DNA of 64,000 nt from Oceanospirillum maris DSM 6286. GTDB taxonomy: Bacteria; Pseudomonadota; Gammaproteobacteria; Pseudomonadales; Halomonadaceae. Location of the stretch: positions 186,001 to 250,000 of the forward strand of contig NZ_AUGW01000003.1 of NCBI RefSeq assembly GCF_000422865.1, in the 5' to 3' direction. Shown piece after piece: positions 1 through 64,000 of this stretch. Under the pieces are notes generated by a model. It ran no database searches, was not told the origin of the DNA, and saw nothing but the letters and a program-made list of their open reading frames with translations. A program made the translations under genes and the position numbers. How positions within the stretch are numbered: the first letter of the stretch is position 1; each line of letters starts with the position of its first letter.

Positions 1-1494
1 ACGAATCATACGGATCGGTTTGATCGCTTCCGGCTGAGCTTCAATACCCAATGCCATCGTTGGGCTTTTTACAGGAAGATTATCGTAACCATAAACCCGG
101 GCCACTTCTTCAATAAGGTCCGCTTCGATGCTGATATCAAAACGATAGCTTGGTACTGCTGCGCGCCAATCATTGCCTTCTTTTGTCAGCTGTAAACCTA
201 GGCGAGTCAAAATGTCTTCAACTTTTTCAGAAGGCATTTCCATGGCAAGCATTTGATTTAGACGTTCTGAACGCAAAACAACATCATGTCGCACGGGCAG
301 CTTAGCGTTGTCTACCGCTTCAACGACAGGGCCTGCTTCACCGCCAACAATATCCAGCAGCAATTGTGTCGCACGGGCTATTGCACGGGCTTGCAAAGTG
401 AAATCGACACCACGCTCGTAACGGTGGGAGGAGTCCGTATGTAAGCCATAAGAGCGGGCGCGACCGGCAATAGAGATAGGTTCAAAGAACGCGCACTCTA
501 GGAAAATATCTGAAGTACTATCGGTGACTTTAGTTTGCTCGCCACCCATAATACCAGCCATTGCGACGGCTTTATCATGGTCTGCAATGACTAATGTGTC
601 AGCGTTAAGCTTAACCTCTGAGCCATCCAGCAGTTGTAGCGCTTCATCTTGCTCTGCCAGACGCACTTTGATACCACCAGAAAGCGTCGCCAAATCAAAG
701 GCGTGCATCGGCTGACCCAGTTCCATCAGAACAAAGTTGGTCACATCAACCACAGGATCAATGGCACGAACACCGCTGCGACGCAGTTTCTCAACCATCC
801 ATAACGGTGTTGTTGCTGTTGGGTTAATACCTTTGATAATACGACCCATATAGCGAGGGCAAGCATCACTATTGATCAGTTCAATCGGAAAAGTATCAGA
901 TACAGTCGCTTTAACGTCAGGTACGTCAGGTACGTTGACCGGCGTCTGGGCCAGCACACCGACTTCACGGGCCAGACCGGCAAGGCTTAGACAGTCACTG
1001 CGATTGGGCGTCAGATCCACTTCGATGATGGTGTCATCTAGGTTCAGGTATTCACGCAGATCAGCGCCTACCGGTGCATCAGCCGCTAGCTCCATAATAC
1101 CGCCATGGTCATCAGAGATGCCTAGCTCATCTTCGGCACATAACATGCCAAAGGATTCAACTTGGCGCAGTTTCGCTTTTTTAATTTTAAAGTCGCCCGG
1201 TAAAACCGCGCCCACTTTTGCAAAACCAGTTTTCAAACCGGCACGGGCATTCGCTGCACCACACACAATTTGAAACGTTTCTGTGCCGTCAGAAACGCTA
1301 CAAACTTGTAGTTTATCGGCATTAGGATGCTGTTCGGCGGCTAAAATTTCACCAATAACAACACCGCTGAAATCGTCAGCTGCTTTTTCTACGCCATCCA
1401 CTTCAAGACCTGAGAGGGAGAGCAGACTTTCCAACTCATCCGTTGTGATCGACGGGTTTACCCACTCGCGGAGCCACTGTTCACTGAATTTCAT
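1..1494 (-). CDS. pheT: Phenylalanyl-tRNA synthetase beta subunit, 3'-truncated by the window edge
   Basis: Charges tRNA-Phe as the beta subunit of the alpha2-beta2 enzyme in the cytoplasm. The reverse strand reads open from an ATG at 1494 ([12 protein letters not shown]) to base 1 without a stop, giving about 498 of the usual ~795 residues; the carboxyl part lies outside the window. The N-terminal tRNA-binding OB fold (with [11 protein letters not shown] at about residues 75-85) is followed by the B3/B4 editing region and the start of the B5 domain. It lies 128 nt downstream of pheS in the same direction, the usual pheST arrangement. The call rests on the family-typical N-terminus and the synteny. 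Confidence 0.96.
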
Positions 1495-1622
1495 TGTTCA
1501 ATCCTGAATCTTCAATTCTTGCAACCTGCGCTCTTACTCTAATTTAAGATTTGATCTCACTATAGAGGTAAAAGCGCATTGATCGACTGCCTTAGCAGCC
1601 ACTGTTCTGGCAAATACTCGCC

Positions 1623-2658
<1,036 letters not shown>

Positions 2659-2729
2659 CAAGACTCATGCGTTAGCACGGTCATCATCATTAACCCTAAC
2701 GACACAAATTGCGTCGCTGGGAAACGATC

Positions 2730-3086
2730 TTAAGCTAGCGCTGCTTTCGCTTTCTCAACGATGGCAGCGAATACCGCTTTCTCGTGTACAGCAAGATCAG
2801 CTAGTACTTTACGGTCGATTTCAATGTTGGCATTTTTCAAACCAGCAATGAAACGGCTGTAAGATAGGCCGTTGATCCGTGCACCAGCGTTGATACGTGC
2901 AATCCACAGAGCGCGGAACTGACGTTTACGCTGACGGCGGTCACGGTACGCATACTGACCCGCTTTAATAACCGCTTGCTTAGCTACGCGGAATACACGG
3001 CTACGAGCACCGTAATAACCTTTAGCTTGCTTAAGAACTTTCTTATGACGACGACGCGCCACTACACCACGTTTTACGCGAGGCAT
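2730..3086 (-). CDS. rplT: 50S ribosomal protein L20
   Basis: L20 binds 23S rRNA early in large-subunit assembly and in enterobacteria also represses its own operon. The 118-aa product begins [16 protein letters not shown] and has the basic N-terminal extension followed by the globular C-terminal domain, exactly the family length. It starts 30 nt downstream of rpmI with a clear AGGAG upstream. The order infC-rpmI-rplT is conserved across most bacteria, which makes the assignment secure. Confidence 0.98.
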
Positions 3087-3116
3087 ACTACTCTCCTGAC
3101 TTTAGAATTCAAAAAA

Positions 3117-3311
3117 TTACAGATTAGGCAACATGCGTTTTACTAACGCCTGATCAGCAGCATGTAACTGCTTCATCGGACGCAAGTGACGCTTACGCTT
3201 AGTCGATTTTTTGGTCAGGATGTGGCTACGGAAAGATTGCTTGTGCTTAATTCCGTTACCTGTTTTGCGAAAACGCTTTGCAGCGCCGCTATTTGATTTG
3301 ATTTTAGGCAT
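3117..3311 (-). CDS. rpmI: 50S ribosomal protein L35
   Basis: Small basic large-subunit protein of 64 aa beginning [14 protein letters not shown]. An in-frame upstream start would add MLFT, but the family always begins MPKIK, so the start at 3311 is chosen. It lies between infC and rplT, with a 107-nt infC-rpmI spacer. In E. coli the equivalent region takes part in L20-mediated translational control; no such pseudoknot was demonstrated here. Confidence 0.97.
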
Positions 3312-3418
3312 TGTAAACAACACTCCGCATTCAAGTTTTTTTATCTGATAAGCAATACTAAGCCACTAAGCCTGATCGTTAGACGATCAAGCAAAGCGGT
3401 TAAGATATTGAACCAGGA

Positions 3419-3958
3419 TTACTTTTTCTTCTTCGGCGACAGCAGCATCACCATCTGACGGCCTTCAAGTCTCGGACGAGACTCAACGACAATCATATCA
3501 CCGAGGTCAGCTTCAATGCGTTGCATCAGCTTCATACCCAGTTCTTGGTGAGCCATCTCACGACCACGAAAACGTAGTGTGATTTTTGCTCTGTCACCCT
3601 CTTCAAGGAAACGTATCAGGTTGCGCAGTTTTACCTGATAATCCCCATCTTCCGTACCAGGACGGAACTTAACTTCCTTGACTTTAGTCTGAGTTTGGTT
3701 CTTCTTCTGAGCTGCTTTCTGTTTCTTCAGCTCATACTGATAACGACCGTAGTCCATAATCTTACATACGATCGGCTCAGACTTAGCAATTTGAACCAAA
3801 TCCAGACCGGCCTCTGCAGCTTTCGCTAAGGCTTCAGCAAGTGGTACAACGCCCACCTGTTCGCCATCAGCATCAATTAAGCGCAGTTCCTTAGCACGAA
3901 TGTTCTCATTAATTGGCGCAACCTCTACGTTGCGACCTCTTGGGTTATTCCGCTTAAT
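3419..3958 (-). CDS. infC: Translation initiation factor IF-3, ATT start codon
   Basis: IF-3 prevents premature subunit joining and proofreads the start codon on the 30S subunit. The conserved C-terminal part is obvious ([12 protein letters not shown], then [18 protein letters not shown]). The first ATG/GTG/TTG-based start would remove the N-terminal domain. Reading upstream in frame gives [21 protein letters not shown], which matches the expected IF-3 N-terminus and starts at an ATT codon (3956-3958). GGAG at 3967-3970 lies 8 nt upstream of it. The product is then 179 aa, the normal size. An ATT start is the hallmark of IF-3 autoregulation in E. coli. It begins 23 nt after the thrS stop. Confidence 0.95.
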
Positions 3959-3970
3959 AGCTAAATCTCC
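3956..3970 (-). promoter_or_regulatory. infC ribosome binding site with non-canonical ATT start
   Basis: Minus-strand GGAG (3967-3970), 8-nt spacer, then ATT as the initiation codon (3956-3958). IF-3 discriminates against ATT starts, so this pairing allows the protein to repress its own translation, as established for E. coli infC. The start is inferred from N-terminal homology and RBS placement, not from an experiment. Confidence 0.85.
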
Positions 3971-3981
3971 AATAATTCTTT

Positions 3982-5877
3982 TTAGCAGCCAGAACTCAGC
4001 AGGGCTTCTACTTGCTCTAAGCTCATGCTACCTAAGTCTTCACCAGACCGAGTACGCAGAGCTACTGTTCCTGACTCTACTTCTTTATCGCCGATAACGG
4101 CAAGATAAGGCACTTTATGAATTGTGTGCTCACGGATTTTAAAGCCGATTTTTTCGTTTCTCAAGTCCGAAGATGCACGAATGCCTTTATTTCTCAGGCT
4201 TTTTTCAATTTTTGAGCAATAATCGGCTTGTTTATCAGTAATATTCATTACTACAAGCTGTTTTGGTGCCAACCAAGTCGGCAGTGCGCCAGCGTAGTGT
4301 TCAATTAAAATACCGATAAAGCGCTCGAAAGAACCCAAAATCGCACGATGCAACATGACAGGTGTATGACGCTCACCATCGTGATCAACAAATTCAGCGC
4401 CTAAACGCCCCGGCATCGAGAAGTCTACCTGAATAGTACCACATTGCCACACACGACCGAGACAATCTTTTAGTGAGAATTCAATTTTAGGGCCATAAAA
4501 GGCACCTTCACCTGGCAATTCTTCCCAATCAAGGTTCTTCATGGTTAAAGCATCAGCAAGGGCTCGCTCAGACTTATCCCAGACTTCATCAGAACCTACG
4601 CGCTCTTCTGGTCGAGTCGACAGTTTGTATTCAATGTCGGTGAAACCAAAATCATGATAAACCTTATGTAAGAAATCAATAAAGTTTAATACTTCGTCTT
4701 GGATCTGATTTTCTGTGCAGAAGATATGCGCATCATCTTGAGTAAAGCCACGAACACGCATCAAGCCGTGCAAAGAACCAGAAAACTCATTACGGTGGCA
4801 CGAGCCAAATTCAGCCAAACGTAGCGGTAGGTCACGGTATGACTTCAGGCCTTGGTTGAAGATCTGAATATGGCAAGGACAGTTCATCGGCTTAACGGCG
4901 TAGTCTCTATGCTCTGAGTGAGTCGTAAACATCTGGTCATGGAATTTCTCCCAATGGCCTGATTTTTCCCAAAGAGTACGTTCTACAACCTGTGGTGTTT
5001 TAATCTCTTTATAATCATGGTCATCCAGCATGCGGCGCATATAGCTTTCAATGGTCTGATATAAAGACCAGCCTTCAGGATGCCAAAACACCATGCCCGG
5101 TGCTTCTTCTTGCATATGGAACAGGTTCAGCTGCTTACCCAGCTTACGGTGATCGCGTTTTTCAGCTTCTTCTAAACGGTGCAAATGCTCTTTAAGGGTT
5201 TTTTTATCCCCCCAAGCGGTACCATAAATACGCTGTAGCATTTCATTCTTAGAATCGCCACGCCAATAAGCACCGGCAACTTTCATCAATTTGAATGCTT
5301 TAATATGACCTGTCGATGGCACATGAGGACCACGACACAGATCAATAAAATCACCTTGACTATAAAAAGACAAAGGCTGATCACCAGGAATATCCTTGAT
5401 AATCTCTACTTTGTACTTTTCACCTTTTTCTTCAAATAGACGAATAGCCTCTTCGCGAGATAATACAGAACGATCAATCTTGTGATCTTTCTTCACTAAC
5501 TCTTTCATGCGCCCTTCAATTTTTTCTAAATCTTCAGGCGTAAATGGGCGTTCAAATGCAAAATCGTAGTAGAAGCCGTTATCAATGACAGGCCCTATTG
5601 TAACCTGAGCCTCTGGAAACAGATCTTGGACAGCCATAGCCATCAAATGAGCACATGAGTGGCGAATGGTATCAATACCTTCTTCGTCACGGGCGGTCAA
5701 AATAGCAAGATCGCTGTCTTCTTCAATAAGAAATGAAGTATCAACGGGTGTTCCATTTACTTTACCGGCTAATGCGGCTTTAGCTAAACCAGCGCCGATA
5801 TCCGCAGCAACATCATGTACAGTTACCGCTTGATTAAATGAACGCTGACTACCATCAGGAAGAGTAATTACGGGCAT
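3982..5877 (-). CDS. thrS: Threonyl-tRNA synthetase
   Basis: Charges tRNA-Thr and edits mischarged serine. The 631-aa product starts [10 protein letters not shown], the family N-terminus. A 17-residue longer reading upstream is rejected because AGGA lies 7 nt before this ATG. Domains are TGS (about 1-60), the editing domain with [10 protein letters not shown] (about 70-80), the class II catalytic core with the zinc-cysteine motif [10 protein letters not shown] (about 330) and the anticodon-binding domain from about 530. It is the first gene of the thrS-infC-rpmI-rplT-pheST cluster. No E. coli-like thrS translational operator was identified. Confidence 0.97.
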
Positions 5878-6121
5878 GACAAGTCCTATATCACATAGAC
5901 CGACCCCTACGAAAGGCCTGTCTGTCAATTGATTAGAAAATACGAGTTAAACAATATATTAACTTCACGAAAACCTAGTCAGAATGCAAAAAAACAAACA
6001 CTTGAAGAGGCAAGGCGCGAGATAATATCACTTCAAGAACGGTCGCGCTATCGCATGGGCAAAAACATTAGATGACACTAAAAAATACAGCCTTTATCAT
6101 AGCCTTAGTACCCTTATTAGT

Positions 6122-6149
6122 GCTGCTGGTGCAGCCTTTTTCTTTTTTT
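6122..6149 (+). terminator. Possible intrinsic terminator without an upstream plus-strand gene
   Basis: GCTGC, loop TGGT, GCAGC, then CTTTTTCTTTTTTT. The 5-bp stem is short but the T-tract is long. There is no annotated plus-strand gene before it, so if functional it would end a small RNA or antisense transcript from the thrS promoter region. Low confidence. Confidence 0.35.
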
Positions 6150-6286
6150 CATTGTATATTGAGGCACTTAAGTCATAGTTTTAATCCCAACTAAGCCACA
6201 GGCTACAAATTGGATGCTAAAAACATATCAGTTTTAATACAGCGAATGATAAATAAGCACCCACAGAAGAACATGACTAGATCAAA

Positions 6287-6334
6287 CTCTATACCAAGCT
6301 CCAAATAAAGCTCTAAACCAAGTTCTAGACCAAG
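6287..6334. repeat. Four degenerate 12-nt tandem units
   Basis: Units CTCTATACCAAG, CTCCAAATAAAG, CTCTAAACCAAG and TTCTAGACCAAG follow each other exactly in register. The array ends 30 nt before the HD-GYP start codon, so it lies in that gene's 5' leader or promoter. Confidence 0.7.
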
Positions 6335-6364
6335 ACCCGAGCACTCGTAATCAAGGCAATTTTT

Positions 6365-7999
6365 ATGCAAAACCTCAGTCTCGCGCCCAATATATCAACA
6401 CTTGATACGCTCAATGAGATTGGCATTGCTCTTTCCGTTGAAAGTGATATGGACAGCTTACTCGAGCGGATTCTAATCAATGCCAAAAAGCTAACCAGTG
6501 CCGACGGTGGGACGCTGTATCTCTATAACAGCAAAATAAAATCTCTTGAGTTTAAAATTGTCCGCACCGACTCTTTGGGCATTAAGCTCGGAGGGAAGAC
6601 AGGCGCGCCGATTAGTGCAAACTTTCGCCCGCTGCCTCTTTTTCTAGAAGATGGAACACCAAACGAGCAGATGATTGCTGCCTACGCAGTCCTGCACGAC
6701 AAAACCATCAATATTGAAGATGCCTACACAGCCACTCAGTTTGATTTCTCCGGCACCCGAAAATTCGATGAAAGCACGGGATATCGCTCTAAGTCGTTTC
6801 TAACAATCCCGATGACCAACCATGAAAACGATATCATGGCCGTTCTTCAACTGCTGAATAAGGTCGATGAGAATGGCATCGTTATTCCTTTTTCACATCA
6901 AGATCAAGAACTTGCTGAATCTCTAGCATCTCAAGCAGCCGTTGCTTTAACGAATAAAGAGCTAATCGATGAAATGCAAAATCTGTTTGATGCTTTTATC
7001 AAACTAATCGCAACGGCCATCGATGACAAGTCACCTCACACGGGCAATCACTGTCGCCGTGTGCCGGAAGCCACCATGATGATCGCAGAGGCCGCCCATA
7101 ATTCAGATGATGATTATTTTAAGTCCTTTACGATGGATTCATCCGATCGCTACGAATTAAAGGTCGCTTCGTGGCTGCATGACTGTGGAAAAATCACAAC
7201 CCCCGTTCATGTGGTAGAGAAAGCCACAAAGCTAGAAACTATCCACGATAGAATTGAATTAGTTGCTGCGCGTTTTGAAATCCTAAAGCGGGATCTAGAA
7301 ATATCCATGCTAAAACAAAGGATTAGTGCGTTTGAAAAAGGCGAAACAGATCACACTTCCATCATTGATCACTATGAAAAACTTGCTGAATCCCTAGCAG
7401 AAGATCTAACGTACGTTAGAGAGTGTAATAAGGGCGGGGAGTTTATGGCCGACACAAAAATCGCCCATGTGGAAAGCCTGTCAAAATTGACGTGGATCGA
7501 TATGGAGGGCAACACACAGCCTCTTATTACAGAAGATGAGTGTTATAACTTGAGCATCCGCCGAGGGACAATCACTCAAGAAGAACGTGAGATCATCAAT
7601 AATCATATGACGATCACAATTCGCATGTTGGAGCAGCTTCCATTTCCAAAGCACTTGCGTAATGTTCCAGAATACGCAGGCGGGCACCATGAACGAATGG
7701 ATGGTAAAGGCTACCCTAAAGGGTTAACTCGCGACCAGATGTCTATTCCAGCACGCATTATGGCTGTCGCCGATGTTTTTGAAGCTCTAACATCTGCCGA
7801 TCGACCGTATAAGAAAGCGATGCCACTAACTCAGGCATTAACGATTATGGGACGCATGGTTGAAGATAATCATTTAGATCCTGATATTTTTCGTTTATTT
7901 GTAACAACAAAGACATATTTGCAATATGCAACGAAGTTTCTAAAACCTGAACAAATTGATAAGGTTGATACTTCAAGCCTGCCAGGGATAGCTAGCTAA
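6365..7999 (+). CDS. GAF and HD-GYP domain cyclic-di-GMP phosphodiesterase
   Basis: Predicted to hydrolyse cyclic-di-GMP. The 544-aa soluble protein has an N-terminal GAF sensor domain (about 15-200, SADGGTLYLY near residue 46) and a C-terminal HD-GYP domain. The metal-binding HD pair is in WLHDCGKI (about 270-277) and the second half is GGHHERMDGKGYP (about 439-451) followed by ARIMAVADVFEAL. The spacing between these halves, about 165 residues, is much longer than in classical HD-GYP domains and includes a predicted helical insert. Start has AAGG 8-10 nt upstream. It is followed by a cyclic-nucleotide phosphodiesterase gene on the same strand. Confidence 0.88.
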   Translation: MQNLSLAPNISTLDTLNEIGIALSVESDMDSLLERILINAKKLTSADGGTLYLYNSKIKSLEFKIVRTDSLGIKLGGKTGAPISANFRPLPLFLEDGTPNEQMIAAYAVLHDKTINIEDAYTATQFDFSGTRKFDESTGYRSKSFLTIPMTNHENDIMAVLQLLNKVDENGIVIPFSHQDQELAESLASQAAVALTNKELIDEMQNLFDAFIKLIATAIDDKSPHTGNHCRRVPEATMMIAEAAHNSDDDYFKSFTMDSSDRYELKVASWLHDCGKITTPVHVVEKATKLETIHDRIELVAARFEILKRDLEISMLKQRISAFEKGETDHTSIIDHYEKLAESLAEDLTYVRECNKGGEFMADTKIAHVESLSKLTWIDMEGNTQPLITEDECYNLSIRRGTITQEEREIINNHMTITIRMLEQLPFPKHLRNVPEYAGGHHERMDGKGYPKGLTRDQMSIPARIMAVADVFEALTSADRPYKKAMPLTQALTIMGRMVEDNHLDPDIFRLFVTTKTYLQYATKFLKPEQIDKVDTSSLPGIAS

Positions 8000-8000
8000 T

Positions 8001-8041
8001 GCTTAGTGATAAAAAACACCAGCTTAACGATAAAAAATACC
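8001..8041. repeat. Two imperfect 21-nt tandem units after the HD-GYP stop codon
   Basis: GCTTAGTGATAAAAAACACC followed by A, then GCTTAACGATAAAAAATACC. The first unit begins one base after the stop codon of the HD-GYP gene. It is one of several short duplications at gene ends in this window. Confidence 0.6.
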
Positions 8042-8091
8042 CATAAGCAAGCGACAACCATAACCAGCATGAGATAAAGGACATTACAACG

Positions 8092-8859
8092 ATGTGGATT
8101 TCGATTCTAGGCTGCAGCGGAGGCATCGGGCCTGGTAACCGTACAACCTCTATATTAGTTGATAACGACATTCTGCTAGATGCTGGAAGCGGCGTTGGCG
8201 ATCTTCAAATGCAACAGATGATTCAGATAAAGCATATTTTCATCTCACACTCTCATCTTGACCATATTGCCTTTCTTCCTTTTTTGGTCGATAGCATTTT
8301 CAGCCAAATAGAAGAACCGATACAGGTTTATGCGCTACCAGAAACGATTAAAGCACTTAAAGCTCATATCTTTAATTGGGTAGTATGGCCTGATTTTTCT
8401 GAGCTTCCGAATAAAGAAAAACCTGTTTTGGTTTTCAACGAGATAGCACCCTATCAAGATATACAGGTTGGAGAGCGCAACATAACCGCAGTGCCCGTCG
8501 AACATGTCGTGCCTGGGGTAGGTTATGTCGTGACAAACCAGCAAGGAAAAACGTTTGCGTTTAGTGGCGATACCGCTACTAATGATACCCTTTGGGAAGA
8601 GCTTAATAAGCGGCCAAGAGTTGACACGCTTATGATTGAGGCCGGTTATCCCAACAGCATGGAGTCCCTCAGCAAATTAGCTAAGCACTACACGCCTCAG
8701 ATCTTGGCACAAGATATTAAGAAGCTAAAGCACCGGCCTCATTTAATGATCTCTCATTTAAAACCGGGGTTAGAAGTCCAAATCTCCGAAGAATTACACG
8801 AAGAGCTCAAAGATTATAAGATCACCTGCATTAAAAGTGGCGATAGCATTCAGCTATAA
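8092..8859 (+). CDS. Class II-type 3',5'-cyclic-nucleotide phosphodiesterase, metallo-beta-lactamase fold
   Basis: Predicted to cleave cAMP to AMP. The 255-aa protein has an MBL fold. The HSHLDHI sequence at residues 53-59 is the class II cyclic-nucleotide phosphodiesterase signature. The N-terminal GCSGGIGPGNRTTS and the later AFSGDT also fit the family. AAGGA lies 10 nt before the ATG. It stands 92 nt after the HD-GYP gene on the same strand, so two second-messenger hydrolases may be co-transcribed. An alternative is a ribonuclease Z-like hydrolase, but the HxHLDH motif and length favour the cyclic-nucleotide enzyme. Confidence 0.8.
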   Translation: MWISILGCSGGIGPGNRTTSILVDNDILLDAGSGVGDLQMQQMIQIKHIFISHSHLDHIAFLPFLVDSIFSQIEEPIQVYALPETIKALKAHIFNWVVWPDFSELPNKEKPVLVFNEIAPYQDIQVGERNITAVPVEHVVPGVGYVVTNQQGKTFAFSGDTATNDTLWEELNKRPRVDTLMIEAGYPNSMESLSKLAKHYTPQILAQDIKKLKHRPHLMISHLKPGLEVQISEELHEELKDYKITCIKSGDSIQL

Positions 8860-8930
8860 CCCTAGTTGCAACTATAAAATAGTTCCAACCATTAAAGCCT
8901 AATCGTTAAGCTCTAGCCGTTGACTACTAA

Positions 8931-9995
8931 CTAACACTTCGGCTCGATGCAATCACTGTCACTGTCTTTATAATAATCGTGCAGATGGCGTAGTAACACC
9001 ATAATGATCGCTGCCACGGGAAGAGCGATCAACACACCAACAAAACCCGCCAGCTGACCACCTGCCATAATCGCAAAAATAACGGTCACAGGGTGCAAGC
9101 CAATCTTATCTCCCACTAGCAGCGGCGTTAAAGCAAAGCTCTCTAACAACTGGCCAGCACCAAAGACTAACGCGATCCAGACCAGCGGCATCCACTCTCC
9201 AAACTGAAACCAGCCAGCCAAAAGCCCCGCACCGATACCAATAATAGCGCCAAGATAAGGCACGATACTGGCAAGCCCTGCAAGCAAACCAACAACCAAC
9301 GCCAATTTAAGCCCAACCAGCCAAAGCCCCGAAGCGTAAATAACGCTCAAACAAAGCATGACAAGCAACTGCCCTTTAATAAAAGAGCCTAAAACCTCAT
9401 CGCACTCCACAGCCAAAGCTTCAGTTTTTTCTTGATAACGGTTAGGGAATAAATTGAGCACTTTAAACTTCAAGCGATCCCAATCCAACAATAGATAAAA
9501 GGTAACCACAGGGATAAGTCCAATATTGATGAGACCACCGATCAAGGCCATACCCGATTGCCCAATTTCCTTTAAAACCAACCCAACAATAGAACCCGCT
9601 TGACCAAGATGGCCGCTGAGCGCCTTTTGAATCATATCAAACTCAAACGTACCGACTTCTATACCGGTATATTGCTCAAGTAGCGGAACTGCAGTTGATT
9701 TTAACCAGTGAATGCCAACAGGAATAAACTCCTGAATTAATACCAACTGTCGACCGAGCAAAGGAATAAGAAAAAGCAGTAACAAAGTAAAAAACAACGT
9801 TAGACACAAAAAAACCAAGACAACTGAAAATCGTCGTGATAGCCCTCTATCTTCCAACCAATCTGCAAAGGGATCACCTATATAGGCCAATAACATGCCA
9901 GCTAAAAACGGCATAAGAATAGGCTGTAACAAATAGATAAGCGCAACACTGGCAACAAGTGCAATGACAATAATTCTTTGCTGAACACTACCCAT
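8931..9995 (-). CDS. perM: AI-2E/PerM family membrane permease
   Basis: Integral inner-membrane protein of 354 aa with about eight hydrophobic segments, of the PerM/YdiK/TqsA superfamily. The substrate of this subgroup is not established. The ATG at 9995 is preferred over one 9 nt upstream because AAGG lies 9 nt from it and directly abuts the other. DUF2066-perM divergent from purM is the order seen in pseudomonads, where hda usually follows; no hda is present here. The C-terminus carries an acidic tail (YYKDSDSDCIEPKC). Confidence 0.85.
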   Translation of the reverse strand: MGSVQQRIIVIALVASVALIYLLQPILMPFLAGMLLAYIGDPFADWLEDRGLSRRFSVVLVFLCLTLFFTLLLLFLIPLLGRQLVLIQEFIPVGIHWLKSTAVPLLEQYTGIEVGTFEFDMIQKALSGHLGQAGSIVGLVLKEIGQSGMALIGGLINIGLIPVVTFYLLLDWDRLKFKVLNLFPNRYQEKTEALAVECDEVLGSFIKGQLLVMLCLSVIYASGLWLVGLKLALVVGLLAGLASIVPYLGAIIGIGAGLLAGWFQFGEWMPLVWIALVFGAGQLLESFALTPLLVGDKIGLHPVTVIFAIMAGGQLAGFVGVLIALPVAAIIMVLLRHLHDYYKDSDSDCIEPKC

Positions 9996-10089
9996 TACAA
10001 CCATCCTTAATGACTACTGTATAAACTAATACCTTTTAATAGGTGCCATTACCAATTACTAATAAGTACTTTTACCTCAGTATTTTCCT

Positions 10090-10153
10090 AAGTAAACAGG
10101 CATTCAAGTACACAGGCATTCAAATACATAAGCATTTAAGTACGTAGATATTT
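10090..10153. repeat. Four tandem 16-nt repeats between DUF2066 and perM
   Basis: Units AAGTAAACAGGCATTC, AAGTACACAGGCATTC, AAATACATAAGCATTT and AAGTACGTAGATATTT lie in exact register. The array begins about 9 nt beyond the DUF2066 stop codon (minus strand) and decays toward that gene. A fifth partial unit (AAACACC) follows. Confidence 0.9.
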
Positions 10154-10162
10154 AAACACCGT

Positions 10163-11218
10163 CTAAGGCCGCCAGAAGAAGCTTTGCTCCAAACCATCAA
10201 CGGTGGCCTTATCGGACTCTAAAAAAGAATCTAAGGCAAGTACAGATAGGAACTGACTTCTATCGCCTTTCAAAGCCACTCGGTAAGCCACACCGCTATC
10301 ATCTATACGGGCAATTTCAACCCGCTCGACAATCTGCAAACTACCGAGGTAATGATTAAGCTTAGAGTAATCAGCAATACTTTTAATGCCTACAACGTTA
10401 AAAGCATAATCGCCAATATGAGTAGGACTAACGACTACCGCATATTTTTTGGCCAATATTTCGGCCAAAGCATCAACTGACTTTGTGAATAGCTCACGTA
10501 TTTGATCAGACTGAAGCTCTATAACCTGTCTTTGATTACCCGCCTGCATAAGCCAGTGGGCGCGCCAGCCAGAACCAGAACGATAGAAGCGCCCGCTATA
10601 TATGGCATCAGGCGCATAACGTACCGATGCGGCGCTAATGCGGTCACTAAATTGCCCCCAAATATCGCTCACGCTAATCAAGCGCTCATCGTCCAGATCC
10701 ATTAACGGCAGCAATATAGGCACGCCCCGTCGCTGCCCTTCCGCTTCAAAAACCTCTGATAAGAGGGGATTGTTCTCGCTATTCACCACAAAACGCCCAT
10801 TGGGGCCGTCAATCGCAAGCCATGCAAGCACATTAGGCCTATTCCCACCCCAAACAGATAGCTTGGACTGGCTTAACAGCGCCACTAAACTTTTACCTTC
10901 AAACCGCATTTTCAATCGATAACGAGATTGTTTAGCGGTATCGGCATTCTCATGATAGGAAAACTGAGCCAAATAGCTCTCAGCATTTTCTAGCAATTTT
11001 TGAACACTTTTATCTCTTAGCGTGCTTTTGTGCCCAGAAACTCTCACAAGAACTTCAGACAAACCAGCTTTCGCCGCACGCTTTCTTTGCTCTACCGATT
11101 GATCGCTAACAAATCTCTCACTCTCAAACAAGCCATCAATCTGTACCGCCATCGCGGGAAATATCACACCTGTTATCAGCAAAACAGTCGCCAAACAGCT
11201 AACCCAAAATTTCACCAT
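10163..11218 (-). CDS. DUF2066 domain-containing secreted protein
   Basis: Function unknown. The 351-aa product begins MVKFWVSCLATVLL, a typical signal peptide ending near PAMAV, so it is probably periplasmic or outer-membrane associated. A start 13 codons upstream is possible but lacks the signal-peptide position and the RBS: GAGG lies five nt before this ATG. The region following the signal (RAAKAGLSEVLVRVSGH) is characteristic of DUF2066. It is divergent from purM and upstream of perM, a conserved gammaproteobacterial neighbourhood that does not explain its role. A set of 16-nt tandem repeats follows its stop. Confidence 0.85.
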   Translation of the reverse strand: MVKFWVSCLATVLLITGVIFPAMAVQIDGLFESERFVSDQSVEQRKRAAKAGLSEVLVRVSGHKSTLRDKSVQKLLENAESYLAQFSYHENADTAKQSRYRLKMRFEGKSLVALLSQSKLSVWGGNRPNVLAWLAIDGPNGRFVVNSENNPLLSEVFEAEGQRRGVPILLPLMDLDDERLISVSDIWGQFSDRISAASVRYAPDAIYSGRFYRSGSGWRAHWLMQAGNQRQVIELQSDQIRELFTKSVDALAEILAKKYAVVVSPTHIGDYAFNVVGIKSIADYSKLNHYLGSLQIVERVEIARIDDSGVAYRVALKGDRSQFLSVLALDSFLESDKATVDGLEQSFFWRP

Positions 11219-11354
11219 GCAAACCTCTTCTACCCTGGCTACCGTAACCGAAGACATTCTACCTGATGCCGTTGTTGAGCACAGCCTATCTGCCAGAAAG
11301 AATAACCGTATTGTGAATCAGACTAAAAACCCAGCATTGCACCCGCCAAAGCGA

Positions 11355-11383
11355 GTGACCCTTGCCCCGAGGTAGGGTACAAT
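11355..11383 (+). promoter_or_regulatory. Candidate sigma-70 promoter for purMN
   Basis: GTGACC (weak -35, 11355-11360), 17-nt spacer, TACAAT (-10, 11378-11383), 40 nt before the purM ATG. The -10 is a 5/6 match and the -35 is poor. No PurR-type operator was recognised. Confidence 0.4.
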
Positions 11384-11423
11384 CCCGCGCTGATTATCCT
11401 ACTGCGATTCCACAGGATCCTTC

Positions 11424-12479
11424 ATGAGCACCGACACGCAAAAATCGATTAGTTACAAAGACGCTGGCGTTGATATTGACGCAGGCAATGCACTGGTTGA
11501 GCGCATCAAAGGCACAGCCAAACGCACACACCGCCCAGAAGTATTGGGTGGCCTCGGAGGCTTTGGCGCACTGTGCGAACTGCCTACTCGCTACCGCGAG
11601 CCTGTTTTGGTTTCCGGCACCGACGGTGTAGGCACCAAACTACGCTTAGCGATGGATCTAAAAAAACATGACACCATCGGCATCGATCTTGTTGCCATGT
11701 GCGTCAACGATCTTGTGGTATGTGGTGCCGAGCCACTCTTCTTCCTTGATTACTATGCCACGGGCAAGCTGAATGTTGATATCGCAGCAGATGTTGTTCA
11801 CGGTATTGGCGAAGGCTGCTTACAGGCCGGTGCTGCACTCGTTGGCGGCGAAACCGCTGAAATGCCGGGCATGTATGAGGGTGAAGATTACGATCTAGCC
11901 GGATTCTGCGTTGGTGTTGCTGAAAAGAGTGACGTTATTGACGGCACGAACGTTCAGCCTGGCCAAGCCTTGATCGGTCTAGCGTCTAGCGGCCCACACT
12001 CCAATGGCTACTCTCTGATCCGCAAGATCATCGAAGTAACCGACGCAGACCTCAATCAAATGATTGATGGTCAGTCTCTTGCCGATGCTCTAATGGCACC
12101 GACCCGCATCTATGTGAAATCAGTACTTAAGTTGATTGCTCAGCTTCCTGTACATGCTATTTCTCACATCACCGGTGGCGGTCTGCAAGAAAATCTACCT
12201 CGCGTTTTACCTGAAAAGGCTAAAGCCGTGGTTGACCTCAACAGCTGGAAGCGTCCAGAGGTCTTTAATTGGCTTCAGCGTGGTGGCAACGTAGAAGAAT
12301 ATGAAATGTATCGCACCCTAAACTGCGGTGTTGGCATGATTCTCGTTGTTGATCAAGATAACGCCCAAGCGGCTATCGACCTACTCAATGCCGAAGGCGA
12401 AACCGCTTGGCAGATAGGTTCTATCGCAGAAGCTGATGCTGAAGAAGAGCAAGTAGAACTACAGGGCCTGGCAAAATAA
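11424..12479 (+). CDS. purM: Phosphoribosylformylglycinamidine cyclo-ligase (AIR synthetase)
   Basis: Converts FGAM to AIR with ATP in purine synthesis. The 351-aa length is normal. Family sequence includes [16 protein letters not shown] near the N-terminus, [10 protein letters not shown] (about 64-73) and the [13 protein letters not shown] loop (about 188-200). AGGA is 6 nt before the ATG. The stop codon overlaps the purN start (TAATG), so translation is coupled with purN, the standard gammaproteobacterial arrangement. Confidence 0.98.
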
Positions 12480-13123
12480 TGTCTGGCTCAATTGTTATAC
12501 TTATCTCTGGTAGCGGTAGTAATCTTCAAGCGATTATTGATGCCGTTGATGCCGGTGAAATCACCGGCCATATCAGCGCGGTTATTAGTAATCGGCCTGA
12601 GGCTTTCGGTTTGGAGCGCGCGAAAAATGTGGGCATCCATACCGAGGTTATTGATCACACCGGCTATAAAAGTCGTGAAATCTTTGACTTGAACTTGATT
12701 CGTAAAATTGATGAATTTGAACCCGATCTCGTTATCTTAGCGGGTTTTATGCGTATTTTAACGCCGGATTTCGTTCGTCGCTATAGCGGAAAGCTCATCA
12801 ATATACACCCATCACTATTGCCCAAATATCAAGGCTTGCATACCCATAAGCGTGCTATTGAAGCCGGTGATAGTGAACATGGTGCTAGCGTACACTTCGT
12901 AACGGAAGAGCTAGATGGTGGCCCTGTCTTTATGCAGGCCAGCGTCCCTGTTTTATCGGGTGATACACCTGAAGCACTAGCACAGAGGGTGCTTATTCAA
13001 GAGCATAAGATCTTCCCGATTGCCGTTAAATGGTTTATGCAGGGCCGTGTTCAACTACAAAACGGCACCCCTCACCTGGATGGCGTATCGTTAGAAGGTA
13101 ACATTCCACGGTTAACCTTGTAA
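12479..13123 (+). CDS. purN: Phosphoribosylglycinamide formyltransferase (GAR transformylase)
   Basis: Transfers a formyl group from 10-formyl-tetrahydrofolate to GAR. The 214-aa protein has the N-terminal nucleotide loop ISGSGSNLQAII (9-20), the NIHPSLLPKYQG catalytic segment (about 106-117) with the conserved Asn and His, and the EELDGG motif carrying the catalytic Asp (about 142-147). It overlaps purM by one base and is followed 48 nt later by a DUF3108 gene, as in Pseudomonas-type genomes. Confidence 0.98.
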   Translation: MSGSIVILISGSGSNLQAIIDAVDAGEITGHISAVISNRPEAFGLERAKNVGIHTEVIDHTGYKSREIFDLNLIRKIDEFEPDLVILAGFMRILTPDFVRRYSGKLINIHPSLLPKYQGLHTHKRAIEAGDSEHGASVHFVTEELDGGPVFMQASVPVLSGDTPEALAQRVLIQEHKIFPIAVKWFMQGRVQLQNGTPHLDGVSLEGNIPRLTL

Positions 13124-13171
13124 CGACAGCCCATATAGACCAACAGCAATAAGCCAAAAAGGAGGCGCATT

Positions 13172-13894
13172 ATGCTGAAATGGATACTACTTATACCTCT
13201 ATGGTTATTAGCAGTTCCCAGCTATGCGCTTCCTCTTAAACCTTTTAGCGCTACCTATAAAACCTCCTATGATCTTGGCTTTAGTATTGATATTGAAGCA
13301 GAGCGCACACTCAAGCAATCCCGTAACGGCCAGTGGATTCTCGATTTTCGTGCTAAAAATTGGTTTGCTCGCATCCAGCAAACCAGCACATTTTTTATCA
13401 CGTCAACTTCTGAATTTAAGCCCTTACTGTATCGCCGCTACCAAAAAGTATTTGGTAAAAGCAAAGAGCAGAACGTTATTTTTCATTGGGATCGACAGCA
13501 AGTAACCAATGATATTGATAACAAACCGTGGAAAATGGATATTCCTCTAGACGCGCAAGACCTACTAAGTTACCAGCTAAAACTCCGTTACGACCTAATG
13601 CAACACCCGAAACAAAAACAGTTCCAATACCCGGTTGCCGATGGCGGAAGAATTAAAAACTTTACCTTTCGAGTCGTCGGTGAAGAAGTGATCGAAACCC
13701 CTATGGGCCGCTTAAACACATTCAAACTAGAAAGCCTGCGTCACTCTGAAATGGATGTTGAACATCTTGTTTGGCTGGCTAAAGACTGGGATAACCTATT
13801 GGTTAGAATTTCACCCGTTCTTCGTAAAGATAAAGAAGAGCCGGTGTTTTTAGTCAAAGCAACGTTAGCAGGAAAAAAAGTGGAAGGCTTTTAA
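13172..13894 (+). CDS. DUF3108 domain-containing periplasmic protein
   Basis: Function unknown. The 240-aa protein has an N-terminal signal peptide (MLKWILLIPLWLLAVPSYA) and a predominantly beta-strand body typical of DUF3108, containing DFRAKNWFARIQQTS and PMGRLNTFKLES. A very strong AAGGAGG precedes the ATG by 6 nt. It sits behind purN on the same strand, a conserved position, though no purine role is known. Probably exported to the periplasm. Confidence 0.85.
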   Translation: MLKWILLIPLWLLAVPSYALPLKPFSATYKTSYDLGFSIDIEAERTLKQSRNGQWILDFRAKNWFARIQQTSTFFITSTSEFKPLLYRRYQKVFGKSKEQNVIFHWDRQQVTNDIDNKPWKMDIPLDAQDLLSYQLKLRYDLMQHPKQKQFQYPVADGGRIKNFTFRVVGEEVIETPMGRLNTFKLESLRHSEMDVEHLVWLAKDWDNLLVRISPVLRKDKEEPVFLVKATLAGKKVEGF

Positions 13895-13935
13895 TACTGC
13901 CTTTCGCTAAGCCTTTCTATGAAAATATCTCTTAT

Positions 13936-13981
13936 CAAAAGCGCCCCTTTCATTTATAGGAGGAGCGCCTTATTAGAGCAT
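13936..13981. terminator. Imperfect hairpin between convergent DUF3108 and TonB-receptor genes
   Basis: AAGCGCCCCT at about 13939 can pair with AGGAGGAGCGCCTT at about 13960 with bulges. It lies between two convergent stop codons and may act in both directions. The stem is imperfect and the T-tracts are weak. Confidence 0.4.
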
Positions 13982-14001
13982 TTCGTTATAATTAAAACAT
14001 C

Positions 14002-16131
14002 TTAAAAGCTATATCGGGCGCTAACCTCAACCGAACGATCCGCACCAAACCAGCAGTTAGAAGTGTCATAGCAGCTGTAGTAGGTTTCATCGAAAACGTT
14101 AGAAACAGCCAGTTTCACACTTGTACCCTGCCAATCGGCGGATAGTTGAGTTAAATCATAGCCAACAGACAAATCAACCAGCGTGTAAGAAGGTACTGTA
14201 TCTGAGTTAGCGGAATCTATTTGCATCTCACCAACATGACGAAGCCCTGCACCCAATGATGCGCCAGTAAGCGGGGCATAGTTCAGCCAAAGACTCAGTT
14301 GCTGATCCGGTGTCCAAATAGGTGTATTCCCTTCAATACCACTATTGTCTTTTGTCACCTCAACATCTTGTAAAGTATAGGCCGCTGTCACACTTAATGC
14401 TTGTGTCACCTCTTTTTGCATTTCAAGCTCGATGCCACGAGAACGTACTTCTCCAACTTGAATTTGGTCGTATGCTGTACCGTCAGGGTCATTGGTTAAA
14501 ACATTGCTTTTGGTAATTTCAAAGGCTGTTGCACTGGCGACGAAATCACTGCTTTGGTATTTAATACCGGCTTCCCATTGACTGGCGGTAGAGGTATCAA
14601 ATGCGTTGCCGCTTTTATCAGAACCGCTTATAGGCTCAAAACTTTGCGCATAATTAACGAATGGTGAGAGTCCGTTATCAAACTGATAAAGCGCACCTAT
14701 TCGACCACTGAGTTGGCTTTGATCAATGCGAGTACTCGCCGCTGCACCGTATTTTGTGCCGCTTTCATCATACGTAAAATTGTCGTATCGTCCGCCAGCA
14801 ATAAAGACCCAATTATCTAAGCGAATCTGATCTTGTAAATAGAAGCCTACTTGCTCTTTTTCAATGGTGAAATCACTACTGTAGCCTGACGCTGCAAAAT
14901 CCAGATCACCGGTAACAATTTGATAATGGTTTGGGTTAAACAAATCAAGACTAGGTGCGGCAGCATCTTCGTATTGGATGTCCGAGTTCAGCTTAAGGTA
15001 ATCTAACCCGACTAAGATATTGTGCTCTGTATCATTTATATCAAATACCGCAGAAAGCTGGTTATCGATATTGACGCCCTCTGACGACTCATCCGTCAAA
15101 TAAGCGCGGCGGTTTAAAGTTCTTTCGTTGCTATCTAGCCCTGCAGAATAGGTATTTTCTTGATAGGCATCAGCCATAGTCAGGCGGGTATTTTGCAAAA
15201 AGCGCCAAGTATCATTAATTTTATGATCTAGTTTATAGCCTAACAACAGGACTTCTCGATCATAAACATCCCAGTTTGCATCGCCAGCGTAGGCATCAGA
15301 GCTAAGCTGTCCATTGCTATTATCATAAACCGTACCCTTTGAAGGCAGCGATGAGTAAACCCCCATATCAGGGTCATTTTGGTAGTACATATTGAGATTA
15401 AGCTGGGTACTTTCAGAGAGCCTAATATCGAGGGAGGGCGCAATCAGCACACGCTTGTTCTCTGAGGTCACCGCTTGACCGTCAGATTCATTAGCACGGG
15501 CAACAACACGGTAGTTAATATCCTTGTTAACCCCCCCTGTTGTATCCAGGCTGATATCACGTTTTTTATCACTTCCAACGGTAACTTCAATCGTGTTTTT
15601 CGACCGATCCTGTGGTGCCTTGCTGATCAAGTTGACCATACCACCGGGGGGCATTTCACCGTATAGCGTTGATGTAGGCCCTTTGAAAATCTCAATTTGC
15701 TCAATAGCAATAACATCTATTTGCGGCTGTAAATTCCAGTCGTTATAAAGTAGCGGCAAACCATCGTAAAGCACCGTATCGTTGTCGAAGCCTCGAATAT
15801 TAAACAGATCTAAGCGCGTTACCGCACCGCCGCGCAACTCGGTATTAACCCCAGAACTGTAACGAACAGCCTCAGCCACCGTCTCCACACCACGCGCATC
15901 TAAATTCTCTGCACTAATAATAGAGAGCGCCTGCGGTGTCTCATCGGGGTCCAATTGAGTTTTCGTTGCAGTATTACGATAGGCTTGGCCTTTTATCTCC
16001 AAGGTACTCAAGATGTTCTCTTCACTTGAGCTTGCTTCCGTTCCAGCGGCATAGGAAGAAGAGGAATAAGAAGACGCTGCGGCAATAGCGGCAGCCAATA
16101 ATGTAGGTTTAAAATACAGTGAGCGTTTCAT
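14002..16131 (-). CDS. TonB-dependent siderophore receptor
   Basis: Outer-membrane receptor for ferric siderophore uptake, energised by TonB-ExbBD. The 709-aa precursor has a signal peptide (MKRSLYFKPTLLAAAIAAAS, cleavage after YAA), an N-terminal plug domain (about 60-165, with VAEAVRYSSGVNTELRGG) and a 22-strand barrel ending in the aromatic C-terminal residue (SVEVSARYSF). The NIRGF and IEIFKGPTSTLYGE segments are characteristic of the ferrichrome/ferrioxamine-type receptor family; the actual ligand cannot be read. GGAG is 5 nt from the ATG. A Fur-like box lies 33-51 nt upstream, next to a divergent-sequence AraC gene on the same strand. Confidence 0.93.
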   Translation of the reverse strand: MKRSLYFKPTLLAAAIAAASSYSSSSYAAGTEASSSEENILSTLEIKGQAYRNTATKTQLDPDETPQALSIISAENLDARGVETVAEAVRYSSGVNTELRGGAVTRLDLFNIRGFDNDTVLYDGLPLLYNDWNLQPQIDVIAIEQIEIFKGPTSTLYGEMPPGGMVNLISKAPQDRSKNTIEVTVGSDKKRDISLDTTGGVNKDINYRVVARANESDGQAVTSENKRVLIAPSLDIRLSESTQLNLNMYYQNDPDMGVYSSLPSKGTVYDNSNGQLSSDAYAGDANWDVYDREVLLLGYKLDHKINDTWRFLQNTRLTMADAYQENTYSAGLDSNERTLNRRAYLTDESSEGVNIDNQLSAVFDINDTEHNILVGLDYLKLNSDIQYEDAAAPSLDLFNPNHYQIVTGDLDFAASGYSSDFTIEKEQVGFYLQDQIRLDNWVFIAGGRYDNFTYDESGTKYGAAASTRIDQSQLSGRIGALYQFDNGLSPFVNYAQSFEPISGSDKSGNAFDTSTASQWEAGIKYQSSDFVASATAFEITKSNVLTNDPDGTAYDQIQVGEVRSRGIELEMQKEVTQALSVTAAYTLQDVEVTKDNSGIEGNTPIWTPDQQLSLWLNYAPLTGASLGAGLRHVGEMQIDSANSDTVPSYTLVDLSVGYDLTQLSADWQGTSVKLAVSNVFDETYYSCYDTSNCWFGADRSVEVSARYSF

Positions 16132-16163
16132 TCGTACTCCAAGAATACAACAGAGATAGTATT

Positions 16164-16182
16164 GAGAATGACTCTCATTATA
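16164..16182 (-). promoter_or_regulatory. Fur-box-like operator upstream of the TonB receptor
   Basis: GAGAATGACTCTCATTATA matches the 19-bp Fur consensus GATAATGATAATCATTATC at 14 of 19 positions with both half-sites intact. It lies 33-51 nt upstream of the receptor start, where it would repress transcription in iron-replete cells. Confidence 0.75.
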
Positions 16183-16257
16183 CTAGCCCGCTTAAAATGA
16201 AACTTAACCTTTTGGTGCATATTCCTCTCGATCATCCAGATCCCCCGATCAACAATT

Positions 16258-16295
16258 CAGTCAACAAAAGGCCAGTCAACAAAAGGCCAGTCAAC
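16258..16295. repeat. 2.5 copies of a 15-nt tandem repeat at the araC-type gene stop
   Basis: Two perfect copies of CAGTCAACAAAAGGC at 16258-16272 and 16273-16287, followed by a partial copy CAGTCAAC that contains the reverse-complemented TGA stop of the AraC gene. The duplication therefore starts at the stop codon and extends downstream. Confidence 0.9.
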
Positions 16296-17193
16296 GAGGT
16301 TCAATTGGCAGCCAGTATTCCATGTAACTATCGTTACTAATGGGATTGTAATTGGGTGAGTAGACCTCTAATTCGAAACCAGAAGCCCCTGAATAATTAG
16401 ACTCCGGCAGCCAGTGCCCAATAAACCACTCCACTGCAGACTCTAGGGCGCTAACCATCCCATGAACGGGGATAACAGCATACTCCTGCTCTGGGATATT
16501 AAGCACTTTCGGAGCAGGGTATGACCCACAAGAAGAAGGATATGGCCCATAAGCCGGATAACCGGCCCAATATAAAAGCCGCTCAGGATGCTCATTTTGT
16601 TTACGATTATCAATAACACCCATCGGACTGTCTTTTGGTGATATTGGTGAACTCATCCTTTCTTGCTCAAGTGCTCTCCATACTTGTGGCACTCGCTCGA
16701 TAAAATTGGGTTGTTCAGAAAAAGGACCGTAGATCCAGTCGCAACATCCAGTAATGCTAAACGCGGCTCGGTTTTCGATACGAATTTGAGTGAATGCTGT
16801 TGGCGTACTCCAAGTCCGCTTTGGTGTGCAATGTTTTAAAGGTGTTCGAAGGCCAATTCTCTTCCCTCTTTGTCGATATTCTCTTGGGGAGCACCGAAAC
16901 ATCTGCTTAAACGCTCGGCTAAAACTGATGTCAGATTCAAAGCCACAGGCCAAGGCAATATCTAAATGTCGATCTTGATTCCCTAACAATAATTCAGCGG
17001 CTTGGCTCAAACGTAACTCCCTGACATATTGCGCGACGGTAAGCCCTGTTGCATTGCCAAACACTCGTTGAAACTGCCAACGGGACCAACAACTCTTCTC
17101 CGCTAGTGCGGCAACACAAATAGGCTCGTCAAGGTGCTCATGAATATAGTCCAATACTTTTTCAATACGAGTCAATGTCGTGTTATTTGGCAT
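16291..17193 (-). CDS. AraC family regulator with GyrI-like effector-binding domain
   Basis: Predicted transcription activator. The 300-aa protein has two AraC helix-turn-helix motifs at its N-terminus (about 5-110; AALAEKSCWSRWQFQRVF and IALACGFESDISFSRAFKQMF) followed by a C-terminal effector-binding domain of the GyrI/SOUL-like type (about 130-300). The ATG MPNNTTLTR is chosen over an upstream in-frame TTG. A strong Fur-like box lies 18-36 nt upstream. It precedes the siderophore receptor on the same strand with 159 nt between, so it may activate that receptor in response to a siderophore; this is inferred. Confidence 0.85.
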   Translation of the reverse strand: MPNNTTLTRIEKVLDYIHEHLDEPICVAALAEKSCWSRWQFQRVFGNATGLTVAQYVRELRLSQAAELLLGNQDRHLDIALACGFESDISFSRAFKQMFRCSPREYRQRGKRIGLRTPLKHCTPKRTWSTPTAFTQIRIENRAAFSITGCCDWIYGPFSEQPNFIERVPQVWRALEQERMSSPISPKDSPMGVIDNRKQNEHPERLLYWAGYPAYGPYPSSCGSYPAPKVLNIPEQEYAVIPVHGMVSALESAVEWFIGHWLPESNYSGASGFELEVYSPNYNPISNDSYMEYWLPIEPR

Positions 17194-17210
17194 AAGAATC
17201 AAGCTAAGTT

Positions 17211-17229
17211 AATAATGATTATCATTTGA
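17211..17229 (-). promoter_or_regulatory. Fur-box-like operator upstream of the AraC regulator
   Basis: AATAATGATTATCATTTGA contains the core AATGATTATCATT and matches the 19-bp Fur consensus at 14 positions. It lies 18-36 nt before the AraC ATG. Together with the box at 16164-16182 it places both genes under probable iron control. Confidence 0.75.
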
Positions 17230-17280
17230 AAAGTGATTGTAGCATGATCTATTTTTACGATTCATTCATTAAGGTTCTTT

Positions 17281-17306
17281 TTAAGGCATAAAATTAAGGC
17301 ATAAAA
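17281..17306. repeat. Perfect 13-nt tandem duplication downstream of dcd
   Basis: TTAAGGCATAAAA occurs twice without interruption (17281-17293, 17294-17306), immediately beyond the dcd terminator hairpin on the minus strand. Confidence 0.8.
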
Positions 17307-17328
17307 AAAGCACCCGAAAGTGCTTTTT
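17300..17328 (-). terminator. Intrinsic terminator of dcd
   Basis: On the minus strand AAAAAGCAC, loop TTTCGG, GTGCTTTTT followed by further T residues (plus-strand arms 17305-17313 and 17320-17328). It lies 25 nt beyond the dcd stop and separates it from the AraC gene. Confidence 0.85.
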
Positions 17329-17352
17329 ATTTTTTATCCTGAAAAATGCGAA

Positions 17353-17919
17353 TCAAGTCTTTGGCAGCGTAACCCCGACCTGTCCTTGATACTTTCCGCC
17401 TCGATCACGATATGAGGTTTCACAGACTTCGTCAGATTCAAAGAATAGCATCTGAGCAACGCCTTCATTGGCGTAAATTTTTGCAGGAAGAGTTGTTGTA
17501 TTGGAAAATTCCAAAGTCACATGACCTTCCCACTCAGGCTCAAGCGGCGTTACGTTAACGATAATACCGCAGCGTGCATAGGTCGATTTACCCAAGCAAA
17601 CCGTCAACACATTACGGGGAATCCGAAAGTACTCAACCGTGCGTGCCAAAGCAAAAGAGTTGGGTGGAATAATACACACATCACTTTTGATATCGACAAA
17701 GCTTTTTTCGTCAAAATTCTTCGGGTCTACCGTTGCAGAATGAATGTTGGTAAATACCTTAAATTCATTAGCGCAACGTACATCGTAACCATAGCTTGAG
17801 GTACCAAAGGAGATCACACGCTGGCCATCGACGTAACGCACCTGCTCAGACTCAAAAGGTTCAATCATTGCATCGGACTCAGCCATACGGCGAATCCACT
17901 TATCAGACTTAATGGCCAT
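17353..17919 (-). CDS. dcd: dCTP deaminase
   Basis: Converts dCTP to dUTP, feeding dTMP synthesis. The 188-aa length matches the trimeric deaminase family. Signature segments are [12 protein letters not shown] (about 36-47), [12 protein letters not shown] (about 107-118) and [14 protein letters not shown] (about 124-137), which includes the catalytic glutamate. The start [11 protein letters not shown] has AGGA about 6 nt upstream. It follows mrp on the same strand with a 70-nt gap and is closed by a terminator at 17300-17328. Confidence 0.97.
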
Positions 17920-17989
17920 AAACTTCCTACGTGTTAAATTTGAAAATCCTCAAATGATACAGCCTTGGCGCTGCCGATACAAAGATCTA

Positions 17990-18793
17990 TCAATCACCAA
18001 AGGTAATCGTTGGCGCATCTTGCCCTGCAAGGCTTAACTGCTCAATCACGTTATCCGCAATATTTGAGAAAAAGCCTGCAATTTGTCCATCAGGCTCAGC
18101 AATAACCGACGGTCTACCGTTATCCGCTTGCTCGCGAATGCTTGACGCTAACGGTAATTGTCCTAGCAGCACGGTATCGTACTCTTTAGCGATGCGCTCG
18201 CCACCACCTTCGCCAAATACCGGCTCAGTATGACCACATTCACTACAGGTATGCAGACTCATATTTTCTACCACGCCCAGCACAGGGATTTTCACCTTGC
18301 GGAACATCTCAACACCTTTTTTGGCATCCAGCAGAGCAATGTCCTGCGGCGTAGTCACAATAACCGCACCGTTAACCTGGACTTTTTGCGCCAAAGTTAG
18401 CTGCACATCACCTGTACCCGGCGGCATATCGATCAATAGATAATCCAATGCAGGCCAATCGGTTTGCGTTAACATCTGCTGAAAAGCCCCGCTAACCATA
18501 GGCCCACGCCATACCATAGGGGTTTTTTCTGTCACTAAATAAGCCATCGACATGGTATACAACCCCTGCGCCTCAATAGGCCCAAAGGTATTTTCACCCT
18601 TCATTTGCGGACGAACACCATCAGCAACACCTAACATTAACGCTTGACTTGGGCCATAAACATCCGCATCCAGCAGACCGACTTTAAAACCCTTTGCTGC
18701 CAACGCCAACGCCAAATTTGCCGTTACCGTGGACTTGCCCACACCGCCTTTACCGGAGGCTACTGCGATAATACTTTTTACATCTTCCAGCAT
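17990..18793 (-). CDS. mrp: Mrp/NBP35 family ATP-binding iron-sulfur carrier
   Basis: P-loop ATPase (also called ApbC) that carries or inserts Fe-S clusters. The 267-aa protein starts with MLEDVKSIIAVASGKGGVGKST; the deviant Walker A GKGGVGKS is at 14-21, and the CxxC pair thought to hold the bridging cluster is in HTCSECGHTEP (about residue 180). It lacks the N-terminal DUF59 domain (about 90 aa) found in longer homologues; the ATG has GAGG 6 nt upstream, so this is a real short form and not a truncation. It is divergent from metG, as in many gammaproteobacteria. Confidence 0.93.
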   Translation of the reverse strand: MLEDVKSIIAVASGKGGVGKSTVTANLALALAAKGFKVGLLDADVYGPSQALMLGVADGVRPQMKGENTFGPIEAQGLYTMSMAYLVTEKTPMVWRGPMVSGAFQQMLTQTDWPALDYLLIDMPPGTGDVQLTLAQKVQVNGAVIVTTPQDIALLDAKKGVEMFRKVKIPVLGVVENMSLHTCSECGHTEPVFGEGGGERIAKEYDTVLLGQLPLASSIREQADNGRPSVIAEPDGQIAGFFSNIADNVIEQLSLAGQDAPTITFGD

Positions 18794-19073
18794 AACAACC
18801 TCATCTCTAAAACCGTCATCAATAAACTTTCTTTAAGCTTACCACAGCCTATACCCGAGTAAAGCACTGGGTTAATAGTCCGGTAACAGATTTTTCTCCT
18901 GACAAAATGTAATACAAAGATGAAAAAAATCCTTTCAGTCGCTATAGTTACCGGATTGTTTTTTCACCGGCGAAAGCCAGTCCCTGCCAAAGGTTAAAAC
19001 ACCTTAGGCCAACCGTCACCGACTGGCTTATCACCCGCCCAATCCGTTCAACACAAACCCGTAAAGAGACACC

Positions 19074-21107
19074 ATGTCATCAGCTCGTAAAATCCTAGTG
19101 ACCAGCGCACTCCCTTATGCCAACGGCTCCATTCATCTGGGACACCTGCTGGAATACATCCAGACCGATATCTGGGTTCGTTTTCAAAAACAACGGGGCC
19201 ACCAGTGCTCCTACGTTTGCGCCGATGATGCCCACGGCACCGCGATCATGCTGCGTGCCGAGCAAGAAGGCATCACCTCGCAGCAATTGATCGATAAAGT
19301 GAACGCCGAGCATCGCGCAGACTTTGACCGATTTCTGGTCAACTTCGATAATTACTACTCCACACACTCAGAAGAGAACCGTGAGTTCTCTGAGCTGATT
19401 TACAAGCGCTTGCGTGATGCAGGGCATATTGCTACCCGCAACATTACTCAGATGTTCGACCCTGAGAAAGGTTTGTTCTTAGCCGACCGCTTTATCAAGG
19501 GGACCTGCCCGAAATGTAAAGCTGATGATCAATACGGCGATAACTGTGAAGCCTGTGGCGCAACCTATACACCGGCAGAATTGATCAACCCTAAATCAGC
19601 GATCTCTGGTGCGACACCGGTTGAAAAAGAATCTGAGCACTACTTTTTCAAGCTGCAAGATTTCCAGTCCATGCTGACCCAGTGGACTCAGAGCGGCACC
19701 CTGCACGAGCAGATCGCTAACAAGCTAAAAGAGTGGTTAGACGCAGGTCTGCATGAGTGGGATATCAGCCGTGACGCGCCTTACTTTGGCTTTGAGATCC
19801 CAGATGCACCGGGCAAATACTTCTACGTTTGGCTGGACGCCCCCATCGGCTACATGGCCAGCTTTAAAAACCTGTGCGCCCGCCGTGATGATCTGGAGTT
19901 TGATGATTACTGGAACAAAGATTCCGATGCTGAGCTGTACCACTTTATCGGCAAAGATATCATCAACTTCCATGCACTATTTTGGCCTGCCATGTTGGAA
20001 GGTGCTGATTTCCGCAAACCGACCGCCGTTAACGCCCACGGTTTTTTAACCGTCAACGGCCAGAAGATGTCCAAGTCTCGTGGCACCTTTATTAAAGCGC
20101 AAACCTTTGCAGAATTCCTTAATCCAGAATACCTGCGCTACTACTTTGCCGCGAAACTGACCAGTCGCCCGGAAGATCTCGACCTAAGCTTTGATGACTT
20201 CACCGCCCGTGTAAACTCTGACCTAATTGGTAAAGTGGTTAACATCGCCAGCCGCTGCGCAGGTTTTGTGAAAAAAGCCGGTGGTCAATTATCAGAAAAC
20301 TGTGCAGAACCCGCCATGCTGCAAAATGCCGTCGCAATGGGTGAGCAGATCGCAGACTTTTACGAAAAACGTGAATTTGGTCGTGCAATCCGTCTAACGA
20401 TGGAGCTAGCCGATATTGCCAACGCCTACATCGCCGACAAAGCCCCCTGGTCACTGGCCAAAGAAGAAGGTAAAGAACAGGAAGTACTAGAGATTTGCTC
20501 TGTCGGTATCAACTTATTCCGTCAGCTGATCACCTATCTAGCACCTGTATTACCAGTCATGAGCCAGCAAGCCGCTGAATTCCTGAAACTAGACAACCTG
20601 GACTGGGATTCCCGTGAGCAGCTACTATTAGGCCACGAGATCAATAAATTCAAACCACTAATGACCCGTGTCGAAAGTGATAAAATCGATGCGATGATCG
20701 AAGCATCAAAAGAAGTCTTGGCAGAAGAGCAAAAGCTGAAAGAGCAGCCAACCGGCCCTCTAGCAGAAGATCCTATTAGTGATGAGATTGAGTTTGATGA
20801 TTTCGCCAAGCTGGATCTTCGTGTTGTGACCATCGTTGCCGCTGAGCACGTCAAAGGTGCCGACAAACTGATTCAGCTAACCTTAGATCTAGGCGGAGAA
20901 AGCCGCAACGTTTTTGCGGGTATTAAATCAGCCTATAAACCAGAAGATTTAGTGGGCCGTCAAACGGTGATGGTTGCTAACCTTAAACCCCGAAAAATGC
21001 GCTTTGGTTTATCCGAAGGCATGGTCATGGCCGCAGGCCCTGGTGGCGAAGATATTTTCCTTCTTACACCAGACCAGGGTGCACAAAATGGTATGCGTGT
21101 GAAATAA
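19074..21107 (+). CDS. metG: Methionyl-tRNA synthetase
   Basis: Charges initiator and elongator tRNA-Met. The 677-aa enzyme contains the HIGH-type motif in [14 protein letters not shown] (14-27), the zinc knuckle with CPKC and CEAC (about 145-163), KMSKSRGTF (about 331-339) and a C-terminal EMAP/Trbp111 tRNA-binding domain (about 575-677, KLDLRVVTI and [11 protein letters not shown]). Full-length, with GAGA 5 nt before the ATG. It is divergent from mrp and is followed by a terminator and then the rnf operon. Confidence 0.98.
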
Positions 21108-21135
21108 CACCATAGATCACGCGAAGAAAAATCAT

Positions 21136-21169
21136 AAAAAAGCAGAGGCACACGTCTCTGCTTTTTTTA
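21136..21169 (+). terminator. Intrinsic terminator of metG
   Basis: AGCAGAG (21141-21147) pairs with CTCTGCT (21156-21162), with A-rich sequence before and TTTTTTT after. It lies 30 nt after the metG stop and insulates the rnf operon. Confidence 0.85.
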
Positions 21170-21320
21170 TGGTCTCTTCAGGAATATGTATCACTTACAT
21201 ATAACTATATCCTCTAAGCAAGCCCGTCTTTTTCCTTGTAGGTAATAACATAACGAAAGATAATAGGCCGCTTTAATAATTAGGTCTGATACGCATCAGC
21301 ACAATATGCGAAAGATTCTA

Positions 21321-21326
21321 TATAAT
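21321..21326 (+). promoter_or_regulatory. Candidate -10 element of the rnf operon
   Basis: A perfect TATAAT lies 40 nt before the rsxA ATG. No good -35 hexamer was found at 16-18 nt spacing, so an activator may be needed or the real promoter may differ. Confidence 0.35.
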
Positions 21327-21366
21327 CCGCCGCCTGATATCCTCTAACTTATGACGAAGATAACCG

Positions 21367-21948
21367 ATGACTGAATACATCCTACTACTGATCAGTACGA
21401 TTCTGGTGAACAACTTTGTTCTGGTTCAGTTTCTGGGCCTGTGCCCTTTTATGGGTGTTTCCAACAAGCTGGAATCAGCCATGGGTATGTCGCTGGCCAC
21501 AACCTTTGTACTGACCCTTTCATCCTCAAGCAGCTATCTGGTTTATCACTTTGTGCTTGAGCCGTTAGGCATTGAATATCTGAAAACTATCGCCTTTATT
21601 ATGATGATTGCGGTAGTTGTACAGTTCACCGAAATGGTCGTGCGTAAAACCAGCCCTCTGCTATACCGCGTGTTAGGCATCTTTTTACCCTTGATCACCA
21701 CCAACTGTGCGGTACTTGGTGTGGCCCTGCTAAGCCTTAATCGCAATAGTGGTTTTGTTGAAGCAACCATTTACGGTTTTGGTGCTGCCGTTGGCTTCTC
21801 TTTGGTTTTAGTGCTCTTTGCGGCCATGCGGGAACGTATCGCTGTCGCCGATGTGCCTGCGCCTTTTAAAGGTTCTTCTATCGCCATGGTTACTGCAGGC
21901 TTAATGTCTCTCGCTTTTTTAGGCTTTAGCGGACTGGTGCAGCTTTAA
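21367..21948 (+). CDS. rsxA: Electron transport complex subunit RsxA/RnfA
   Basis: Membrane subunit of the Rnf/Rsx ion-translocating ferredoxin:NAD+ oxidoreductase complex. The 193-aa protein has six hydrophobic helices, with family sequences [18 protein letters not shown] (about 15-32) and [14 protein letters not shown] (about 104-117). In the family, conserved cysteines of RnfA and RnfE ligate an intramembrane Fe-S centre; the FLGLCPF and TNCAVLG cysteines are present. First gene of a six-gene operon rsxABCDGE. Confidence 0.97.
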
Positions 21949-22040
21949 TAGGACAGGAACTGCATCCGAATAGCTGCAACATTTTTTTAATGTGCTCGAT
22001 TGATTTTTGAGCCTGATACTCGCTTATACCGGACAAACAG

Positions 22041-22667
22041 ATGATTGAGTTTCTTGCACAACACCCTGTTTTAGCCGCCGTTACTGGCCTGCTTACCCTG
22101 GCAGCCCTGTTCGGTGCCCTGCTAGGCTATGCCTCTATCCGCTTTAAAGTGGAGGGCAACCCCATCGTCGATCAAATCGATAGCCTGCTGCCACAAACCC
22201 AGTGCGGCCAATGTGGGCACCCAGGCTGTCATCCTTATGCGGAAGCAATCGCCAACGGCGATGACATTAATAAATGCCCCCCCGGCGGTGAAAGTACGAT
22301 GGAAGCCCTAGCGGAACTGATGGGGCGAGACCCCATGCCGCTGGATGCTGATCCTGACACTATCGGTGTGAAAAAAGTCGCGTATATCCGCGAAGATGAG
22401 TGTATTGGCTGTACCAAATGTATTATCGCCTGCCCTGTTGACGCCATCGTTGGGGCAACAAAGCTAATGCACACGGTTATTGAAAGTGATTGCACCGGTT
22501 GTGACCTCTGCGTTGAACCTTGCCCTGTAGACTGTATTGATATGCTACCTGTTGAAACCACCGTTAAGAACTGGGGATGGAATCGCCCCCAAGGCCCTAA
22601 CGCCCGCTTTGAACATCAAGTGTTTGCCTCAGATCGTCCTTTTACCACTGATGGGAGAGCTGTCTAA
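22041..22667 (+). CDS. rsxB: Electron transport complex subunit RsxB/RnfB (ferredoxin-type)
   Basis: Iron-sulfur subunit that receives electrons from ferredoxin. The 208-aa protein begins with one membrane helix (about 8-30). [10 protein letters not shown] four-Fe cluster motif follows (about 55-63), then two classical 4Fe-4S motifs, [14 protein letters not shown] (about 118-131) and [14 protein letters not shown] (about 150-163). This is the short form with three cluster motifs seen in proteobacteria. Its stop overlaps the rsxC start (TAATG), so the two are translationally coupled. Confidence 0.97.
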
Positions 22668-25135
22668 TGCGTCTATGGGATTTTCACGGTGGCATTCATC
22701 CAGAAGAAAATAAGCAGCAATCGGTGCAGCAAGCACTTGTAAAAGCTCCCTTGCCTAAGCAGGTTGTTCTGCCGTTACAGCAACATATCGGAGCACCAGC
22801 GGAGCCGTTGGTCAGCGTAGGTGATACCGTTAAAACCGGCCAGCTTATCGCTCAAGCGGATGATTTTATTAGTGCCAATATTCACGCCTCTATTTCAGGT
22901 ACGGTTACGGCGATAGATGAGCGCCCGATTCCCCATGCCTCGGGTATGAGTGATCTCTGTATCGTCATCGAATCTGATGGCCAAGATGATTGGGTGAAAC
23001 TGGAACCTATAGCGGATTGGCAAAATGCTGATTCTGAAACCCTACTGAATGCTATCGCTAGGGCCGGTATCGTCGGCATGGGCGGGGCAGGTTTTCCAAC
23101 AGCGGTTAAAGCCCGTATCCGGGAACAGCATACTATTGATACCTTGGTGATTAACGCCGCCGAGTGCGAGCCTTATATCACCGCCGATGATATGGCGATG
23201 CGGACGTACCCTGAACGACTAATTCAGGGGGTACAGATTTTATCTCAACTGGTTAAACCTAGCCGCTGCCTGATCGGTATTGAAGACAACAAACCAGAAG
23301 CGATTAAAGCGCTACACAGTGCCACTAAAGACACGGATATTGATGTAGTGGTCGTACCCACCAAATATCCTTCTGGCGGTGAGAAGCAACTTATTCAGAT
23401 TTTAACTGGACGGGAAGTTCCCTCCGGTGGCTTACCCGCGGATATCGGCGTGATATGTCAAAACGTCGGTACGGCTATCGCTATCGCCAAGGCCGTCATA
23501 CTGGGTGAGCCACTGATCAGCCGTATCACCACCCTGACCGGCAACGCCATGACCCGCCGTCAGAATGTCGATGTCCGTTTAGGGACGCCTATTAACGAGT
23601 TGCTGGATTTTGCAGGCTTTAACGCGGCTCTTGCTAGCCGTTTAATCATGGGTGGCCCTATGATGGGTTTTACCCTGACCAGCGACCGGCTCCCCGTAGT
23701 AAAAACCACCAACTGTTTATTAGCTCCTACCTCACAGGAGTTCCCAGACCCTGAACCGGAAAGCCCTTGCATCCGCTGCGGCATGTGTGAACAGGCTTGT
23801 CCGGCGGAGCTTCTGCCCCAGCAGCTGCATTGGTTTGCTAAAGCAGAAGAGTTTGAAAAAGCCCAGCTATTCAATCTGTTCGATTGCATTGAATGTGGTG
23901 CCTGCTCCTATGTCTGCCCGAGCAGTATTCCTCTGGTGCAGTATTACCGTTTTGCTAAAACAGAGATTCACAAAGAACAGGAAGAAGCGAAGAAAGCAGA
24001 ACGGGCCAAAATTCGCTTTGAACAACGCCAAGCTCGACTTGAACGTGAAGAAGCCGAAAAAATCGCCGCTCGAAATGCCCGCATGGCCGCTGCTGCGGCA
24101 AAATCCGCTGCCGCCAAAGCCGCAGCACCGGCAACATCTGGCGCCTCACCTGTAACTCAAGGTTTAGCTCAAGGATTAGATGAAGCCGCTGCGAAGAAAC
24201 TGAAAATCCAGCGGGCCGCTGCAACCGTCGCCTTGAAGAAAGCGGAAAAAGCCCTTACCGAAGCGGCCCTTGATAGCAACGCCAGCCCGGATAACAAGGC
24301 TATCCTTGAAGCCAATCATAAAGCCGCTCAAGAGAAACTAGCGGCTATCGACCAGCAATTAAACGGTGGAGCGCAGGCTAAAACTCAAGCTGGCGCCAAC
24401 CCTCAACCTGCCGTCGCCACCAATCCAAACGGCCTTGATGATGCCGCCCTTAAGAAGCTGAAGATTCAACGGGCAGCGGCTAGCGTAGCACTGAAAAAAA
24501 CAGAGAAGGCTCTAGCTGAAGCCACTGATGAAAACAGAGTGCAATTAGAAGCAACGTTTAAGGCGGCTCAAGATAAGGTCTCGGACATTGAACAGCAGCT
24601 AGGGATCGCCTCAGCTCAACCTGCAAGTAACGAGCAATCCGTAGCCGCGCCAAGCGCGGATCAGGAAAAGATTCTAAAACAAGCTAAAATTGCCGCAGCC
24701 GCCAGCAAGGCCGCCATGAAGAAAGCGGAAAAAGCATTAGTTCATGCGCAAAGTATTGGCGATACGGACGAGATCGCCGCCAAAGAAGCCGCAATCGTTA
24801 CGGCTAAAGCGAATGCTGAAAAAGCAGCGGATAAGCTAGCGGCCTTGCAAGGCGTTACCCCAAAGGCCCCGGCAGCAGCAAGTCATTCAGCGTCTGACGC
24901 CACACCCGAGACCGATCTAGCGGCTAAACAGGAAAAAGCACTGAAGCAGGCTAAGATTATCGTTGCGGCCACTCGTACGGCTCTGAAGAAGGCTAAAAAA
25001 GCCTTAGCGGAAGCGCAGGACAGCAAAGATCCAGAGGCGATTAAAGCTCAGCAAGCGGTGGTTGAACGCTGCAAAACTAAATTTACCGGTGCCGAGCAAA
25101 CATTAGCTCAGCTGACCAGTTCCGACGTATGTTAA
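22667..25135 (+). CDS. rsxC: Electron transport complex subunit RsxC/RnfC with a four-repeat Ala/Lys coiled-coil tail
   Basis: NADH/flavin-binding peripheral subunit of the Rnf complex. The 822-aa protein has the RnfC barrel domain, the Rossmann NADH/FMN region with GMGGAGFPTAVK (about 138-149) and two 4Fe-4S motifs, CIRCGMCEQACP (about 369) and CIECGACSYVCP (about 408). From about 435 onward it becomes extremely rich in Ala, Lys, Glu and Gln. Four related segments of about 55 residues begin near 505, 590, 664 and 752, each with a KKLKIQRAAA/LKQAKIAAA core. Such tails are known to vary in length in gammaproteobacterial RsxC. It overlaps rsxB by one base. Confidence 0.96.
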   Translation: MRLWDFHGGIHPEENKQQSVQQALVKAPLPKQVVLPLQQHIGAPAEPLVSVGDTVKTGQLIAQADDFISANIHASISGTVTAIDERPIPHASGMSDLCIVIESDGQDDWVKLEPIADWQNADSETLLNAIARAGIVGMGGAGFPTAVKARIREQHTIDTLVINAAECEPYITADDMAMRTYPERLIQGVQILSQLVKPSRCLIGIEDNKPEAIKALHSATKDTDIDVVVVPTKYPSGGEKQLIQILTGREVPSGGLPADIGVICQNVGTAIAIAKAVILGEPLISRITTLTGNAMTRRQNVDVRLGTPINELLDFAGFNAALASRLIMGGPMMGFTLTSDRLPVVKTTNCLLAPTSQEFPDPEPESPCIRCGMCEQACPAELLPQQLHWFAKAEEFEKAQLFNLFDCIECGACSYVCPSSIPLVQYYRFAKTEIHKEQEEAKKAERAKIRFEQRQARLEREEAEKIAARNARMAAAAAKSAAAKAAAPATSGASPVTQGLAQGLDEAAAKKLKIQRAAATVALKKAEKALTEAALDSNASPDNKAILEANHKAAQEKLAAIDQQLNGGAQAKTQAGANPQPAVATNPNGLDDAALKKLKIQRAAASVALKKTEKALAEATDENRVQLEATFKAAQDKVSDIEQQLGIASAQPASNEQSVAAPSADQEKILKQAKIAAAASKAAMKKAEKALVHAQSIGDTDEIAAKEAAIVTAKANAEKAADKLAALQGVTPKAPAAASHSASDATPETDLAAKQEKALKQAKIIVAATRTALKKAKKALAEAQDSKDPEAIKAQQAVVERCKTKFTGAEQTLAQLTSSDVC

Positions 25136-25149
25136 GGGTTTAATCAATT

Positions 25150-26220
25150 ATGGCATTTATTCGGGTTTCTTCTCCCCATCTGCACCGCCCCTTAAGTACC
25201 AATAAGGTGATGCAGACCGTTATTTTAGCCACCCTTCCGGGGTTGGCAGCCCTTACCTTGCTATTTGGGTGGGGATCGCTGATCAATGTAATCATTGCAT
25301 CCGTTGTTGGGCTGACCTTTGAAGCCCTGATCCTAAAGATACGCCAGCGCAACCCGCTTCCAGCCATTAAGGATAACAGTGCGCTGCTGACCTGTGTTTT
25401 ATTGGGTATTGCTTTGCCACCCTTAGCCCCTTGGTGGCTGCCTGTTACGGGTACGTTTGTTGCCATCGTGATCGCCAAGCAACTTTATGGTGGACTGGGG
25501 AATAACCCATTTAACCCTGCGATGGTCGCCTATGCCCTGTTGTTGATCTCCTTTCCGGTGGAGATGACCCAATGGGTCGCGCCAGCGGCCTTGTTGGATC
25601 ATGGTTTATCCCTAGGCCAGAGCTTCAGTGCTGTTTTTAACGGGACACTCCTTAATGGTGGAACACTCTTTGGCAGTGGAACAGATGCCTTTACCATGGC
25701 AACACCCTTGGATGGCTTTAAGCATAAAGGCGCATTGATGGCCGATGAGTATTGGCAGCAAAACAGTGCCCAACCAGAGAATATTTGGCAAACATGGGCG
25801 ATCGCTTCAACGGCGTTTCTGCTCGGTGGCCTGTATCTACTCTGGAAGCGCATTTTTACTTGGCATATTCCTGTTGCCATGCTGGGTAGCTTGCTGGTTA
25901 TGTCCCTTCTCTTCTATGGTGCCGATGCCAGTAATTATGCCTCTCCTATGGTGCATCTATTCTCTGGGGCCACCCTGTTTGGCGCTTTTTTTATCGCCAC
26001 CGACCCTGTTACCGCAGCGACCAGTAACAAAGGGAAACTTTGGTTTGGTGCCGGTATTGGCGTACTTGTTTATGTGATTCGCACATGGGGTAACTATCCT
26101 GATGCCATTGCTTTCTCGGTATTGCTGATGAATTTTGCCGCTCCTTTTATCGATTACTACACTCAGCCCCGCAGCTTTGGTCATAGCAAAGCCCGCAAAG
26201 GCATCAAAAACGAGCCGTAA
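25150..26220 (+). CDS. rsxD: Electron transport complex subunit RsxD/RnfD
   Basis: Integral membrane, FMN-carrying subunit of the Rnf complex. The 356-aa protein has about ten helices with GGLGNNPFNPAMVAYALL (about 114-131) and the SGTDAFTMATPLDGFK region (about 176-191), where the family carries covalently bound flavin on a threonine. It starts 14 nt after rsxC and ends 9 nt before rsxG, compatible with one transcript. Length matches the family. Confidence 0.96.
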   Translation: MAFIRVSSPHLHRPLSTNKVMQTVILATLPGLAALTLLFGWGSLINVIIASVVGLTFEALILKIRQRNPLPAIKDNSALLTCVLLGIALPPLAPWWLPVTGTFVAIVIAKQLYGGLGNNPFNPAMVAYALLLISFPVEMTQWVAPAALLDHGLSLGQSFSAVFNGTLLNGGTLFGSGTDAFTMATPLDGFKHKGALMADEYWQQNSAQPENIWQTWAIASTAFLLGGLYLLWKRIFTWHIPVAMLGSLLVMSLLFYGADASNYASPMVHLFSGATLFGAFFIATDPVTAATSNKGKLWFGAGIGVLVYVIRTWGNYPDAIAFSVLLMNFAAPFIDYYTQPRSFGHSKARKGIKNEP

Positions 26221-26229
26221 GGAATCATC

Positions 26230-26925
26230 ATGCATAGCCCAGCACCAGAACCTCAAAATTCGGAACAAGCCGTAGAAGCCGGTCTGTTAAAGTCTACCCT
26301 GCTACAGTCAATTATTCGCAGTAGTATCGGGCTTGGCATCTTTGCGATTGTTACCGCAGGTGTCATCGCCGTTACGCAGATCAATACGCAGGACAGCATT
26401 GCCGAAAATATTCGCCAAGCGCAAACTCGCAGTTTATATGAGATTTTGCCCGCGGATCAGATCGATAATGATCTACTTAGCAACACCCTGATACTCCCAC
26501 CCAGCAAATTGCTAGGTAATCAGGACCCCATCCAAATCTATGTGGGCCGCAAAGAGGGACAAACCGTTGCCTTGCTGTTCCCTGTCACCACGCCCCACGG
26601 CTACAGTGGCAACATTGATCTATTGATTGGTGTTAAGCATAACGGTGAATTAGCCGGCGTGCGGGTGCTTAAGCATAGGGAAACACCAGGGTTGGGGGAC
26701 AAAGTTGAAACCGCCAAGTCTAGCTGGATCAAGGGCTTTACCGGACTGTCCCTGGAAAACCCTGGGCCAGACGCGTGGAAAGTGAGAAAAGATGGCGGTC
26801 AAATTGACCAGTTCACCGGTGCGACCATTACGCCACGGGCCGTGGTGAATCAAACCCGTGCCGTTCTGGAGTATTTTGCCGAGCATCAAGAGACGTTGTT
26901 AAGCGCTAAGGCGAATACTAAGTGA
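26230..26925 (+). CDS. rsxG: Electron transport complex subunit RsxG/RnfG
   Basis: Periplasm-facing flavoprotein subunit. The 231-aa product has one N-terminal membrane helix (about 28-50) and an FMN-binding domain. The GQIDQFTGATITPRAVV stretch (about 191-207) contains the SGAT-like motif whose threonine carries covalent FMN in the family, and KHRETPGLGDKVE (about 146-158) is also conserved. It follows rsxD by 9 nt; the gap to rsxE is 73 nt. Confidence 0.96.
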   Translation: MHSPAPEPQNSEQAVEAGLLKSTLLQSIIRSSIGLGIFAIVTAGVIAVTQINTQDSIAENIRQAQTRSLYEILPADQIDNDLLSNTLILPPSKLLGNQDPIQIYVGRKEGQTVALLFPVTTPHGYSGNIDLLIGVKHNGELAGVRVLKHRETPGLGDKVETAKSSWIKGFTGLSLENPGPDAWKVRKDGGQIDQFTGATITPRAVVNQTRAVLEYFAEHQETLLSAKANTK

Positions 26926-26998
26926 GCTAACCTAATCAAGTTAAAAACCACAATAAGCAAATCGAATTAAAAAAACGAATTTAAAAGAGCAGCCGATT

Positions 26999-27709
26999 AT
27001 GAGTGCAACAAAAAGTTATCAGGAAATTACCGCAGACGGTCTCTGGCATAACAACCCTGCGCTGGTGCAGCTCTTGGGTTTATGTCCGCTGCTGGCGGTT
27101 ACTGGCTCGGTGGTAAACGCTCTGGGCTTAGGCTTTGCGACTATTTTGGTTTTAGTCGGCTCAAATCTATCCGTATCGATGATTCGTAACTTTGTGCCAG
27201 AACAGGTGCGCCTACCCGCTTTTGTAATGATTATTGCATCTTTTGTTACCTGTGCTGAACTTCTTATGCAAGCGTTTACTTACGAGCTATACCTTATTTT
27301 AGGTATCTTTATCCCACTGATCGTAACCAACTGCGTCATTTTAGGTCGAGCGGATGCCTTCGCCAGCAAGAACCCTATTTTGCCCGCTATGACCGATGGC
27401 TTAATGATGGGAGTGGGTTTCACTCTGGTACTGGTTTTACTGGGAGGTATGCGAGAACTCATCGGACAAGGCACTCTGTTCGAAAATATGCAGCTACTGT
27501 TTGGCCCAATGGCGGCTAGCTGGAAAATTGTTATTTTTGAAGATTACAGCTTTCTGTTTGCCATTTTGCCACCGGGAGCCTTCGTTGGTATGGGACTGTT
27601 GATCGCATTGAAAAATATTATTGATGGTAAGCTAAAAGATCGCGCTGAACGTCATAAAGCGGATGAGCCAAAACCAGTTGAAAACCGTCGCGTGCGTGTT
27701 ACCGGCTAA
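26999..27709 (+). CDS. rsxE: Electron transport complex subunit RsxE/RnfE
   Basis: Six-helix membrane subunit, paralogue of RsxA. The 236-aa protein shows [20 protein letters not shown] (about 23-42) and [18 protein letters not shown] (about 106-123), the two cysteine-containing segments shared with RsxA. It closes the operon. In E. coli and many relatives nth follows directly; here nth is about 9 kb further on. The C-terminus is a charged tail ([18 protein letters not shown]). Confidence 0.97.
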
Positions 27710-27789
27710 CCCTATAGCCTCTTCTGTGGTTCTTCGGCTGATCGGCAAAAAATGTTAAACTGAGAATTCTTTTTTCATTCTCTTTTCTT

Positions 27790-27819
27790 AGATACGTTTT
27801 TTTCAGATACGTTTTCCCC
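27790..27819. repeat. 15-nt direct tandem duplication upstream of the DUF2252 gene
   Basis: AGATACGTTTTTTTC (27790-27804) is followed directly by AGATACGTTTTCCCC (27805-27819), 19 nt before the DUF2252 ATG and so in its leader. Confidence 0.65.
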
Positions 27820-27837
27820 TCAGCCAAGGATGCAGAT

Positions 27838-29181
27838 ATGGCCACTGCCGCTAAAAAACCCAATCGACACAAATTAGTCCAGCAAGAATTAGAACGGGTC
27901 GATCACTCCGCCCTACTTATGGGCTGCCCTAAACATATCAAAATGGCGAGCAATCCTTTTGTCTTCCTACGTGGTTCCGCCCAGCTATTTTATGCGGATA
28001 TTGCCCAAGGCAACCTTAAGCTGCCAGCACCTCTATTAAAGCTACCGCTGACGACGATTATGGGTGACTGCCACATCTCTAATTTTGGTTTTTTAAGTGA
28101 AGAGGGTGCCCATGGCGAAAGCGTTATCTTTGCACCTAACGATTTTGATGATGCCTGTATTGGTCATGCGGTTTGGGATTTAGCGCGCTTTTGTACCAGC
28201 CTTGGCCTAAGTGTTGATTTTGCCGAAGGTGTACTCGCAGGCCGTTATTCATTAGATGCGCCGATAGAGAACGATGATGGTTTAGCTGTCAGCCGCAAAC
28301 AAAGCGCCAAAGCGATGCGTGCCTTTTTGCAAAGTTATCTGCAAACCTGTCAGGCCTGTGCTGATGATCCCGAGCAACGCAATCAGGTGCTTGATCGTTT
28401 TAAAAAAGGCCATATCTTGAATGCCCCCTACAAAAAAGCCAAAAAACGCATCTGGGGTGGCAAAAAATTCATGGAGAAAAGCTCCCTGGCAAAAGAGGTG
28501 AATATTGATCAGCAGCCACTTCGGTTTCGGAATCGGCCAGAACGCTTTAAACCCCTGATCAGCCATGAAGCCAAGGCTCTCATTCATCACTTTTCACCCT
28601 ATATGGACGATACCATTCTTGATATTACCGAGCGCCTGAATGCGGGAACTGGCTCGGTGAATATGCGCCGCTTTTACTGCCTTGTTGGGCCAAAGAATTT
28701 TACCGGAACAGACGACCTAGCACTGTGCCACTTAGTTGAAGTGAAGCACCAGAGGCACGCCGCTCCCTTGTATCACTTCCCGAAACTAAGCCCCACCAAC
28801 CGCCTAAATCCCGCCCATCTTACGGTGCATTGCCAACAGCGTATGCAACGCCGTCCAGATTTAGTACTGGATGAAGCTGAATGGCAAAATGCCCACTGGC
28901 TGATTCGCTCTCGCCATCATGCCCGTGTCGGTATCGACCCAGAGGATATTGTCTTTGGAGAACAGGCGATAAAAGGCGGTTTTAAGCAATACGCCGCCAC
29001 CTGCGGGCAAGCTCTCGCCCTCGCCCACTGCCGAGGAGACCGCCGCTCCACACACTTTGAACAAGCCGTCGTCGCAGCGTTACCGGCACAGATAGATACC
29101 CTAATAAAAGCCTGTGAAGGTTATGTGGAGCAGGTCAAAGAGGATTGCCAGTATTTACAGAGGTTGTATTTGGAAGGGTAA
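27838..29181 (+). CDS. DUF2252 family protein
   Basis: Function unknown; DUF2252 proteins are large cytosolic proteins thought to share features with kinase-like folds. The 447-aa protein contains MGDCHISNFGFL (about 75-86) and APNDFDDACIGHAVWDLARFC (split by DFDDA, about 98-118). These are reminiscent of the catalytic HxxN and DxD loops of aminoglycoside phosphotransferase-like enzymes. AAGGA lies 9 nt before the ATG. It is transcribed like the rnf operon but has its own leader with a tandem duplication, and ends at a perfect palindrome shared with the convergent fic remnant. Confidence 0.85.
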   Translation: MATAAKKPNRHKLVQQELERVDHSALLMGCPKHIKMASNPFVFLRGSAQLFYADIAQGNLKLPAPLLKLPLTTIMGDCHISNFGFLSEEGAHGESVIFAPNDFDDACIGHAVWDLARFCTSLGLSVDFAEGVLAGRYSLDAPIENDDGLAVSRKQSAKAMRAFLQSYLQTCQACADDPEQRNQVLDRFKKGHILNAPYKKAKKRIWGGKKFMEKSSLAKEVNIDQQPLRFRNRPERFKPLISHEAKALIHHFSPYMDDTILDITERLNAGTGSVNMRRFYCLVGPKNFTGTDDLALCHLVEVKHQRHAAPLYHFPKLSPTNRLNPAHLTVHCQQRMQRRPDLVLDEAEWQNAHWLIRSRHHARVGIDPEDIVFGEQAIKGGFKQYAATCGQALALAHCRGDRRSTHFEQAVVAALPAQIDTLIKACEGYVEQVKEDCQYLQRLYLEG

Positions 29182-29190
29182 GTTTAAGAA

Positions 29191-29216
29191 TTGCGCCCAT
29201 TAGCTAATGGGCGCAA
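29191..29216. terminator. Perfect 26-bp palindrome between DUF2252 and the fic remnant
   Basis: TTGCGCCCATTAG followed at once by its exact reverse complement CTAATGGGCGCAA. It lies 9 nt after the DUF2252 stop and 8 nt beyond the stop of the convergent fic fragment. T-tracts on both sides are poor, so it is either a weak bidirectional terminator or a transcript-end stem. Confidence 0.6.
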
Positions 29217-29224
29217 TAAAGCCT

Positions 29225-29503
29225 TTACCAATGAGCCAACAACTCCATAATGTCTTTGGTTTGTTCAGCCTTATCTTTGCCTTGCTTACTCTGGGTGCTT
29301 AAAAGATCTTTTGGGTGAGTAGGATTGCCTTCGATGCGATTACTATAGTAGCTATTGACTAAGCGAAGCAGCCACTCAAGAGAACCTCGAATTGAGTTAG
29401 GGATAGACCTGTTAAGCTCAGCATCAGCCCTGATCAGATCCACAATTTTGTCTTGATATTCACCAAGATCACTGGACTCTAAGTATGGAGTTATCGATAT
29501 CAT
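29225..29503 (-). pseudogene. Truncated Fic family gene (N-terminal domain only)
   Basis: 92 residues beginning MISITPYLESS and containing LLRLVNSYYSNRIEGNPTHP (about 45-64), the signature of the N-terminal domain of COG3177-type Fic proteins. That motif normally precedes the catalytic HPFxxGNGR core by about 150 residues. Here the frame stops at ELLAHW and only 43 nt separate it from the DUF2252 stop, so the whole AMPylation core is missing. It is most simply a degraded remnant of a fic gene from a toxin or defence locus. An independent short protein is less likely. Confidence 0.75.
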
Positions 29504-29670
29504 TATCGCTTCCCATAAGGCATTAAAATCATAATATATAATAGGTTGAAGTGCTTTACAGAAGTATAACTATCGTAATTTTCATCGCTATAAAAAGCGG
29601 TTCAAATATTCTAAAACCCCATAAAAAATAATATTTTTAGAATGATAATTCATATGATGTTAATCAGAAA

Positions 29671-29695
29671 ATACTCTGGCGGTTGTTAAACCGCC
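29671..29695 (-). terminator. Short hairpin at the argO stop codon
   Basis: GGCGGTT (29678-29684), loop GTTA, AACCGCC (29689-29695). On the minus strand the stem spans the argO stop and is followed by AGAGTATTTTC, a weak T-tract. Confidence 0.4.
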
Positions 29696-30318
29696 GCGAT
29701 CACCAAACTCGCTGCAATCGACCACATCACAAGGCAAACAAAGCCATCTAACACCCGCCATGCGATCGGTTTCTGAAACAGGGGGGCCAGCCAGCGTGCA
29801 CCAAGGCTAATACCGAAGAACCAGATAAAAGAGAAGCTGATTGCACCTAGGCCAAACCAGAAGCGTTCTCCTTCTGGGTATTGCCCGCCAATACTACCGA
29901 TTAGCACAACGGTATCCAGATAAGCATGGGGGTTGAGCAAGGTGACGGCCAGTGTGGTCAGCAGCGCTTTTTTCAGGCTAGTGGCACCTTTGTTGCGATC
30001 CGTTTCCAAGCTTTGATCCTTTAATGCAGAGCGCAGCGCTCCAAACCCATACCAAAACAGAAATGCTGCCCCCCCCCAACGGGCGACATTCAACCAAAGC
30101 TCGTTCTGGCTGATCAAAGCTCCCATTCCCATAACACCAAGGGTGATAAGTACTGCATCAAAAAAGCTACATATTCCCGCAATAGGCCAGTGATATTGGC
30201 GTTTTAATCCCTGAGATAGCACAAAGGCATTTTGCGCGCCTATCGCCATAATGAGGCCGGCACTGGTACCTAGGCCTTTTAATAAGGCCAACAGATATAC
30301 ACTCATTATTACACTCAT
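29686..30318 (-). CDS. argO: LysE/ArgO family amino-acid exporter
   Basis: Inner-membrane exporter of basic amino acids (arginine/lysine). The 210-aa protein has six predicted helices; the family signature GLIMAIGAQNAFVLSQGLKR (split around residues 21-40) and LLNPHAYLDTVVLIG (about 128-142) are clear. GGAG lies 6 nt from the first ATG. It is divergent from an ArgP-type LysR regulator with 113 nt between, exactly the argO/argP (lysE/lysG) pairing in which the regulator activates export when arginine or lysine accumulates. Confidence 0.93.
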   Translation of the reverse strand: MSVIMSVYLLALLKGLGTSAGLIMAIGAQNAFVLSQGLKRQYHWPIAGICSFFDAVLITLGVMGMGALISQNELWLNVARWGGAAFLFWYGFGALRSALKDQSLETDRNKGATSLKKALLTTLAVTLLNPHAYLDTVVLIGSIGGQYPEGERFWFGLGAISFSFIWFFGISLGARWLAPLFQKPIAWRVLDGFVCLVMWSIAASLVIAAV

Positions 30319-30401
30319 CTTTTTCTCCTAAAAACACACATAGCGAAAACACGGCAGGTTGATGCAGGCATCTTGCTCTTGAGTAAAAATTAAGTAAAAC
30401 T

Positions 30402-30417
30402 AATGATTTTAATCATT
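30402..30417. promoter_or_regulatory. 16-bp palindrome in the argO-argP intergenic region
   Basis: AATGATT-TT-AATCATT ends 14 nt before the argP start codon. It fits a LysR-type binding site (T-N11-A class) and could mediate argP autoregulation. Inferred from position and symmetry only. Confidence 0.45.
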
Positions 30418-30431
30418 GATAAGAATTTCTA

Positions 30432-31325
30432 ATGAGTTTATCTCTAGATCCAAAACAGCTTCGCGCCTTGCACGCGGTTATTGAAGAGCAAAGCTTTGAT
30501 AAGGCCGCTAAACGCTTGCATGTCACCCAGTCGGCGATCTCTCAACGTATTCGTCAGCTGGAAGAAAAGTTAGGCCAAGCGGTGATTATTCGCAGTACAC
30601 CTCTGATGCCAACGGCGACAGGACGACGGGTATTAAAGTTTTATTACCAGTTAAGTCTGCTAGAGGGCGAGTTAAGCCAAGGGTTGGATCAGGCTCAAGA
30701 ACAGGGCTTCAGCCGTATGCCGATAGCGGTAAATGCCGACAGTTTAGATACGTGGCTACCGGAAGCCTTAGCGCCTCTGTTGCGCCAACAGCCTTGGGTG
30801 CTGGATATTAAAATTGATGACCAGGAGCAAACCCATCATTTGCTAAAAACAGGTGAAGTGTTAGGCAGCATCAGCTCATCCAGCCAGCCCATGCAGGGCT
30901 GTCACTGTATCCCGCTGGGAATAATGCGTTATCGAGCGTTAGCCTCACCGGCGTATATAACTCGATATTTTGCAAAGGGCGTTACGGCAGACACAATAGC
31001 CGAGGCTCCGGTGATGGAGTTCAACCACAAGGATGAGCTGCAAAATCACTACCTACGCCATATCGGTATTGATGCTCCTGTGTATCCTAAACATAGAGTT
31101 CCCGCGACAGGGCCTTATTTTCATCTGATTCAACTCGGTCTCGGCTGGGGCATGGTACCGGACCAGCAAAGCGCGACTTATTTAGCTCAGGGCATCGTCC
31201 AAGAGCTCACCCCTGAACAAGGTATCAATGTGCCGCTATATTGGCACGTATGGAACCTAAAATCTGCTAATTTAAAGCAACTGACAGAAGCGATAACACA
31301 GGGGGCAAAGCGTAGTTTGAGCTAA
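30432..31325 (+). CDS. argP: LysR family regulator, ArgP type
   Basis: Transcription regulator of the divergent exporter gene. The 297-aa protein begins with a LysR helix-turn-helix (about 6-65; AVIEEQSFDKAAKRLHVTQSAISQR, split) and has a LysR substrate-binding domain. SLDPKQLRALHAVIEEQ and SQRIRQLEEKLGQAVIIR are typical of ArgP/IciA rather than generic LysR proteins. The Shine-Dalgarno region is weak. The pair argO/argP is conserved, so an arginine/lysine sensor role is the best inference. Confidence 0.92.
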   Translation: MSLSLDPKQLRALHAVIEEQSFDKAAKRLHVTQSAISQRIRQLEEKLGQAVIIRSTPLMPTATGRRVLKFYYQLSLLEGELSQGLDQAQEQGFSRMPIAVNADSLDTWLPEALAPLLRQQPWVLDIKIDDQEQTHHLLKTGEVLGSISSSSQPMQGCHCIPLGIMRYRALASPAYITRYFAKGVTADTIAEAPVMEFNHKDELQNHYLRHIGIDAPVYPKHRVPATGPYFHLIQLGLGWGMVPDQQSATYLAQGIVQELTPEQGINVPLYWHVWNLKSANLKQLTEAITQGAKRSLS

Positions 31326-31349
31326 AGTGCCAAGGGTTCTTATGAATGA

Positions 31350-32531
31350 TTACTTTTGTAAATAATATTTTTGTAAATGATAGGTGATAAGCCCAATCAA
31401 CAACCCCCAGAACGCACTACCAACTCCGGCAATACTGACCCCAGAGGCCGTTACAAGGAAGGTTAATAATGCGGCTTCTCGCTCATCCGGCTGGACAAGT
31501 GCTGAGGCAAGACTATTGCCAATGGTTCCGAGTAGCGCTAAGCCAGCTATAGTGATAATAAGCGCCTGGGGGAAAGCCGCGAAAATAGCAACTACGCTCG
31601 CACCAAAAAGCCCTGTTACCAGATAAAACAGCCCGGCCCAAACTGAAGCCAAGTAGCGTTTTTTAGGGTCTTGCCCCGCTTCACGACCAGTACAGATGGC
31701 CGCCGTAATGGCGGCTAAGTTAAATGAAAAGCCACCTAAGGGCGCTAAAATCAAACCCGCAAAACCTGTCGAGGTTATCAAAGGAGAGACCGGAATGTGA
31801 TAACCATTTGCCCGTAATACAGCAACACCAGGTACATTTTGCGATGCCATAGTGACAATAAAAAGAGGTACACCGATACCAATAAGCGCCTGCAAATTAA
31901 AACTTGGCGCAACCCAGGTTGGCGCTGCCAATTGCCACTCAACCCCCTCAAAAGACAGCTGCCCTTGGGTCAACGCCGTGATCATACCAATAAGCAGCAC
32001 GACAGGAATCACATAACGGGGCAACAGATGTTTTATCACGATATAACCGCCAATCATTAAGCCAACCAATAGTAGATTTTGCTCAAGACTGGCAAAGGTA
32101 TTGATGCCAAATGGCAACAGGACACCGGCAAGCATTGCTCCCGCTAAAGGCATAGGAACTTGATGCATCAACTTATCAAAAATACCGGTGATACCACAGA
32201 GGAAAATAAGACCTGAGCTAAATAGAAAAACACCGATAGCCTCGCTCAGGTTAAAGCCCGGCAGAGCCGTCACCAATAGAGCCGCCCCAGGAGTTGACCA
32301 AGCAGTAAGCACCGGTGTTTTAAAATAAAGAGATAATCCTGCACTGGTGATCCCCATACCAACACCTAACGCCCAAAGCCATGAGCTAATCTCTGCTCCA
32401 GTGGCACCGGCTGCTTCTGCTGCCTGAAAAATGATGACAGCAGAACTGGTATAACCCACTAAAACAGCGACAAAGCCCGCAGAAATATAGGACAAGCTAA
32501 AAAAAGATTTTAACGCTGAGATTGATCCCAC
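31350..32531 (-). CDS. benE: BenE family benzoate/H+ symporter
   Basis: Inner-membrane transporter of the benzoate:H+ symporter family, 393 aa with about twelve helices (MGSISALKSFFSLSYISAGF at the N-terminus; AAITAAICTGREAGQDP around 268-284). It starts with GTG at 32531, preceded by AAGGGGG at 7 nt. The C-terminus ends LQKYYLQK, a short duplication encoded by a 15-nt tandem repeat that includes the stop. No benzoate catabolic genes are nearby, so the true substrate may be another compound. It is divergent from an XRE-cupin regulator with two shared operators. Confidence 0.9.
   Translation of the reverse strand: MGSISALKSFFSLSYISAGFVAVLVGYTSSAVIIFQAAEAAGATGAEISSWLWALGVGMGITSAGLSLYFKTPVLTAWSTPGAALLVTALPGFNLSEAIGVFLFSSGLIFLCGITGIFDKLMHQVPMPLAGAMLAGVLLPFGINTFASLEQNLLLVGLMIGGYIVIKHLLPRYVIPVVLLIGMITALTQGQLSFEGVEWQLAAPTWVAPSFNLQALIGIGVPLFIVTMASQNVPGVAVLRANGYHIPVSPLITSTGFAGLILAPLGGFSFNLAAITAAICTGREAGQDPKKRYLASVWAGLFYLVTGLFGASVVAIFAAFPQALIITIAGLALLGTIGNSLASALVQPDEREAALLTFLVTASGVSIAGVGSAFWGLLIGLITYHLQKYYLQK
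31354..31383. repeat. 15-nt tandem duplication within the last codons of benE
   Basis: TTTTGTAAATAATAT (31354-31368) and TTTTGTAAATGATAG (31369-31383). On the coding strand it yields the terminal LQKYY-LQK repeat just before the stop, so a duplication has extended the protein by about five residues. Confidence 0.75.
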
Positions 32532-32560
32532 AGAGAAGCCCCCTTACAATCAATAGCACT

Positions 32561-32580
32561 TTGTGCGCTATCACGTACAA
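32561..32580. promoter_or_regulatory. Operator 1 of the benE/XRE intergenic region
   Basis: TTGTGCGCTATCACGTACAA, a near copy of the perfect palindrome at 32609-32628 with an identical left half. It lies 30-49 nt upstream of the benE start. Likely binding site of the divergent XRE-cupin regulator. Confidence 0.75.
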
Positions 32581-32608
32581 ATAACGGTTAGAGCGCGCAA
32601 GATAACAC

Positions 32609-32628
32609 TTGTGCGCTATAGCGCACAA
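32609..32628. promoter_or_regulatory. Operator 2 of the benE/XRE intergenic region, perfect palindrome
   Basis: TTGTGCGCTATAGCGCACAA is a perfect 20-bp palindrome, 41 nt before the regulator GTG. Its centre is 48 bp from that of operator 1, allowing two dimers to bind on nearly the same helix face. Confidence 0.85.
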
Positions 32629-32669
32629 TGTATTTATCGATTAAATTCTAGTCTTACGAGGCGATTACT

Positions 32670-33242
32670 GTGCAGGAACTCAGTCAGCACCTAAGCCATA
32701 CCTTAAAGAAACTACGTAAAGAAAAAGAGTGGAGTCTTGATCGAACGGCAAAAGAAACCGGCGTAAGTAAGGCGATGCTTGGGCAGATTGAACGTGGGGA
32801 ATCCAGCCCTACCGTGGCCACACTGTGGAAGATTGCCGGTGGTTTTCACTGCTCACTGTCCACTTTTATTGAGCCTTATAGCATTGAACCTTATAACCCT
32901 CATCCTTCGACCCTGATTCGAAATGCAAATGACCTACGCCATCAGCCTGCAAAAGATAAAATGCTGGTAGCGCCTATTTTTCCCTTTGACCCTCAACTCA
33001 GCTTTGAGGTTTTTGAGCTAACACTACTTCCCCATTATGAGCGCTACTCAGAGCCTCACGAAACAGGGGTTATCGAGTTTGTTTTAGTGTTAGAAGGTGA
33101 GATGGAGTTGTTTGTTGACCAGCAATGGCAAACACTCACCAAGGGAATGAGTGTTCGCTTTGCTGCCGATAAACCGCACGGTTATCGTAACCTAAGCACC
33201 GTTCAGGCGGTTTTTCATAATGTGATTCATTACCCTCGTTAA
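32670..33242 (+). CDS. XRE family regulator with C-terminal cupin domain
   Basis: Predicted repressor of the divergent benE gene. The 190-aa protein has an N-terminal XRE helix-turn-helix (about 8-62; LDRTAKETGVSKAMLGQIERGES, split) and a C-terminal cupin (about 105-185) of the type that binds small effectors. GTG start at 32670 with GAGG 9 nt upstream. Two 20-bp operators of identical design lie between it and benE, supporting coupled autoregulation and transporter control. The inducer is unknown. Confidence 0.9.
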   Translation: MQELSQHLSHTLKKLRKEKEWSLDRTAKETGVSKAMLGQIERGESSPTVATLWKIAGGFHCSLSTFIEPYSIEPYNPHPSTLIRNANDLRHQPAKDKMLVAPIFPFDPQLSFEVFELTLLPHYERYSEPHETGVIEFVLVLEGEMELFVDQQWQTLTKGMSVRFAADKPHGYRNLSTVQAVFHNVIHYPR

Positions 33243-33270
33243 CGTCTAGGCTTGCTAAGCTCAAGCGGGG

Positions 33271-33888
33271 CTAATATTCAATGGGTACAATATGCTCGGA
33301 ATAAAGCGTGTAACCTGCCGTTGCAAGGTCTGTATTTTCTGTTTCTACCGATAAGCGACCACTGACCCACACCGCATTGTACAGCTCTGATTCTTGCACT
33401 GGGGTATCCGTTTTTACAAAAACGATCTGGTTAGATGGCGGTGGTGGCGTATGGATACAAGCACCAAAATAAGGCACCAGAAGAAATTCGGTAATACCTT
33501 CTGGAGTGACTTCAATGGGAACAATATACCCTCCCAATCGCACCGGCATACTATCTATCACCCCCAGCACTGGAGCCGACTGATAGGCTTTTTGTAGCTT
33601 TTCCATAATCTCTAAAATCAGAGGATCATCATCCGTCAGCAGTGCAATTTTCTCAGGATCGTATTGATCCAGTACCGCATCAGCCCGAAAGCCTTCCGGT
33701 ATTAGATCTTCCCAATCCAGATCCAGTAACTGCTCACCCTCATCCCAACGGGACTGCACGCGCTCTGAGAGCTGATCAAACCCCTCAGGTTTGGCCGCTT
33801 GGGCAGATTGCGTACCCAGTAGCCATAAAACCACCATAACAAGCATCGCAAAAGCGATCGTTAGGGTGGTTGTTTTTATCCCCCTCAT
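33271..33888 (-). CDS. DUF3299 exported protein of the Zrg-type zinc operon
   Basis: Function not established biochemically. The 205-aa product starts MRGIKTTTLTIAFAML with a signal peptide ending near AQAA, and carries the DUF3299 core (GGYIVPIEVTPEGITEFLLV, split; PYFGACIHTPPPPSNQ around 151-166). A start 15 codons further upstream is possible but lacks the signal sequence at its front. It is the last gene of a four-gene run zrgA-ATPase-permease-DUF3299, the set described for the Vibrio zinc-regulated zrg locus. Probably periplasmic and zinc related. Confidence 0.82.
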   Translation of the reverse strand: MRGIKTTTLTIAFAMLVMVVLWLLGTQSAQAAKPEGFDQLSERVQSRWDEGEQLLDLDWEDLIPEGFRADAVLDQYDPEKIALLTDDDPLILEIMEKLQKAYQSAPVLGVIDSMPVRLGGYIVPIEVTPEGITEFLLVPYFGACIHTPPPPSNQIVFVKTDTPVQESELYNAVWVSGRLSVETENTDLATAGYTLYSEHIVPIEY

Positions 33889-33932
33889 ATAACACTCGTC
33901 TCCAAAACGCACTAATAATAGAATAAAGCACA

Positions 33933-35237
33933 CTATAGTCTAACGGATAAACCTTCTGCCAAAGAGATACGATAGGCTCGTAATCCCGGCCATAGACCAA
34001 CTAATAGTCCCGCAACGGCGATAACCGCTAAGAGCTTAAGCTCTAGCAAACTGAAAAAATTCACCGGCAGCCAAATACCCCAAAGTTCATACACCCAAGG
34101 CGCAGCAACCAACAATAATAGATAGAATAAACCGCTGCCACATAGCAGTCCGAGTAATGTCAGCATAAAGGCTTCGGCAACCAACAGCAGTAATACCTGT
34201 ACAGGCCTAGCCCCTAAGGCTCGCAATATAGCTATCTCTCGGCGGCGCTCGTTTAAGCCGGTTAAAATCACCGACATTAGACCAACCAAGCCACTGATCA
34301 CAACAAACCCTGCCACCACCAGTAGGGCATTTTCTGCGACACCAACTAATTGCCATACCTGCTGTAACGCCACCGCAGGAAGCACCGCCTGTAACGCTTC
34401 ACTTTTACCGCTAACGGTTATTTTGCCTTCATTGATCGCTCTTTGTACCTGAAAAAGCTGTGTCTTTTTGTTGATGCCCACCAGTAATGCGGTAATAGAT
34501 TGAGGCTGTAGCGTACTTTCATCTAAGCCACTGGCTTGTTTTTGACTAAAGCGCGCCCGCAGATCCTGTACAGCAGGTTTACCCCAGCCCACATGAATCG
34601 CTTCAATACTTTGCAAACTCACCAATACCGAGCGGTCAACCGGCGTACCAGTACGCTTTAATATCCCCACTAAGGTAAACGGCTTATCATCATGTTCTTT
34701 AAAACTGTGCCGCCCCATACCATGGGCTATCACCATCCTATCACCAATTTTGTAGCCTAATGTTTTAGCAACTTCAGCACCGATAACCGCTTGATAAAGC
34801 TTATCGAATCGCTCACCTTCAGCAAAGGCTAAGGGCTGCTTGCGGCCATAACGGTAGTGATCAAAATAAGCCGCCTCTGTTCCCATAACCCGATAGCCTT
34901 TATGGGAGTCCCCTAATGCCAAGGGAATCGTCCACGCCACTTCGGGCATCGCCGCAATTTCTTGTGCCGCTTTCCAGCTCATATTTGCGCTGGCATTTCC
35001 TAGCTGAAATACCGAATACAACAGCAGCTGTATATCGCCGCTGGGAGCACCCACAATAAGGTCAGTGCCAGAAATTGTTTGGTTAAAACTGGTGCGCGCT
35101 TCCGTTCTTACCCGCTCGACCGTCAGTAGAAGCGCCACACTAAAGGCGATAGTCAATACCGAGAGAAACACCGTTAATCGGCGATTCGCGAGACTCTTTA
35201 GAGATAACCGCAATAAGGTTGCCAAATTAATATCCAT
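33933..35237 (-). CDS. FtsX/MacB-type ABC transporter permease
   Basis: Membrane component of an ABC transporter, 434 aa. One N-terminal helix (about 18-38), a large periplasmic MacB-like core domain (about 40-285) and three C-terminal helices (about 295-420) with LNERRREIAILRALGARP (about 328-345), the hallmark of FtsX-fold permeases. Its start overlaps the ATPase stop by one base. This architecture usually drives mechanical work or extraction rather than classic import, which is notable in a proposed zinc-uptake operon. Confidence 0.88.
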   Translation of the reverse strand: MDINLATLLRLSLKSLANRRLTVFLSVLTIAFSVALLLTVERVRTEARTSFNQTISGTDLIVGAPSGDIQLLLYSVFQLGNASANMSWKAAQEIAAMPEVAWTIPLALGDSHKGYRVMGTEAAYFDHYRYGRKQPLAFAEGERFDKLYQAVIGAEVAKTLGYKIGDRMVIAHGMGRHSFKEHDDKPFTLVGILKRTGTPVDRSVLVSLQSIEAIHVGWGKPAVQDLRARFSQKQASGLDESTLQPQSITALLVGINKKTQLFQVQRAINEGKITVSGKSEALQAVLPAVALQQVWQLVGVAENALLVVAGFVVISGLVGLMSVILTGLNERRREIAILRALGARPVQVLLLLVAEAFMLTLLGLLCGSGLFYLLLLVAAPWVYELWGIWLPVNFFSLLELKLLAVIAVAGLLVGLWPGLRAYRISLAEGLSVRL

Positions 35238-35962
35238 TACAGCCCCCCTTGAGAAACAGTGGCCTGATTAAGGCTTGGCAAGTGCAGGTGTCGATCAAAG
35301 TGATCTTTTAAACTTTCATCATGGCTCACAAATACCAGCGAGCTGCCACTATCTTGGGTTTCTGCCATTAAAAGCTGTAAAAACTGATCTCGACTTTGAT
35401 GATCCAATGCAGAAGTCGGCTCATCGGCAATAATGACCGGCGGCGCGCCGATTAAAGCTCGGGCAACGGCCACTCGCTGCTGCTGACCGATGCTTAAACT
35501 CATCACCGAGTGCTGCCAAAGTGCTTCTGGCAACAATAAGCGGCTTAATAGGCGCTTTGCTTCGCTTAAGGCGCTAACCTGCCGAGTCTTAAGGGTCGCA
35601 GCCCGCTGACGGGAGAAATCACAGGCTAAGGTGATATTGTCCAGCACATTTAAGTAAGGTAGCAGATTAAATTGCTGAAAAACTAAACCAATATTATCCG
35701 CTCGAAAATGATCCCGCTGGGCAGCAGAAAGACGCTCAATACGCTGGCCTGCAATCTCAACCTGCCCTGCTTGAGGAACAACAACCCCTGCTAGAAGCGA
35801 TAAAAGCGTGCTCTTACCGCAACCACTGGGGCCATAAACAAAGAGACGCTCGCCAGCGTTTAGCTGAAAAGCGTCGATTTGTAACGCAGGCTTGGCCTGC
35901 TTAGGCCAAGCAAAACTGAGTTGGTTTAACGCAATGATGGACTTACCACTCAAGATTCCCAT
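35237..35962 (-). CDS. ABC transporter ATP-binding protein (LolD/MacB type)
   Basis: ATPase partner of the adjacent permease. Walker A GPSGCGKST lies near residue 50, Q-loop FQQFNLLPYLNV near 95, signature LSIGQQQRVAVARAL (note LSIGQ instead of LSGGQ) near 157 and Walker B VIIADEPTSALD near 181. The start is uncertain: ATG at 35962 is used here. GTG at 35977 and a TTG at 35953 are alternatives, and the TTG is best placed behind AAGGAG. The 5' end overlaps the 3' end of zrgA, so the genes are translationally linked. Confidence 0.88.
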   Translation of the reverse strand: MGILSGKSIIALNQLSFAWPKQAKPALQIDAFQLNAGERLFVYGPSGCGKSTLLSLLAGVVVPQAGQVEIAGQRIERLSAAQRDHFRADNIGLVFQQFNLLPYLNVLDNITLACDFSRQRAATLKTRQVSALSEAKRLLSRLLLPEALWQHSVMSLSIGQQQRVAVARALIGAPPVIIADEPTSALDHQSRDQFLQLLMAETQDSGSSLVFVSHDESLKDHFDRHLHLPSLNQATVSQGGL

Positions 35963-36662
35963 CTCCTTCTTGTTCACTCACAACAACAGTACGCTCAGAG
36001 ATCGCTTCAATACGTAGCAGCTCTAAATATGGCAGCTGACTGAACAGCTTTAATGTCGCAGGAGAAAGTGCATCACTATCGCAGTGGAAGGTGTAACGTG
36101 CCTCAACATTGACATGAGTTGAATGATCATGTCCATCGTGGTCATGCTCGCCTTCATCATGGTCGTGATCATCATGCACTTCTTCATCGTGGTCATGGTC
36201 GTGATCATCATGCGCCTCTTCATCGTGGCCATGGTCGTGATCATCATGCGCTTCTTCATCGTGGTCATGGTCATGGTTTTCATGCCCTGCTTCAGCCATA
36301 AAAGGCAGATCAACATCTTTTGACTCCAAAACACAACTGGCCGGTAATGCCAACCAGCGTTCAGGATGAGAAAAGACCTCTTTCGCATGGGCTAAGGAGG
36401 TATGCTCTTGATCATTTGTCGGTGGATGCTCATAGCCTAAAACACTATCAGCAGCGGCACTAAAGCTCACGCTCACCTCTTTACCTTCTTGAGCAATCGC
36501 CAAATTAGCAATGCCGTGCTCATGGGCACCAAACTCACTTGCACTTGACGATAAACTTGCAGTCAATGCAAAAGCGCTCGCCAGTAAAGGCAAGCCAATA
36601 CGCAAGGATAAAAGAGATAAAGGGCTACGAATAGGCAGTGCTCGATTGATAGTTTTTTTCAT
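35943..36662 (-). CDS. zrgA: ZrgA-like histidine-rich zinc-binding protein (DUF2796)
   Basis: Exported zinc-binding protein of a zinc-uptake operon. The 239-aa product has a signal peptide ending near SSSAS and the DUF2796 start EFGAHEHGIANLAIA. A His/Asp-rich segment (about 127-183) follows, in which a roughly 12-residue unit with DHDHDEEAHDD recurs three times. The C-terminal domain (YTFHCDSDALSPATLKLFSQ, split) ends at GDGNLEW. The His-rich repeat is encoded by nearly identical DNA repeats, so its length may vary between strains. It heads an operon with an ABC ATPase, permease and DUF3299 protein; a Zur-like box lies 103-115 nt upstream. Confidence 0.88.
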   Translation of the reverse strand: MKKTINRALPIRSPLSLLSLRIGLPLLASAFALTASLSSSASEFGAHEHGIANLAIAQEGKEVSVSFSAAADSVLGYEHPPTNDQEHTSLAHAKEVFSHPERWLALPASCVLESKDVDLPFMAEAGHENHDHDHDEEAHDDHDHGHDEEAHDDHDHDHDEEVHDDHDHDEGEHDHDGHDHSTHVNVEARYTFHCDSDALSPATLKLFSQLPYLELLRIEAISERTVVVSEQEGDGNLEW

Positions 36663-36764
36663 CATATATCCATTGGTACGATGCGAATATTAGGAGTTTA
36701 ACATGAGAGACTTAGGGTCAGTCTCTTAAAAAAGAAGGGGACATTTATAATCCAAAAACAATGA

Positions 36765-36777
36765 CGTTACAACATAA
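36765..36777 (-). promoter_or_regulatory. Zur-box-like operator upstream of zrgA
   Basis: GTTACAACATAAC differs by one base from the palindromic core GTTATANNATAAC of gammaproteobacterial Zur boxes. It lies 103 nt upstream of the zrgA start and 80 nt from the divergent nth start. It fits derepression of the operon under zinc starvation. Confidence 0.6.
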
Positions 36778-36856
36778 CATATAAATTATCATCCTTGGCA
36801 TTCCCTTTAGAGACTGAAATAATATCGTATCCCTAAAATTGAGATTTTAAGCTCCC

Positions 36857-37492
36857 ATGAACGCTGAAAAACGTTACGAAATTTTTTCCCGCCTACGGGC
36901 TAATAATCCACGCCCCACGACAGAGCTTAATTACTCCAGCTCGTTTGAACTTTTGATTGCCGTTATTCTTTCAGCTCAAGCCACGGATGTCGGCGTTAAC
37001 AAAGCAACCGATAAACTTTACCCAGTAGCAAACACCCCTCAAGAAATTTACGATCTAGGCGTAGAAGGCCTAAAAACCTATATTAAAACGATCGGCTTAT
37101 TTAATAGCAAAGCTGAAAATGTAATAAAAACATGTCGAATGCTGTTAGATCGGCATAACGGCGAGGTTCCTCAAACACGGGAAGCATTGGAAGCACTGCC
37201 TGGCGTCGGCCGTAAGACCGCCAACGTAGTATTAAATACGGCTTTTGGCCAACCTACTATCGCCGTCGACACCCATATTTTTCGGGTATCCAATCGAACA
37301 GGCATCGCAAAGGGAAAAAATGTTGATGAAGTCGAGAAAAAACTCATCCGCAACGTTCCCAAAGAATTCAAGCTGGACATTCATCACTGGCTAATCCTGC
37401 ATGGCCGCTACACATGTATCGCCCGTAAACCACGCTGCGGTTCATGTATCATCGAAGATCTATGCGATTTTAAAGAAAAAACTGAGATTTAA
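36857..37492 (+). CDS. nth: Endonuclease III
   Basis: DNA glycosylase/AP-lyase that removes oxidised pyrimidines. The 211-aa protein has the helix-hairpin-helix LPGVGRKTANVVL (about 114-126) with the catalytic lysine, the catalytic aspartate in AVDTHIFRVSNR (about 137-148) and the C-terminal 4Fe-4S loop with the spacing C-X6-C-X2-C-X5-C (CIARKPRCGSCIIEDLC, about 188-204). It is the usual neighbour of rsxE but here is separated from it by about 9 kb of apparently inserted genes. Confidence 0.97.
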   Translation: MNAEKRYEIFSRLRANNPRPTTELNYSSSFELLIAVILSAQATDVGVNKATDKLYPVANTPQEIYDLGVEGLKTYIKTIGLFNSKAENVIKTCRMLLDRHNGEVPQTREALEALPGVGRKTANVVLNTAFGQPTIAVDTHIFRVSNRTGIAKGKNVDEVEKKLIRNVPKEFKLDIHHWLILHGRYTCIARKPRCGSCIIEDLCDFKEKTEI

Positions 37493-37601
37493 ATTTAGTG
37501 CTTTATAGCCTTATAAGGCTTTGATTGTAACAAGAGCGTTGTTCATGCGTAATCTACTTGAGCCAAATCAGCAAAGCTTCTTTTTTATCCTTTTTAAACC
37601 A

Positions 37602-37619
37602 ATGTCATAAAAATGTCAT
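37602..37619 (+). promoter_or_regulatory. Pho-box-like direct repeat upstream of the small RHH gene
   Basis: ATGTCATAAAAATGTCAT consists of two ATGTCAT repeats separated by four A residues. The PhoB consensus is CTGTCAT-A(A/T)A(A/T)-CTGTCAT, so 16 of 18 positions fit, with only the first C of each half changed. It abuts a TTGACC -35 element. Confidence 0.65.
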
Positions 37620-37648
37620 TTGACCTTGCTAGAGGCAAAATGTATTGT
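37620..37648 (+). promoter_or_regulatory. Candidate sigma-70 promoter of the RHH gene
   Basis: TTGACC (37620-37625), 17-nt spacer, TATTGT (37643-37648). It starts immediately after the Pho-like box and its -10 overlaps a nested palindrome, so both activation and repression at this promoter are conceivable. Confidence 0.5.
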
Positions 37649-37675
37649 GATTGTATATACATTGCATATCACAAT
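37644..37675. promoter_or_regulatory. Nested palindrome over the RHH gene promoter
   Basis: Outer arms ATTGTGAT (37644-37651) and ATCACAAT (37668-37675) are perfect inverted repeats. Between them lies the 10-bp palindrome TGTATATACA (37652-37661). It covers the -10 and presumed transcription start, 31 nt before the ATG, a typical site for autorepression by a ribbon-helix-helix protein. Confidence 0.6.
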
Positions 37676-37706
37676 GATATTCAATAAAAGCAGGCAATGA
37701 TTACTT

Positions 37707-37880
37707 ATGCCGACGGAAAAAAAGAAAAAAAATAGCCAACTGATTATTCGTATTAGCCAAGAAGAGAGAAATCAGTTTGTCTCTCTATGCGATACGCTAG
37801 ATACCAGTGCCGCTCGGGAAGTACGCCGCTTTATACGCAGTTTTCTCGCAGAGCACCAGCAACCAATTGATCCTCGTTGA
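37707..37880 (+). CDS. Small ribbon-helix-helix-like protein, 57 aa
   Basis: Not recognised as a named gene. The 57-aa product starts MPTEKKKKNSQLIIRIS. A basic tail is followed by a beta-strand-like QLIIRIS (11-17) and two predicted helices (SQEERNQFVSLCDTLD, 17-32; SAAREVRRFIRSFLAEHQ, 34-51), the layout of a CopG/Arc-type ribbon-helix-helix dimer that binds palindromic operators. The upstream region contains a Pho-box-like repeat and a nested inverted repeat. The Shine-Dalgarno is weak. No toxin gene follows, so it is not an obvious antitoxin; the next gene is a 38-aa lysine-rich protein 101 nt away. Confidence 0.7.
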   Translation: MPTEKKKKNSQLIIRISQEERNQFVSLCDTLDTSAAREVRRFIRSFLAEHQQPIDPR

Positions 37881-37981
37881 TCAGGCTTAGTTCTGGATGC
37901 CTGCAATCTTGTCGCTCAAGTTAAACTTTAAGTTTGATGGGCGTTATTAAAAGTACTTTATGTACAACTAGGAGTAACATC

Positions 37982-38098
37982 ATGGCTAAGGTAGCTAAAA
38001 AAGACGTTAAAAAAGAGATCAAAGCACGCGAAGCTAAGATCGAGAAGCAAGAAGGCAAAGTTAAAAAGCTGAAAAAATCACTGAAAAAAGCTAAATAA
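37982..38098 (+). CDS. Lysine-rich 38-aa helical protein
   Basis: Not recognised. The 38-aa product begins MAKVAKKDVKKEIKAREAK and ends KKLKKSLKKAK; 17 of 38 residues are lysine and there is no aromatic residue. It would form one long basic amphipathic helix, perhaps binding nucleic acid or another polyanion. AGGAG stands 7 nt before the ATG and a strong terminator begins 26 nt after the stop. This indicates a discrete, probably well-expressed monocistronic mRNA. Codons are mostly AAA and GCT, the preferred type. Function unknown. Confidence 0.75.
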   Translation: MAKVAKKDVKKEIKAREAKIEKQEGKVKKLKKSLKKAK

Positions 38099-38123
38099 GC
38101 TTTTGTATTTCAGTCATTGAAGA

Positions 38124-38147
38124 AACGGCCTGCGGGCCGTTTTTTTT
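38124..38147 (+). terminator. Intrinsic terminator of the lysine-rich protein gene
   Basis: ACGGCC (38125-38130), loop TGCG, GGCCGT (38135-38140), then seven further T. A compact GC-rich stem with a long T-tract. Confidence 0.92.
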
Positions 38148-38335
38148 GCTTATCTTTTCCCATAAAACCATCGTTCTTATCTGTATTTTTATCACCCCTT
38201 ATCACTAAAACCCTAAGCCTCTGCTTTATTTGTGCAGTCCTGCGCCGTTCTTGTTAAACTTGCCATCCGTTCGCTCCATAGCCTGCTGATATCAGGTTTT
38301 CCGGTTCTGTCGACGCTTTTTATTCTAGCTGCATA

Positions 38336-39322
38336 ATGGATTCTCTCGTGAGCACTTGTCCTCTTCCATCTCAATCTCAGCCCTGCGTCTATACGCTTAG
38401 ACATAAGCTTCAACACGCGGTCATGTTCATCGTTTTATCACTAGTGCTCATTGCCGCCTCATTACCTGTACTGGCAGAGGTTAGCGTCGAAGATGACCTT
38501 AAAAATACCATCACGCTAGAGCAGCCCGCTCAACGTATTATCAGCCTTGCCCCGAGTGTCACCGAGCTGCTGTTTAGCGCTGGAGCCGGTAGCAAAGTGG
38601 TTGCTGTTGTCGATTACAGTGACTTCCCTGAGGCAGCAAAAGAGTTGCCCCATGTGGGCGGGTACACGCAGCTCGACATTGAACGTATTTTAGTACTACA
38701 GCCGGATTTAGTGATTGGCTGGAAAAGCGGTAACCACCCCGATACATTAGAAAAGTTGCGCCAACTTGGCCTTCCCGTATACACCACAGAAACCCGTTAC
38801 TTAGAACAGATCCCTGTAACATTAGAGAAGTTTGGTCGACTAGCAGGGACCTCTACTATCGCGAAAAAAGAAGCCGAACACTTTCGCCTCACCCTGCAAA
38901 AACTAAAAGACCAGTATCAACATAAAGCACCGGTGAAGGTGTTCTATCAAGTGTGGAATAAGCCGCTGATAACCATTAACAAAGAAAACTTAATCAATCA
39001 GGTGATCAATGTCTGTGGTGGGCAAAATGTGTTTGCTGAGCTAAGCAATATTGCGCCTCGCATTGATATTGAAGCCGTCCTTAAGGTAAATCCTGATGCC
39101 ATTGTCGCCAGCGGCATGAGAGTTGAACGTCCCGAATGGTTGGATGAATGGAAAGACTGGCCAGCAATTAACGCCGTGCAAAAGCGGCAACTACACTTTA
39201 TACCGCCGGGACATATCCAGCGCCAAACAGTGCGGGTTTTATTAGGGGCGGAGCAACTGTGCCAGCAACTTGATCAAACCCGTCACAGAATTGCAACCTC
39301 ATCCACAGGAAACAATCAGTGA
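38336..39322 (+). CDS. btuF: Cobalamin ABC transporter substrate-binding protein
   Basis: Periplasmic vitamin B12-binding component. The 328-aa reading has a hydrophobic export signal (MFIVLSLVLIAASLPVLA, 30-47). The mature part carries the BtuF/FecB fold with QRIISLAPSVTELLFSAGAG (about 63-82) and VGGYTQLDIERILVLQPDLVI (split, about 105-125). The start is uncertain: the first ATG adds a 29-residue leader before the signal, and an internal ATG at 38423 would remove it. It overlaps btuC by four bases. Iron-siderophore specificity is the main alternative. No cobalamin riboswitch was seen upstream. Confidence 0.82.
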   Translation: MDSLVSTCPLPSQSQPCVYTLRHKLQHAVMFIVLSLVLIAASLPVLAEVSVEDDLKNTITLEQPAQRIISLAPSVTELLFSAGAGSKVVAVVDYSDFPEAAKELPHVGGYTQLDIERILVLQPDLVIGWKSGNHPDTLEKLRQLGLPVYTTETRYLEQIPVTLEKFGRLAGTSTIAKKEAEHFRLTLQKLKDQYQHKAPVKVFYQVWNKPLITINKENLINQVINVCGGQNVFAELSNIAPRIDIEAVLKVNPDAIVASGMRVERPEWLDEWKDWPAINAVQKRQLHFIPPGHIQRQTVRVLLGAEQLCQQLDQTRHRIATSSTGNNQ

Positions 39323-40371
39323 AGCCCCCCGCAACTAAAGCAGATAGTTTTAGCCAACAGCAAAAGCTACGGGCAACGTTCTGGCTTGGAGGTCTTGGCT
39401 TAGCCTGTTTGCTCAGCCTAATCTTGGCACTACTAACCGGCAGCATCAGCGTTAGCGGCTATGATTTGTGGCAACTGATTATCGACACCCTTACTTTATC
39501 GTCACCAAGTACTTCGTCTAACACTTTAGCCACCACCGTGATGACCGAGCTAAGACTACCCCGCGCTTTATCCGCTTTGGTCGTAGGCGCAGAACTGGCC
39601 TTGGCAGGCTGTTTAATGCAGGTTTTATTGCGCAACCCATTAGCAGACCCCTATGTATTGGGCGTTTCCGGTGGTGCAGCGGTAGGCGCCCTGTTCAGTA
39701 TTATGTCGGGCTTGGGGGCTTTCTGGGTCTCTGGCAGTGCTTTTGTAGGTGCTTTAACTAACCTGTTATTGGTATTTGGTCTATCCCATGCAAAAGGGGT
39801 TTGGTCGCCATCACGCTTACTCCTAACAGGCGTTGTAACGGCCGCCGGCTGGGGGGCGGTTATCAGTTTTATGCTATCTATTGGGGAAGACAATCAGCTA
39901 AGAGGAATGCTGTTTTGGTTGATGGGCGATCTGAGTCGAGCATCGTTACCTGGCTGGCACGGGCTATTTCTACTGATAAGCCTTGTTATTAGCGCATTAT
40001 TGGCACGGCCTTTAAATATGATGCTCCGCGGCGAACTGCAAGCGAAAGCCCTTGGCGTTTCAGTGTACCCACTCCAGATCACCCTGTATTTACTGGCATC
40101 GGTGCTGACAGCCTCTGCGGTAACCCAAGCCGGAAGTGTCGGCTTTCTTGGTTTGGTCGTGCCCCATATTTTACGTTTAAGCTTAGGTTCCGATCATCGC
40201 CTGTTGCTACCCGCAACGGCCCTAGCCGGCGCTTGTTTATTACTTTTGGCGGACACCCTTGCAAGAACCTTAATTGCCCCCCAGCAATTACCTGTGGGGG
40301 TTATCACCGCTTTTATTGGCGTGCCAGTCTTTCTTTGGGTGCTACAAAAAAGCAATCGAGGCCTAACATGA
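39319..40371 (+). CDS. btuC: Cobalamin/iron-type ABC transporter permease (BtuC/FecCD family)
   Basis: Inner-membrane permease with about ten helices. The 350-aa protein contains LRLPRALSALVVGAELALAG (split, about 75-95), LRNPLADPYVLGVSGGAAVGA (split, about 107-127) and GLVVPHILRLSLGSDHR (about 277-293), all hallmarks of the FecCD family. GTG start with AGGAAA 6-7 nt upstream, overlapping the end of btuF. Its stop overlaps the btuD start (ATGA). Confidence 0.88.
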   Translation: MKPPATKADSFSQQQKLRATFWLGGLGLACLLSLILALLTGSISVSGYDLWQLIIDTLTLSSPSTSSNTLATTVMTELRLPRALSALVVGAELALAGCLMQVLLRNPLADPYVLGVSGGAAVGALFSIMSGLGAFWVSGSAFVGALTNLLLVFGLSHAKGVWSPSRLLLTGVVTAAGWGAVISFMLSIGEDNQLRGMLFWLMGDLSRASLPGWHGLFLLISLVISALLARPLNMMLRGELQAKALGVSVYPLQITLYLLASVLTASAVTQAGSVGFLGLVVPHILRLSLGSDHRLLLPATALAGACLLLLADTLARTLIAPQQLPVGVITAFIGVPVFLWVLQKSNRGLT

Positions 40372-41147
40372 CCCACATATCCCCCCCATTGCTCAGCACG
40401 CTAGGACTTACGGTCACCATCGCCGGTAAAACCCTGTGTCAGGATTGGGCTCTAGCGCTTAATCAAGGTGAGATATGGGGGATTTTAGGCGGTAATGGTG
40501 CCGGAAAAACAACCTTATTACATACCCTAGCAGGACTTAGAGCCGCAGATAATGGACAAGTGCTGTTACAAGGTATTCCCTTGGAACAACTTAAAAGCCG
40601 GCAACGAGCACAGCAGCTAGGCTTTCTACTGCAAGATGATAGCACGGCGTTTCCTGCCACGGTGCTAGAGACCGCCTTGCAGGGTCGTCACCCACATTTA
40701 GGCCCTTTTGCCTGGGAGAGCCAATCTGATGAAAATCTAGCTCACAATGCCTTGCAACGGGTTGAGTTAGATGATTTTTGCCAGCGCAACATCGATCAAC
40801 TTTCCGGTGGTGAACGTCAACGCCTTAAAATTGCGACGTTGATGGTACAGCAACCCAAGATTTGGCTATTGGATGAACCGGCAAACCACCTTGACCTACA
40901 CCATCAAGTGAGCCTTTTACAGCAGCTACTTGCTGATGTAAAACAGCAATCGGGCTGCCTTCTGATGAGCCTCCATGACCTCAATCTAGCGCAACGTTTT
41001 TGTGATCATCTGATATTACTTTTTCCAGAAGGCCCTATGATAGGCACAAAGGAGGAGCTGCTGACGGAAGAGCGACTCGAACAACTTTACCAACACCCTA
41101 TTCGACGGCTTGAAACTGAAGCTGGGCCAGTGTTTATTCCTGCCTAG
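40368..41147 (+). CDS. btuD: Cobalamin/iron-type ABC transporter ATP-binding protein
   Basis: ATPase of the BtuFCD-type importer. The 259-aa protein starts MTHISPPLLSTLGLTV with the ATG overlapping the btuC stop; a longer in-frame reading back into btuC is rejected. Walker A is GGNGAGKTT (about 39-47), signature LSGGERQRLKIATLM (about 144-158), Walker B IWLLDEPANHLDLH (about 164-177) and the H-loop is in SLHDLN. The three genes are tightly coupled and form one transcription unit. Confidence 0.9.
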   Translation: MTHISPPLLSTLGLTVTIAGKTLCQDWALALNQGEIWGILGGNGAGKTTLLHTLAGLRAADNGQVLLQGIPLEQLKSRQRAQQLGFLLQDDSTAFPATVLETALQGRHPHLGPFAWESQSDENLAHNALQRVELDDFCQRNIDQLSGGERQRLKIATLMVQQPKIWLLDEPANHLDLHHQVSLLQQLLADVKQQSGCLLMSLHDLNLAQRFCDHLILLFPEGPMIGTKEELLTEERLEQLYQHPIRRLETEAGPVFIPA

Positions 41148-41203
41148 GCTTATATTTAATATTTATACCCCTGTTAAACCGACTAAATCCATAGGGATCG
41201 ACC

Positions 41204-41836
41204 ATGCTGCGCTATCTTTTACTCTTGAGTAAACCTTCCAATCGGCAGAGCATCAAGCCTCTTGTGTTACGGGTTATTACGTTAATACTATTGCCGATAT
41301 CATCAGCCTATTCGCCATCCGCTTATAGTGCTTGGTGGTCACTTGACAGCGATAGTAAAGAGCGCGGCTATCAAGCGCTTCTACCGGATAACACTACACC
41401 TGCTTCCATGAGCTATCAATACGAGTGCGGTGCCTGCCATATCGCCTACCCGCCACAGGTTTTACCAAAAGCTAGCTGGCAATCACTCTTGTCCAATCTA
41501 GGGAATCACTTTGGCGAAGACGCACGCCTTGATAAAGCTCAGCCTCAAGAATTACAGGACTATCTAACCCTTTACGCCAGCGATAGCGACAACGCAGGGA
41601 AATTTTCCGACTTTACCAAGCGCCTGCAAAACCCAGCCCCTATTCGTATTACTCAACTGAATTTCTGGCGTTTGAAACACGACAAAATACTCAAAAAGAA
41701 GCAACAACTTATTATTAACAATCCTGATGTCGGCAGCGCCAGCCGTTGTAATGCCTGTCATGAGAAAGCTGAGCAAGGCCTATTTCAGAAGCATACCGTG
41801 CAGATTCCCAATATTGATAAGCGAGAATATAAATAG
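41204..41836 (+). CDS. Diheme cytochrome c, exported
   Basis: Predicted periplasmic electron carrier. The 210-aa precursor has a hydrophobic export region (about 21-44) and two heme c attachment sites, CGACH at 75-79 and CNACH at 182-186. The segment between them is helical with several conserved-looking Trp and Tyr. It resembles the DHC family of diheme cytochromes often found beside a cytochrome b561 or sulfur/photosynthesis genes; neither is adjacent here. GGA lies 8 nt before the ATG. Physiological partner unknown. Confidence 0.82.
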   Translation: MLRYLLLLSKPSNRQSIKPLVLRVITLILLPISSAYSPSAYSAWWSLDSDSKERGYQALLPDNTTPASMSYQYECGACHIAYPPQVLPKASWQSLLSNLGNHFGEDARLDKAQPQELQDYLTLYASDSDNAGKFSDFTKRLQNPAPIRITQLNFWRLKHDKILKKKQQLIINNPDVGSASRCNACHEKAEQGLFQKHTVQIPNIDKREYK

Positions 41837-41976
41837 CCCTCATAAGCCATCTGCTGATTAATTACTCTGACCTAGCATCAATTGCAATCAGCCAAAGCGC
41901 CCCAACCATTTCAGCTATCACAGACACAAAGAACACCAAGATTCTTTTACTGACCGATTAGCAAACCGGAGAGATT

Positions 41977-42387
41977 ATGCGTTTACTACATACGATGTTA
42001 CGGGTTGGCAACCTGCAAAAGTCGATTGATTTTTACACCAAAGTTATGGATATGACACTGCTGCGCCAGTCTGAAAATAAAGAGTATGAATACACCTTAG
42101 CGTTTCTAGGCTATGGCGATGAATCAGACACCACGGTTATCGAATTAACCTATAACTGGGGCACGTCGGAATATGACATGGGTAATGCCTTTGGTCACTT
42201 GGCTATTGCCGTTGATGATGTTTACCTCGCCTGCGATAAAATTCGCGCTGCCGGTGGCATCATTACCCGTGAGCCAGGCCCAGTAAAAGGCGGCAATACC
42301 GAGATCGCCTTTGTGCGTGACCCCGACGGTTACGCCATTGAGCTGATCGCCAGCCAATTTGCAGGGAAAGGTTTAGGCCAAGACTAA
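41977..42387 (+). CDS. gloA: Lactoylglutathione lyase (glyoxalase I)
   Basis: Isomerises the methylglyoxal-glutathione hemithioacetal to lactoylglutathione. The 136-aa protein is the short Ni-type glyoxalase I. It begins [20 protein letters not shown], with the first metal ligand His5. It contains [22 protein letters not shown] (split, about 64-85; second His ligand) and ends with [10 protein letters not shown] (about 116-125; Glu ligand). GGAGA is 6 nt before the ATG. A duplicated stretch and a terminator follow it. Confidence 0.97.
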
Positions 42388-42408
42388 TTTTTAGCGCCTA
42401 AGGCGCTA

Positions 42409-42443
42409 ACGATAACCGGCACAACTCACGATAACCGGCACAA
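42409..42443. repeat. Direct repeat downstream of gloA
   Basis: ACGATAACCGGCACAA occurs at 42409-42424 and again at 42428-42443, period 19. The second copy forms the left arm of the gloA terminator, so the duplication copied part of the terminator stem. Confidence 0.75.
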
Positions 42444-42471
42444 GGTGTTTAACCTTGCGCCGGTTTTTTTA
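42433..42471 (+). terminator. Intrinsic terminator of gloA
   Basis: AACCGGCACAAGGT (42433-42446) pairs with ACCTTGCGCCGGTT (42452-42465) with one A-C mismatch, then TTTTT. It lies 46 nt beyond the gloA stop. Confidence 0.88.
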
Positions 42472-42520
42472 TGCCTAAAAGAATAGAGTATTTTGAATGA
42501 CAGGGTTCTTGAGCAAAATT

Positions 42521-42534
42521 CAAACAAGTGTTTA
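42521..42534 (+). promoter_or_regulatory. PsrA/FadR-like box upstream of the enoyl-CoA hydratase
   Basis: CAAAC-AAGT-GTTTA matches the (C/G)AAAC-N4-GTTT(G/C) operator class of the fatty-acid-responsive TetR regulator PsrA except for the last base. It lies 42 nt before the start codon. A perfect version exists at 55184-55197 upstream of a DUF4442 gene. Confidence 0.55.
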
Positions 42535-42575
42535 AATGCAAGAAGACCAATACAACAATAATCAAGGAATTCACT

Positions 42576-43370
42576 ATGCCAAATACATTACCAGTGTCGC
42601 TTGAGATAGCCCATCATATTGCTGTTGTGCGCTTTAATCGCCCTGAAAAAATGAATGCTCTGGATATGCCAACCTTTGCTGAAATCCTAAAAATACAGGA
42701 GCAGATTGCAGCAAATAGCAATATTCGAGCAGTCGTATTAACCGCTGCCGGTGATAACTTCTGTGCAGGTTTAGACGTACAGTCCGTTATGATTGACCCC
42801 GCTGCTGTGGAAACGCTACTGAGCCATCCAGAGAATAAAAACTGGCTAGGTAACTACGTGCAGCAGATCGTCGTGGGTTGGCAGCAGCTGAATATTCCTG
42901 TGATTGCCGCGTTAAAGGGATATGTTTTTGGTGGTGGCTTACAGATTGCGTTAGGGGCCGATTTTAGGATTAGCGCACCGGATAGTCAGTTATCCATCAT
43001 GGAGATTCGTTGGGGCATTATTCCTGATATGGGTATTTCAGTAGTTGCACCGTCTCTTATCGCCCGAGACCAACTCAAATTACTGGCCATGACCGGTGAT
43101 CGCATCTCAGGGGAACAGGCACTTAACTTTGGCTTAGTCACCCAACTAGCCAACGATCCAGAGCAAAAAGCGATGACACTTGCTCAGCAACTTTGTCAGA
43201 AGAACCCTCAAGCGGTTCAAGGTATTAAACAGCTATTTAACGGGGAACATCTTGAGGCATCCCAACGCTTGGCTTTAGAAGAAGAGACTCAGCGTAAAAT
43301 TCTATTCAGCGCCAATCAGTTAGAAGCTGTTCAAGCAAACCTACAAAAGCGTGATCCTGTTTTTAAATAA
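42576..43370 (+). CDS. Enoyl-CoA hydratase/isomerase family (crotonase) protein
   Basis: Predicted beta-oxidation enzyme hydrating or isomerising enoyl-CoA. The 264-aa protein starts MPNTLPVSLE, behind AAGGAA; a 16-codon longer reading is rejected. Crotonase motifs are RFNRPEKMNALD (about 18-29), the oxyanion-hole segment GDNFCAGLDVQSV (about 67-79), GYVFGGGLQIALGADFR (about 117-133) and the MEIRWGIIPDMG stretch (about 143-154). It stands alone, apart from other fatty-acid genes. A PsrA-like box upstream suggests control by long-chain fatty acids. Confidence 0.9.
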   Translation: MPNTLPVSLEIAHHIAVVRFNRPEKMNALDMPTFAEILKIQEQIAANSNIRAVVLTAAGDNFCAGLDVQSVMIDPAAVETLLSHPENKNWLGNYVQQIVVGWQQLNIPVIAALKGYVFGGGLQIALGADFRISAPDSQLSIMEIRWGIIPDMGISVVAPSLIARDQLKLLAMTGDRISGEQALNFGLVTQLANDPEQKAMTLAQQLCQKNPQAVQGIKQLFNGEHLEASQRLALEEETQRKILFSANQLEAVQANLQKRDPVFK

Positions 43371-43402
43371 TCACTCCTTTTGAATAGGAGAGCAAGAAGG
43401 GC

Positions 43403-43873
43403 TTAGCTGAATTCTAGATAAGGCTTAAGCCCACGAAAACAGATCCAGACTAGCGGGTACGTACTGACAAGGGTCGTTAACATATCGGCTAAGCTGTGAT
43501 AACCCAAATGATGCATCAAAACACCATAAGCCACCCCTGATACCAAAGCGATGACCAGTGCTATGGCAAGTACAGAGCGGCATAATAAGGAGAGACGGTT
43601 ATGGCTCGTCTCTCTGAATGGAATAAGCACAAACACCAGCAGCATTTGATAGAAAGGTAACAAAATAGCAGTATGGGTGCTGTAATCCAGCCCCCAGCGC
43701 TGCCACAACCCTAACAATCCTTCTAGAAAGCTAAAGCCAAATATCAGGGCACAACACAGAGATAAGCCAATGACACTACGCGTTAACACGCCAAGCCGAT
43801 GCCCCGTCCAAAGTACACCAAAGCACAGTAATGGAGTATAAAAGTCTGCAACAATAGCCCACACGCCCCACAT
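43403..43873 (-). CDS. Membrane protein, unknown function, remotely PAP2-like
   Basis: Not recognised as a named family. The 156-aa protein starts MWGVWAIVADFYTPLLCFG with AGGGAA 6 nt upstream of the ATG, and has five or six hydrophobic helices. Two segments resemble PAP2 phosphatase motifs: DYSTHTAILLPF (like the SGHT motif) and HHLGYHSLADML (like SRxxxGxHxxxD). A clear KxxxxxxRP motif is missing, so catalytic activity is doubtful. It is convergent with the enoyl-CoA hydratase gene. Confidence 0.65.
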   Translation of the reverse strand: MWGVWAIVADFYTPLLCFGVLWTGHRLGVLTRSVIGLSLCCALIFGFSFLEGLLGLWQRWGLDYSTHTAILLPFYQMLLVFVLIPFRETSHNRLSLLCRSVLAIALVIALVSGVAYGVLMHHLGYHSLADMLTTLVSTYPLVWICFRGLKPYLEFS

Positions 43874-44153
43874 CTTATATTCCCTATAAATTGAACCGAA
43901 TCTCATTTATAAACAGAACATTACCTACAGACCAAACTTCATCTACAAATCAATACGTTAGAACCACTTTACCCTTCATGTCTTTAACGTTAGTCTTAGT
44001 CGTTTGCCAACACGGATGAACACCAAAAAAGACTTAAATCATCACACTTTTAATTAAATACCAACCACAGTCCCTTTTACCGTACCCTTTAATTTAGCAT
44101 GCGCTTAAAGCACATCGCTTGATATGCTTTATGGGGTACACGGAGTTCTTAAC

Positions 44154-44480
44154 ATGGATTCTTTAACGAGAACCTTAAGCGAACGGGCTCGCCAGCTAAC
44201 CCGTGAATTTCTAGAGCCACATACCGAGGTTTTTAAAGGCGCAGCAGAACTGACCGCCAGCGGCTCTCAGGCGCTAAGCATTGTCAACCTTGAATTAACC
44301 CGTTTAACCTTAAACTACCAACAGCTAGAGGAAAAAGTGGCGGTTATTGAAGGTTTTTCACAGGCTTTAGCACAGCTAAAATGGAACGCTGAGGATGCCG
44401 CTCACTTGGTGCGCAATTTAGAAAAACAGTTACTACCGGCTAAAACTGTTAGAAACAACCAAGATAAGCCCTGCACATAA
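44154..44480 (+). CDS. Small helical protein, unknown function
   Basis: Not recognised. The 108-aa product starts MDSLTRTLSERARQL, with CGGAG 8 nt before this ATG; an in-frame ATG ten codons earlier lacks an RBS. Composition is hydrophilic and strongly helix-forming, with heptad-like LELTRLTLNYQQLEEKVAVI (split, about 48-67), suggesting a coiled coil. No membrane segment, signal or cysteine motif until a single Cys next to the C-terminus. It ends 17 nt before the stop of the convergent SulP gene. Confidence 0.65.
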   Translation: MDSLTRTLSERARQLTREFLEPHTEVFKGAAELTASGSQALSIVNLELTRLTLNYQQLEEKVAVIEGFSQALAQLKWNAEDAAHLVRNLEKQLLPAKTVRNNQDKPCT

Positions 44481-44496
44481 AGACTCAGCCTCCCCG

Positions 44497-46302
44497 TTAG
44501 AGATCACACAGATCACGCATCGCCTCATGGGTACTCAAATAGATTTGACCAGGGGCGATGCGTTCTAAAAAGTGCGTTTGCCGGAACTGATCCATAACCG
44601 GCCCCTTCACATCCGAAAGATGTAACGTGATACCAGACTCACGCAGGTTCTCAATCATCATTTCAAGCGTTTCTAGAGCACTGGCATCAATAAAGCTAAT
44701 ACCGTTGCAGATTAAGACCAAATGCTGCAACTGAGGCTGCTCAGAGATAATTGCCATCACCTCATCTTCAATATAACGAGTGTTAGCAAAATAAAGGTTT
44801 TCATCAATGCGCAGTCCTAAACAGCAGGGATTAGTTTTCACCTCAAAACGCTTAACATTACGAAAGTGCTCACTGTTACCAACCCGTCCTACCACTGCAA
44901 TATGAGGTTTACTGGTACGTTGCAAAAGTAACCCCACAGACAGCACCATACCGGAGAGAAGTCCTATTTCAACACCAAAGACCAGTACCATTGCGAACGT
45001 TACCGCCAGTGTTAACGCATCTGCACGATTAAAGTTCCATGTGTTTTTAATACCGGAAAGATCAATCAATGGCAGCACCGCCATAATCACAATGACACCC
45101 AATACCGCCTTTGGCAGATAATAAAACCACGGTGTAAAGTAGAGTACCGTTAACGCCAAGCCAGACGCAGTAATCACAGAAGCTACTGTTGTTTGAGCAC
45201 CAGATGCATCATTCACCATTGATCGGCCAAAACCACCGGCAACAGGATAAGCCCCACTAAAAGCAGCACCTATATTGGCAAAACCTAAAGCGATCAGCTC
45301 TTTATTAGGTATGATACGTTCGCGGCGTTTACTGGCTAACGCCGTTCCAACAGAGACACTTTCTAAAAAACCGACTAAAGCAATCAGCAAGGCTGCAGGT
45401 AATAAGCTTACCCACCAATCTATCTCAAAAGGCAGTAGAGAAAACTGCGGTAATCCAGCAGGAATATCACCCACAATACTAACGCCATGCTCTGTATGAA
45501 GATCAAAAACCACAACAGACGCAACACCGGCTAAAATAGCAAACATGGGGCCTGCCTTCGCAAAGGAACCTGCTAATAACGGTGAGGCACCCCATTTTTT
45601 TAAGACATTTGCCAAATATGTCTTGCTGAACCACATAATAAAAAAGGCAACCAAGGCTATCGCCAAAGTAGCTGAGTTAAACGTCGGCAAGCTGAAATAA
45701 AGACCTTGTAACGTCTCATAAAATTGATGGCCCCGAGGAAACTCCAAGCCAAAAACATATTTCAACTGACTGAAAGCGATCATCAGAGCGGCGGCACTGG
45801 TAAAACCCGTAATCACCGAATGGCTGAGGAAATTAACTAAACGGCCTAACCTCAGCATAAACATCAACAACAAAATCATGCCAACCAACAACGCCAACAC
45901 CATGGCAGTGGTGATATAAAGATCTGTTCCCGGCTCTGCTGTTTGGGAGATCGCCTCCCCAACCATTAAAGAGGCAATAGCGACAGGGCCCACCGCAAGA
46001 CTGCGGCTGCTGCCTAAAAAGGCATAGATAAACAAAGGAATAATACCAGCATACAACCCCATTTCTGGCGGTAATCCGGCCAAAAAGGCATAAGCCATGC
46101 CTTGAGGAACCAGCATAATCGCAACAATAACACCGGCTAACGCATCGTTAATGAGAGTATCGCGACGGTATTGCGATAGCCAGCCTACAATAGGAAAGAG
46201 ACGCTGCAACTTATTAGGCTTGAAACTGTTGCTAGGTTTAAAACTTTTGGTGCTAAAGCTATCTGCTTTGGCCTTGTTCGACTTTGGAGCGGATGATGAC
46301 AT
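44497..46302 (-). CDS. SulP family inorganic anion transporter with STAS domain
   Basis: Inner-membrane transporter of sulfate or another anion such as bicarbonate or dicarboxylate. The 601-aa protein has a basic N-terminal tail, about 11-12 helices (GMAYAFLAGLPPEMGLYAGI, about 69-88, is the SulP signature; YPVAGGFGRSMVNDASGAQT at about 356-375) and a C-terminal STAS domain (about 480-600, FIDASALETLEMMIENLR). It is divergent from a persulfide-dioxygenase-like gene, which favours a sulfur-anion role, though substrate cannot be read from sequence. A 41-bp inverted repeat lies in front of it. Confidence 0.93.
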   Translation of the reverse strand: MSSSAPKSNKAKADSFSTKSFKPSNSFKPNKLQRLFPIVGWLSQYRRDTLINDALAGVIVAIMLVPQGMAYAFLAGLPPEMGLYAGIIPLFIYAFLGSSRSLAVGPVAIASLMVGEAISQTAEPGTDLYITTAMVLALLVGMILLLMFMLRLGRLVNFLSHSVITGFTSAAALMIAFSQLKYVFGLEFPRGHQFYETLQGLYFSLPTFNSATLAIALVAFFIMWFSKTYLANVLKKWGASPLLAGSFAKAGPMFAILAGVASVVVFDLHTEHGVSIVGDIPAGLPQFSLLPFEIDWWVSLLPAALLIALVGFLESVSVGTALASKRRERIIPNKELIALGFANIGAAFSGAYPVAGGFGRSMVNDASGAQTTVASVITASGLALTVLYFTPWFYYLPKAVLGVIVIMAVLPLIDLSGIKNTWNFNRADALTLAVTFAMVLVFGVEIGLLSGMVLSVGLLLQRTSKPHIAVVGRVGNSEHFRNVKRFEVKTNPCCLGLRIDENLYFANTRYIEDEVMAIISEQPQLQHLVLICNGISFIDASALETLEMMIENLRESGITLHLSDVKGPVMDQFRQTHFLERIAPGQIYLSTHEAMRDLCDL

Positions 46303-46330
46303 AGGAAAAAGCCTGATTATTAAAACTTTT

Positions 46331-46371
46331 TGGAATATTGTTATTATAAATCATTATATGCTAATATTCCA
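46331..46371. promoter_or_regulatory. Inverted repeat in the SulP/persulfide dioxygenase intergenic region
   Basis: TGGAATATT (46331-46339) and AATATTCCA (46363-46371) are perfect 9-bp inverted arms around an AT-rich 23-nt centre, 28 nt before the SulP start. The design resembles operators of ArsR-type persulfide sensors such as BigR, but no such regulator gene is in the window. Confidence 0.5.
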
Positions 46372-46511
46372 TTGAATCGCGCTTTCTGCCAAAAGATAAG
46401 CAAATAACAATACGGTCACAACTTAATCCTGTATCCGTCACCCGATCTGCCCCCAATCCCTCCCATACGAAGTTAAACAAGGCAGGGATAGCTGCTGAAA
46501 GGAGATTTTTT

Positions 46512-47372
46512 ATGAGCGCCCAAATCAAAGCTTTCTTCCATGAAACAACCTCAACTTTTACCTACGTGGTGCATGATGGGATAAACCCTGAATGCGCAAT
46601 TATTGATCCGGTTTTAGATTTTGATTATAAATCAGGTCGCACTAGCACTCAGTCTGCCGATTCAGTTATTCAGTGGATTAAAGACCAAGCATTGTGTTTA
46701 AGCTGGATTATGGAAACCCACGCCCATGCAGACCATATCAGTAGCGCCAAGTATATTCAGAATCAAATAGGTGGAAAAATTGTTATTGGCGAGCATATCA
46801 CGTTGGTTCAGGGTGTTTTTAAGAAAGTCTTCAACTACGGCGATGAGTTTATTGCCGACGGCCATCATTTCGATCATCTAATCGCTGAAAACGAAAGCTT
46901 TAAAATAGGCGAGCTTGAAGTCAACGTATTACATACACCGGGCCATACACCAGCCTGTATCACCTATGATATTGCCGGAAAACTGTTTGTTGGTGATACC
47001 TTGTTTATGCCTGATGTCGGCACAGCCCGTTGCGACTTTCCCGGTGGCGATGCACAAACCCTATATGATTCTATTCACCACCTACTAAGCTACCCCGATA
47101 ACACAGAGCTCTATATGTGTCATGACTATCCGCCACAAGGTCGTGAAATCTGCCATGTGTGTACCGTTGCGGAGCAGAAAGAGAGCAATATTCATGTTGG
47201 CAAGGGTGCCAGTAAAGCTGACTTCGTTGAAATGCGCTCAACCCGTGATGCCACCCTGGAGATGCCAAATCTAATTCTGCCATCTATTCAGATTAACATC
47301 CGTGCCGGTGAACTGCCGGATGCCGAGAACAACGGTGTTTCCTACCTGAAACTCCCCTTGAACCAATTTTAA
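46512..47372 (+). CDS. MBL-fold hydrolase, Blh/ETHE1-like persulfide dioxygenase family
   Basis: Predicted non-heme iron dioxygenase that oxidises glutathione persulfide in sulfide detoxification. The 286-aa protein has the MBL motif METHAHADHISSAKYIQ (about 73-89) and HTPGHTPACITYDI (about 141-154), and the later VGDTLFMPDVGTARCDFPGGDA (split, about 159-180). The GTARCDFPGG part is typical of persulfide dioxygenases rather than glyoxalase II. GGAG is 7-8 nt before the ATG. It is divergent from a SulP transporter; together they may handle sulfide-derived sulfur oxyanions. Confidence 0.88.
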   Translation: MSAQIKAFFHETTSTFTYVVHDGINPECAIIDPVLDFDYKSGRTSTQSADSVIQWIKDQALCLSWIMETHAHADHISSAKYIQNQIGGKIVIGEHITLVQGVFKKVFNYGDEFIADGHHFDHLIAENESFKIGELEVNVLHTPGHTPACITYDIAGKLFVGDTLFMPDVGTARCDFPGGDAQTLYDSIHHLLSYPDNTELYMCHDYPPQGREICHVCTVAEQKESNIHVGKGASKADFVEMRSTRDATLEMPNLILPSIQINIRAGELPDAENNGVSYLKLPLNQF

Positions 47373-47378
47373 GCCATT

Positions 47379-47433
47379 AAAAAACCCGCCTTTCCTTTGA
47401 TCGTTTACCGATCATCGAAAAGACGGGTTTTTT
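47379..47433. terminator. Bidirectional terminator between the persulfide dioxygenase gene and argG
   Basis: AAAAAACCCG at 47379-47388 pairs with CGGGTTTTTT at 47424-47433, with an inner partial stem containing GATCG/CGATC. It gives A/T-flanked hairpins on both strands between two convergent genes. Confidence 0.88.
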
Positions 47434-47475
47434 ATTTGATGAGCATAGAATCTAACTCATCAGGCCACAGTCAAC

Positions 47476-48696
47476 TTACAGCTGGCTACGACCTTTCTGA
47501 GCAGCAATGCGCATACGCAGTGCATTCAGTTTGATAAAGCCTTCTGCATCTTTCTGATCATAAGCACCGGCATCATCTTCAAAGGTTACAATATTGCTAT
47601 CGTACAGGCTGTCTTCAGACTGACGACCTACAACAATCACGTTACCTTTGTACAGTTTCACTCGAACGACACCATTTACGTATTCTTGAGAGTCATCGAT
47701 CATGGTCTGCAGCATCTTACGCTCAGCACTCCACCAGTAACCGTTGTAGATCAGCTCGGCGTATTTCGGCATGATGCTGTCTTTCAGATGCGCGGCTTCA
47801 CGATCCAAGGTGATTGATTCGATCGCGCGGTGCGCTTTCAAAATAACCGTGCCCCCTGGTGTTTCGTAGCAACCACGGGCTTTCATACCTACGTAGCGGT
47901 TTTCTACGATATCAACACGGCCAATACCGTTAGCACCAGCTACCTCATTCAGGTAAGTCAGTACGGTTGCAGGGCTCATCTCTTTATCGTCAATTGCAAC
48001 GATATCGCCCTTCTTGAAGGTCAGGTTTAAATAGGTCGCTTCATCTGGAGCTCGCTCTGGACTCACAGACCAACGCCACATATCTTCTTCTGGCTCCGCC
48101 ATTGGATCTTCCAGAATACCGCCTTCGTAGGAGATATGTAGAAGGTTAGCATCCATTGAGTATGGTGATTTTTTCTTACCAGAAGAGAAATCAACAGGGA
48201 TATTACGTTCTTCACAGTACTGCATCAGAGTATCACGAGACGTCAAATCCCACTCACGCCAAGGCGCGATCACTTTTACGCCAGGCTTCAGCGCGTAGGC
48301 ACCCATCTCAAAGCGTACTTGGTCGTTACCTTTACCCGTGGCACCGTGAGCAATCGCATCCGCACCGGTTTCATTCGCAATTTCGACCAAACGCTTAGCG
48401 ATCAAAGGTCGAGCGATAGACGTACCCAGTAGGTACTCACCTTCATAGATGGTGTTGGCACGGAACATAGGGAAAACGAAGTCACGTACATATTCTTCAC
48501 GCACGTCTTCGATGTAGATTTCTTTAACCCCTAGCGCCTCAGCCTTAGCACGGGCTGGCTCTACTTCTTCACCCTGACCTAGGTCAGCGGTAAAGGTCAC
48601 AACTTCGGCGTTATATTCGTCCTGTAACCAGCGCACGATTACAGAAGTATCCAGGCCACCAGAATAGGCCAGTACTACTTTTTTGATATCTGACAT
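47476..48696 (-). CDS. argG: Argininosuccinate synthase
   Basis: Condenses citrulline and aspartate with ATP in arginine synthesis. The 406-aa protein starts [18 protein letters not shown]. The ATP pyrophosphatase P-loop AYSGGLDTS is at 10-18, [12 protein letters not shown] at about 114-125 and the [13 protein letters not shown] region at about 175-187. GGAG lies 6-9 nt upstream. An in-frame start four codons earlier is less likely. The gene stands next to motY, as in Pseudomonas. An 18-bp palindrome lies 26 nt upstream. Confidence 0.98.
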
Positions 48697-48721
48697 TGGA
48701 TGCTCCACGCTGACTTAAATA

Positions 48722-48739
48722 ACCAGAGACCTCTCTGGT
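48722..48739 (-). promoter_or_regulatory. 18-bp palindrome in the argG leader
   Basis: ACCAGAGA-CC-TCTCTGGT, 26 nt before the argG start. It may be an operator or a small mRNA hairpin. It does not match the ArgR box. Confidence 0.35.
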
Positions 48740-48866
48740 ATTAATACTGTTGCTAGTATTCGTGTTTTAACGACGTAGTAATTGACTAGCAAAACAAAGA
48801 TAAACGGCCATCATTTAGATCACCGCTCAGGCGTTATATTTACCTGAAAATTCTGGGGGGTATTGT

Positions 48867-48908
48867 ATACGACTTACGAAAAAGATACGACTTACGAAAA
48901 AGATACGA
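48867..48908. repeat. 2.3 copies of an 18-nt tandem repeat between motY and argG
   Basis: Two perfect copies of ATACGACTTACGAAAAAG at 48867-48884 and 48885-48902, followed by ATACGA. It lies about 70 nt downstream of the motY stop on the minus strand. Confidence 0.9.
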
Positions 48909-48976
48909 TTTGAGATAAAGCACATAGAAAATTCAGGCCATCTCAAACCGTACGCTCTAACGCACTGACTAAAACT

Positions 48977-49936
48977 TTACTGAAGCTGGCCGTTAAACTC
49001 GCCACTATATTCATTAAGCGTATTAGGATCGCCAGGAGCCAAGCCTTCACGCTCTAAACGAATTGTCACACGGCGGTTCTTCGCGCGATTTGCTTTAGTC
49101 GTGTTAGGAACAATAGGATAGCGCTCACCGTGATAGCGTGCAGTGACCATTTTATCATCCAAGCCCACATCCAGCAGGTAATTCAGAACCGTGTCCGTAC
49201 GCTGCTTAGAAAGCTTACGGTTATCACGGCGGGAGCCATAACTATCCGAGTGGCCATCAAGGAACACGTATTTCACCGACGGGTCCGCTTTAATATAACG
49301 AACAATCAAGCTTAACCGTTCTTTGTCATCAGCGGTAATATCAAATCCGCCACCGGGAAATATCACTGTTGAGCGAGCGATCTGATCGAAATTCACCGGT
49401 AATAATTCACCACGACAAGCAATATAATCGAAATAAACCGGCTTAAAGTTGAGGGCGCTTAACGAACCTCGAACAGGAGCATAACGGCTGTCTCTTGGAG
49501 TTTGCATAAAGGTAGGGTTCAACCCTTGGGTCAAGGCCTCTATCATCAGGTGTGCTTGTTTAGAGCCTACACGCACACCTTCTTCACCAGCACCAACCCT
49601 TACCTTACCTAAGTCCAGAGGGGCATCTCCGGGCTTCCAGTTTGGCGGCAAAGCCATTAGGTCTGCTGCTCCTATCCGCAAGGGCTGCCCCAGCGGCTCT
49701 AAAAAGAATTTAAGGTCTTCGCCAGATCGATGGGTAAATCGAGCCATCCCCATATCTGGAATAGAATGCGTTAGTTCACAATAGAGCGGAGATGGCTCAG
49801 TAGCCCGCCATTCACTATTGCCAATACCTGCGCCATAATCAGCAGCCAAAAGGCTCGATGACAGCAACAAGCCTAAACCTAACGACAGGCCTTGTTTTCC
49901 TCGTGACGGTTTTACTGGCGACCGAGTCAGCGACAT
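48977..49936 (-). CDS. motY: Flagellar motor T-ring protein MotY
   Basis: Periplasmic protein that anchors stators of the flagellar motor in Vibrio and Pseudomonas. The 319-aa precursor has an export signal (LSLGLGLLLSSSLLAAD), an N-terminal MotY-specific domain (about 35-165; WRATEPSPLYCELTHSIP, then CxxC-spaced FDYIACRG) and a C-terminal OmpA-like peptidoglycan-binding domain (about 190-305; DGHSDSYGSRRDNRKLS, about 221-237). ATG at 49936 has AAGGAG 10 nt upstream. It is followed by argG and divergent from rnt, as in Pseudomonas. No other flagellar genes are in the window. Confidence 0.92.
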   Translation of the reverse strand: MSLTRSPVKPSRGKQGLSLGLGLLLSSSLLAADYGAGIGNSEWRATEPSPLYCELTHSIPDMGMARFTHRSGEDLKFFLEPLGQPLRIGAADLMALPPNWKPGDAPLDLGKVRVGAGEEGVRVGSKQAHLMIEALTQGLNPTFMQTPRDSRYAPVRGSLSALNFKPVYFDYIACRGELLPVNFDQIARSTVIFPGGGFDITADDKERLSLIVRYIKADPSVKYVFLDGHSDSYGSRRDNRKLSKQRTDTVLNYLLDVGLDDKMVTARYHGERYPIVPNTTKANRAKNRRVTIRLEREGLAPGDPNTLNEYSGEFNGQLQ

Positions 49937-50083
49937 CAGTGGCAATCTCCTTGATTTTTAAGAACTCTATTTTGCCCTCATCGGCCTACAAACTCAAAAC
50001 TTTAGCCTATAACTGTTAGATTGAATCAGTTACCATTTGAAAAAATACAACTTCGACCAAATTTGATTAGGGAGCAGAGGGTC

Positions 50084-50770
50084 TTGGATTCATTCACATC
50101 TGATACAGAGCACTATGGCGACAAACACCCAATGGCTAACCGTTTCCGAGGGTTCTTGCCTGTTGTTGTCGATGTAGAGACTGCGGGATTTAACGCAAAA
50201 ACTGATGCTCTGTTAGAGATTGCTGCCGTAACCCTGATGATGGATGAAGAGGGGTATCTACATCCATACAACACCTATTCTTTTCATGTAGAGCCCTTTG
50301 AAGGGGCGAACATTGAACAAGCCGCATTGGATTTCACTAAAATTGACCTTGAAAATCCGATTCGTAAAAGCATGGCAAAAAGCGAGCAACAGGCCTTAGG
50401 CGATGTGTTCAAACCCGTGCGTAAAGCATTAAAAGAGTTTGGCTGCACCCGTGCGGTACTCGTCGGCCACAATGCTAGCTTTGATCAGGGCTTCTTAAAC
50501 GCTGCCGTGGAACGCAGTGGTATTAAGCGTAATCCGTTCCATCCTTTTTCAAGCTTTGATACCGCAACACTCTCAGGCTTAGCTTATGGCCAAACGGTAC
50601 TCGCCAAAGCCTGTAAAGTTGCCGGTATCACATTTGATAACAGCCAAGCACACTCGGCGCGCTATGACACAGAAAAAACGGCAGAGCTGTTCTGTTCCAT
50701 TGTGAATCGCTGGAAAGAACTTGGAGGATGGGAGCTAGCGGCAGAAGAACAGCACCGCTTACGAGATTAA
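50084..50770 (+). CDS. rnt: Ribonuclease T
   Basis: 3'-5' exoribonuclease that trims tRNA and other stable RNA ends. The 228-aa product contains the DEDD residues in [18 protein letters not shown] (split), [14 protein letters not shown] and [15 protein letters not shown]. The start is not obvious: the internal ATG at 50132 gives [12 protein letters not shown] at 50084 with GGGAG 9 nt before it retains the acidic N-terminal leader ([16 protein letters not shown]) similar to that of Pseudomonas RNase T, so TTG is preferred. It is divergent from motY; the pyrC gene usually between them is absent. Confidence 0.93.
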
Positions 50771-50847
50771 GCGCCTAATCGTCTAAACTTTAACAACACG
50801 GCTGGTCATTACTATAAAAAATAGCCATATAAAAAGATATTTATAAA

Positions 50848-50890
50848 AAAACCGGCCACTTCAAAAATGGAATGAAGTGACCGGTTCTTT
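50848..50890. terminator. Bidirectional terminator between rnt and the peroxiredoxin gene
   Basis: ACCGG-C-CACTTCA (50851-50863) pairs with TGAAGTG-A-CCGGT (50873-50885), flanked by A6 on the left and TTCTTTT on the right. It lies between two convergent genes. Confidence 0.88.
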
Positions 50891-50922
50891 TATGGCCGAG
50901 AATTTAAGACTGATGTCTTAAA

Positions 50923-51525
50923 TTACAGCTTGTCGGCTTCACCGGTCAGGTAAGATGCAACACCTTCTGGAGATGCGGTCATACCTTTATCACCTTTGCT
51001 CCAGCCTGCAGGGCAAACTTCACCATGCTCTTCATGGAACTGTAGCGCGTCAACTAAACGGATCAGCTCATCCATGTTACGGCCTAGTGGCAGGTCGTTA
51101 ACGATTTGAGAACGAACATTACCTTCCAGGTCGATCAGGAAAGCACCACGGAATGCAACACCGCCATCAGCTTCAACATCATATGCTTGGCAGATGTCAT
51201 GTTTAACATCAGCAACCATAGTGTATTTAACAGGACCAATACCGCCATCATTGATCGCGGTGTTACGCCATGCGTTATGGGTAAACTGAGAATCGATAGA
51301 CACAGCGATAACTTCAACGCCACGGGCTTTAAACTCATCCATGCGATGATCTAGAGCGATCAGCTCAGATGGGCAAACAAATGTGAAATCCAGCGGGTAG
51401 AAGAAAACCAGACCGTATTTGCCTTTTAGCGCTTCAGTCAGATTGTAGTTATCAACGATTTCGCCAGTACCTAGTACCGCTGCTGCTGTAAAATCAGGAG
51501 CTTTCTTGCCAACCAATACGCCCAT
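50923..51525 (-). CDS. 2-Cys peroxiredoxin (AhpC/TSA family)
   Basis: Thiol peroxidase that reduces hydrogen peroxide and alkyl peroxides. The 200-aa protein has the peroxidatic cysteine in PLDFTFVCPSEL (Cys51) and the resolving cysteine in EEHGEVCPAGW (Cys171), so it is a typical 2-Cys Prx. ATG at 51525 has GGAG 7 nt upstream; an ATG two codons earlier is too close to that RBS. It lies downstream of grxD on the same strand, as in Pseudomonas, consistent with a redox cluster. Confidence 0.95.
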   Translation of the reverse strand: MGVLVGKKAPDFTAAAVLGTGEIVDNYNLTEALKGKYGLVFFYPLDFTFVCPSELIALDHRMDEFKARGVEVIAVSIDSQFTHNAWRNTAINDGGIGPVKYTMVADVKHDICQAYDVEADGGVAFRGAFLIDLEGNVRSQIVNDLPLGRNMDELIRLVDALQFHEEHGEVCPAGWSKGDKGMTASPEGVASYLTGEADKL

Positions 51526-51666
51526 TTTCATTCTCCAATTATTGAGTTATTTAACGGTGAAAAAATTCTGAAGCCCAAAAGCCGCAGAATTAAAAATACA
51601 TTATCGCCATAAGCTATAGGCAAAGATCAAATATTCAAGCTTCGCTTTTACTTACGGCTAAAGAAC

Positions 51667-51987
51667 TTAGGAAGCAACCGCTTCAGAGATCTGTGTTTTC
51701 AGCTCACCGGACTGGTACATTTCCATAATGATATCGCAGCCACCAACCAGCTCGCCTTTAATCCACAGCTGTGGGAATGTTGGCCAATTGGCATATTTAG
51801 GCAGCTCTGCTCGAATATCAGGATTGTCCAAGATATTAACAAAAGCGAATTTTTCTTCACAGGCCATCAATGCCTGCACCGCTTGAGAAGAGAAACCACA
51901 CTGTGGCATCTGTGGATTACCCTTCATATAAAGCAAAATAGGGTTGCTGGAAATTTGTTCTTTGATGGTGTCTAAAGTGCTGCTCAT
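51667..51987 (-). CDS. grxD: Monothiol glutaredoxin, Grx4 type
   Basis: CGFS-type glutaredoxin that binds and transfers 2Fe-2S clusters. The 106-aa protein carries CGFS at residues 30-33 in MPQCGFSSQAVQAL, and WPTFPQLWIKGELVGGCDI (about 68-86), the glutathione-binding and GGCD region. AAGGA lies 7 nt before the ATG. It stands 142 nt upstream of the peroxiredoxin gene on the same strand. Length and motifs match the single-domain family. Confidence 0.97.
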   Translation of the reverse strand: MSSTLDTIKEQISSNPILLYMKGNPQMPQCGFSSQAVQALMACEEKFAFVNILDNPDIRAELPKYANWPTFPQLWIKGELVGGCDIIMEMYQSGELKTQISEAVAS

Positions 51988-52218
51988 GTGCGTTCCTTAA
52001 AATCGGGGAAAAGCATTTCTGGTATTAACGTGTAACTCTACAGTATTAACCTACTAATAAGGTCAATTTTACCGTGCTTCATTTAAAAATGCAGCCACAA
52101 TAGACTTGATTCAAGTCAGAGACCTGTTTTTTTTATAAAACCAATCGTTTTTTAAAAATGCGACTTTATTGACAGCGACACATTTTGGCATTAGCTTTAC
52201 GCCTTTGGTCATCTTTCT

Positions 52219-52246
52219 CGGCAGCGCTTACGCTGCCGTTTTCTGT
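52219..52246 (+). terminator. Strong intrinsic terminator about 300 nt upstream of argF
   Basis: CGGCAGCG (52219-52226), loop CTTA, CGCTGCCG (52231-52238), then TTTTCTGTTTT. A perfect 8-bp GC-rich stem with a T-tract, but with no preceding plus-strand gene. It would end a small RNA or an abortive argF leader. Confidence 0.75.
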
Positions 52247-52259
52247 TTTAGGGCACAAT

Positions 52260-52331
52260 TTTTTTCGAGATTCTGTTTTCTTTGGATACATGTCTTCTTT
52301 AAGAGAGCTTTTTTCGAGATGGTGTTTTCTT
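52260..52331. repeat. Pair of 23-nt direct repeats in the argF leader region
   Basis: TTTTTTCGAGAT followed by TCTGTTTTCTT at 52260-52282, and TTTTTTCGAGAT followed by GGTGTTTTCTT at 52309-52331; 21 of 23 positions are identical, period 49. They lie between the terminator and argF. Confidence 0.8.
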
Positions 52332-52547
52332 CACGATAGAGATTCAACGCCAATATTTGTGACCATGCTTGCGCGACAAAATGGACGACCGAAAAATACA
52401 GCACCACTTCGGCTTTAGGGATAAATACTCCCCATTAGATTGATCAAGCAAGCATCGCCGAATAGAGATAATAAACTGAACCTGACTATTCTGGTGCTAC
52501 ATACTTTTCTGTGGCACCTGTGAACTCTATTATTGGAATTCGAGAAA

Positions 52548-53468
52548 ATGGCAAGACACTTTTTAACCTTACTGGACTTAACTCCAGAAGAACTCAACTA
52601 TGTTATTGAACGGGCGATCGTGATCAAAAAGGGCCTAAAAGCCGGTAAGATTTACGAACCTCTAAAAAACAAAGTTCTCGGTATGATTTTCGAAAAGTCA
52701 TCCACTCGAACCCGAGTATCTTTCGAAGCAGGCATGACTCAGTTTGGTGGTAGCGCTATTTTTCTATCCTCACGGGACACTCAGCTAGGCCGTGGCGAAC
52801 CTGTTGAAGACAGCGCCCGAGTACTATCTGAAATGGTTGATGCCGTGATGATCCGTACCTTTGATCATGCCACCGTTGAGCGTTTTGCTGAATACTCCAG
52901 TGTGCCCGTGATCAATGCCCTAACCGATGATTACCATCCGTGTCAGCTATTGGCTGACGTACAAACCTTTGTTGAGCTACGCGGTAGCATCCAAGGTAAA
53001 ACCGTCACCTGGGTTGGTGATGGCAATAATATGTGTAACTCGTACATTAACGCGGCCCGTCAGTTTGATTTCCAACTGAATATTGTTTGTCCAGAAGGTT
53101 TCGAGCCTCTGCCAGAGTTGATGGCCGCGAACAAAGAGCGTGTTCAACTGTTCCGTAAACCTGAAGAAGCAGTTGCAGGCACTCATCTGATTGTCACCGA
53201 CGTTTGGGCTTCTATGGGCCAAGAAGAAGAGCAAAAAGAGCGCGAAAAAGCCTTTGCAGGCTATCAAGTGACCACAGAAATGATGGACTTGGCAGCCAAA
53301 GACGCACTCTTTATGCACTGCTTACCGGCTCACCGTGGTGAAGAAGTCAGCGCAGAGCTGATGGATGATGAGCGTGCGGTTATCTGGCAGGAAGCAGGTA
53401 ATCGTCTTCATGCACAGAAAGCCTTGCTAGAATTCCTGATTCTGGGCAAAATTGAGAATAACTCTTAA
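52548..53468 (+). CDS. argF: Ornithine carbamoyltransferase
   Basis: Makes citrulline from ornithine and carbamoyl phosphate. The 306-aa protein starts [11 protein letters not shown], with GAG a few nt upstream; five additional upstream codons are possible. Carbamoyl-phosphate loop [10 protein letters not shown] at 51-60, HPCQLLAD at about 130-137 and [11 protein letters not shown] at about 262-272. A terminator follows at 53496. Its neighbours on this strand (an ABC ATPase) match the Pseudomonas order. Confidence 0.98.
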
Positions 53469-53495
53469 TTAGCTTTTTTAGGCAGAATAATAAAG

Positions 53496-53525
53496 AGCCC
53501 GAAAGTACCCTTTCGGGCTTTTTTA
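53496..53525 (+). terminator. Intrinsic terminator of argF
   Basis: AGCCCGAAAG (53496-53505), loop TACC, CTTTCGGGCT (53510-53519), then TTTTTT. A perfect 10-bp stem. Confidence 0.95.
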
Positions 53526-53564
53526 TTCATATATCTGCCGCCCCGCCCATGTAAGGATCTCCGA

Positions 53565-54635
53565 ATGAGCACTCTGCTTCAGGTCGATAATATTGAATGT
53601 CGCTACGATCAACTCGTTATTACTCAAGAGATCAGCTTTAGCCTGAACCAAGGCGATATTTGTTGTCTGCTTGGGCCAAGCGGCTGCGGCAAGACAACGT
53701 TACTTCGAACGATAGCAGGGTTCGATCCTATCTATACCGGTGCTATTAGCCTAAATGGTGAAACCATTTCCGCACCAGACTTTATGGTGCAACCAGAAGA
53801 TCGTCGTATTGGCATGGTTTTTCAGGACTATGCACTGTTTCCGCATTTAACACTGGCTGAAAACGTTGCCTTTGGCTTGCGTAAAATGCCGGATGCTAAA
53901 CGTAAAACCCGTGTTGCAGAGATGCTGGATCTGGTTAATATGAGCGATTTGGGACACCGCTACCCCCATGAGCTTTCTGGCGGTCAACAGCAAAGGGTTG
54001 CTTTAGCCCGTGCACTAGCTCCCCGACCACAGATGATTTTGTTGGATGAGCCTTTTTCGAATCTTGATTTTGAGCTACGAAAACATCTGGGTTTAGAAGT
54101 CCGTCGCATTTTGAAAGCCCTGAATATTAGCGGTATTCTCGTCACCCATGACCAAACAGAAGCCTTCGCGATGGCTGATTACGTAGGCGTACTCAATCAG
54201 GGCCGCTTGCAGCAGTGGGACACCCCTTATAACCTTTATCACGAACCACAAAACCGCTTTGTCGCTAACTTTGTTGGGCAAGGTTATTTTATTCCCGGCA
54301 CTTTACAAAACCATACCAATGCGGCCACGGAAATAGGGGTAATCGAAGGTAATCGAGCCTACCCTTGGGAAGACGGTACACCGATTGACGCTCTGTTACG
54401 CCCTGACGATATTATCCATAACCCTCAAGGGCCGATTAAAGCAACGGTTGAGCAGTTTACGTTTAGCGGCTCCGCAACCCTGTATCGACTGAAGTTACCC
54501 TCAGGTCAAGTGGTTGAATCTATGTTCAATAGCCATGAAGAATTTAATATCGGTGATACCGTACATTTGGAAGTAAAAGCAGATCACCTGATTCTTTTTC
54601 CTCGCACTAAAGCGGAATCAGGCTCTAACTTCTAG
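53565..54635 (+). CDS. ABC transporter ATP-binding protein, FbpC/PotA type
   Basis: ATPase of an importer for ferric iron, spermidine or a similar solute. The 356-aa protein has Walker A GPSGCGKTT (37-45), Q-loop MVFQDYALFPHLTL (about 85-98), signature LSGGQQQRVALARAL (about 138-152), Walker B MILLDEPFSNLD (about 157-168) and a C-terminal TOBE/regulatory domain (about 240-356). No permease or binding-protein gene is adjacent, so it is an orphan ATPase; the argF neighbourhood is conserved in pseudomonads. AGGA is about 8 nt before the ATG. Confidence 0.88.
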   Translation: MSTLLQVDNIECRYDQLVITQEISFSLNQGDICCLLGPSGCGKTTLLRTIAGFDPIYTGAISLNGETISAPDFMVQPEDRRIGMVFQDYALFPHLTLAENVAFGLRKMPDAKRKTRVAEMLDLVNMSDLGHRYPHELSGGQQQRVALARALAPRPQMILLDEPFSNLDFELRKHLGLEVRRILKALNISGILVTHDQTEAFAMADYVGVLNQGRLQQWDTPYNLYHEPQNRFVANFVGQGYFIPGTLQNHTNAATEIGVIEGNRAYPWEDGTPIDALLRPDDIIHNPQGPIKATVEQFTFSGSATLYRLKLPSGQVVESMFNSHEEFNIGDTVHLEVKADHLILFPRTKAESGSNF

Positions 54636-54638
54636 CTT

Positions 54639-55151
54639 CTAACTAGCAATGGTTTCTTTCTTTTCTGGCTCCAAATGGCCCAGAGCCTCGGAGCCAGACG
54701 CTACCGCACGCTGCTTGCGGCGGATATAAAGCGTTCGCATCACCCGAGCAACCAACTCACCGTTATCATCTCGAATTTGCACCTCAAACTGTGGCAGGTA
54801 TTTTTCACCCTTTGCTGTTTTTTCACGAATATCCTGCAACATCTCTGGAGTTACATTAAATTCCGTGCGAACCGTTGACCGCCCCGGCTTAATATAATCA
54901 ATATGCGCCGCCTTATCCCAAACCACATAGTCTCGCCCTAGGCTTTCAGAGAGCATCAACATGTAAAAAGGGTCGGTCATTGAATAAAGAGAGCCACCAT
55001 AATGCACACCGACATAATTGCGGTTATACCAACGCAGCTTCATGCGAATACGCGCATAGGAAAAATCCTTGGCTAATACTTCCACTTTAACGCCAGCGCC
55101 AAGAAGCGGTGGCCAAAGGGATATTCCCCACTTTAAGAATGCTGCCTTCAC
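54639..55151 (-). CDS. DUF4442 hotdog-fold protein, possible acyl-CoA thioesterase
   Basis: Predicted hotdog-fold thioesterase-like protein. The 170-aa product contains WYNRNYVGVHYGGSLYSMTD (about 41-60), a typical DUF4442 sequence, then KAAHIDYIKPGRSTVRTEF and a charged C-terminal tail. Start is GTG at 55151, preceded by AAGG at about 10 nt. A perfect 24-bp palindrome with a PsrA-type core lies 28 nt upstream, pointing to regulation by fatty acids. Activity has not been established for the domain, so thioesterase is inferred. It is convergent with the ABC ATPase gene. Confidence 0.82.
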   Translation of the reverse strand: MKAAFLKWGISLWPPLLGAGVKVEVLAKDFSYARIRMKLRWYNRNYVGVHYGGSLYSMTDPFYMLMLSESLGRDYVVWDKAAHIDYIKPGRSTVRTEFNVTPEMLQDIREKTAKGEKYLPQFEVQIRDDNGELVARVMRTLYIRRKQRAVASGSEALGHLEPEKKETIAS

Positions 55152-55178
55152 AATAGGATTACCTTATAGCTAGAACTA

Positions 55179-55202
55179 AATATCAAACGATCGTTTGATA
55201 TT
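55179..55202 (-). promoter_or_regulatory. Perfect 24-bp palindrome with PsrA-type core upstream of the DUF4442 gene
   Basis: AATATCAAACGA followed by its exact complement TCGTTTGATATT. The core CAAAC-GATC-GTTTG (55184-55197) is the (C/G)AAAC-N2-4-GTTT(G/C) operator known for PsrA, a TetR-family fatty-acid sensor. It lies 28 nt before the gene start. Confidence 0.75.
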
Positions 55203-55212
55203 AAAACAGAAA

Positions 55213-55241
55213 CAAAAAAAGGAAGGCAAGCCTTCCTTTTT
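55213..55241. terminator. Terminator downstream of the 114-aa protein gene
   Basis: GGAAGG (55221-55226), loop CAAG, CCTTCC (55231-55236), flanked by A7 and T5, so functional in both directions in principle. It lies 22 nt past the stop of the minus-strand 114-aa gene. Confidence 0.88.
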
Positions 55242-55263
55242 AAAAATCAGATTAATTCAGCTA

Positions 55264-55608
55264 TTAGCTTTTAATATCAAGCAAATTACCCAATGACGCC
55301 TGATTGGTTCTTACTTCAGACTGCTTAAGCAACGAATCATTGCCTTGATCCTGAACACTGTTGTAAGTTTTTTGCTGTTCGACAGTTTCCACTGCCCGGT
55401 TAACCTGATCGCTCGGTGCGGAACTGATGGCAACACCACCTTTCACAGCATCGGCAGCAGTAATACCAGCACTAGAAGTTGGCTGAGTAGAACCGCCCTC
55501 TTCTTGTCGACTTTCACTCGCAGCATCTAGCCGTTGCTGAGCCTGATTGTTTGTACCGGCAATCTGACGGTTCGCCAGAGTGACCTGTGAAACAGATGAT
55601 TCAATCAT
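55264..55608 (-). CDS. Hypothetical low-complexity protein, 114 aa
   Basis: Not recognised. The product begins MIESSVSQVTLANRQIAG, is rich in Ser, Gln, Asn, Ala and Thr and has no hydrophobic segment, cysteine or signal peptide. That suggests a flexible cytosolic or secreted protein. GGGAGG stands 6 nt before the ATG, a strong RBS, and a terminator closes the gene, so it is likely expressed. A large inverted repeat sits in the leader just before the RBS. Confidence 0.7.
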   Translation of the reverse strand: MIESSVSQVTLANRQIAGTNNQAQQRLDAASESRQEEGGSTQPTSSAGITAADAVKGGVAISSAPSDQVNRAVETVEQQKTYNSVQDQGNDSLLKQSEVRTNQASLGNLLDIKS

Positions 55609-55633
55609 GTTGGCCTCCCAGAAGAAAAAATTA

Positions 55634-55678
55634 AACCCATGTGAGTATCAAGTAAGACTACGGATACAGACATGGGTT
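55634..55678 (-). ncRNA. Structured leader or terminator hairpin upstream of the 114-aa gene
   Basis: On the minus strand AACCCATGT, CT, GTATC, a 13-nt loop, GATAC, TC, ACATGGGTT: outer arms of 9 bp and inner arms of 5 bp. TAATTTTTTC follows and then, within about 20 nt, the RBS of the next gene. It can be the terminator of the preceding 34-aa gene, or an attenuator of the 114-aa gene. Confidence 0.5.
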
Positions 55679-55732
55679 CAATATAGCCTCTAACTCAAGC
55701 TTCCGAAAGGAAGTATTAGAAATAAATTATGT

Positions 55733-55837
55733 TTATTTAGGCTTATCATTTTTAATAAAGTAGATTAAACCGCCAAAAAACGCGATTGCTCCGCCAATTA
55801 CCAGCAGGCTGGCGAATACAGCATCATCCATATACAT
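55733..55837 (-). CDS. Small single-pass membrane protein, 34 aa
   Basis: Not recognised. The product starts MYMDDAVFASLLVIGGAIAF and ends FIKNDKPK, giving one hydrophobic helix (about 7-28) with an acidic outer end and a basic inner end. A strong GAGG lies 8 nt before the ATG. The topology resembles small subunits such as CydX/CcoS-type or other respiratory-complex helices, but no partner gene is nearby. Transcription direction equals that of the 114-aa gene 124 nt downstream. Confidence 0.65.
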   Translation of the reverse strand: MYMDDAVFASLLVIGGAIAFFGGLIYFIKNDKPK

Positions 55838-56048
55838 AGTCAGCACCTCAAAGGGTTTGTTTCGCAATAAACTGAGTCCAGACTAACAAGCGATGAAGAG
55901 ATAAACCCTGCCCTAGATCAAGTGAATTAGCGCTCCAACATATAGTCCTATTAAGCTTGTGACCCGCGTCAATAAACCGCAGTTACGGGCCAAAAGAAGT
56001 AGCCGTTAACGGTTTTATCATCTACGGCTTAAACAAGCCTGCTACCCC

Positions 56049-56804
56049 TTAATTTGAGGTCCGCTGTATTTGATCTTGAATAAACAAACCTATCGCTTCA
56101 AGCTCTGCCATACACACTTCATGCATCATAGGATAAGCCTGCCATTGGGAGCGTCCTGCTAGGGCTCGCGTTATCTCTACAGCTTTTTTACCCATACTGA
56201 AAGGCACAACATCATCCTGAGAGCCATGCCCATGCCAGAAAATCAGTTGATTTAACTCTAGGTGAGGCATATCAACAGGAAGCGCAACATAAGTCGATAA
56301 TGCCAAAACCGCTGCGGGTTTGGTCGGAGTCTTTTTAGTCGAAGCCTTTATATTGGCTGCCGTATTATCAACAATTTCATCCGAAGCGTTCCCTACAGAA
56401 TAACGCCCCCCATTAAGAGCCGCTTCTAACACAACAGCACCACCTTGAGAAAAGCCGACCCAGAAGATTCGCTCCTCCGGAATCCCATCATCAATCTGGG
56501 CTTGCGTTAGTTCATGTAAGCCCTGAGCCGCTTCATAAAGATGCTCCGGTACAATTTCACGTTCAGGTAACATTTTTAAAATGTCATACCATGCGGGCAT
56601 CGCCCAGCCGCCATTAACGGTAACAGGCCTCTCAGGAGCCTGCGGGAAAAGAAAGCGTACCCGAGCATCATCGGGCAATTTTAGATGCGGAACTGCTGGA
56701 ATAAAATCATCGGCACTAGCGCCCAGTCCATGCAACCAGATAACACAAGTATCCGGCTTAGGTGATGTTTCAAGCGATTTTAAACCTAATGTAAAAAGAT
56801 CCAT
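56049..56804 (-). CDS. Alpha/beta-hydrolase carboxylesterase
   Basis: Serine hydrolase of the phospholipase/carboxylesterase family (YpfH/EstB-like). The 251-aa protein has VIWLHGLGASADDFIPAV (about 21-38), the nucleophile elbow VGFSQGGAVVLEA (about 117-129), an Asp in GSQDDVVPFSMG (about 204-215) and a terminal His in YPMMHEVCMAEL (about 232-243). An insert of about 25 residues rich in Lys/Thr/Ala separates the elbow from the acid. No signal peptide, so probably cytosolic. Confidence 0.9.
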   Translation of the reverse strand: MDLFTLGLKSLETSPKPDTCVIWLHGLGASADDFIPAVPHLKLPDDARVRFLFPQAPERPVTVNGGWAMPAWYDILKMLPEREIVPEHLYEAAQGLHELTQAQIDDGIPEERIFWVGFSQGGAVVLEAALNGGRYSVGNASDEIVDNTAANIKASTKKTPTKPAAVLALSTYVALPVDMPHLELNQLIFWHGHGSQDDVVPFSMGKKAVEITRALAGRSQWQAYPMMHEVCMAELEAIGLFIQDQIQRTSN

Positions 56805-57033
56805 GACAGCCTTCTCAAGAGTTACGTTAATAAAATTATATTCTTACATAGCGGTATAGAGGAAACGGTATCAAGCCCTAACAATCAAGCCCTAAAAAAT
56901 AGACTAATAAAGACAATTCTGATATTGATTTTATTGATTAATCCCACTATTTTTAAGATATCTTTGAAAACATGACGTATTTTCTTTATGCTTCCGCTTC
57001 TGTGCGCCATTCAATCCAGCCAGACTTAATGCC

Positions 57034-57828
57034 ATGCCTAAGCTGCTCGTCCATATTATTCTTCTTATCGGAAGCCTTTTGCTATCTGCCTGCAGTAGTT
57101 CGCCCTATGGGCCAGCAACAAGCAAGGTGCATTTAGTCAGGCTTGGGGAAACCTTCTACAGTATTGCCCGTCGCTACGATGTTGATCTTGAAACCCTTGC
57201 CCGCTACAACCCTAAAGTCGTACCTCATCGGCTAAAAGCCGGTACAGAGCTGCAAATCCCTGCCCGTGGCGTCGTTGCGCAAAAGCCCAGTATTCAATAC
57301 ACCGTGCAAAGAGGCGATACCCTAAGCAGTATTTCTGATCATTTTGCTACCCCCCTTGGCGATCTAAAACAAAGCAACCCAGGTATTGACCATGACCGTC
57401 TGTTTCCGGGTCAGAACCTCATTATTGCCGTTGGTACTCGCCGTGCTGCAACAGGCTATATTTGGCCGATTAGTAGCCCTCAACTGATTAGCGGCTTTGG
57501 TGAAGAAAACTGGGGCTTGCAAAAAGGGGTAAACTTACGAGCAAAACAGGGGCAAACAGTATTCGCGGCTAAAGGAGGCTCTATCAGCTTTGCAGGGGAA
57601 ATGAGAAGTCTCGGCAAGGTTATTATTATTCAGCATCCAAACGATCAGCAAACCGTTTATGCCAGCTGTGAAGCTCTCGTCGTTAAAACCGGCGATCGCG
57701 TGAAAAAACAGCAACCCATCGCTACTGTTGGTTTTAATACTTTGGTTAACGAAGCAGCCTTACATTTCCAGTTCCGAGACAGGGGCGCCCCCCTGCCACC
57801 AGAAAATTACCTACCAATCATTGAATAA
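57034..57828 (+). CDS. LysM and degenerate LytM (M23) domain lipoprotein, NlpD-like
   Basis: Predicted cell-envelope lipoprotein that binds peptidoglycan and probably activates amidases. The 264-aa precursor has a lipobox LLLSAC with Cys20, two LysM repeats (about 32-76 and 88-132) and a C-terminal LytM domain (about 150-260). The metallopeptidase residues are absent: the HxxxD site reads QKGVN, the second His site YASC and the HLH site ALH. The enzyme is therefore expected to be inactive, like the activators NlpD and EnvC. The RBS is weak. It is convergent with the eIF-2B-like gene. Confidence 0.9.
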   Translation: MPKLLVHIILLIGSLLLSACSSSPYGPATSKVHLVRLGETFYSIARRYDVDLETLARYNPKVVPHRLKAGTELQIPARGVVAQKPSIQYTVQRGDTLSSISDHFATPLGDLKQSNPGIDHDRLFPGQNLIIAVGTRRAATGYIWPISSPQLISGFGEENWGLQKGVNLRAKQGQTVFAAKGGSISFAGEMRSLGKVIIIQHPNDQQTVYASCEALVVKTGDRVKKQQPIATVGFNTLVNEAALHFQFRDRGAPLPPENYLPIIE

Positions 57829-57834
57829 ACCTTT

Positions 57835-58776
57835 CTAGCTCTTCTGACGCTTGGCAATAGCATCCTGTAGGAAGCCTGCAGGCATCGCTTTGGAAGCCTG
57901 GGAGAAATCCGTTCGCGCGCCAGCTTCATCAACCCAGCAACTGATAAGTCGTGACGGCGTCACATCAAAATAGATATTTCGAGGATGAATAAACTCAATG
58001 GCAGGCAGTTGTAGCTCATCCGTTTCCATCTCTTCCAGTTCAATCTCATCCGCACGTCGACGACTATGCTTAAAGCTCTCTGCCACGAAAAAGACTGGAA
58101 CAGCATGATCACGAGCCGCTAACGCAACCAAATACGTACCCGCTTTATTCACTACAGAACCATCATCAAGCACGCTGTCGGCACCCAATAGAACAACATC
58201 CGCTTGATTGATAAAGCAGCCTAGCTGAGCTTCTGTAATGTAGGTAGTTTCTATTTTCATCTCCGACAAGGCACGAGCTAACCGACGCCCTTCAATACCG
58301 GGACGCGCCTCCGTAATAATCACACGGCAATCTGCCGTTTGCATCGTCTCAAGAATGGCTAACACCGTGGTACTGTAGCTATGGGTTAAAATCACGCTTC
58401 CCGGTGGAATCTGGGGACTCACCGCCTGAACAATCGCCTTACCCGCTTGCAAAGACATCTTCTGCAGCATTTCAGCCTGTTCAATGCCGTATTCTCGGGC
58501 AGCATCCATTGTATCCTGCGGCATATTTTCCAACTGCTCAATCCAACGCTGCATAACATTCCACAACACAGCCATACTAGGCCGAGCCAACTGCATCTGC
58601 ATTGCCAGATCCAGTAGTTCACTTTTCAAATCAGTGGGGCTATCAGCATCACAAGTATTGGAATACTCTTTAAGATCTTCAAGGGCACTGCGAGACAGCT
58701 CACTACCGCCTTTACGCACATCTTCTTTTGCCGCACGAATGCGACGTTCCTTGAACTGGTCATTATTGATATACAT
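57835..58776 (-). CDS. eIF-2B/ribose-1,5-bisphosphate isomerase-like protein
   Basis: Member of the eIF-2B alpha/beta/delta-like superfamily; in prokaryotes these include sugar-phosphate isomerases rather than translation factors. The 313-aa protein shows ILTHSYSTTVLAILET (about 128-143), ARPGIEGRRLARALSE (about 154-169), VLLGADSVLDDGSVVNKAGT (about 194-213) and PVFFVAESFKHS. AAGGA lies 11-15 nt before the ATG. Its stop comes 7 nt from the stop of the LysM lipoprotein gene. The exact substrate is not readable. Confidence 0.82.
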   Translation of the reverse strand: MYINNDQFKERRIRAAKEDVRKGGSELSRSALEDLKEYSNTCDADSPTDLKSELLDLAMQMQLARPSMAVLWNVMQRWIEQLENMPQDTMDAAREYGIEQAEMLQKMSLQAGKAIVQAVSPQIPPGSVILTHSYSTTVLAILETMQTADCRVIITEARPGIEGRRLARALSEMKIETTYITEAQLGCFINQADVVLLGADSVLDDGSVVNKAGTYLVALAARDHAVPVFFVAESFKHSRRRADEIELEEMETDELQLPAIEFIHPRNIYFDVTPSRLISCWVDEAGARTDFSQASKAMPAGFLQDAIAKRQKS

Positions 58777-58893
58777 GCTTGGATTTTATCCTTACTCAGA
58801 CGCTGACCTACAAGCTGCCTCATCTGAAAAATACGATTAAGTCTGTGCAATGATACTTATTTTCTGTCATCAGTTCTTTATCAAAAAAATAGC

Positions 58894-59523
58894 TTAACCT
58901 ATTGGAGCAAGTAGTTGTCTAAGCTGCTCTAATTTTAATACGACATCCTGGCGATCATTTCCCACTAAAGCACGAGGTGTTACCAACCAAGTGCCACCCA
59001 CAACAGGGACATTAGGTAGTGCCAGATAGTCCATCATATTGTTTAGCGTAATACCACCGGTAGGGCAAAATTGAATATCTTGCAAAGGTGCTCCCATCGC
59101 TTTTAGCAGAGCAATACCACCAGCGGCCTCTGCCGGAAAGAATTTTTGCAAGCCGAAACCATACTCTCTGGCCCGCATCGCCTCGGAAGGCGTCATAACG
59201 CCAGGAATAAAAGGGATCGGACAATCTTGAGCTGCATCCAGTAGTGCATCGGTTGCACCGGGTGAAATAACAAATCCTGCGCCAGCATCAGCGGCTTGTA
59301 CCATTTGGTCTGCAGAGAATACCGTTCCAGCACCAATAGAAAGCTCGGGGAAATATCGACAAAGATGGGCAATAATATCTAATGCTCTTGGGGTTCTCAG
59401 CGTCACTTCTAGCTGAATTAAACCTGCATCAACAAAACAACCCGCCAGCCAATCGGCTTGGGCGGTCGATTCTAAAACCAACACAGGAAGCACCCGCTGC
59501 TGGGTTAGTTGAGACAATAACAT
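58894..59523 (-). CDS. eda: KDPG/KHG aldolase
   Basis: Entner-Doudoroff aldolase cleaving 2-keto-3-deoxy-6-phosphogluconate to pyruvate and glyceraldehyde-3-phosphate. The 209-aa protein has VLPVLVLESTAQA (catalytic Glu near 18), LSIGAGTVFSADQ (about 56-68) and LQKFFPAEAAGG (Schiff-base Lys near 131). GAGGAG lies 6-7 nt before the ATG. No edd, zwf or gntR-type gene is adjacent in the window and no HexR box was seen. It may be a stand-alone copy. Confidence 0.95.
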   Translation of the reverse strand: MLLSQLTQQRVLPVLVLESTAQADWLAGCFVDAGLIQLEVTLRTPRALDIIAHLCRYFPELSIGAGTVFSADQMVQAADAGAGFVISPGATDALLDAAQDCPIPFIPGVMTPSEAMRAREYGFGLQKFFPAEAAGGIALLKAMGAPLQDIQFCPTGGITLNNMMDYLALPNVPVVGGTWLVTPRALVGNDRQDVVLKLEQLRQLLAPIG

Positions 59524-59606
59524 GGCACTCTCCTCTGGCCTCTATATTCTGCGGTCTATTTTTAGATGACTTATTTATGATCCCTGTACCAGTCTTCGAC
59601 AGGGTG

Positions 59607-59663
59607 TAACCAAGAGGTAAATAGTTAACCAAGAGATGAATAGTTAACCAAGCGGTGAATAGT
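59607..59663. repeat. Three tandem 19-nt repeats spanning the stop codon of the GGDEF gene
   Basis: Units TAACCAAGAGGTAAATAGT, TAACCAAGAGATGAATAGT and TAACCAAGCGGTGAATAGT at 59607-59625, 59626-59644 and 59645-59663. On the minus strand each unit equals the last codons of the gene (NYSPLG-stop) plus the stop. The gene ends at the first copy and two non-coding copies follow. Confidence 0.9.
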
Positions 59664-60576
59664 TAACGCAATTTCGACCCTTGTTTTTGGATTCATAAAG
59701 AGCATGGTCTGCCGCTTTAACGATCGCCCAGTCATCCAAGTCAGTCGCTAATTCATGCTCAGGAATGAGCGTGCTAAATCCAATGGATATCGTCACAACG
59801 TCATATGTGGCGTTGGGCGCATGGGCAATATTCAGCTGCTCTATGGTTTTAAGCAGCTCATCGAGCAACAAACCCGCGCCATCAATATCCGTATTAGGCA
59901 AGATAAAAGCAAACTCTTCGCCACCATATCGAGCCGCAAGGTCTGTTGGTCGTCGAGTACTGAGGTACAAAGCGGAGGCGATATTTTTGATACAGTCATC
60001 GCCCTCTATATGACCAAAGTGATCGTTGTATTTTTTAAACTCATCAATATCAATCAACACCACCGTTAAAGGTTCACGCTCACGGCGGGAGTGTTTTAAA
60101 TCTATAATCAATTGTTCATCAAAGGTGCGCCGGTTAGCCAAGCCGGTCATACTATCCGTGTGAGCAAGCTTTTCAAGTAACCGGATCACGCGATGGTAAT
60201 CTAAATGAGTCTGAACCCGGGCTGCTACGACGCGTGGCTTAAGGGGTTTAACAATATAGTCAGCCCCCCCTACATCGAATACTTTTTCTTCAAACCCCAC
60301 CTCGCTATGACTCGTAATAAACAGTATGGGAATGTCTTCTGTATCAGGGCTACTTTTTAGTTTAGAGCACACTTCCAAACCGCGAATATCCGGCAGCTCT
60401 ATATCGAGCAAGATCAGATCAGGGTGACGCTCCTCTATCATGGCAAATGCTTGCCTTGCATCTGATGCAAAACGGATACGCCCAATTTTATTCAGTGCTT
60501 TGTTCAACGCCATTACAACCGAGCTGTCATCATCAATAATCAAAATATCAGCCAATGTATTCTTTGTTTTTATCAT
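59644..60576 (-). CDS. Response regulator with GGDEF diguanylate cyclase output
   Basis: Predicted phosphorylation-controlled diguanylate cyclase. The 310-aa protein starts MIKTKNTLADILIID. It has a REC domain (about 10-125; phosphoacceptor in LILLDIELPD) and a GGDEF domain (about 150-305; active site ARYGGEEFAFILP), with an RxxD inhibitory I-site (RPTD) five residues before GGEEF. The start at 60576 lies 5 nt beyond the stop of the sensor kinase gene; a longer reading overlapping it is less likely. It is co-transcribed with that kinase, the likely phosphodonor. Confidence 0.92.
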   Translation of the reverse strand: MIKTKNTLADILIIDDDSSVVMALNKALNKIGRIRFASDARQAFAMIEERHPDLILLDIELPDIRGLEVCSKLKSSPDTEDIPILFITSHSEVGFEEKVFDVGGADYIVKPLKPRVVAARVQTHLDYHRVIRLLEKLAHTDSMTGLANRRTFDEQLIIDLKHSRREREPLTVVLIDIDEFKKYNDHFGHIEGDDCIKNIASALYLSTRRPTDLAARYGGEEFAFILPNTDIDGAGLLLDELLKTIEQLNIAHAPNATYDVVTISIGFSTLIPEHELATDLDDWAIVKAADHALYESKNKGRNCVNYSPLG

Positions 60577-60580
60577 ACCG

Positions 60581-63500
60581 TTATGCCGTCCGAAGGGTCT
60601 TTTTAAGAGAGTCAAGCAAGGCGATGACTTCTTTATAATCAAGTCTTGCTAAGCTCTCTTGAAGTTGTTGAAAGCGCTCTTCCCCCAGGGCATCACTGAA
60701 TGAGGCACTGTACTTATCCACCTCTTCCAAAGCGCCCAAGTCTTGTTCTGCCAGTAGTGTCAAAATATGTTGTACTGTTTCTAGTTGGAGCAAAGGTGCA
60801 TTTTCTTTAAACATTGAAGCGCCAAACTTCTCTTTTCTCCATGATTCGAGCACTCCAACGCTGGCCTGCTGTAATGCTTGTATCGCAAGAGAAAGGGCGG
60901 TCAATATATCTTTTACCGCTTCATGTTCTGTTCGCAATCTTTTTTCAGCTTCTGAAGCAAGTTGTTGTATTTCCTCAGCACCAACCATGCCAGAAACACT
61001 TCTTAACTTATGAACCTGAGAGGCAATTTGCAGCCGTACAGAAACCGATTCAGGGGCATCAATATCAATTTCAGGCAATGCAATTAAGTTAGCATGTTCT
61101 ATCAACAACCCATTCAATGTATTTAAAAAGAGTTGCTTATCGTCAAGTAACAAGCTTTTAGCTTTATCAATATTTAACCCCGTAATGACGGGCCATGCAT
61201 TCTGTTCAGAGGAATGAGGCTTGAGCGACTCTATCGATATATCTTCTCCCCGATAAGCCTCAACTAACATGCGCAATACATTAATAAGTTTTGAAGGATT
61301 GATAGGTTTCGTCAGGAAATCATTCATACCGGCTTCCAAGGCACGATTTTTTTCTTCCAACAGCGCCCCAGCGGTGAGTGCAATAATAGGCAATGATGCC
61401 AGCCCTAGGTTATGACGAATGCGCTGAGTTGTCTCAAGACCATCGATCCCCGGCATCTGCACATCCATCAAGACCGCATCATAGTCATTGGAAGTTTCTT
61501 CCAATAAAAGCAGGGCTTCTTCCCCACTATTTGCCGTTTGCACGATCGCGCCGTTATGCTCCAGAATATGCCCAACAACAACAAGATTGGTGGGGCTATC
61601 ATCCACCACAAGCACTCTCATATCAGGCAGCCATTTTACGCCAATAGCTTCGGTACGAGTCGATTGTAGTACCCGCTTAGCGTTACCTGTATTTAATGTC
61701 ACAATGTCATTAATCGCATTAAACAGTGCTGAGGCGTTAATAGGCTTCATCAGAAAGCTATTAACTAAATTTTCTGGCGTATAGGTCGTGATACTCTCCT
61801 TATCATGGGCTGATACCATTAATACCGCAGGTAAATTCTCACGCCCAATTTGATGGGCTAGGGCATTAATAGCGTCTAGGCCATTCATTAAAGGCATCTG
61901 CCAATCCACAATCATGGCATCTGGCGGACGCAATTTATTATCTTGGCGAGCCATATAGGCTTTAACGAGTTCATCGCCATTACTAACAACTTCAGACCGC
62001 CAACCGAGGGCTCGCGTCATTTTCTGGAGCTGTATGGTATCGGCTGGATTATCTTCCGCGATCAGTACAAAAAGAGCTTGGTTTTGGTTATCTTGCGCGG
62101 CGGCTTCGTCAGAAGTTTGAACCCTAAAAGGTAAATCTACCCAAAATTTACTGCCAATATCCTCAGTACTTTCAACACCAATTTTACCCTCCATTAGTTC
62201 AATCAATTGATGTACGATGGATAACCCTAGACCTGTGCCACCAAATCGCCGTGTCGTGCTCGAATCAGCCTGAGTGAAAGGTTTAAACAAACGAACTTGG
62301 GCTTTGGGTGAAATACCAATGCCTGTATCTTCAACCGTTAAACGAACCGCTATATGGTCTTCCGGTAACTCTTTTCCATCAAGCATCGCGTCTGACCCCG
62401 TCAGCACTTCGGCTTGAAACGAAATTTTGCCAATGGTGGTAAATTTAAGAGCATTACTGAGTAAGTTGGCTAGAATCTGGCGTAATCTAACACTATCCGT
62501 AACAACCCAGGAAGGCAGTTGAGGGTCTAACTCAAAGTTGAACTCTAGATGCTTTGCTTCCGCCTGAACAGAAAAGACACTAAACACTTCTTCAAAGAGT
62601 TCCCGCAGCTCAACAGGCTGTATTTCAAGCTCCATTTCATTCGCTTCTATTTTCGAAAGATCCAGTACATCGTTAACAATCCCTAGTAACGACTTACCTG
62701 ATATCTGAATCTTGGCAACTAACTGATGCTGCTCCTCGGTCAGTTGTTCTTCAGCTAATAAATAACCCAAGCCAATAATAGCATTGAGAGGCGTTCGAAT
62801 TTCATGGCTTGTATTCGCCAAAAATGCACTTTTAGCCTCAGTCGCAAGCTCAGCGTCATGTAGCGCTGTACGTAGCTTTTCATCAATGATAAGCCTTTCG
62901 GTGACATCCCGAACCGAGACAGACACCAGTATCGTGTCATCCAAATTGATCGCACTTAGGCTGATTTCTATAGGGAACTCACACCCATCAGCTCGTAATG
63001 CAAGAAGCTCTTTATTACTTGCTGTACTCGTTGCTCCAGGCTGGCGTATGCAGTTGAGTATCTGCGCTTCATAGGTATTACTAAAGTGGGTGGGAAGTAA
63101 TTTATGGATTGACCCCCCTTCTAACTCAAGACGGTCATACCCAAACATACGTTCCGCTTGTGCATTAACAATCTGGATAATCCCGGCTTCATTAACCACA
63201 AAGGTCGCATCAGGAGCGGATTCCAATAGCCCCTTAAACCGCCCCATCTCTTTGTTTCTCTGATCTTCTATCTGTGCGTTCAACACATTTCTTTGACGTA
63301 TTTTTTCTCTTAACCATACCCAGTACTGAATAGTGAACCCCGTTAGAGCTATTAATAAAAGAACAACCGTAACACCGCCTATTTCAACGACTATTTGCCT
63401 AATGATCAAAAATTGAGACGCTGTGCTGTAAATTCTCAAAAATCGTTCATCGGTATTTCCATTCAGATCAACACCCCCACTAAGAGGAAAAATGCATTGC

Positions 63501-64000
63501 TCTACAAAAACATTGCCCTGCTCGCCTTGATAGCTCATTAATTTGAAAGAACTTAGACCATAAAATAACGTTGTCGGGGTAAACGCATCCTGCCAACGGT
63601 TAGGGTTGCCATACTCAAAGGTGAAGGCTCTTGAGGCATTAGGATGAAGTAAAAAATCGCCCTCTTTATTGGTGATATACAGCTGAGTTTCTTTGGCAAC
63701 GCTCTTAGCAAGGGCTTTGAGGAAGTGGTCAGCACTAACGTTGACAATAATAATGCCGAAAGGACGGCCATCAGAATGAAACAAAGGTGTGGAAAAACGC
63801 CAAACAGGTCGGCTAGGTTGTTCTATTTTCCCAAATTCACGGTTCAGATTGATATCTGATTCGAAGACATTATCGGCCCCAACGTGAAGAGTTTGGCTAA
63901 TGTATGGCTCATTTTCTTTAGACTGAAGCAGCTGATCACTGAAGACCTCGGGTACCTCACCAAAACGCTGTACTTTGACCACTTCTCGCCAATCATTAAC
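60581..64000 (-). CDS. Hybrid sensor histidine kinase (Cache-TM-PAS-HisKA-HATPase-REC-REC-Hpt), 5' end outside the window
   Basis: Membrane-bound phosphorelay kinase. The frame is open to base 64000, so the N-terminus is missing; at least 1139 residues are present. Numbering from the first visible residues, a periplasmic dCache-like sensor runs to about 195, then a helix (about 200-222), a PAS domain (about 255-375), HisKA with SHEIRTPLNAIIGL (about 400), HATPase_c with GTGLGLSIV (about 580), REC1 (IVDWQMPLMN), REC2 (VLMDVQMPGIDG) and a C-terminal Hpt (SQVHKLRSVSGMVGA). It is followed 5 nt later by a REC-GGDEF gene, suggesting a signal-to-c-di-GMP pathway. Confidence 0.93.
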   Translation of the reverse strand, partial: VNDWREVVKVQRFGEVPEVFSDQLLQSKENEPYISQTLHVGADNVFESDINLNREFGKIEQPSRPVWRFSTPLFHSDGRPFGIIIVNVSADHFLKALAKSVAKETQLYITNKEGDFLLHPNASRAFTFEYGNPNRWQDAFTPTTLFYGLSSFKLMSYQGEQGNVFVEQCIFPLSGGVDLNGNTDERFLRIYSTASQFLIIRQIVVEIGGVTVVLLLIALTGFTIQYWVWLREKIRQRNVLNAQIEDQRNKEMGRFKGLLESAPDATFVVNEAGIIQIVNAQAERMFGYDRLELEGGSIHKLLPTHFSNTYEAQILNCIRQPGATSTASNKELLALRADGCEFPIEISLSAINLDDTILVSVSVRDVTERLIIDEKLRTALHDAELATEAKSAFLANTSHEIRTPLNAIIGLGYLLAEEQLTEEQHQLVAKIQISGKSLLGIVNDVLDLSKIEANEMELEIQPVELRELFEEVFSVFSVQAEAKHLEFNFELDPQLPSWVVTDSVRLRQILANLLSNALKFTTIGKISFQAEVLTGSDAMLDGKELPEDHIAVRLTVEDTGIGISPKAQVRLFKPFTQADSSTTRRFGGTGLGLSIVHQLIELMEGKIGVESTEDIGSKFWVDLPFRVQTSDEAAAQDNQNQALFVLIAEDNPADTIQLQKMTRALGWRSEVVSNGDELVKAYMARQDNKLRPPDAMIVDWQMPLMNGLDAINALAHQIGRENLPAVLMVSAHDKESITTYTPENLVNSFLMKPINASALFNAINDIVTLNTGNAKRVLQSTRTEAIGVKWLPDMRVLVVDDSPTNLVVVGHILEHNGAIVQTANSGEEALLLLEETSNDYDAVLMDVQMPGIDGLETTQRIRHNLGLASLPIIALTAGALLEEKNRALEAGMNDFLTKPINPSKLINVLRMLVEAYRGEDISIESLKPHSSEQNAWPVITGLNIDKAKSLLLDDKQLFLNTLNGLLIEHANLIALPEIDIDAPESVSVRLQIASQVHKLRSVSGMVGAEEIQQLASEAEKRLRTEHEAVKDILTALSLAIQALQQASVGVLESWRKEKFGASMFKENAPLLQLETVQHILTLLAEQDLGALEEVDKYSASFSDALGEERFQQLQESLARLDYKEVIALLDSLKKTLRTA

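Follow-up and report, generated by a model that had tools for sequence, protein, structure and literature searches.

What are the two small genes for that sit on the + strand of the window, by which we mean the whole 64,000-nucleotide stretch of Oceanospirillum maris DSM 6286 that was analysed, between nth (ending at 37492) and the gene of a BtuF-like binding protein (from 38336), and how are they controlled? The window is part of a 3.7-Mb genome (G000), whose closest named relatives in a homology search are O. linum and O. sanctuarii. An earlier note on this DNA had proposed a phosphate-induced, self-repressed small regulator, and we consider it fairly probable, from comparison of sequences, that the first gene encodes a self-repressed ribbon-helix-helix (RHH)-like regulator of a polyphosphate-linked two-gene operon, which in Oceanospirillum and a few further genera would respond to PhoB. 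The transcriptional control of bacterial polyphosphate is, to our knowledge, understood for few systems. Polyphosphate control would become accessible in many genomes together through a small conserved repressor whose operator can be recognised and which is linked to PPK1, PPK2, Ppx, SixA, CHAD and PhoB/PhoU; with that operator the regulon can be read from sequence.

Gene order and promoter region

The unit opens with the Pho box ATGTCATAAAAATGTCAT (37602-37619, + strand), in which two TGTCA repeats stand 11 bp apart and 16 of 18 positions agree with CTGTCATAAAACTGTCAT, which we take to be the E. coli consensus and which served as scoring reference; O. linum and O. sanctuarii share the box. 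It is abutted by a -35 hexamer, TTGACC (37620-37625, +), invariant across the three Oceanospirillum species, and after a spacer of 17 nt follows the -10 hexamer TATTGT (37643-37648, +), which reads TATTGT or TATCGT across the three. Box and adjoining promoter are present as the earlier note described them. Taken alone, promoter-like hexamer matches are no better than chance in this region (1 found, 1.7 expected). From the end of the Pho box to the -10 is 23 nt, presumably farther than at pstS.

The note had also described a nested palindrome covering the -10. Its inner part, the 10-bp TGTATATACA, lies at 37652-37661 (no strand assigned), and upstream conservation and a matrix scan mark it as the core of a putative operator of the RHH protein. 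It stands 3' of the -10, so that it would cover the transcription start site and not the -10 itself. The outer 8-bp arms, ATTGTGAT at 37644-37651 and ATCACAAT at 37668-37675, do exist, but the two centres lie 3 bp apart and are not concentric, and we rejected the arms as an operator because neither O. linum nor O. sanctuarii has kept them. Downstream of the core, at 37662-37682 (+), the half-sites CATATCAC and GATATTC follow about 11 bp apart; they coincide with enriched columns (below) and are kept in the three species. The -35/-10 spacer has drifted among these species, while the 21 nt TGTATATACATTGCATATCAC, from TGTATATACA onward, are invariant.

The 57-aa reading frame (37707-37880, +), with a single in-frame ATG start, encodes an RHH-like DNA-binding protein with a Lys-rich N-terminal arm, as judged from its homologues, matches to RHH_9 and dN/dS. 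The frame is real, as had been claimed, but it is not solitary: it is the first of a two-gene unit whose second member, preceded by a Shine-Dalgarno-like AGGAG (37970-37974, +) read off the sequence, is a Lys-rich microprotein of 38 aa with one predicted helix (37982-38098, +), recognised by its recurrence behind the RHH gene, dN/dS and an AF2 model. A terminator-like hairpin with a 12-bp stem and a T run (38119-38146, +) stands behind both genes, and the hairpin scan of the locus found none between them. Farther upstream in the window, at 35943-36665 (-), lies the gene of a His/Asp-rich protein with repeats of the type HDHDHDEEAHDD, next to a pair of ABC transporter genes and perhaps metal-related.

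The RHH-like protein

Pfam RHH_9 (PF19839) is matched by 57 of 61 family members at E<=0.1, the best at 5.7e-6, and the window protein itself scores 16.7 bits, below the cut-off of 23.4. Ten of the 61 match PHROG 876, 'transcriptional repressor'; the closest family models are RHH_9, PHROG 19878 and PHROG 876. The AF2 monomer of the 57-aa protein (mean pLDDT 75) has helices at residues 18-30 and 33-50 and no strand, and Foldseek with this model returned nothing at E<=0.001, which makes the monomer fold search uninformative. A PDB profile search gave a weak match (E 0.87) to DinJ, which we take to be an RHH antitoxin. The family core is highly conserved (Q11, R15, LDTSAAREIRRF), the arm carries a mean of 5.4 K/R among the last 12 residues ahead of the strand (n=80), and dN/dS of the gene is 0.05-0.13 in the Oceanospirillum trio.

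Within the genus 5 of 6 genomes hold the gene, and so do 43 of 390 in the order (E<=0.001); with the limit at E<=1e-10 it was found in 10 of 369 class genomes and in 14 of 398 phylum genomes. The distribution is patchy, over chromosomes and a few plasmids (15 of 72,556 plasmid records). Two genomes (G118 and G169; L172 and L169) hold two RHH copies each, one beside phoB. One distant homologue (L008, 22% identity, E 8e-4) was left out of set A2. A phage origin was considered and dropped, there being no match among 50,697 phage records, though PHROG models match. A small TonB-C-like secreted protein, called by eye, adjoins the RHH gene in L057, L080, L113, L119 (one cluster) and L169.

The Lys-rich microprotein

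For the comparisons we used 81 loci, namely the best 80 of 170 homologous genome-contig stretches and the window, mostly from Gamma- and Alphaproteobacteria. In 68 of them a gene for a Lys-rich microprotein of 32-47 aa lies behind the RHH gene; it was not found there in the other 13, nor behind the G118 and G169 copies. The microprotein model was built from 66 sequences of these same 68 loci, and elsewhere among 10,675 ORFs nothing scores above 7 bits. Independently of any model, a reading frame exceeding 35% K+R is found in 65 of 80 downstream segments and in 2 of 1070 control segments. A second model, from whose training the alpha and delta loci were withheld, recovers 12 of the 17 alphaproteobacterial microproteins at E<=2.5e-6, four of the remaining ones weakly (E 0.3-5.6) and one not, and finds none behind the RHH gene in five delta/zeta loci.

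The two genes do not overlap; their median gap is 47 nt over 65 loci. In the Oceanospirillum trio dN/dS of the microprotein is 0.03-0.23, and both genes stay below 0.25 in seven of seven pairs, two of the values being 0 only through synonymous saturation. AF2 predicts a single helix over residues 6-37 with a mean pLDDT of 90. Searches of Pfam and NCBIfam yielded no convincing family for it, only weak coiled-coil-like matches, and PADLOC gave no convincing match for the window copy. With its homologues the 38-aa partner makes up a further, widespread family of microproteins. Among the 369 class genomes the microprotein was found in 7, of which 4 also have the RHH gene, adjacent in all 4. As to the genomes with the microprotein only, the match in G765 (30.7 bits, partial) is regarded as doubtful, in G437 PPK2 is encoded on the same strand at a distance of about 1 kb, and in G548 no marker gene was seen by eye. 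Both plasmid loci examined, L197 and L198, have the microprotein ORF and the operator, and the incomplete gene tables of these plasmids do not list the microprotein. The RHH-microprotein pair is, as far as sequence comparison goes, conserved and of wider occurrence than first claimed, and the same comparison is the whole basis for the function that we propose.

The operator

TGTATATACA occurs at 9 or more of its 10 positions within 250 nt upstream of the RHH gene in 70 of the 81 loci, to be compared with 1 of 81 in the 250 nt downstream, 1 of 80 in a far upstream segment and 0 of 81 in shuffled upstream sequence. The 11 loci without it are L055, L065, L086, L088, L094, L095, L102, L103, L113, L121 and L127; in L102 the operator heads the operon and is not directly before the RHH gene, L127 is alike with a weaker site, and in L103 it falls just past the end of the locus (in L219). 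Beyond the core, 72 aligned sites are enriched at columns +14 to +19 and more weakly at +24 to +30, and these columns correspond to ATATnC-type half-sites spaced by about 11 bp, as would be expected of RHH dimers lying side by side.

A matrix trained on 67 sites, with Oceanospirillum left out, scores 23.9 and 21.2 at the window operator; the next best place in the 64 kb reaches 9.3, and the best scores on ten shuffled windows were 7.7-13.4. That the RHH protein has its own operator, as had been claimed, is thus strongly supported by comparison, and the homology search finds frame and operator conserved in relatives and not peculiar to the O. maris genome. We infer from this that the protein would bind TGTATATACA and repress its own promoter. 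In this respect it resembles the RHH autorepressors of the MetJ/Arc/CopG type, being a small RHH-like protein with a palindromic operator over its own promoter and several half-sites on one helix face; what sets the window family apart is its conserved core, its Lys-rich arm and its linkage to Pho and polyphosphate genes, and the literature searched yielded no such linkage for RHH autorepressors.

A genome scan of G000 found one exact TGTATATACA core, and the operator is known there solely at its own RHH operon; none was found in the fetched G000 stretches with ppk1, CHAD-ParA, pst and phoB, where the best matrix score is 4.6. An exact TGTATATACA precedes genes that we take to be umuDC-like in O. 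linum and O. sanctuarii (L129 and L131, around 1501). It lies within a longer sequence that looks like, presumably, a LexA site, and these two were not counted as RHH operators. For the remaining TGTATATACA sites in G002 (O. beijerinckii) and G003 (O. sediminis) no link to phosphate was apparent by eye, and they were not counted either; G003's own RHH site (L136) was outside that reading.

The single high-scoring operator in the window and the single exact core in G000 make the RHH protein look site-specific, which argues against the idea that both proteins simply pack DNA and that their phosphate neighbours reflect a compaction induced by starvation, not polyphosphate. A Lys-rich helix paired with a Lys-rich RHH arm would suit such a role, and the AlgP-type precedent binds DNA according to the part of the source available. 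It would leave the repeated link to PPK, Ppx, SixA and CHAD (below) unexplained, and we find it unlikely.

The Pho box and possible phosphate control

Searching the 3.7 Mb of G000 with the Pho pattern at no more than one mismatch gave 6 places, against 1 for a control pattern. The window box is one of two with zero mismatches, and other places lie upstream of pstC, of phoB and, some 250-300 nt off, of a CHAD gene. The last of these belongs to a CHAD-ParA operon with an upstream Pho box (L194, 3282-5551, on contig C10 of G000), a gene pair also found in the RHH operons of Desulfuromonas; in G000 it is linked only through that box of its own.

A Pho box of at least 16/18 within 300 nt was found in 8 of 80 relatives and in 2 of 1304 control segments. 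The eight are two Oceanospirillum, two Sneathiella, Paraglaciecola marina, Marinobacterium nitratireducens (on the other strand) and two of a fifth genus, and the layout of Pho box, TTGAC and operator is common to Oceanospirillum and the two loci of the fifth genus. No such box is present in the other 72, O. sediminis and O. beijerinckii included. Three other Sneathiella-type loci are without it. PhoB scores above the cut-off in all five genus genomes searched.

The claimed link to phosphate is supported as far as sites and neighbouring genes go. In its favour are the box in three Oceanospirillum species, the excess over control segments, PhoB in 5/5 genomes and the Pho and polyphosphate neighbours; with 72 of 80 relatives lacking the box, control by PhoB is not a trait of the family, and phosphate induction would be lineage-specific. 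For Oceanospirillum the arrangement suggests activation of the operon by PhoB. As in other Pho regulon promoters the box stands beside a sigma-70-type promoter; it differs in that it precedes an intact -35 and in the RHH operator over the start.

Phosphate and polyphosphate neighbours

The 107 RHH loci fall into 72 neighbourhood groups, for which 3-6 kb were fetched on each side, less at contig ends, and 13 of these groups hold genes for PhoB/PhoR, PstB-PhoU, PPK1, PPK2, Ppx, SixA or CHAD. With tblastn at 40% identity we found PhoB in 4 groups, PPK1 in 3, PPK2 in 2 and PhoU in 1, and CHAD in 2 further groups at 29-32% identity. At the same 40% threshold 37 other window genes match 4 groups in all, 0.11 each; at a looser threshold with no identity limit they match 18, for which reason only matches confirmed by family or of at least 40% identity were counted. 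PhoU, PPK2, PhoB and CHAD had been noticed before this control was designed, and PPK1 and Ppx were added afterwards. Library models confirm, in the loci tested, PPK1, PPK2, Ppx, SixA-type His_Phos_1 (SixA being the name that we presume for these genes), CHAD, CYTH, ParA-like, PhoU, PhoB and PhoR.

The neighbours vary, and a fixed gene neighbourhood was rejected. The arrangements include phoB-phoR-RHH (L057), pstB-phoU beside RHH (L153/L188 and L150/L186), operator-RHH-ppk1-sixA (L110), operator-RHH-microprotein-ppk1 (L104, and L181 by a 35-bit model match), ppx-sixA-ppk2-RHH (L103), operator-CHAD-ParA-RHH (L102) and CHAD-ParA-CYTH-RHH (L127). Seven added loci (L210-L216) gave one CHAD neighbour. 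The thirteenth group is that of L187 (G455, 4319-8304), a compact polyphosphate locus in which ppx is divergent from RHH-microprotein-PPK2-CHAD-like; its PPK2 is of the polyphosphate:AMP phosphotransferase class, with less than 40% identity to the query, and its CHAD-like ORF was called by eye, a PDB search having given nothing. It would serve the family well as a model locus. Of the 13 groups L085/L166 is the weakest; its PPK2 lies about 2 kb away and other genes intervene. Response regulators in L093, L112, L127, L183 and L184 (identity to PhoB <=37%), generic ABC matches to PstB and a PstC-like match in pieces in L212 were not counted.

Operators in trans

An 18-mer of core and half-site was scanned, at no more than one mismatch, in eight genomes picked for their RHH loci and gave 14 matches at 12 places, against 3 for a control pattern. 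Five of the places are already-known operators of RHH loci and seven are new; of the new ones the two exact ones are linked and the five with one mismatch are not. All four exact 18-mers found precede RHH-ppk1, CHAD-ParA-RHH, a lone microprotein gene, and ppx...RHH / ppk1, the latter two being those not known before the scan, and three of them lie in two Desulfuromonas MAGs (G1115 and G1116). In G1115 the lone microprotein gene is 140 nt downstream of the operator and the RHH gene is on another contig, behind CHAD-ParA; in G1116 the exact operator lies in the divergent promoter of ppx-sixA-ppk2-RHH and ppk1. G1118 (L127) has no 18-mer match at this limit. Since the new exact operators stand before a lone microprotein gene and polyphosphate genes, the link through the operator is independent of adjacency. 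Operators before polyphosphate genes were found in Desulfuromonas and Desulfosarcina MAGs, not in the G000 stretches tested.

These operators bear on another explanation, that of a conserved, self-regulated RHH and microprotein module of some unrelated function, the phosphate links being local accidents of gene order. The 59 of 72 groups in which the fetched stretches hold no marker gene would fit it well, as would the many relatives without a Pho box. We nevertheless judge it improbable, as the marker groups are far above the random-gene control at the same threshold, the RHH gene lies inside operons of several polyphosphate genes, and operators in trans precede polyphosphate and microprotein genes. 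A toxin-antitoxin pair, with RHH as autoregulated antitoxin and the Lys-rich microprotein as toxin, would suit two tiny neighbouring genes with the regulator first, the palindromic operator, the patchy spread and the plasmid copies, but is very improbable, because in G1115 the genes are on separate contigs, each under an operator, the RHH gene occurs without the microprotein in phosphate operons and in the 13 of 81 loci mentioned, the protein stops at residue 57, shortly after helix 2, with little space for a toxin-binding tail, the genes are separated and do not overlap, the microprotein has no convincing family match, and the gene linkage found is not that of such a pair.

Proposed mechanism and known systems

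The conservation of both genes and of the operator, their pairing and their neighbours are established at the level of sequence. With the RHH gene and operator before polyphosphate genes in other lineages, repression of polyphosphate-linked genes is the best reading of the family's role. In Oceanospirillum, phosphorylated PhoB on the Pho box, beside the -35, would raise transcription at low phosphate, and an RHH dimer on TGTATATACA over the start, with the half-sites on one helix face, would limit its own operon. The output of the operon would then be its own brake and a basic microprotein. Through this pair, phosphate reserves may be under a form of control that has been overlooked; no description of an RHH-microprotein operon was found in the literature searched.

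The partner of the basic, helical microprotein is most likely, if speculatively, an acidic polymer, polyphosphate first, to judge from context, charge and the precedent of AlgP. AlgP is a Lys-rich protein on polyphosphate granules of Pseudomonas, according to the available part of PMC9239181. Like AlgP and PhaF the microprotein is very basic and Lys-rich, and it perhaps bridges polyphosphate to the nucleoid, as their tails are thought to do; AlgP, however, has a long disordered tail of KPAA repeats, whereas the microprotein is 32-47 aa with one predicted helix, a KPAA-type tail is absent from the microprotein sequences, and no sequence relation was seen. CHAD is a polyphosphate-binding module in what is accessible of PMC6537752. 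In several lineages the RHH gene sits in clusters of such CHAD, CYTH, PPK, Ppx and SixA genes, for which no RHH regulator was found in the literature searched. The PolS-PolR two-component system of Microlunatus regulates polyphosphate and phosphate-transport genes and, as the accessible portion of PMC6754071 presents it, works through a response regulator, in contrast to an RHH autorepressor with a microprotein. The small DUF1127 proteins of Agrobacterium are likewise very small and tune the phosphate response, but are of another family and, in the part of PMC12501420 at hand, act through protein contact with PhoR.

A bolder form of the proposed repressor, which we think unlikely, would have the RHH protein sense polyphosphate directly, its Lys-rich arm binding the polymer in competition with operator DNA, so that a rise in polyphosphate would derepress the microprotein, which would act as polyphosphate chaperone or granule anchor, and in certain lineages the ppk, ppx and CHAD genes as well. 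The polyphosphate-binding arm is a guess. If true, this would be a feedback loop of the ligand type for polyphosphate.

The stretch between the RHH operator and ppk1 in Desulfuromonas G1116 holds a small reading frame (L219, about 1549-1710, +) that has a Lys tail as well as a CxxC motif and is possibly another form of the Lys-rich partner.
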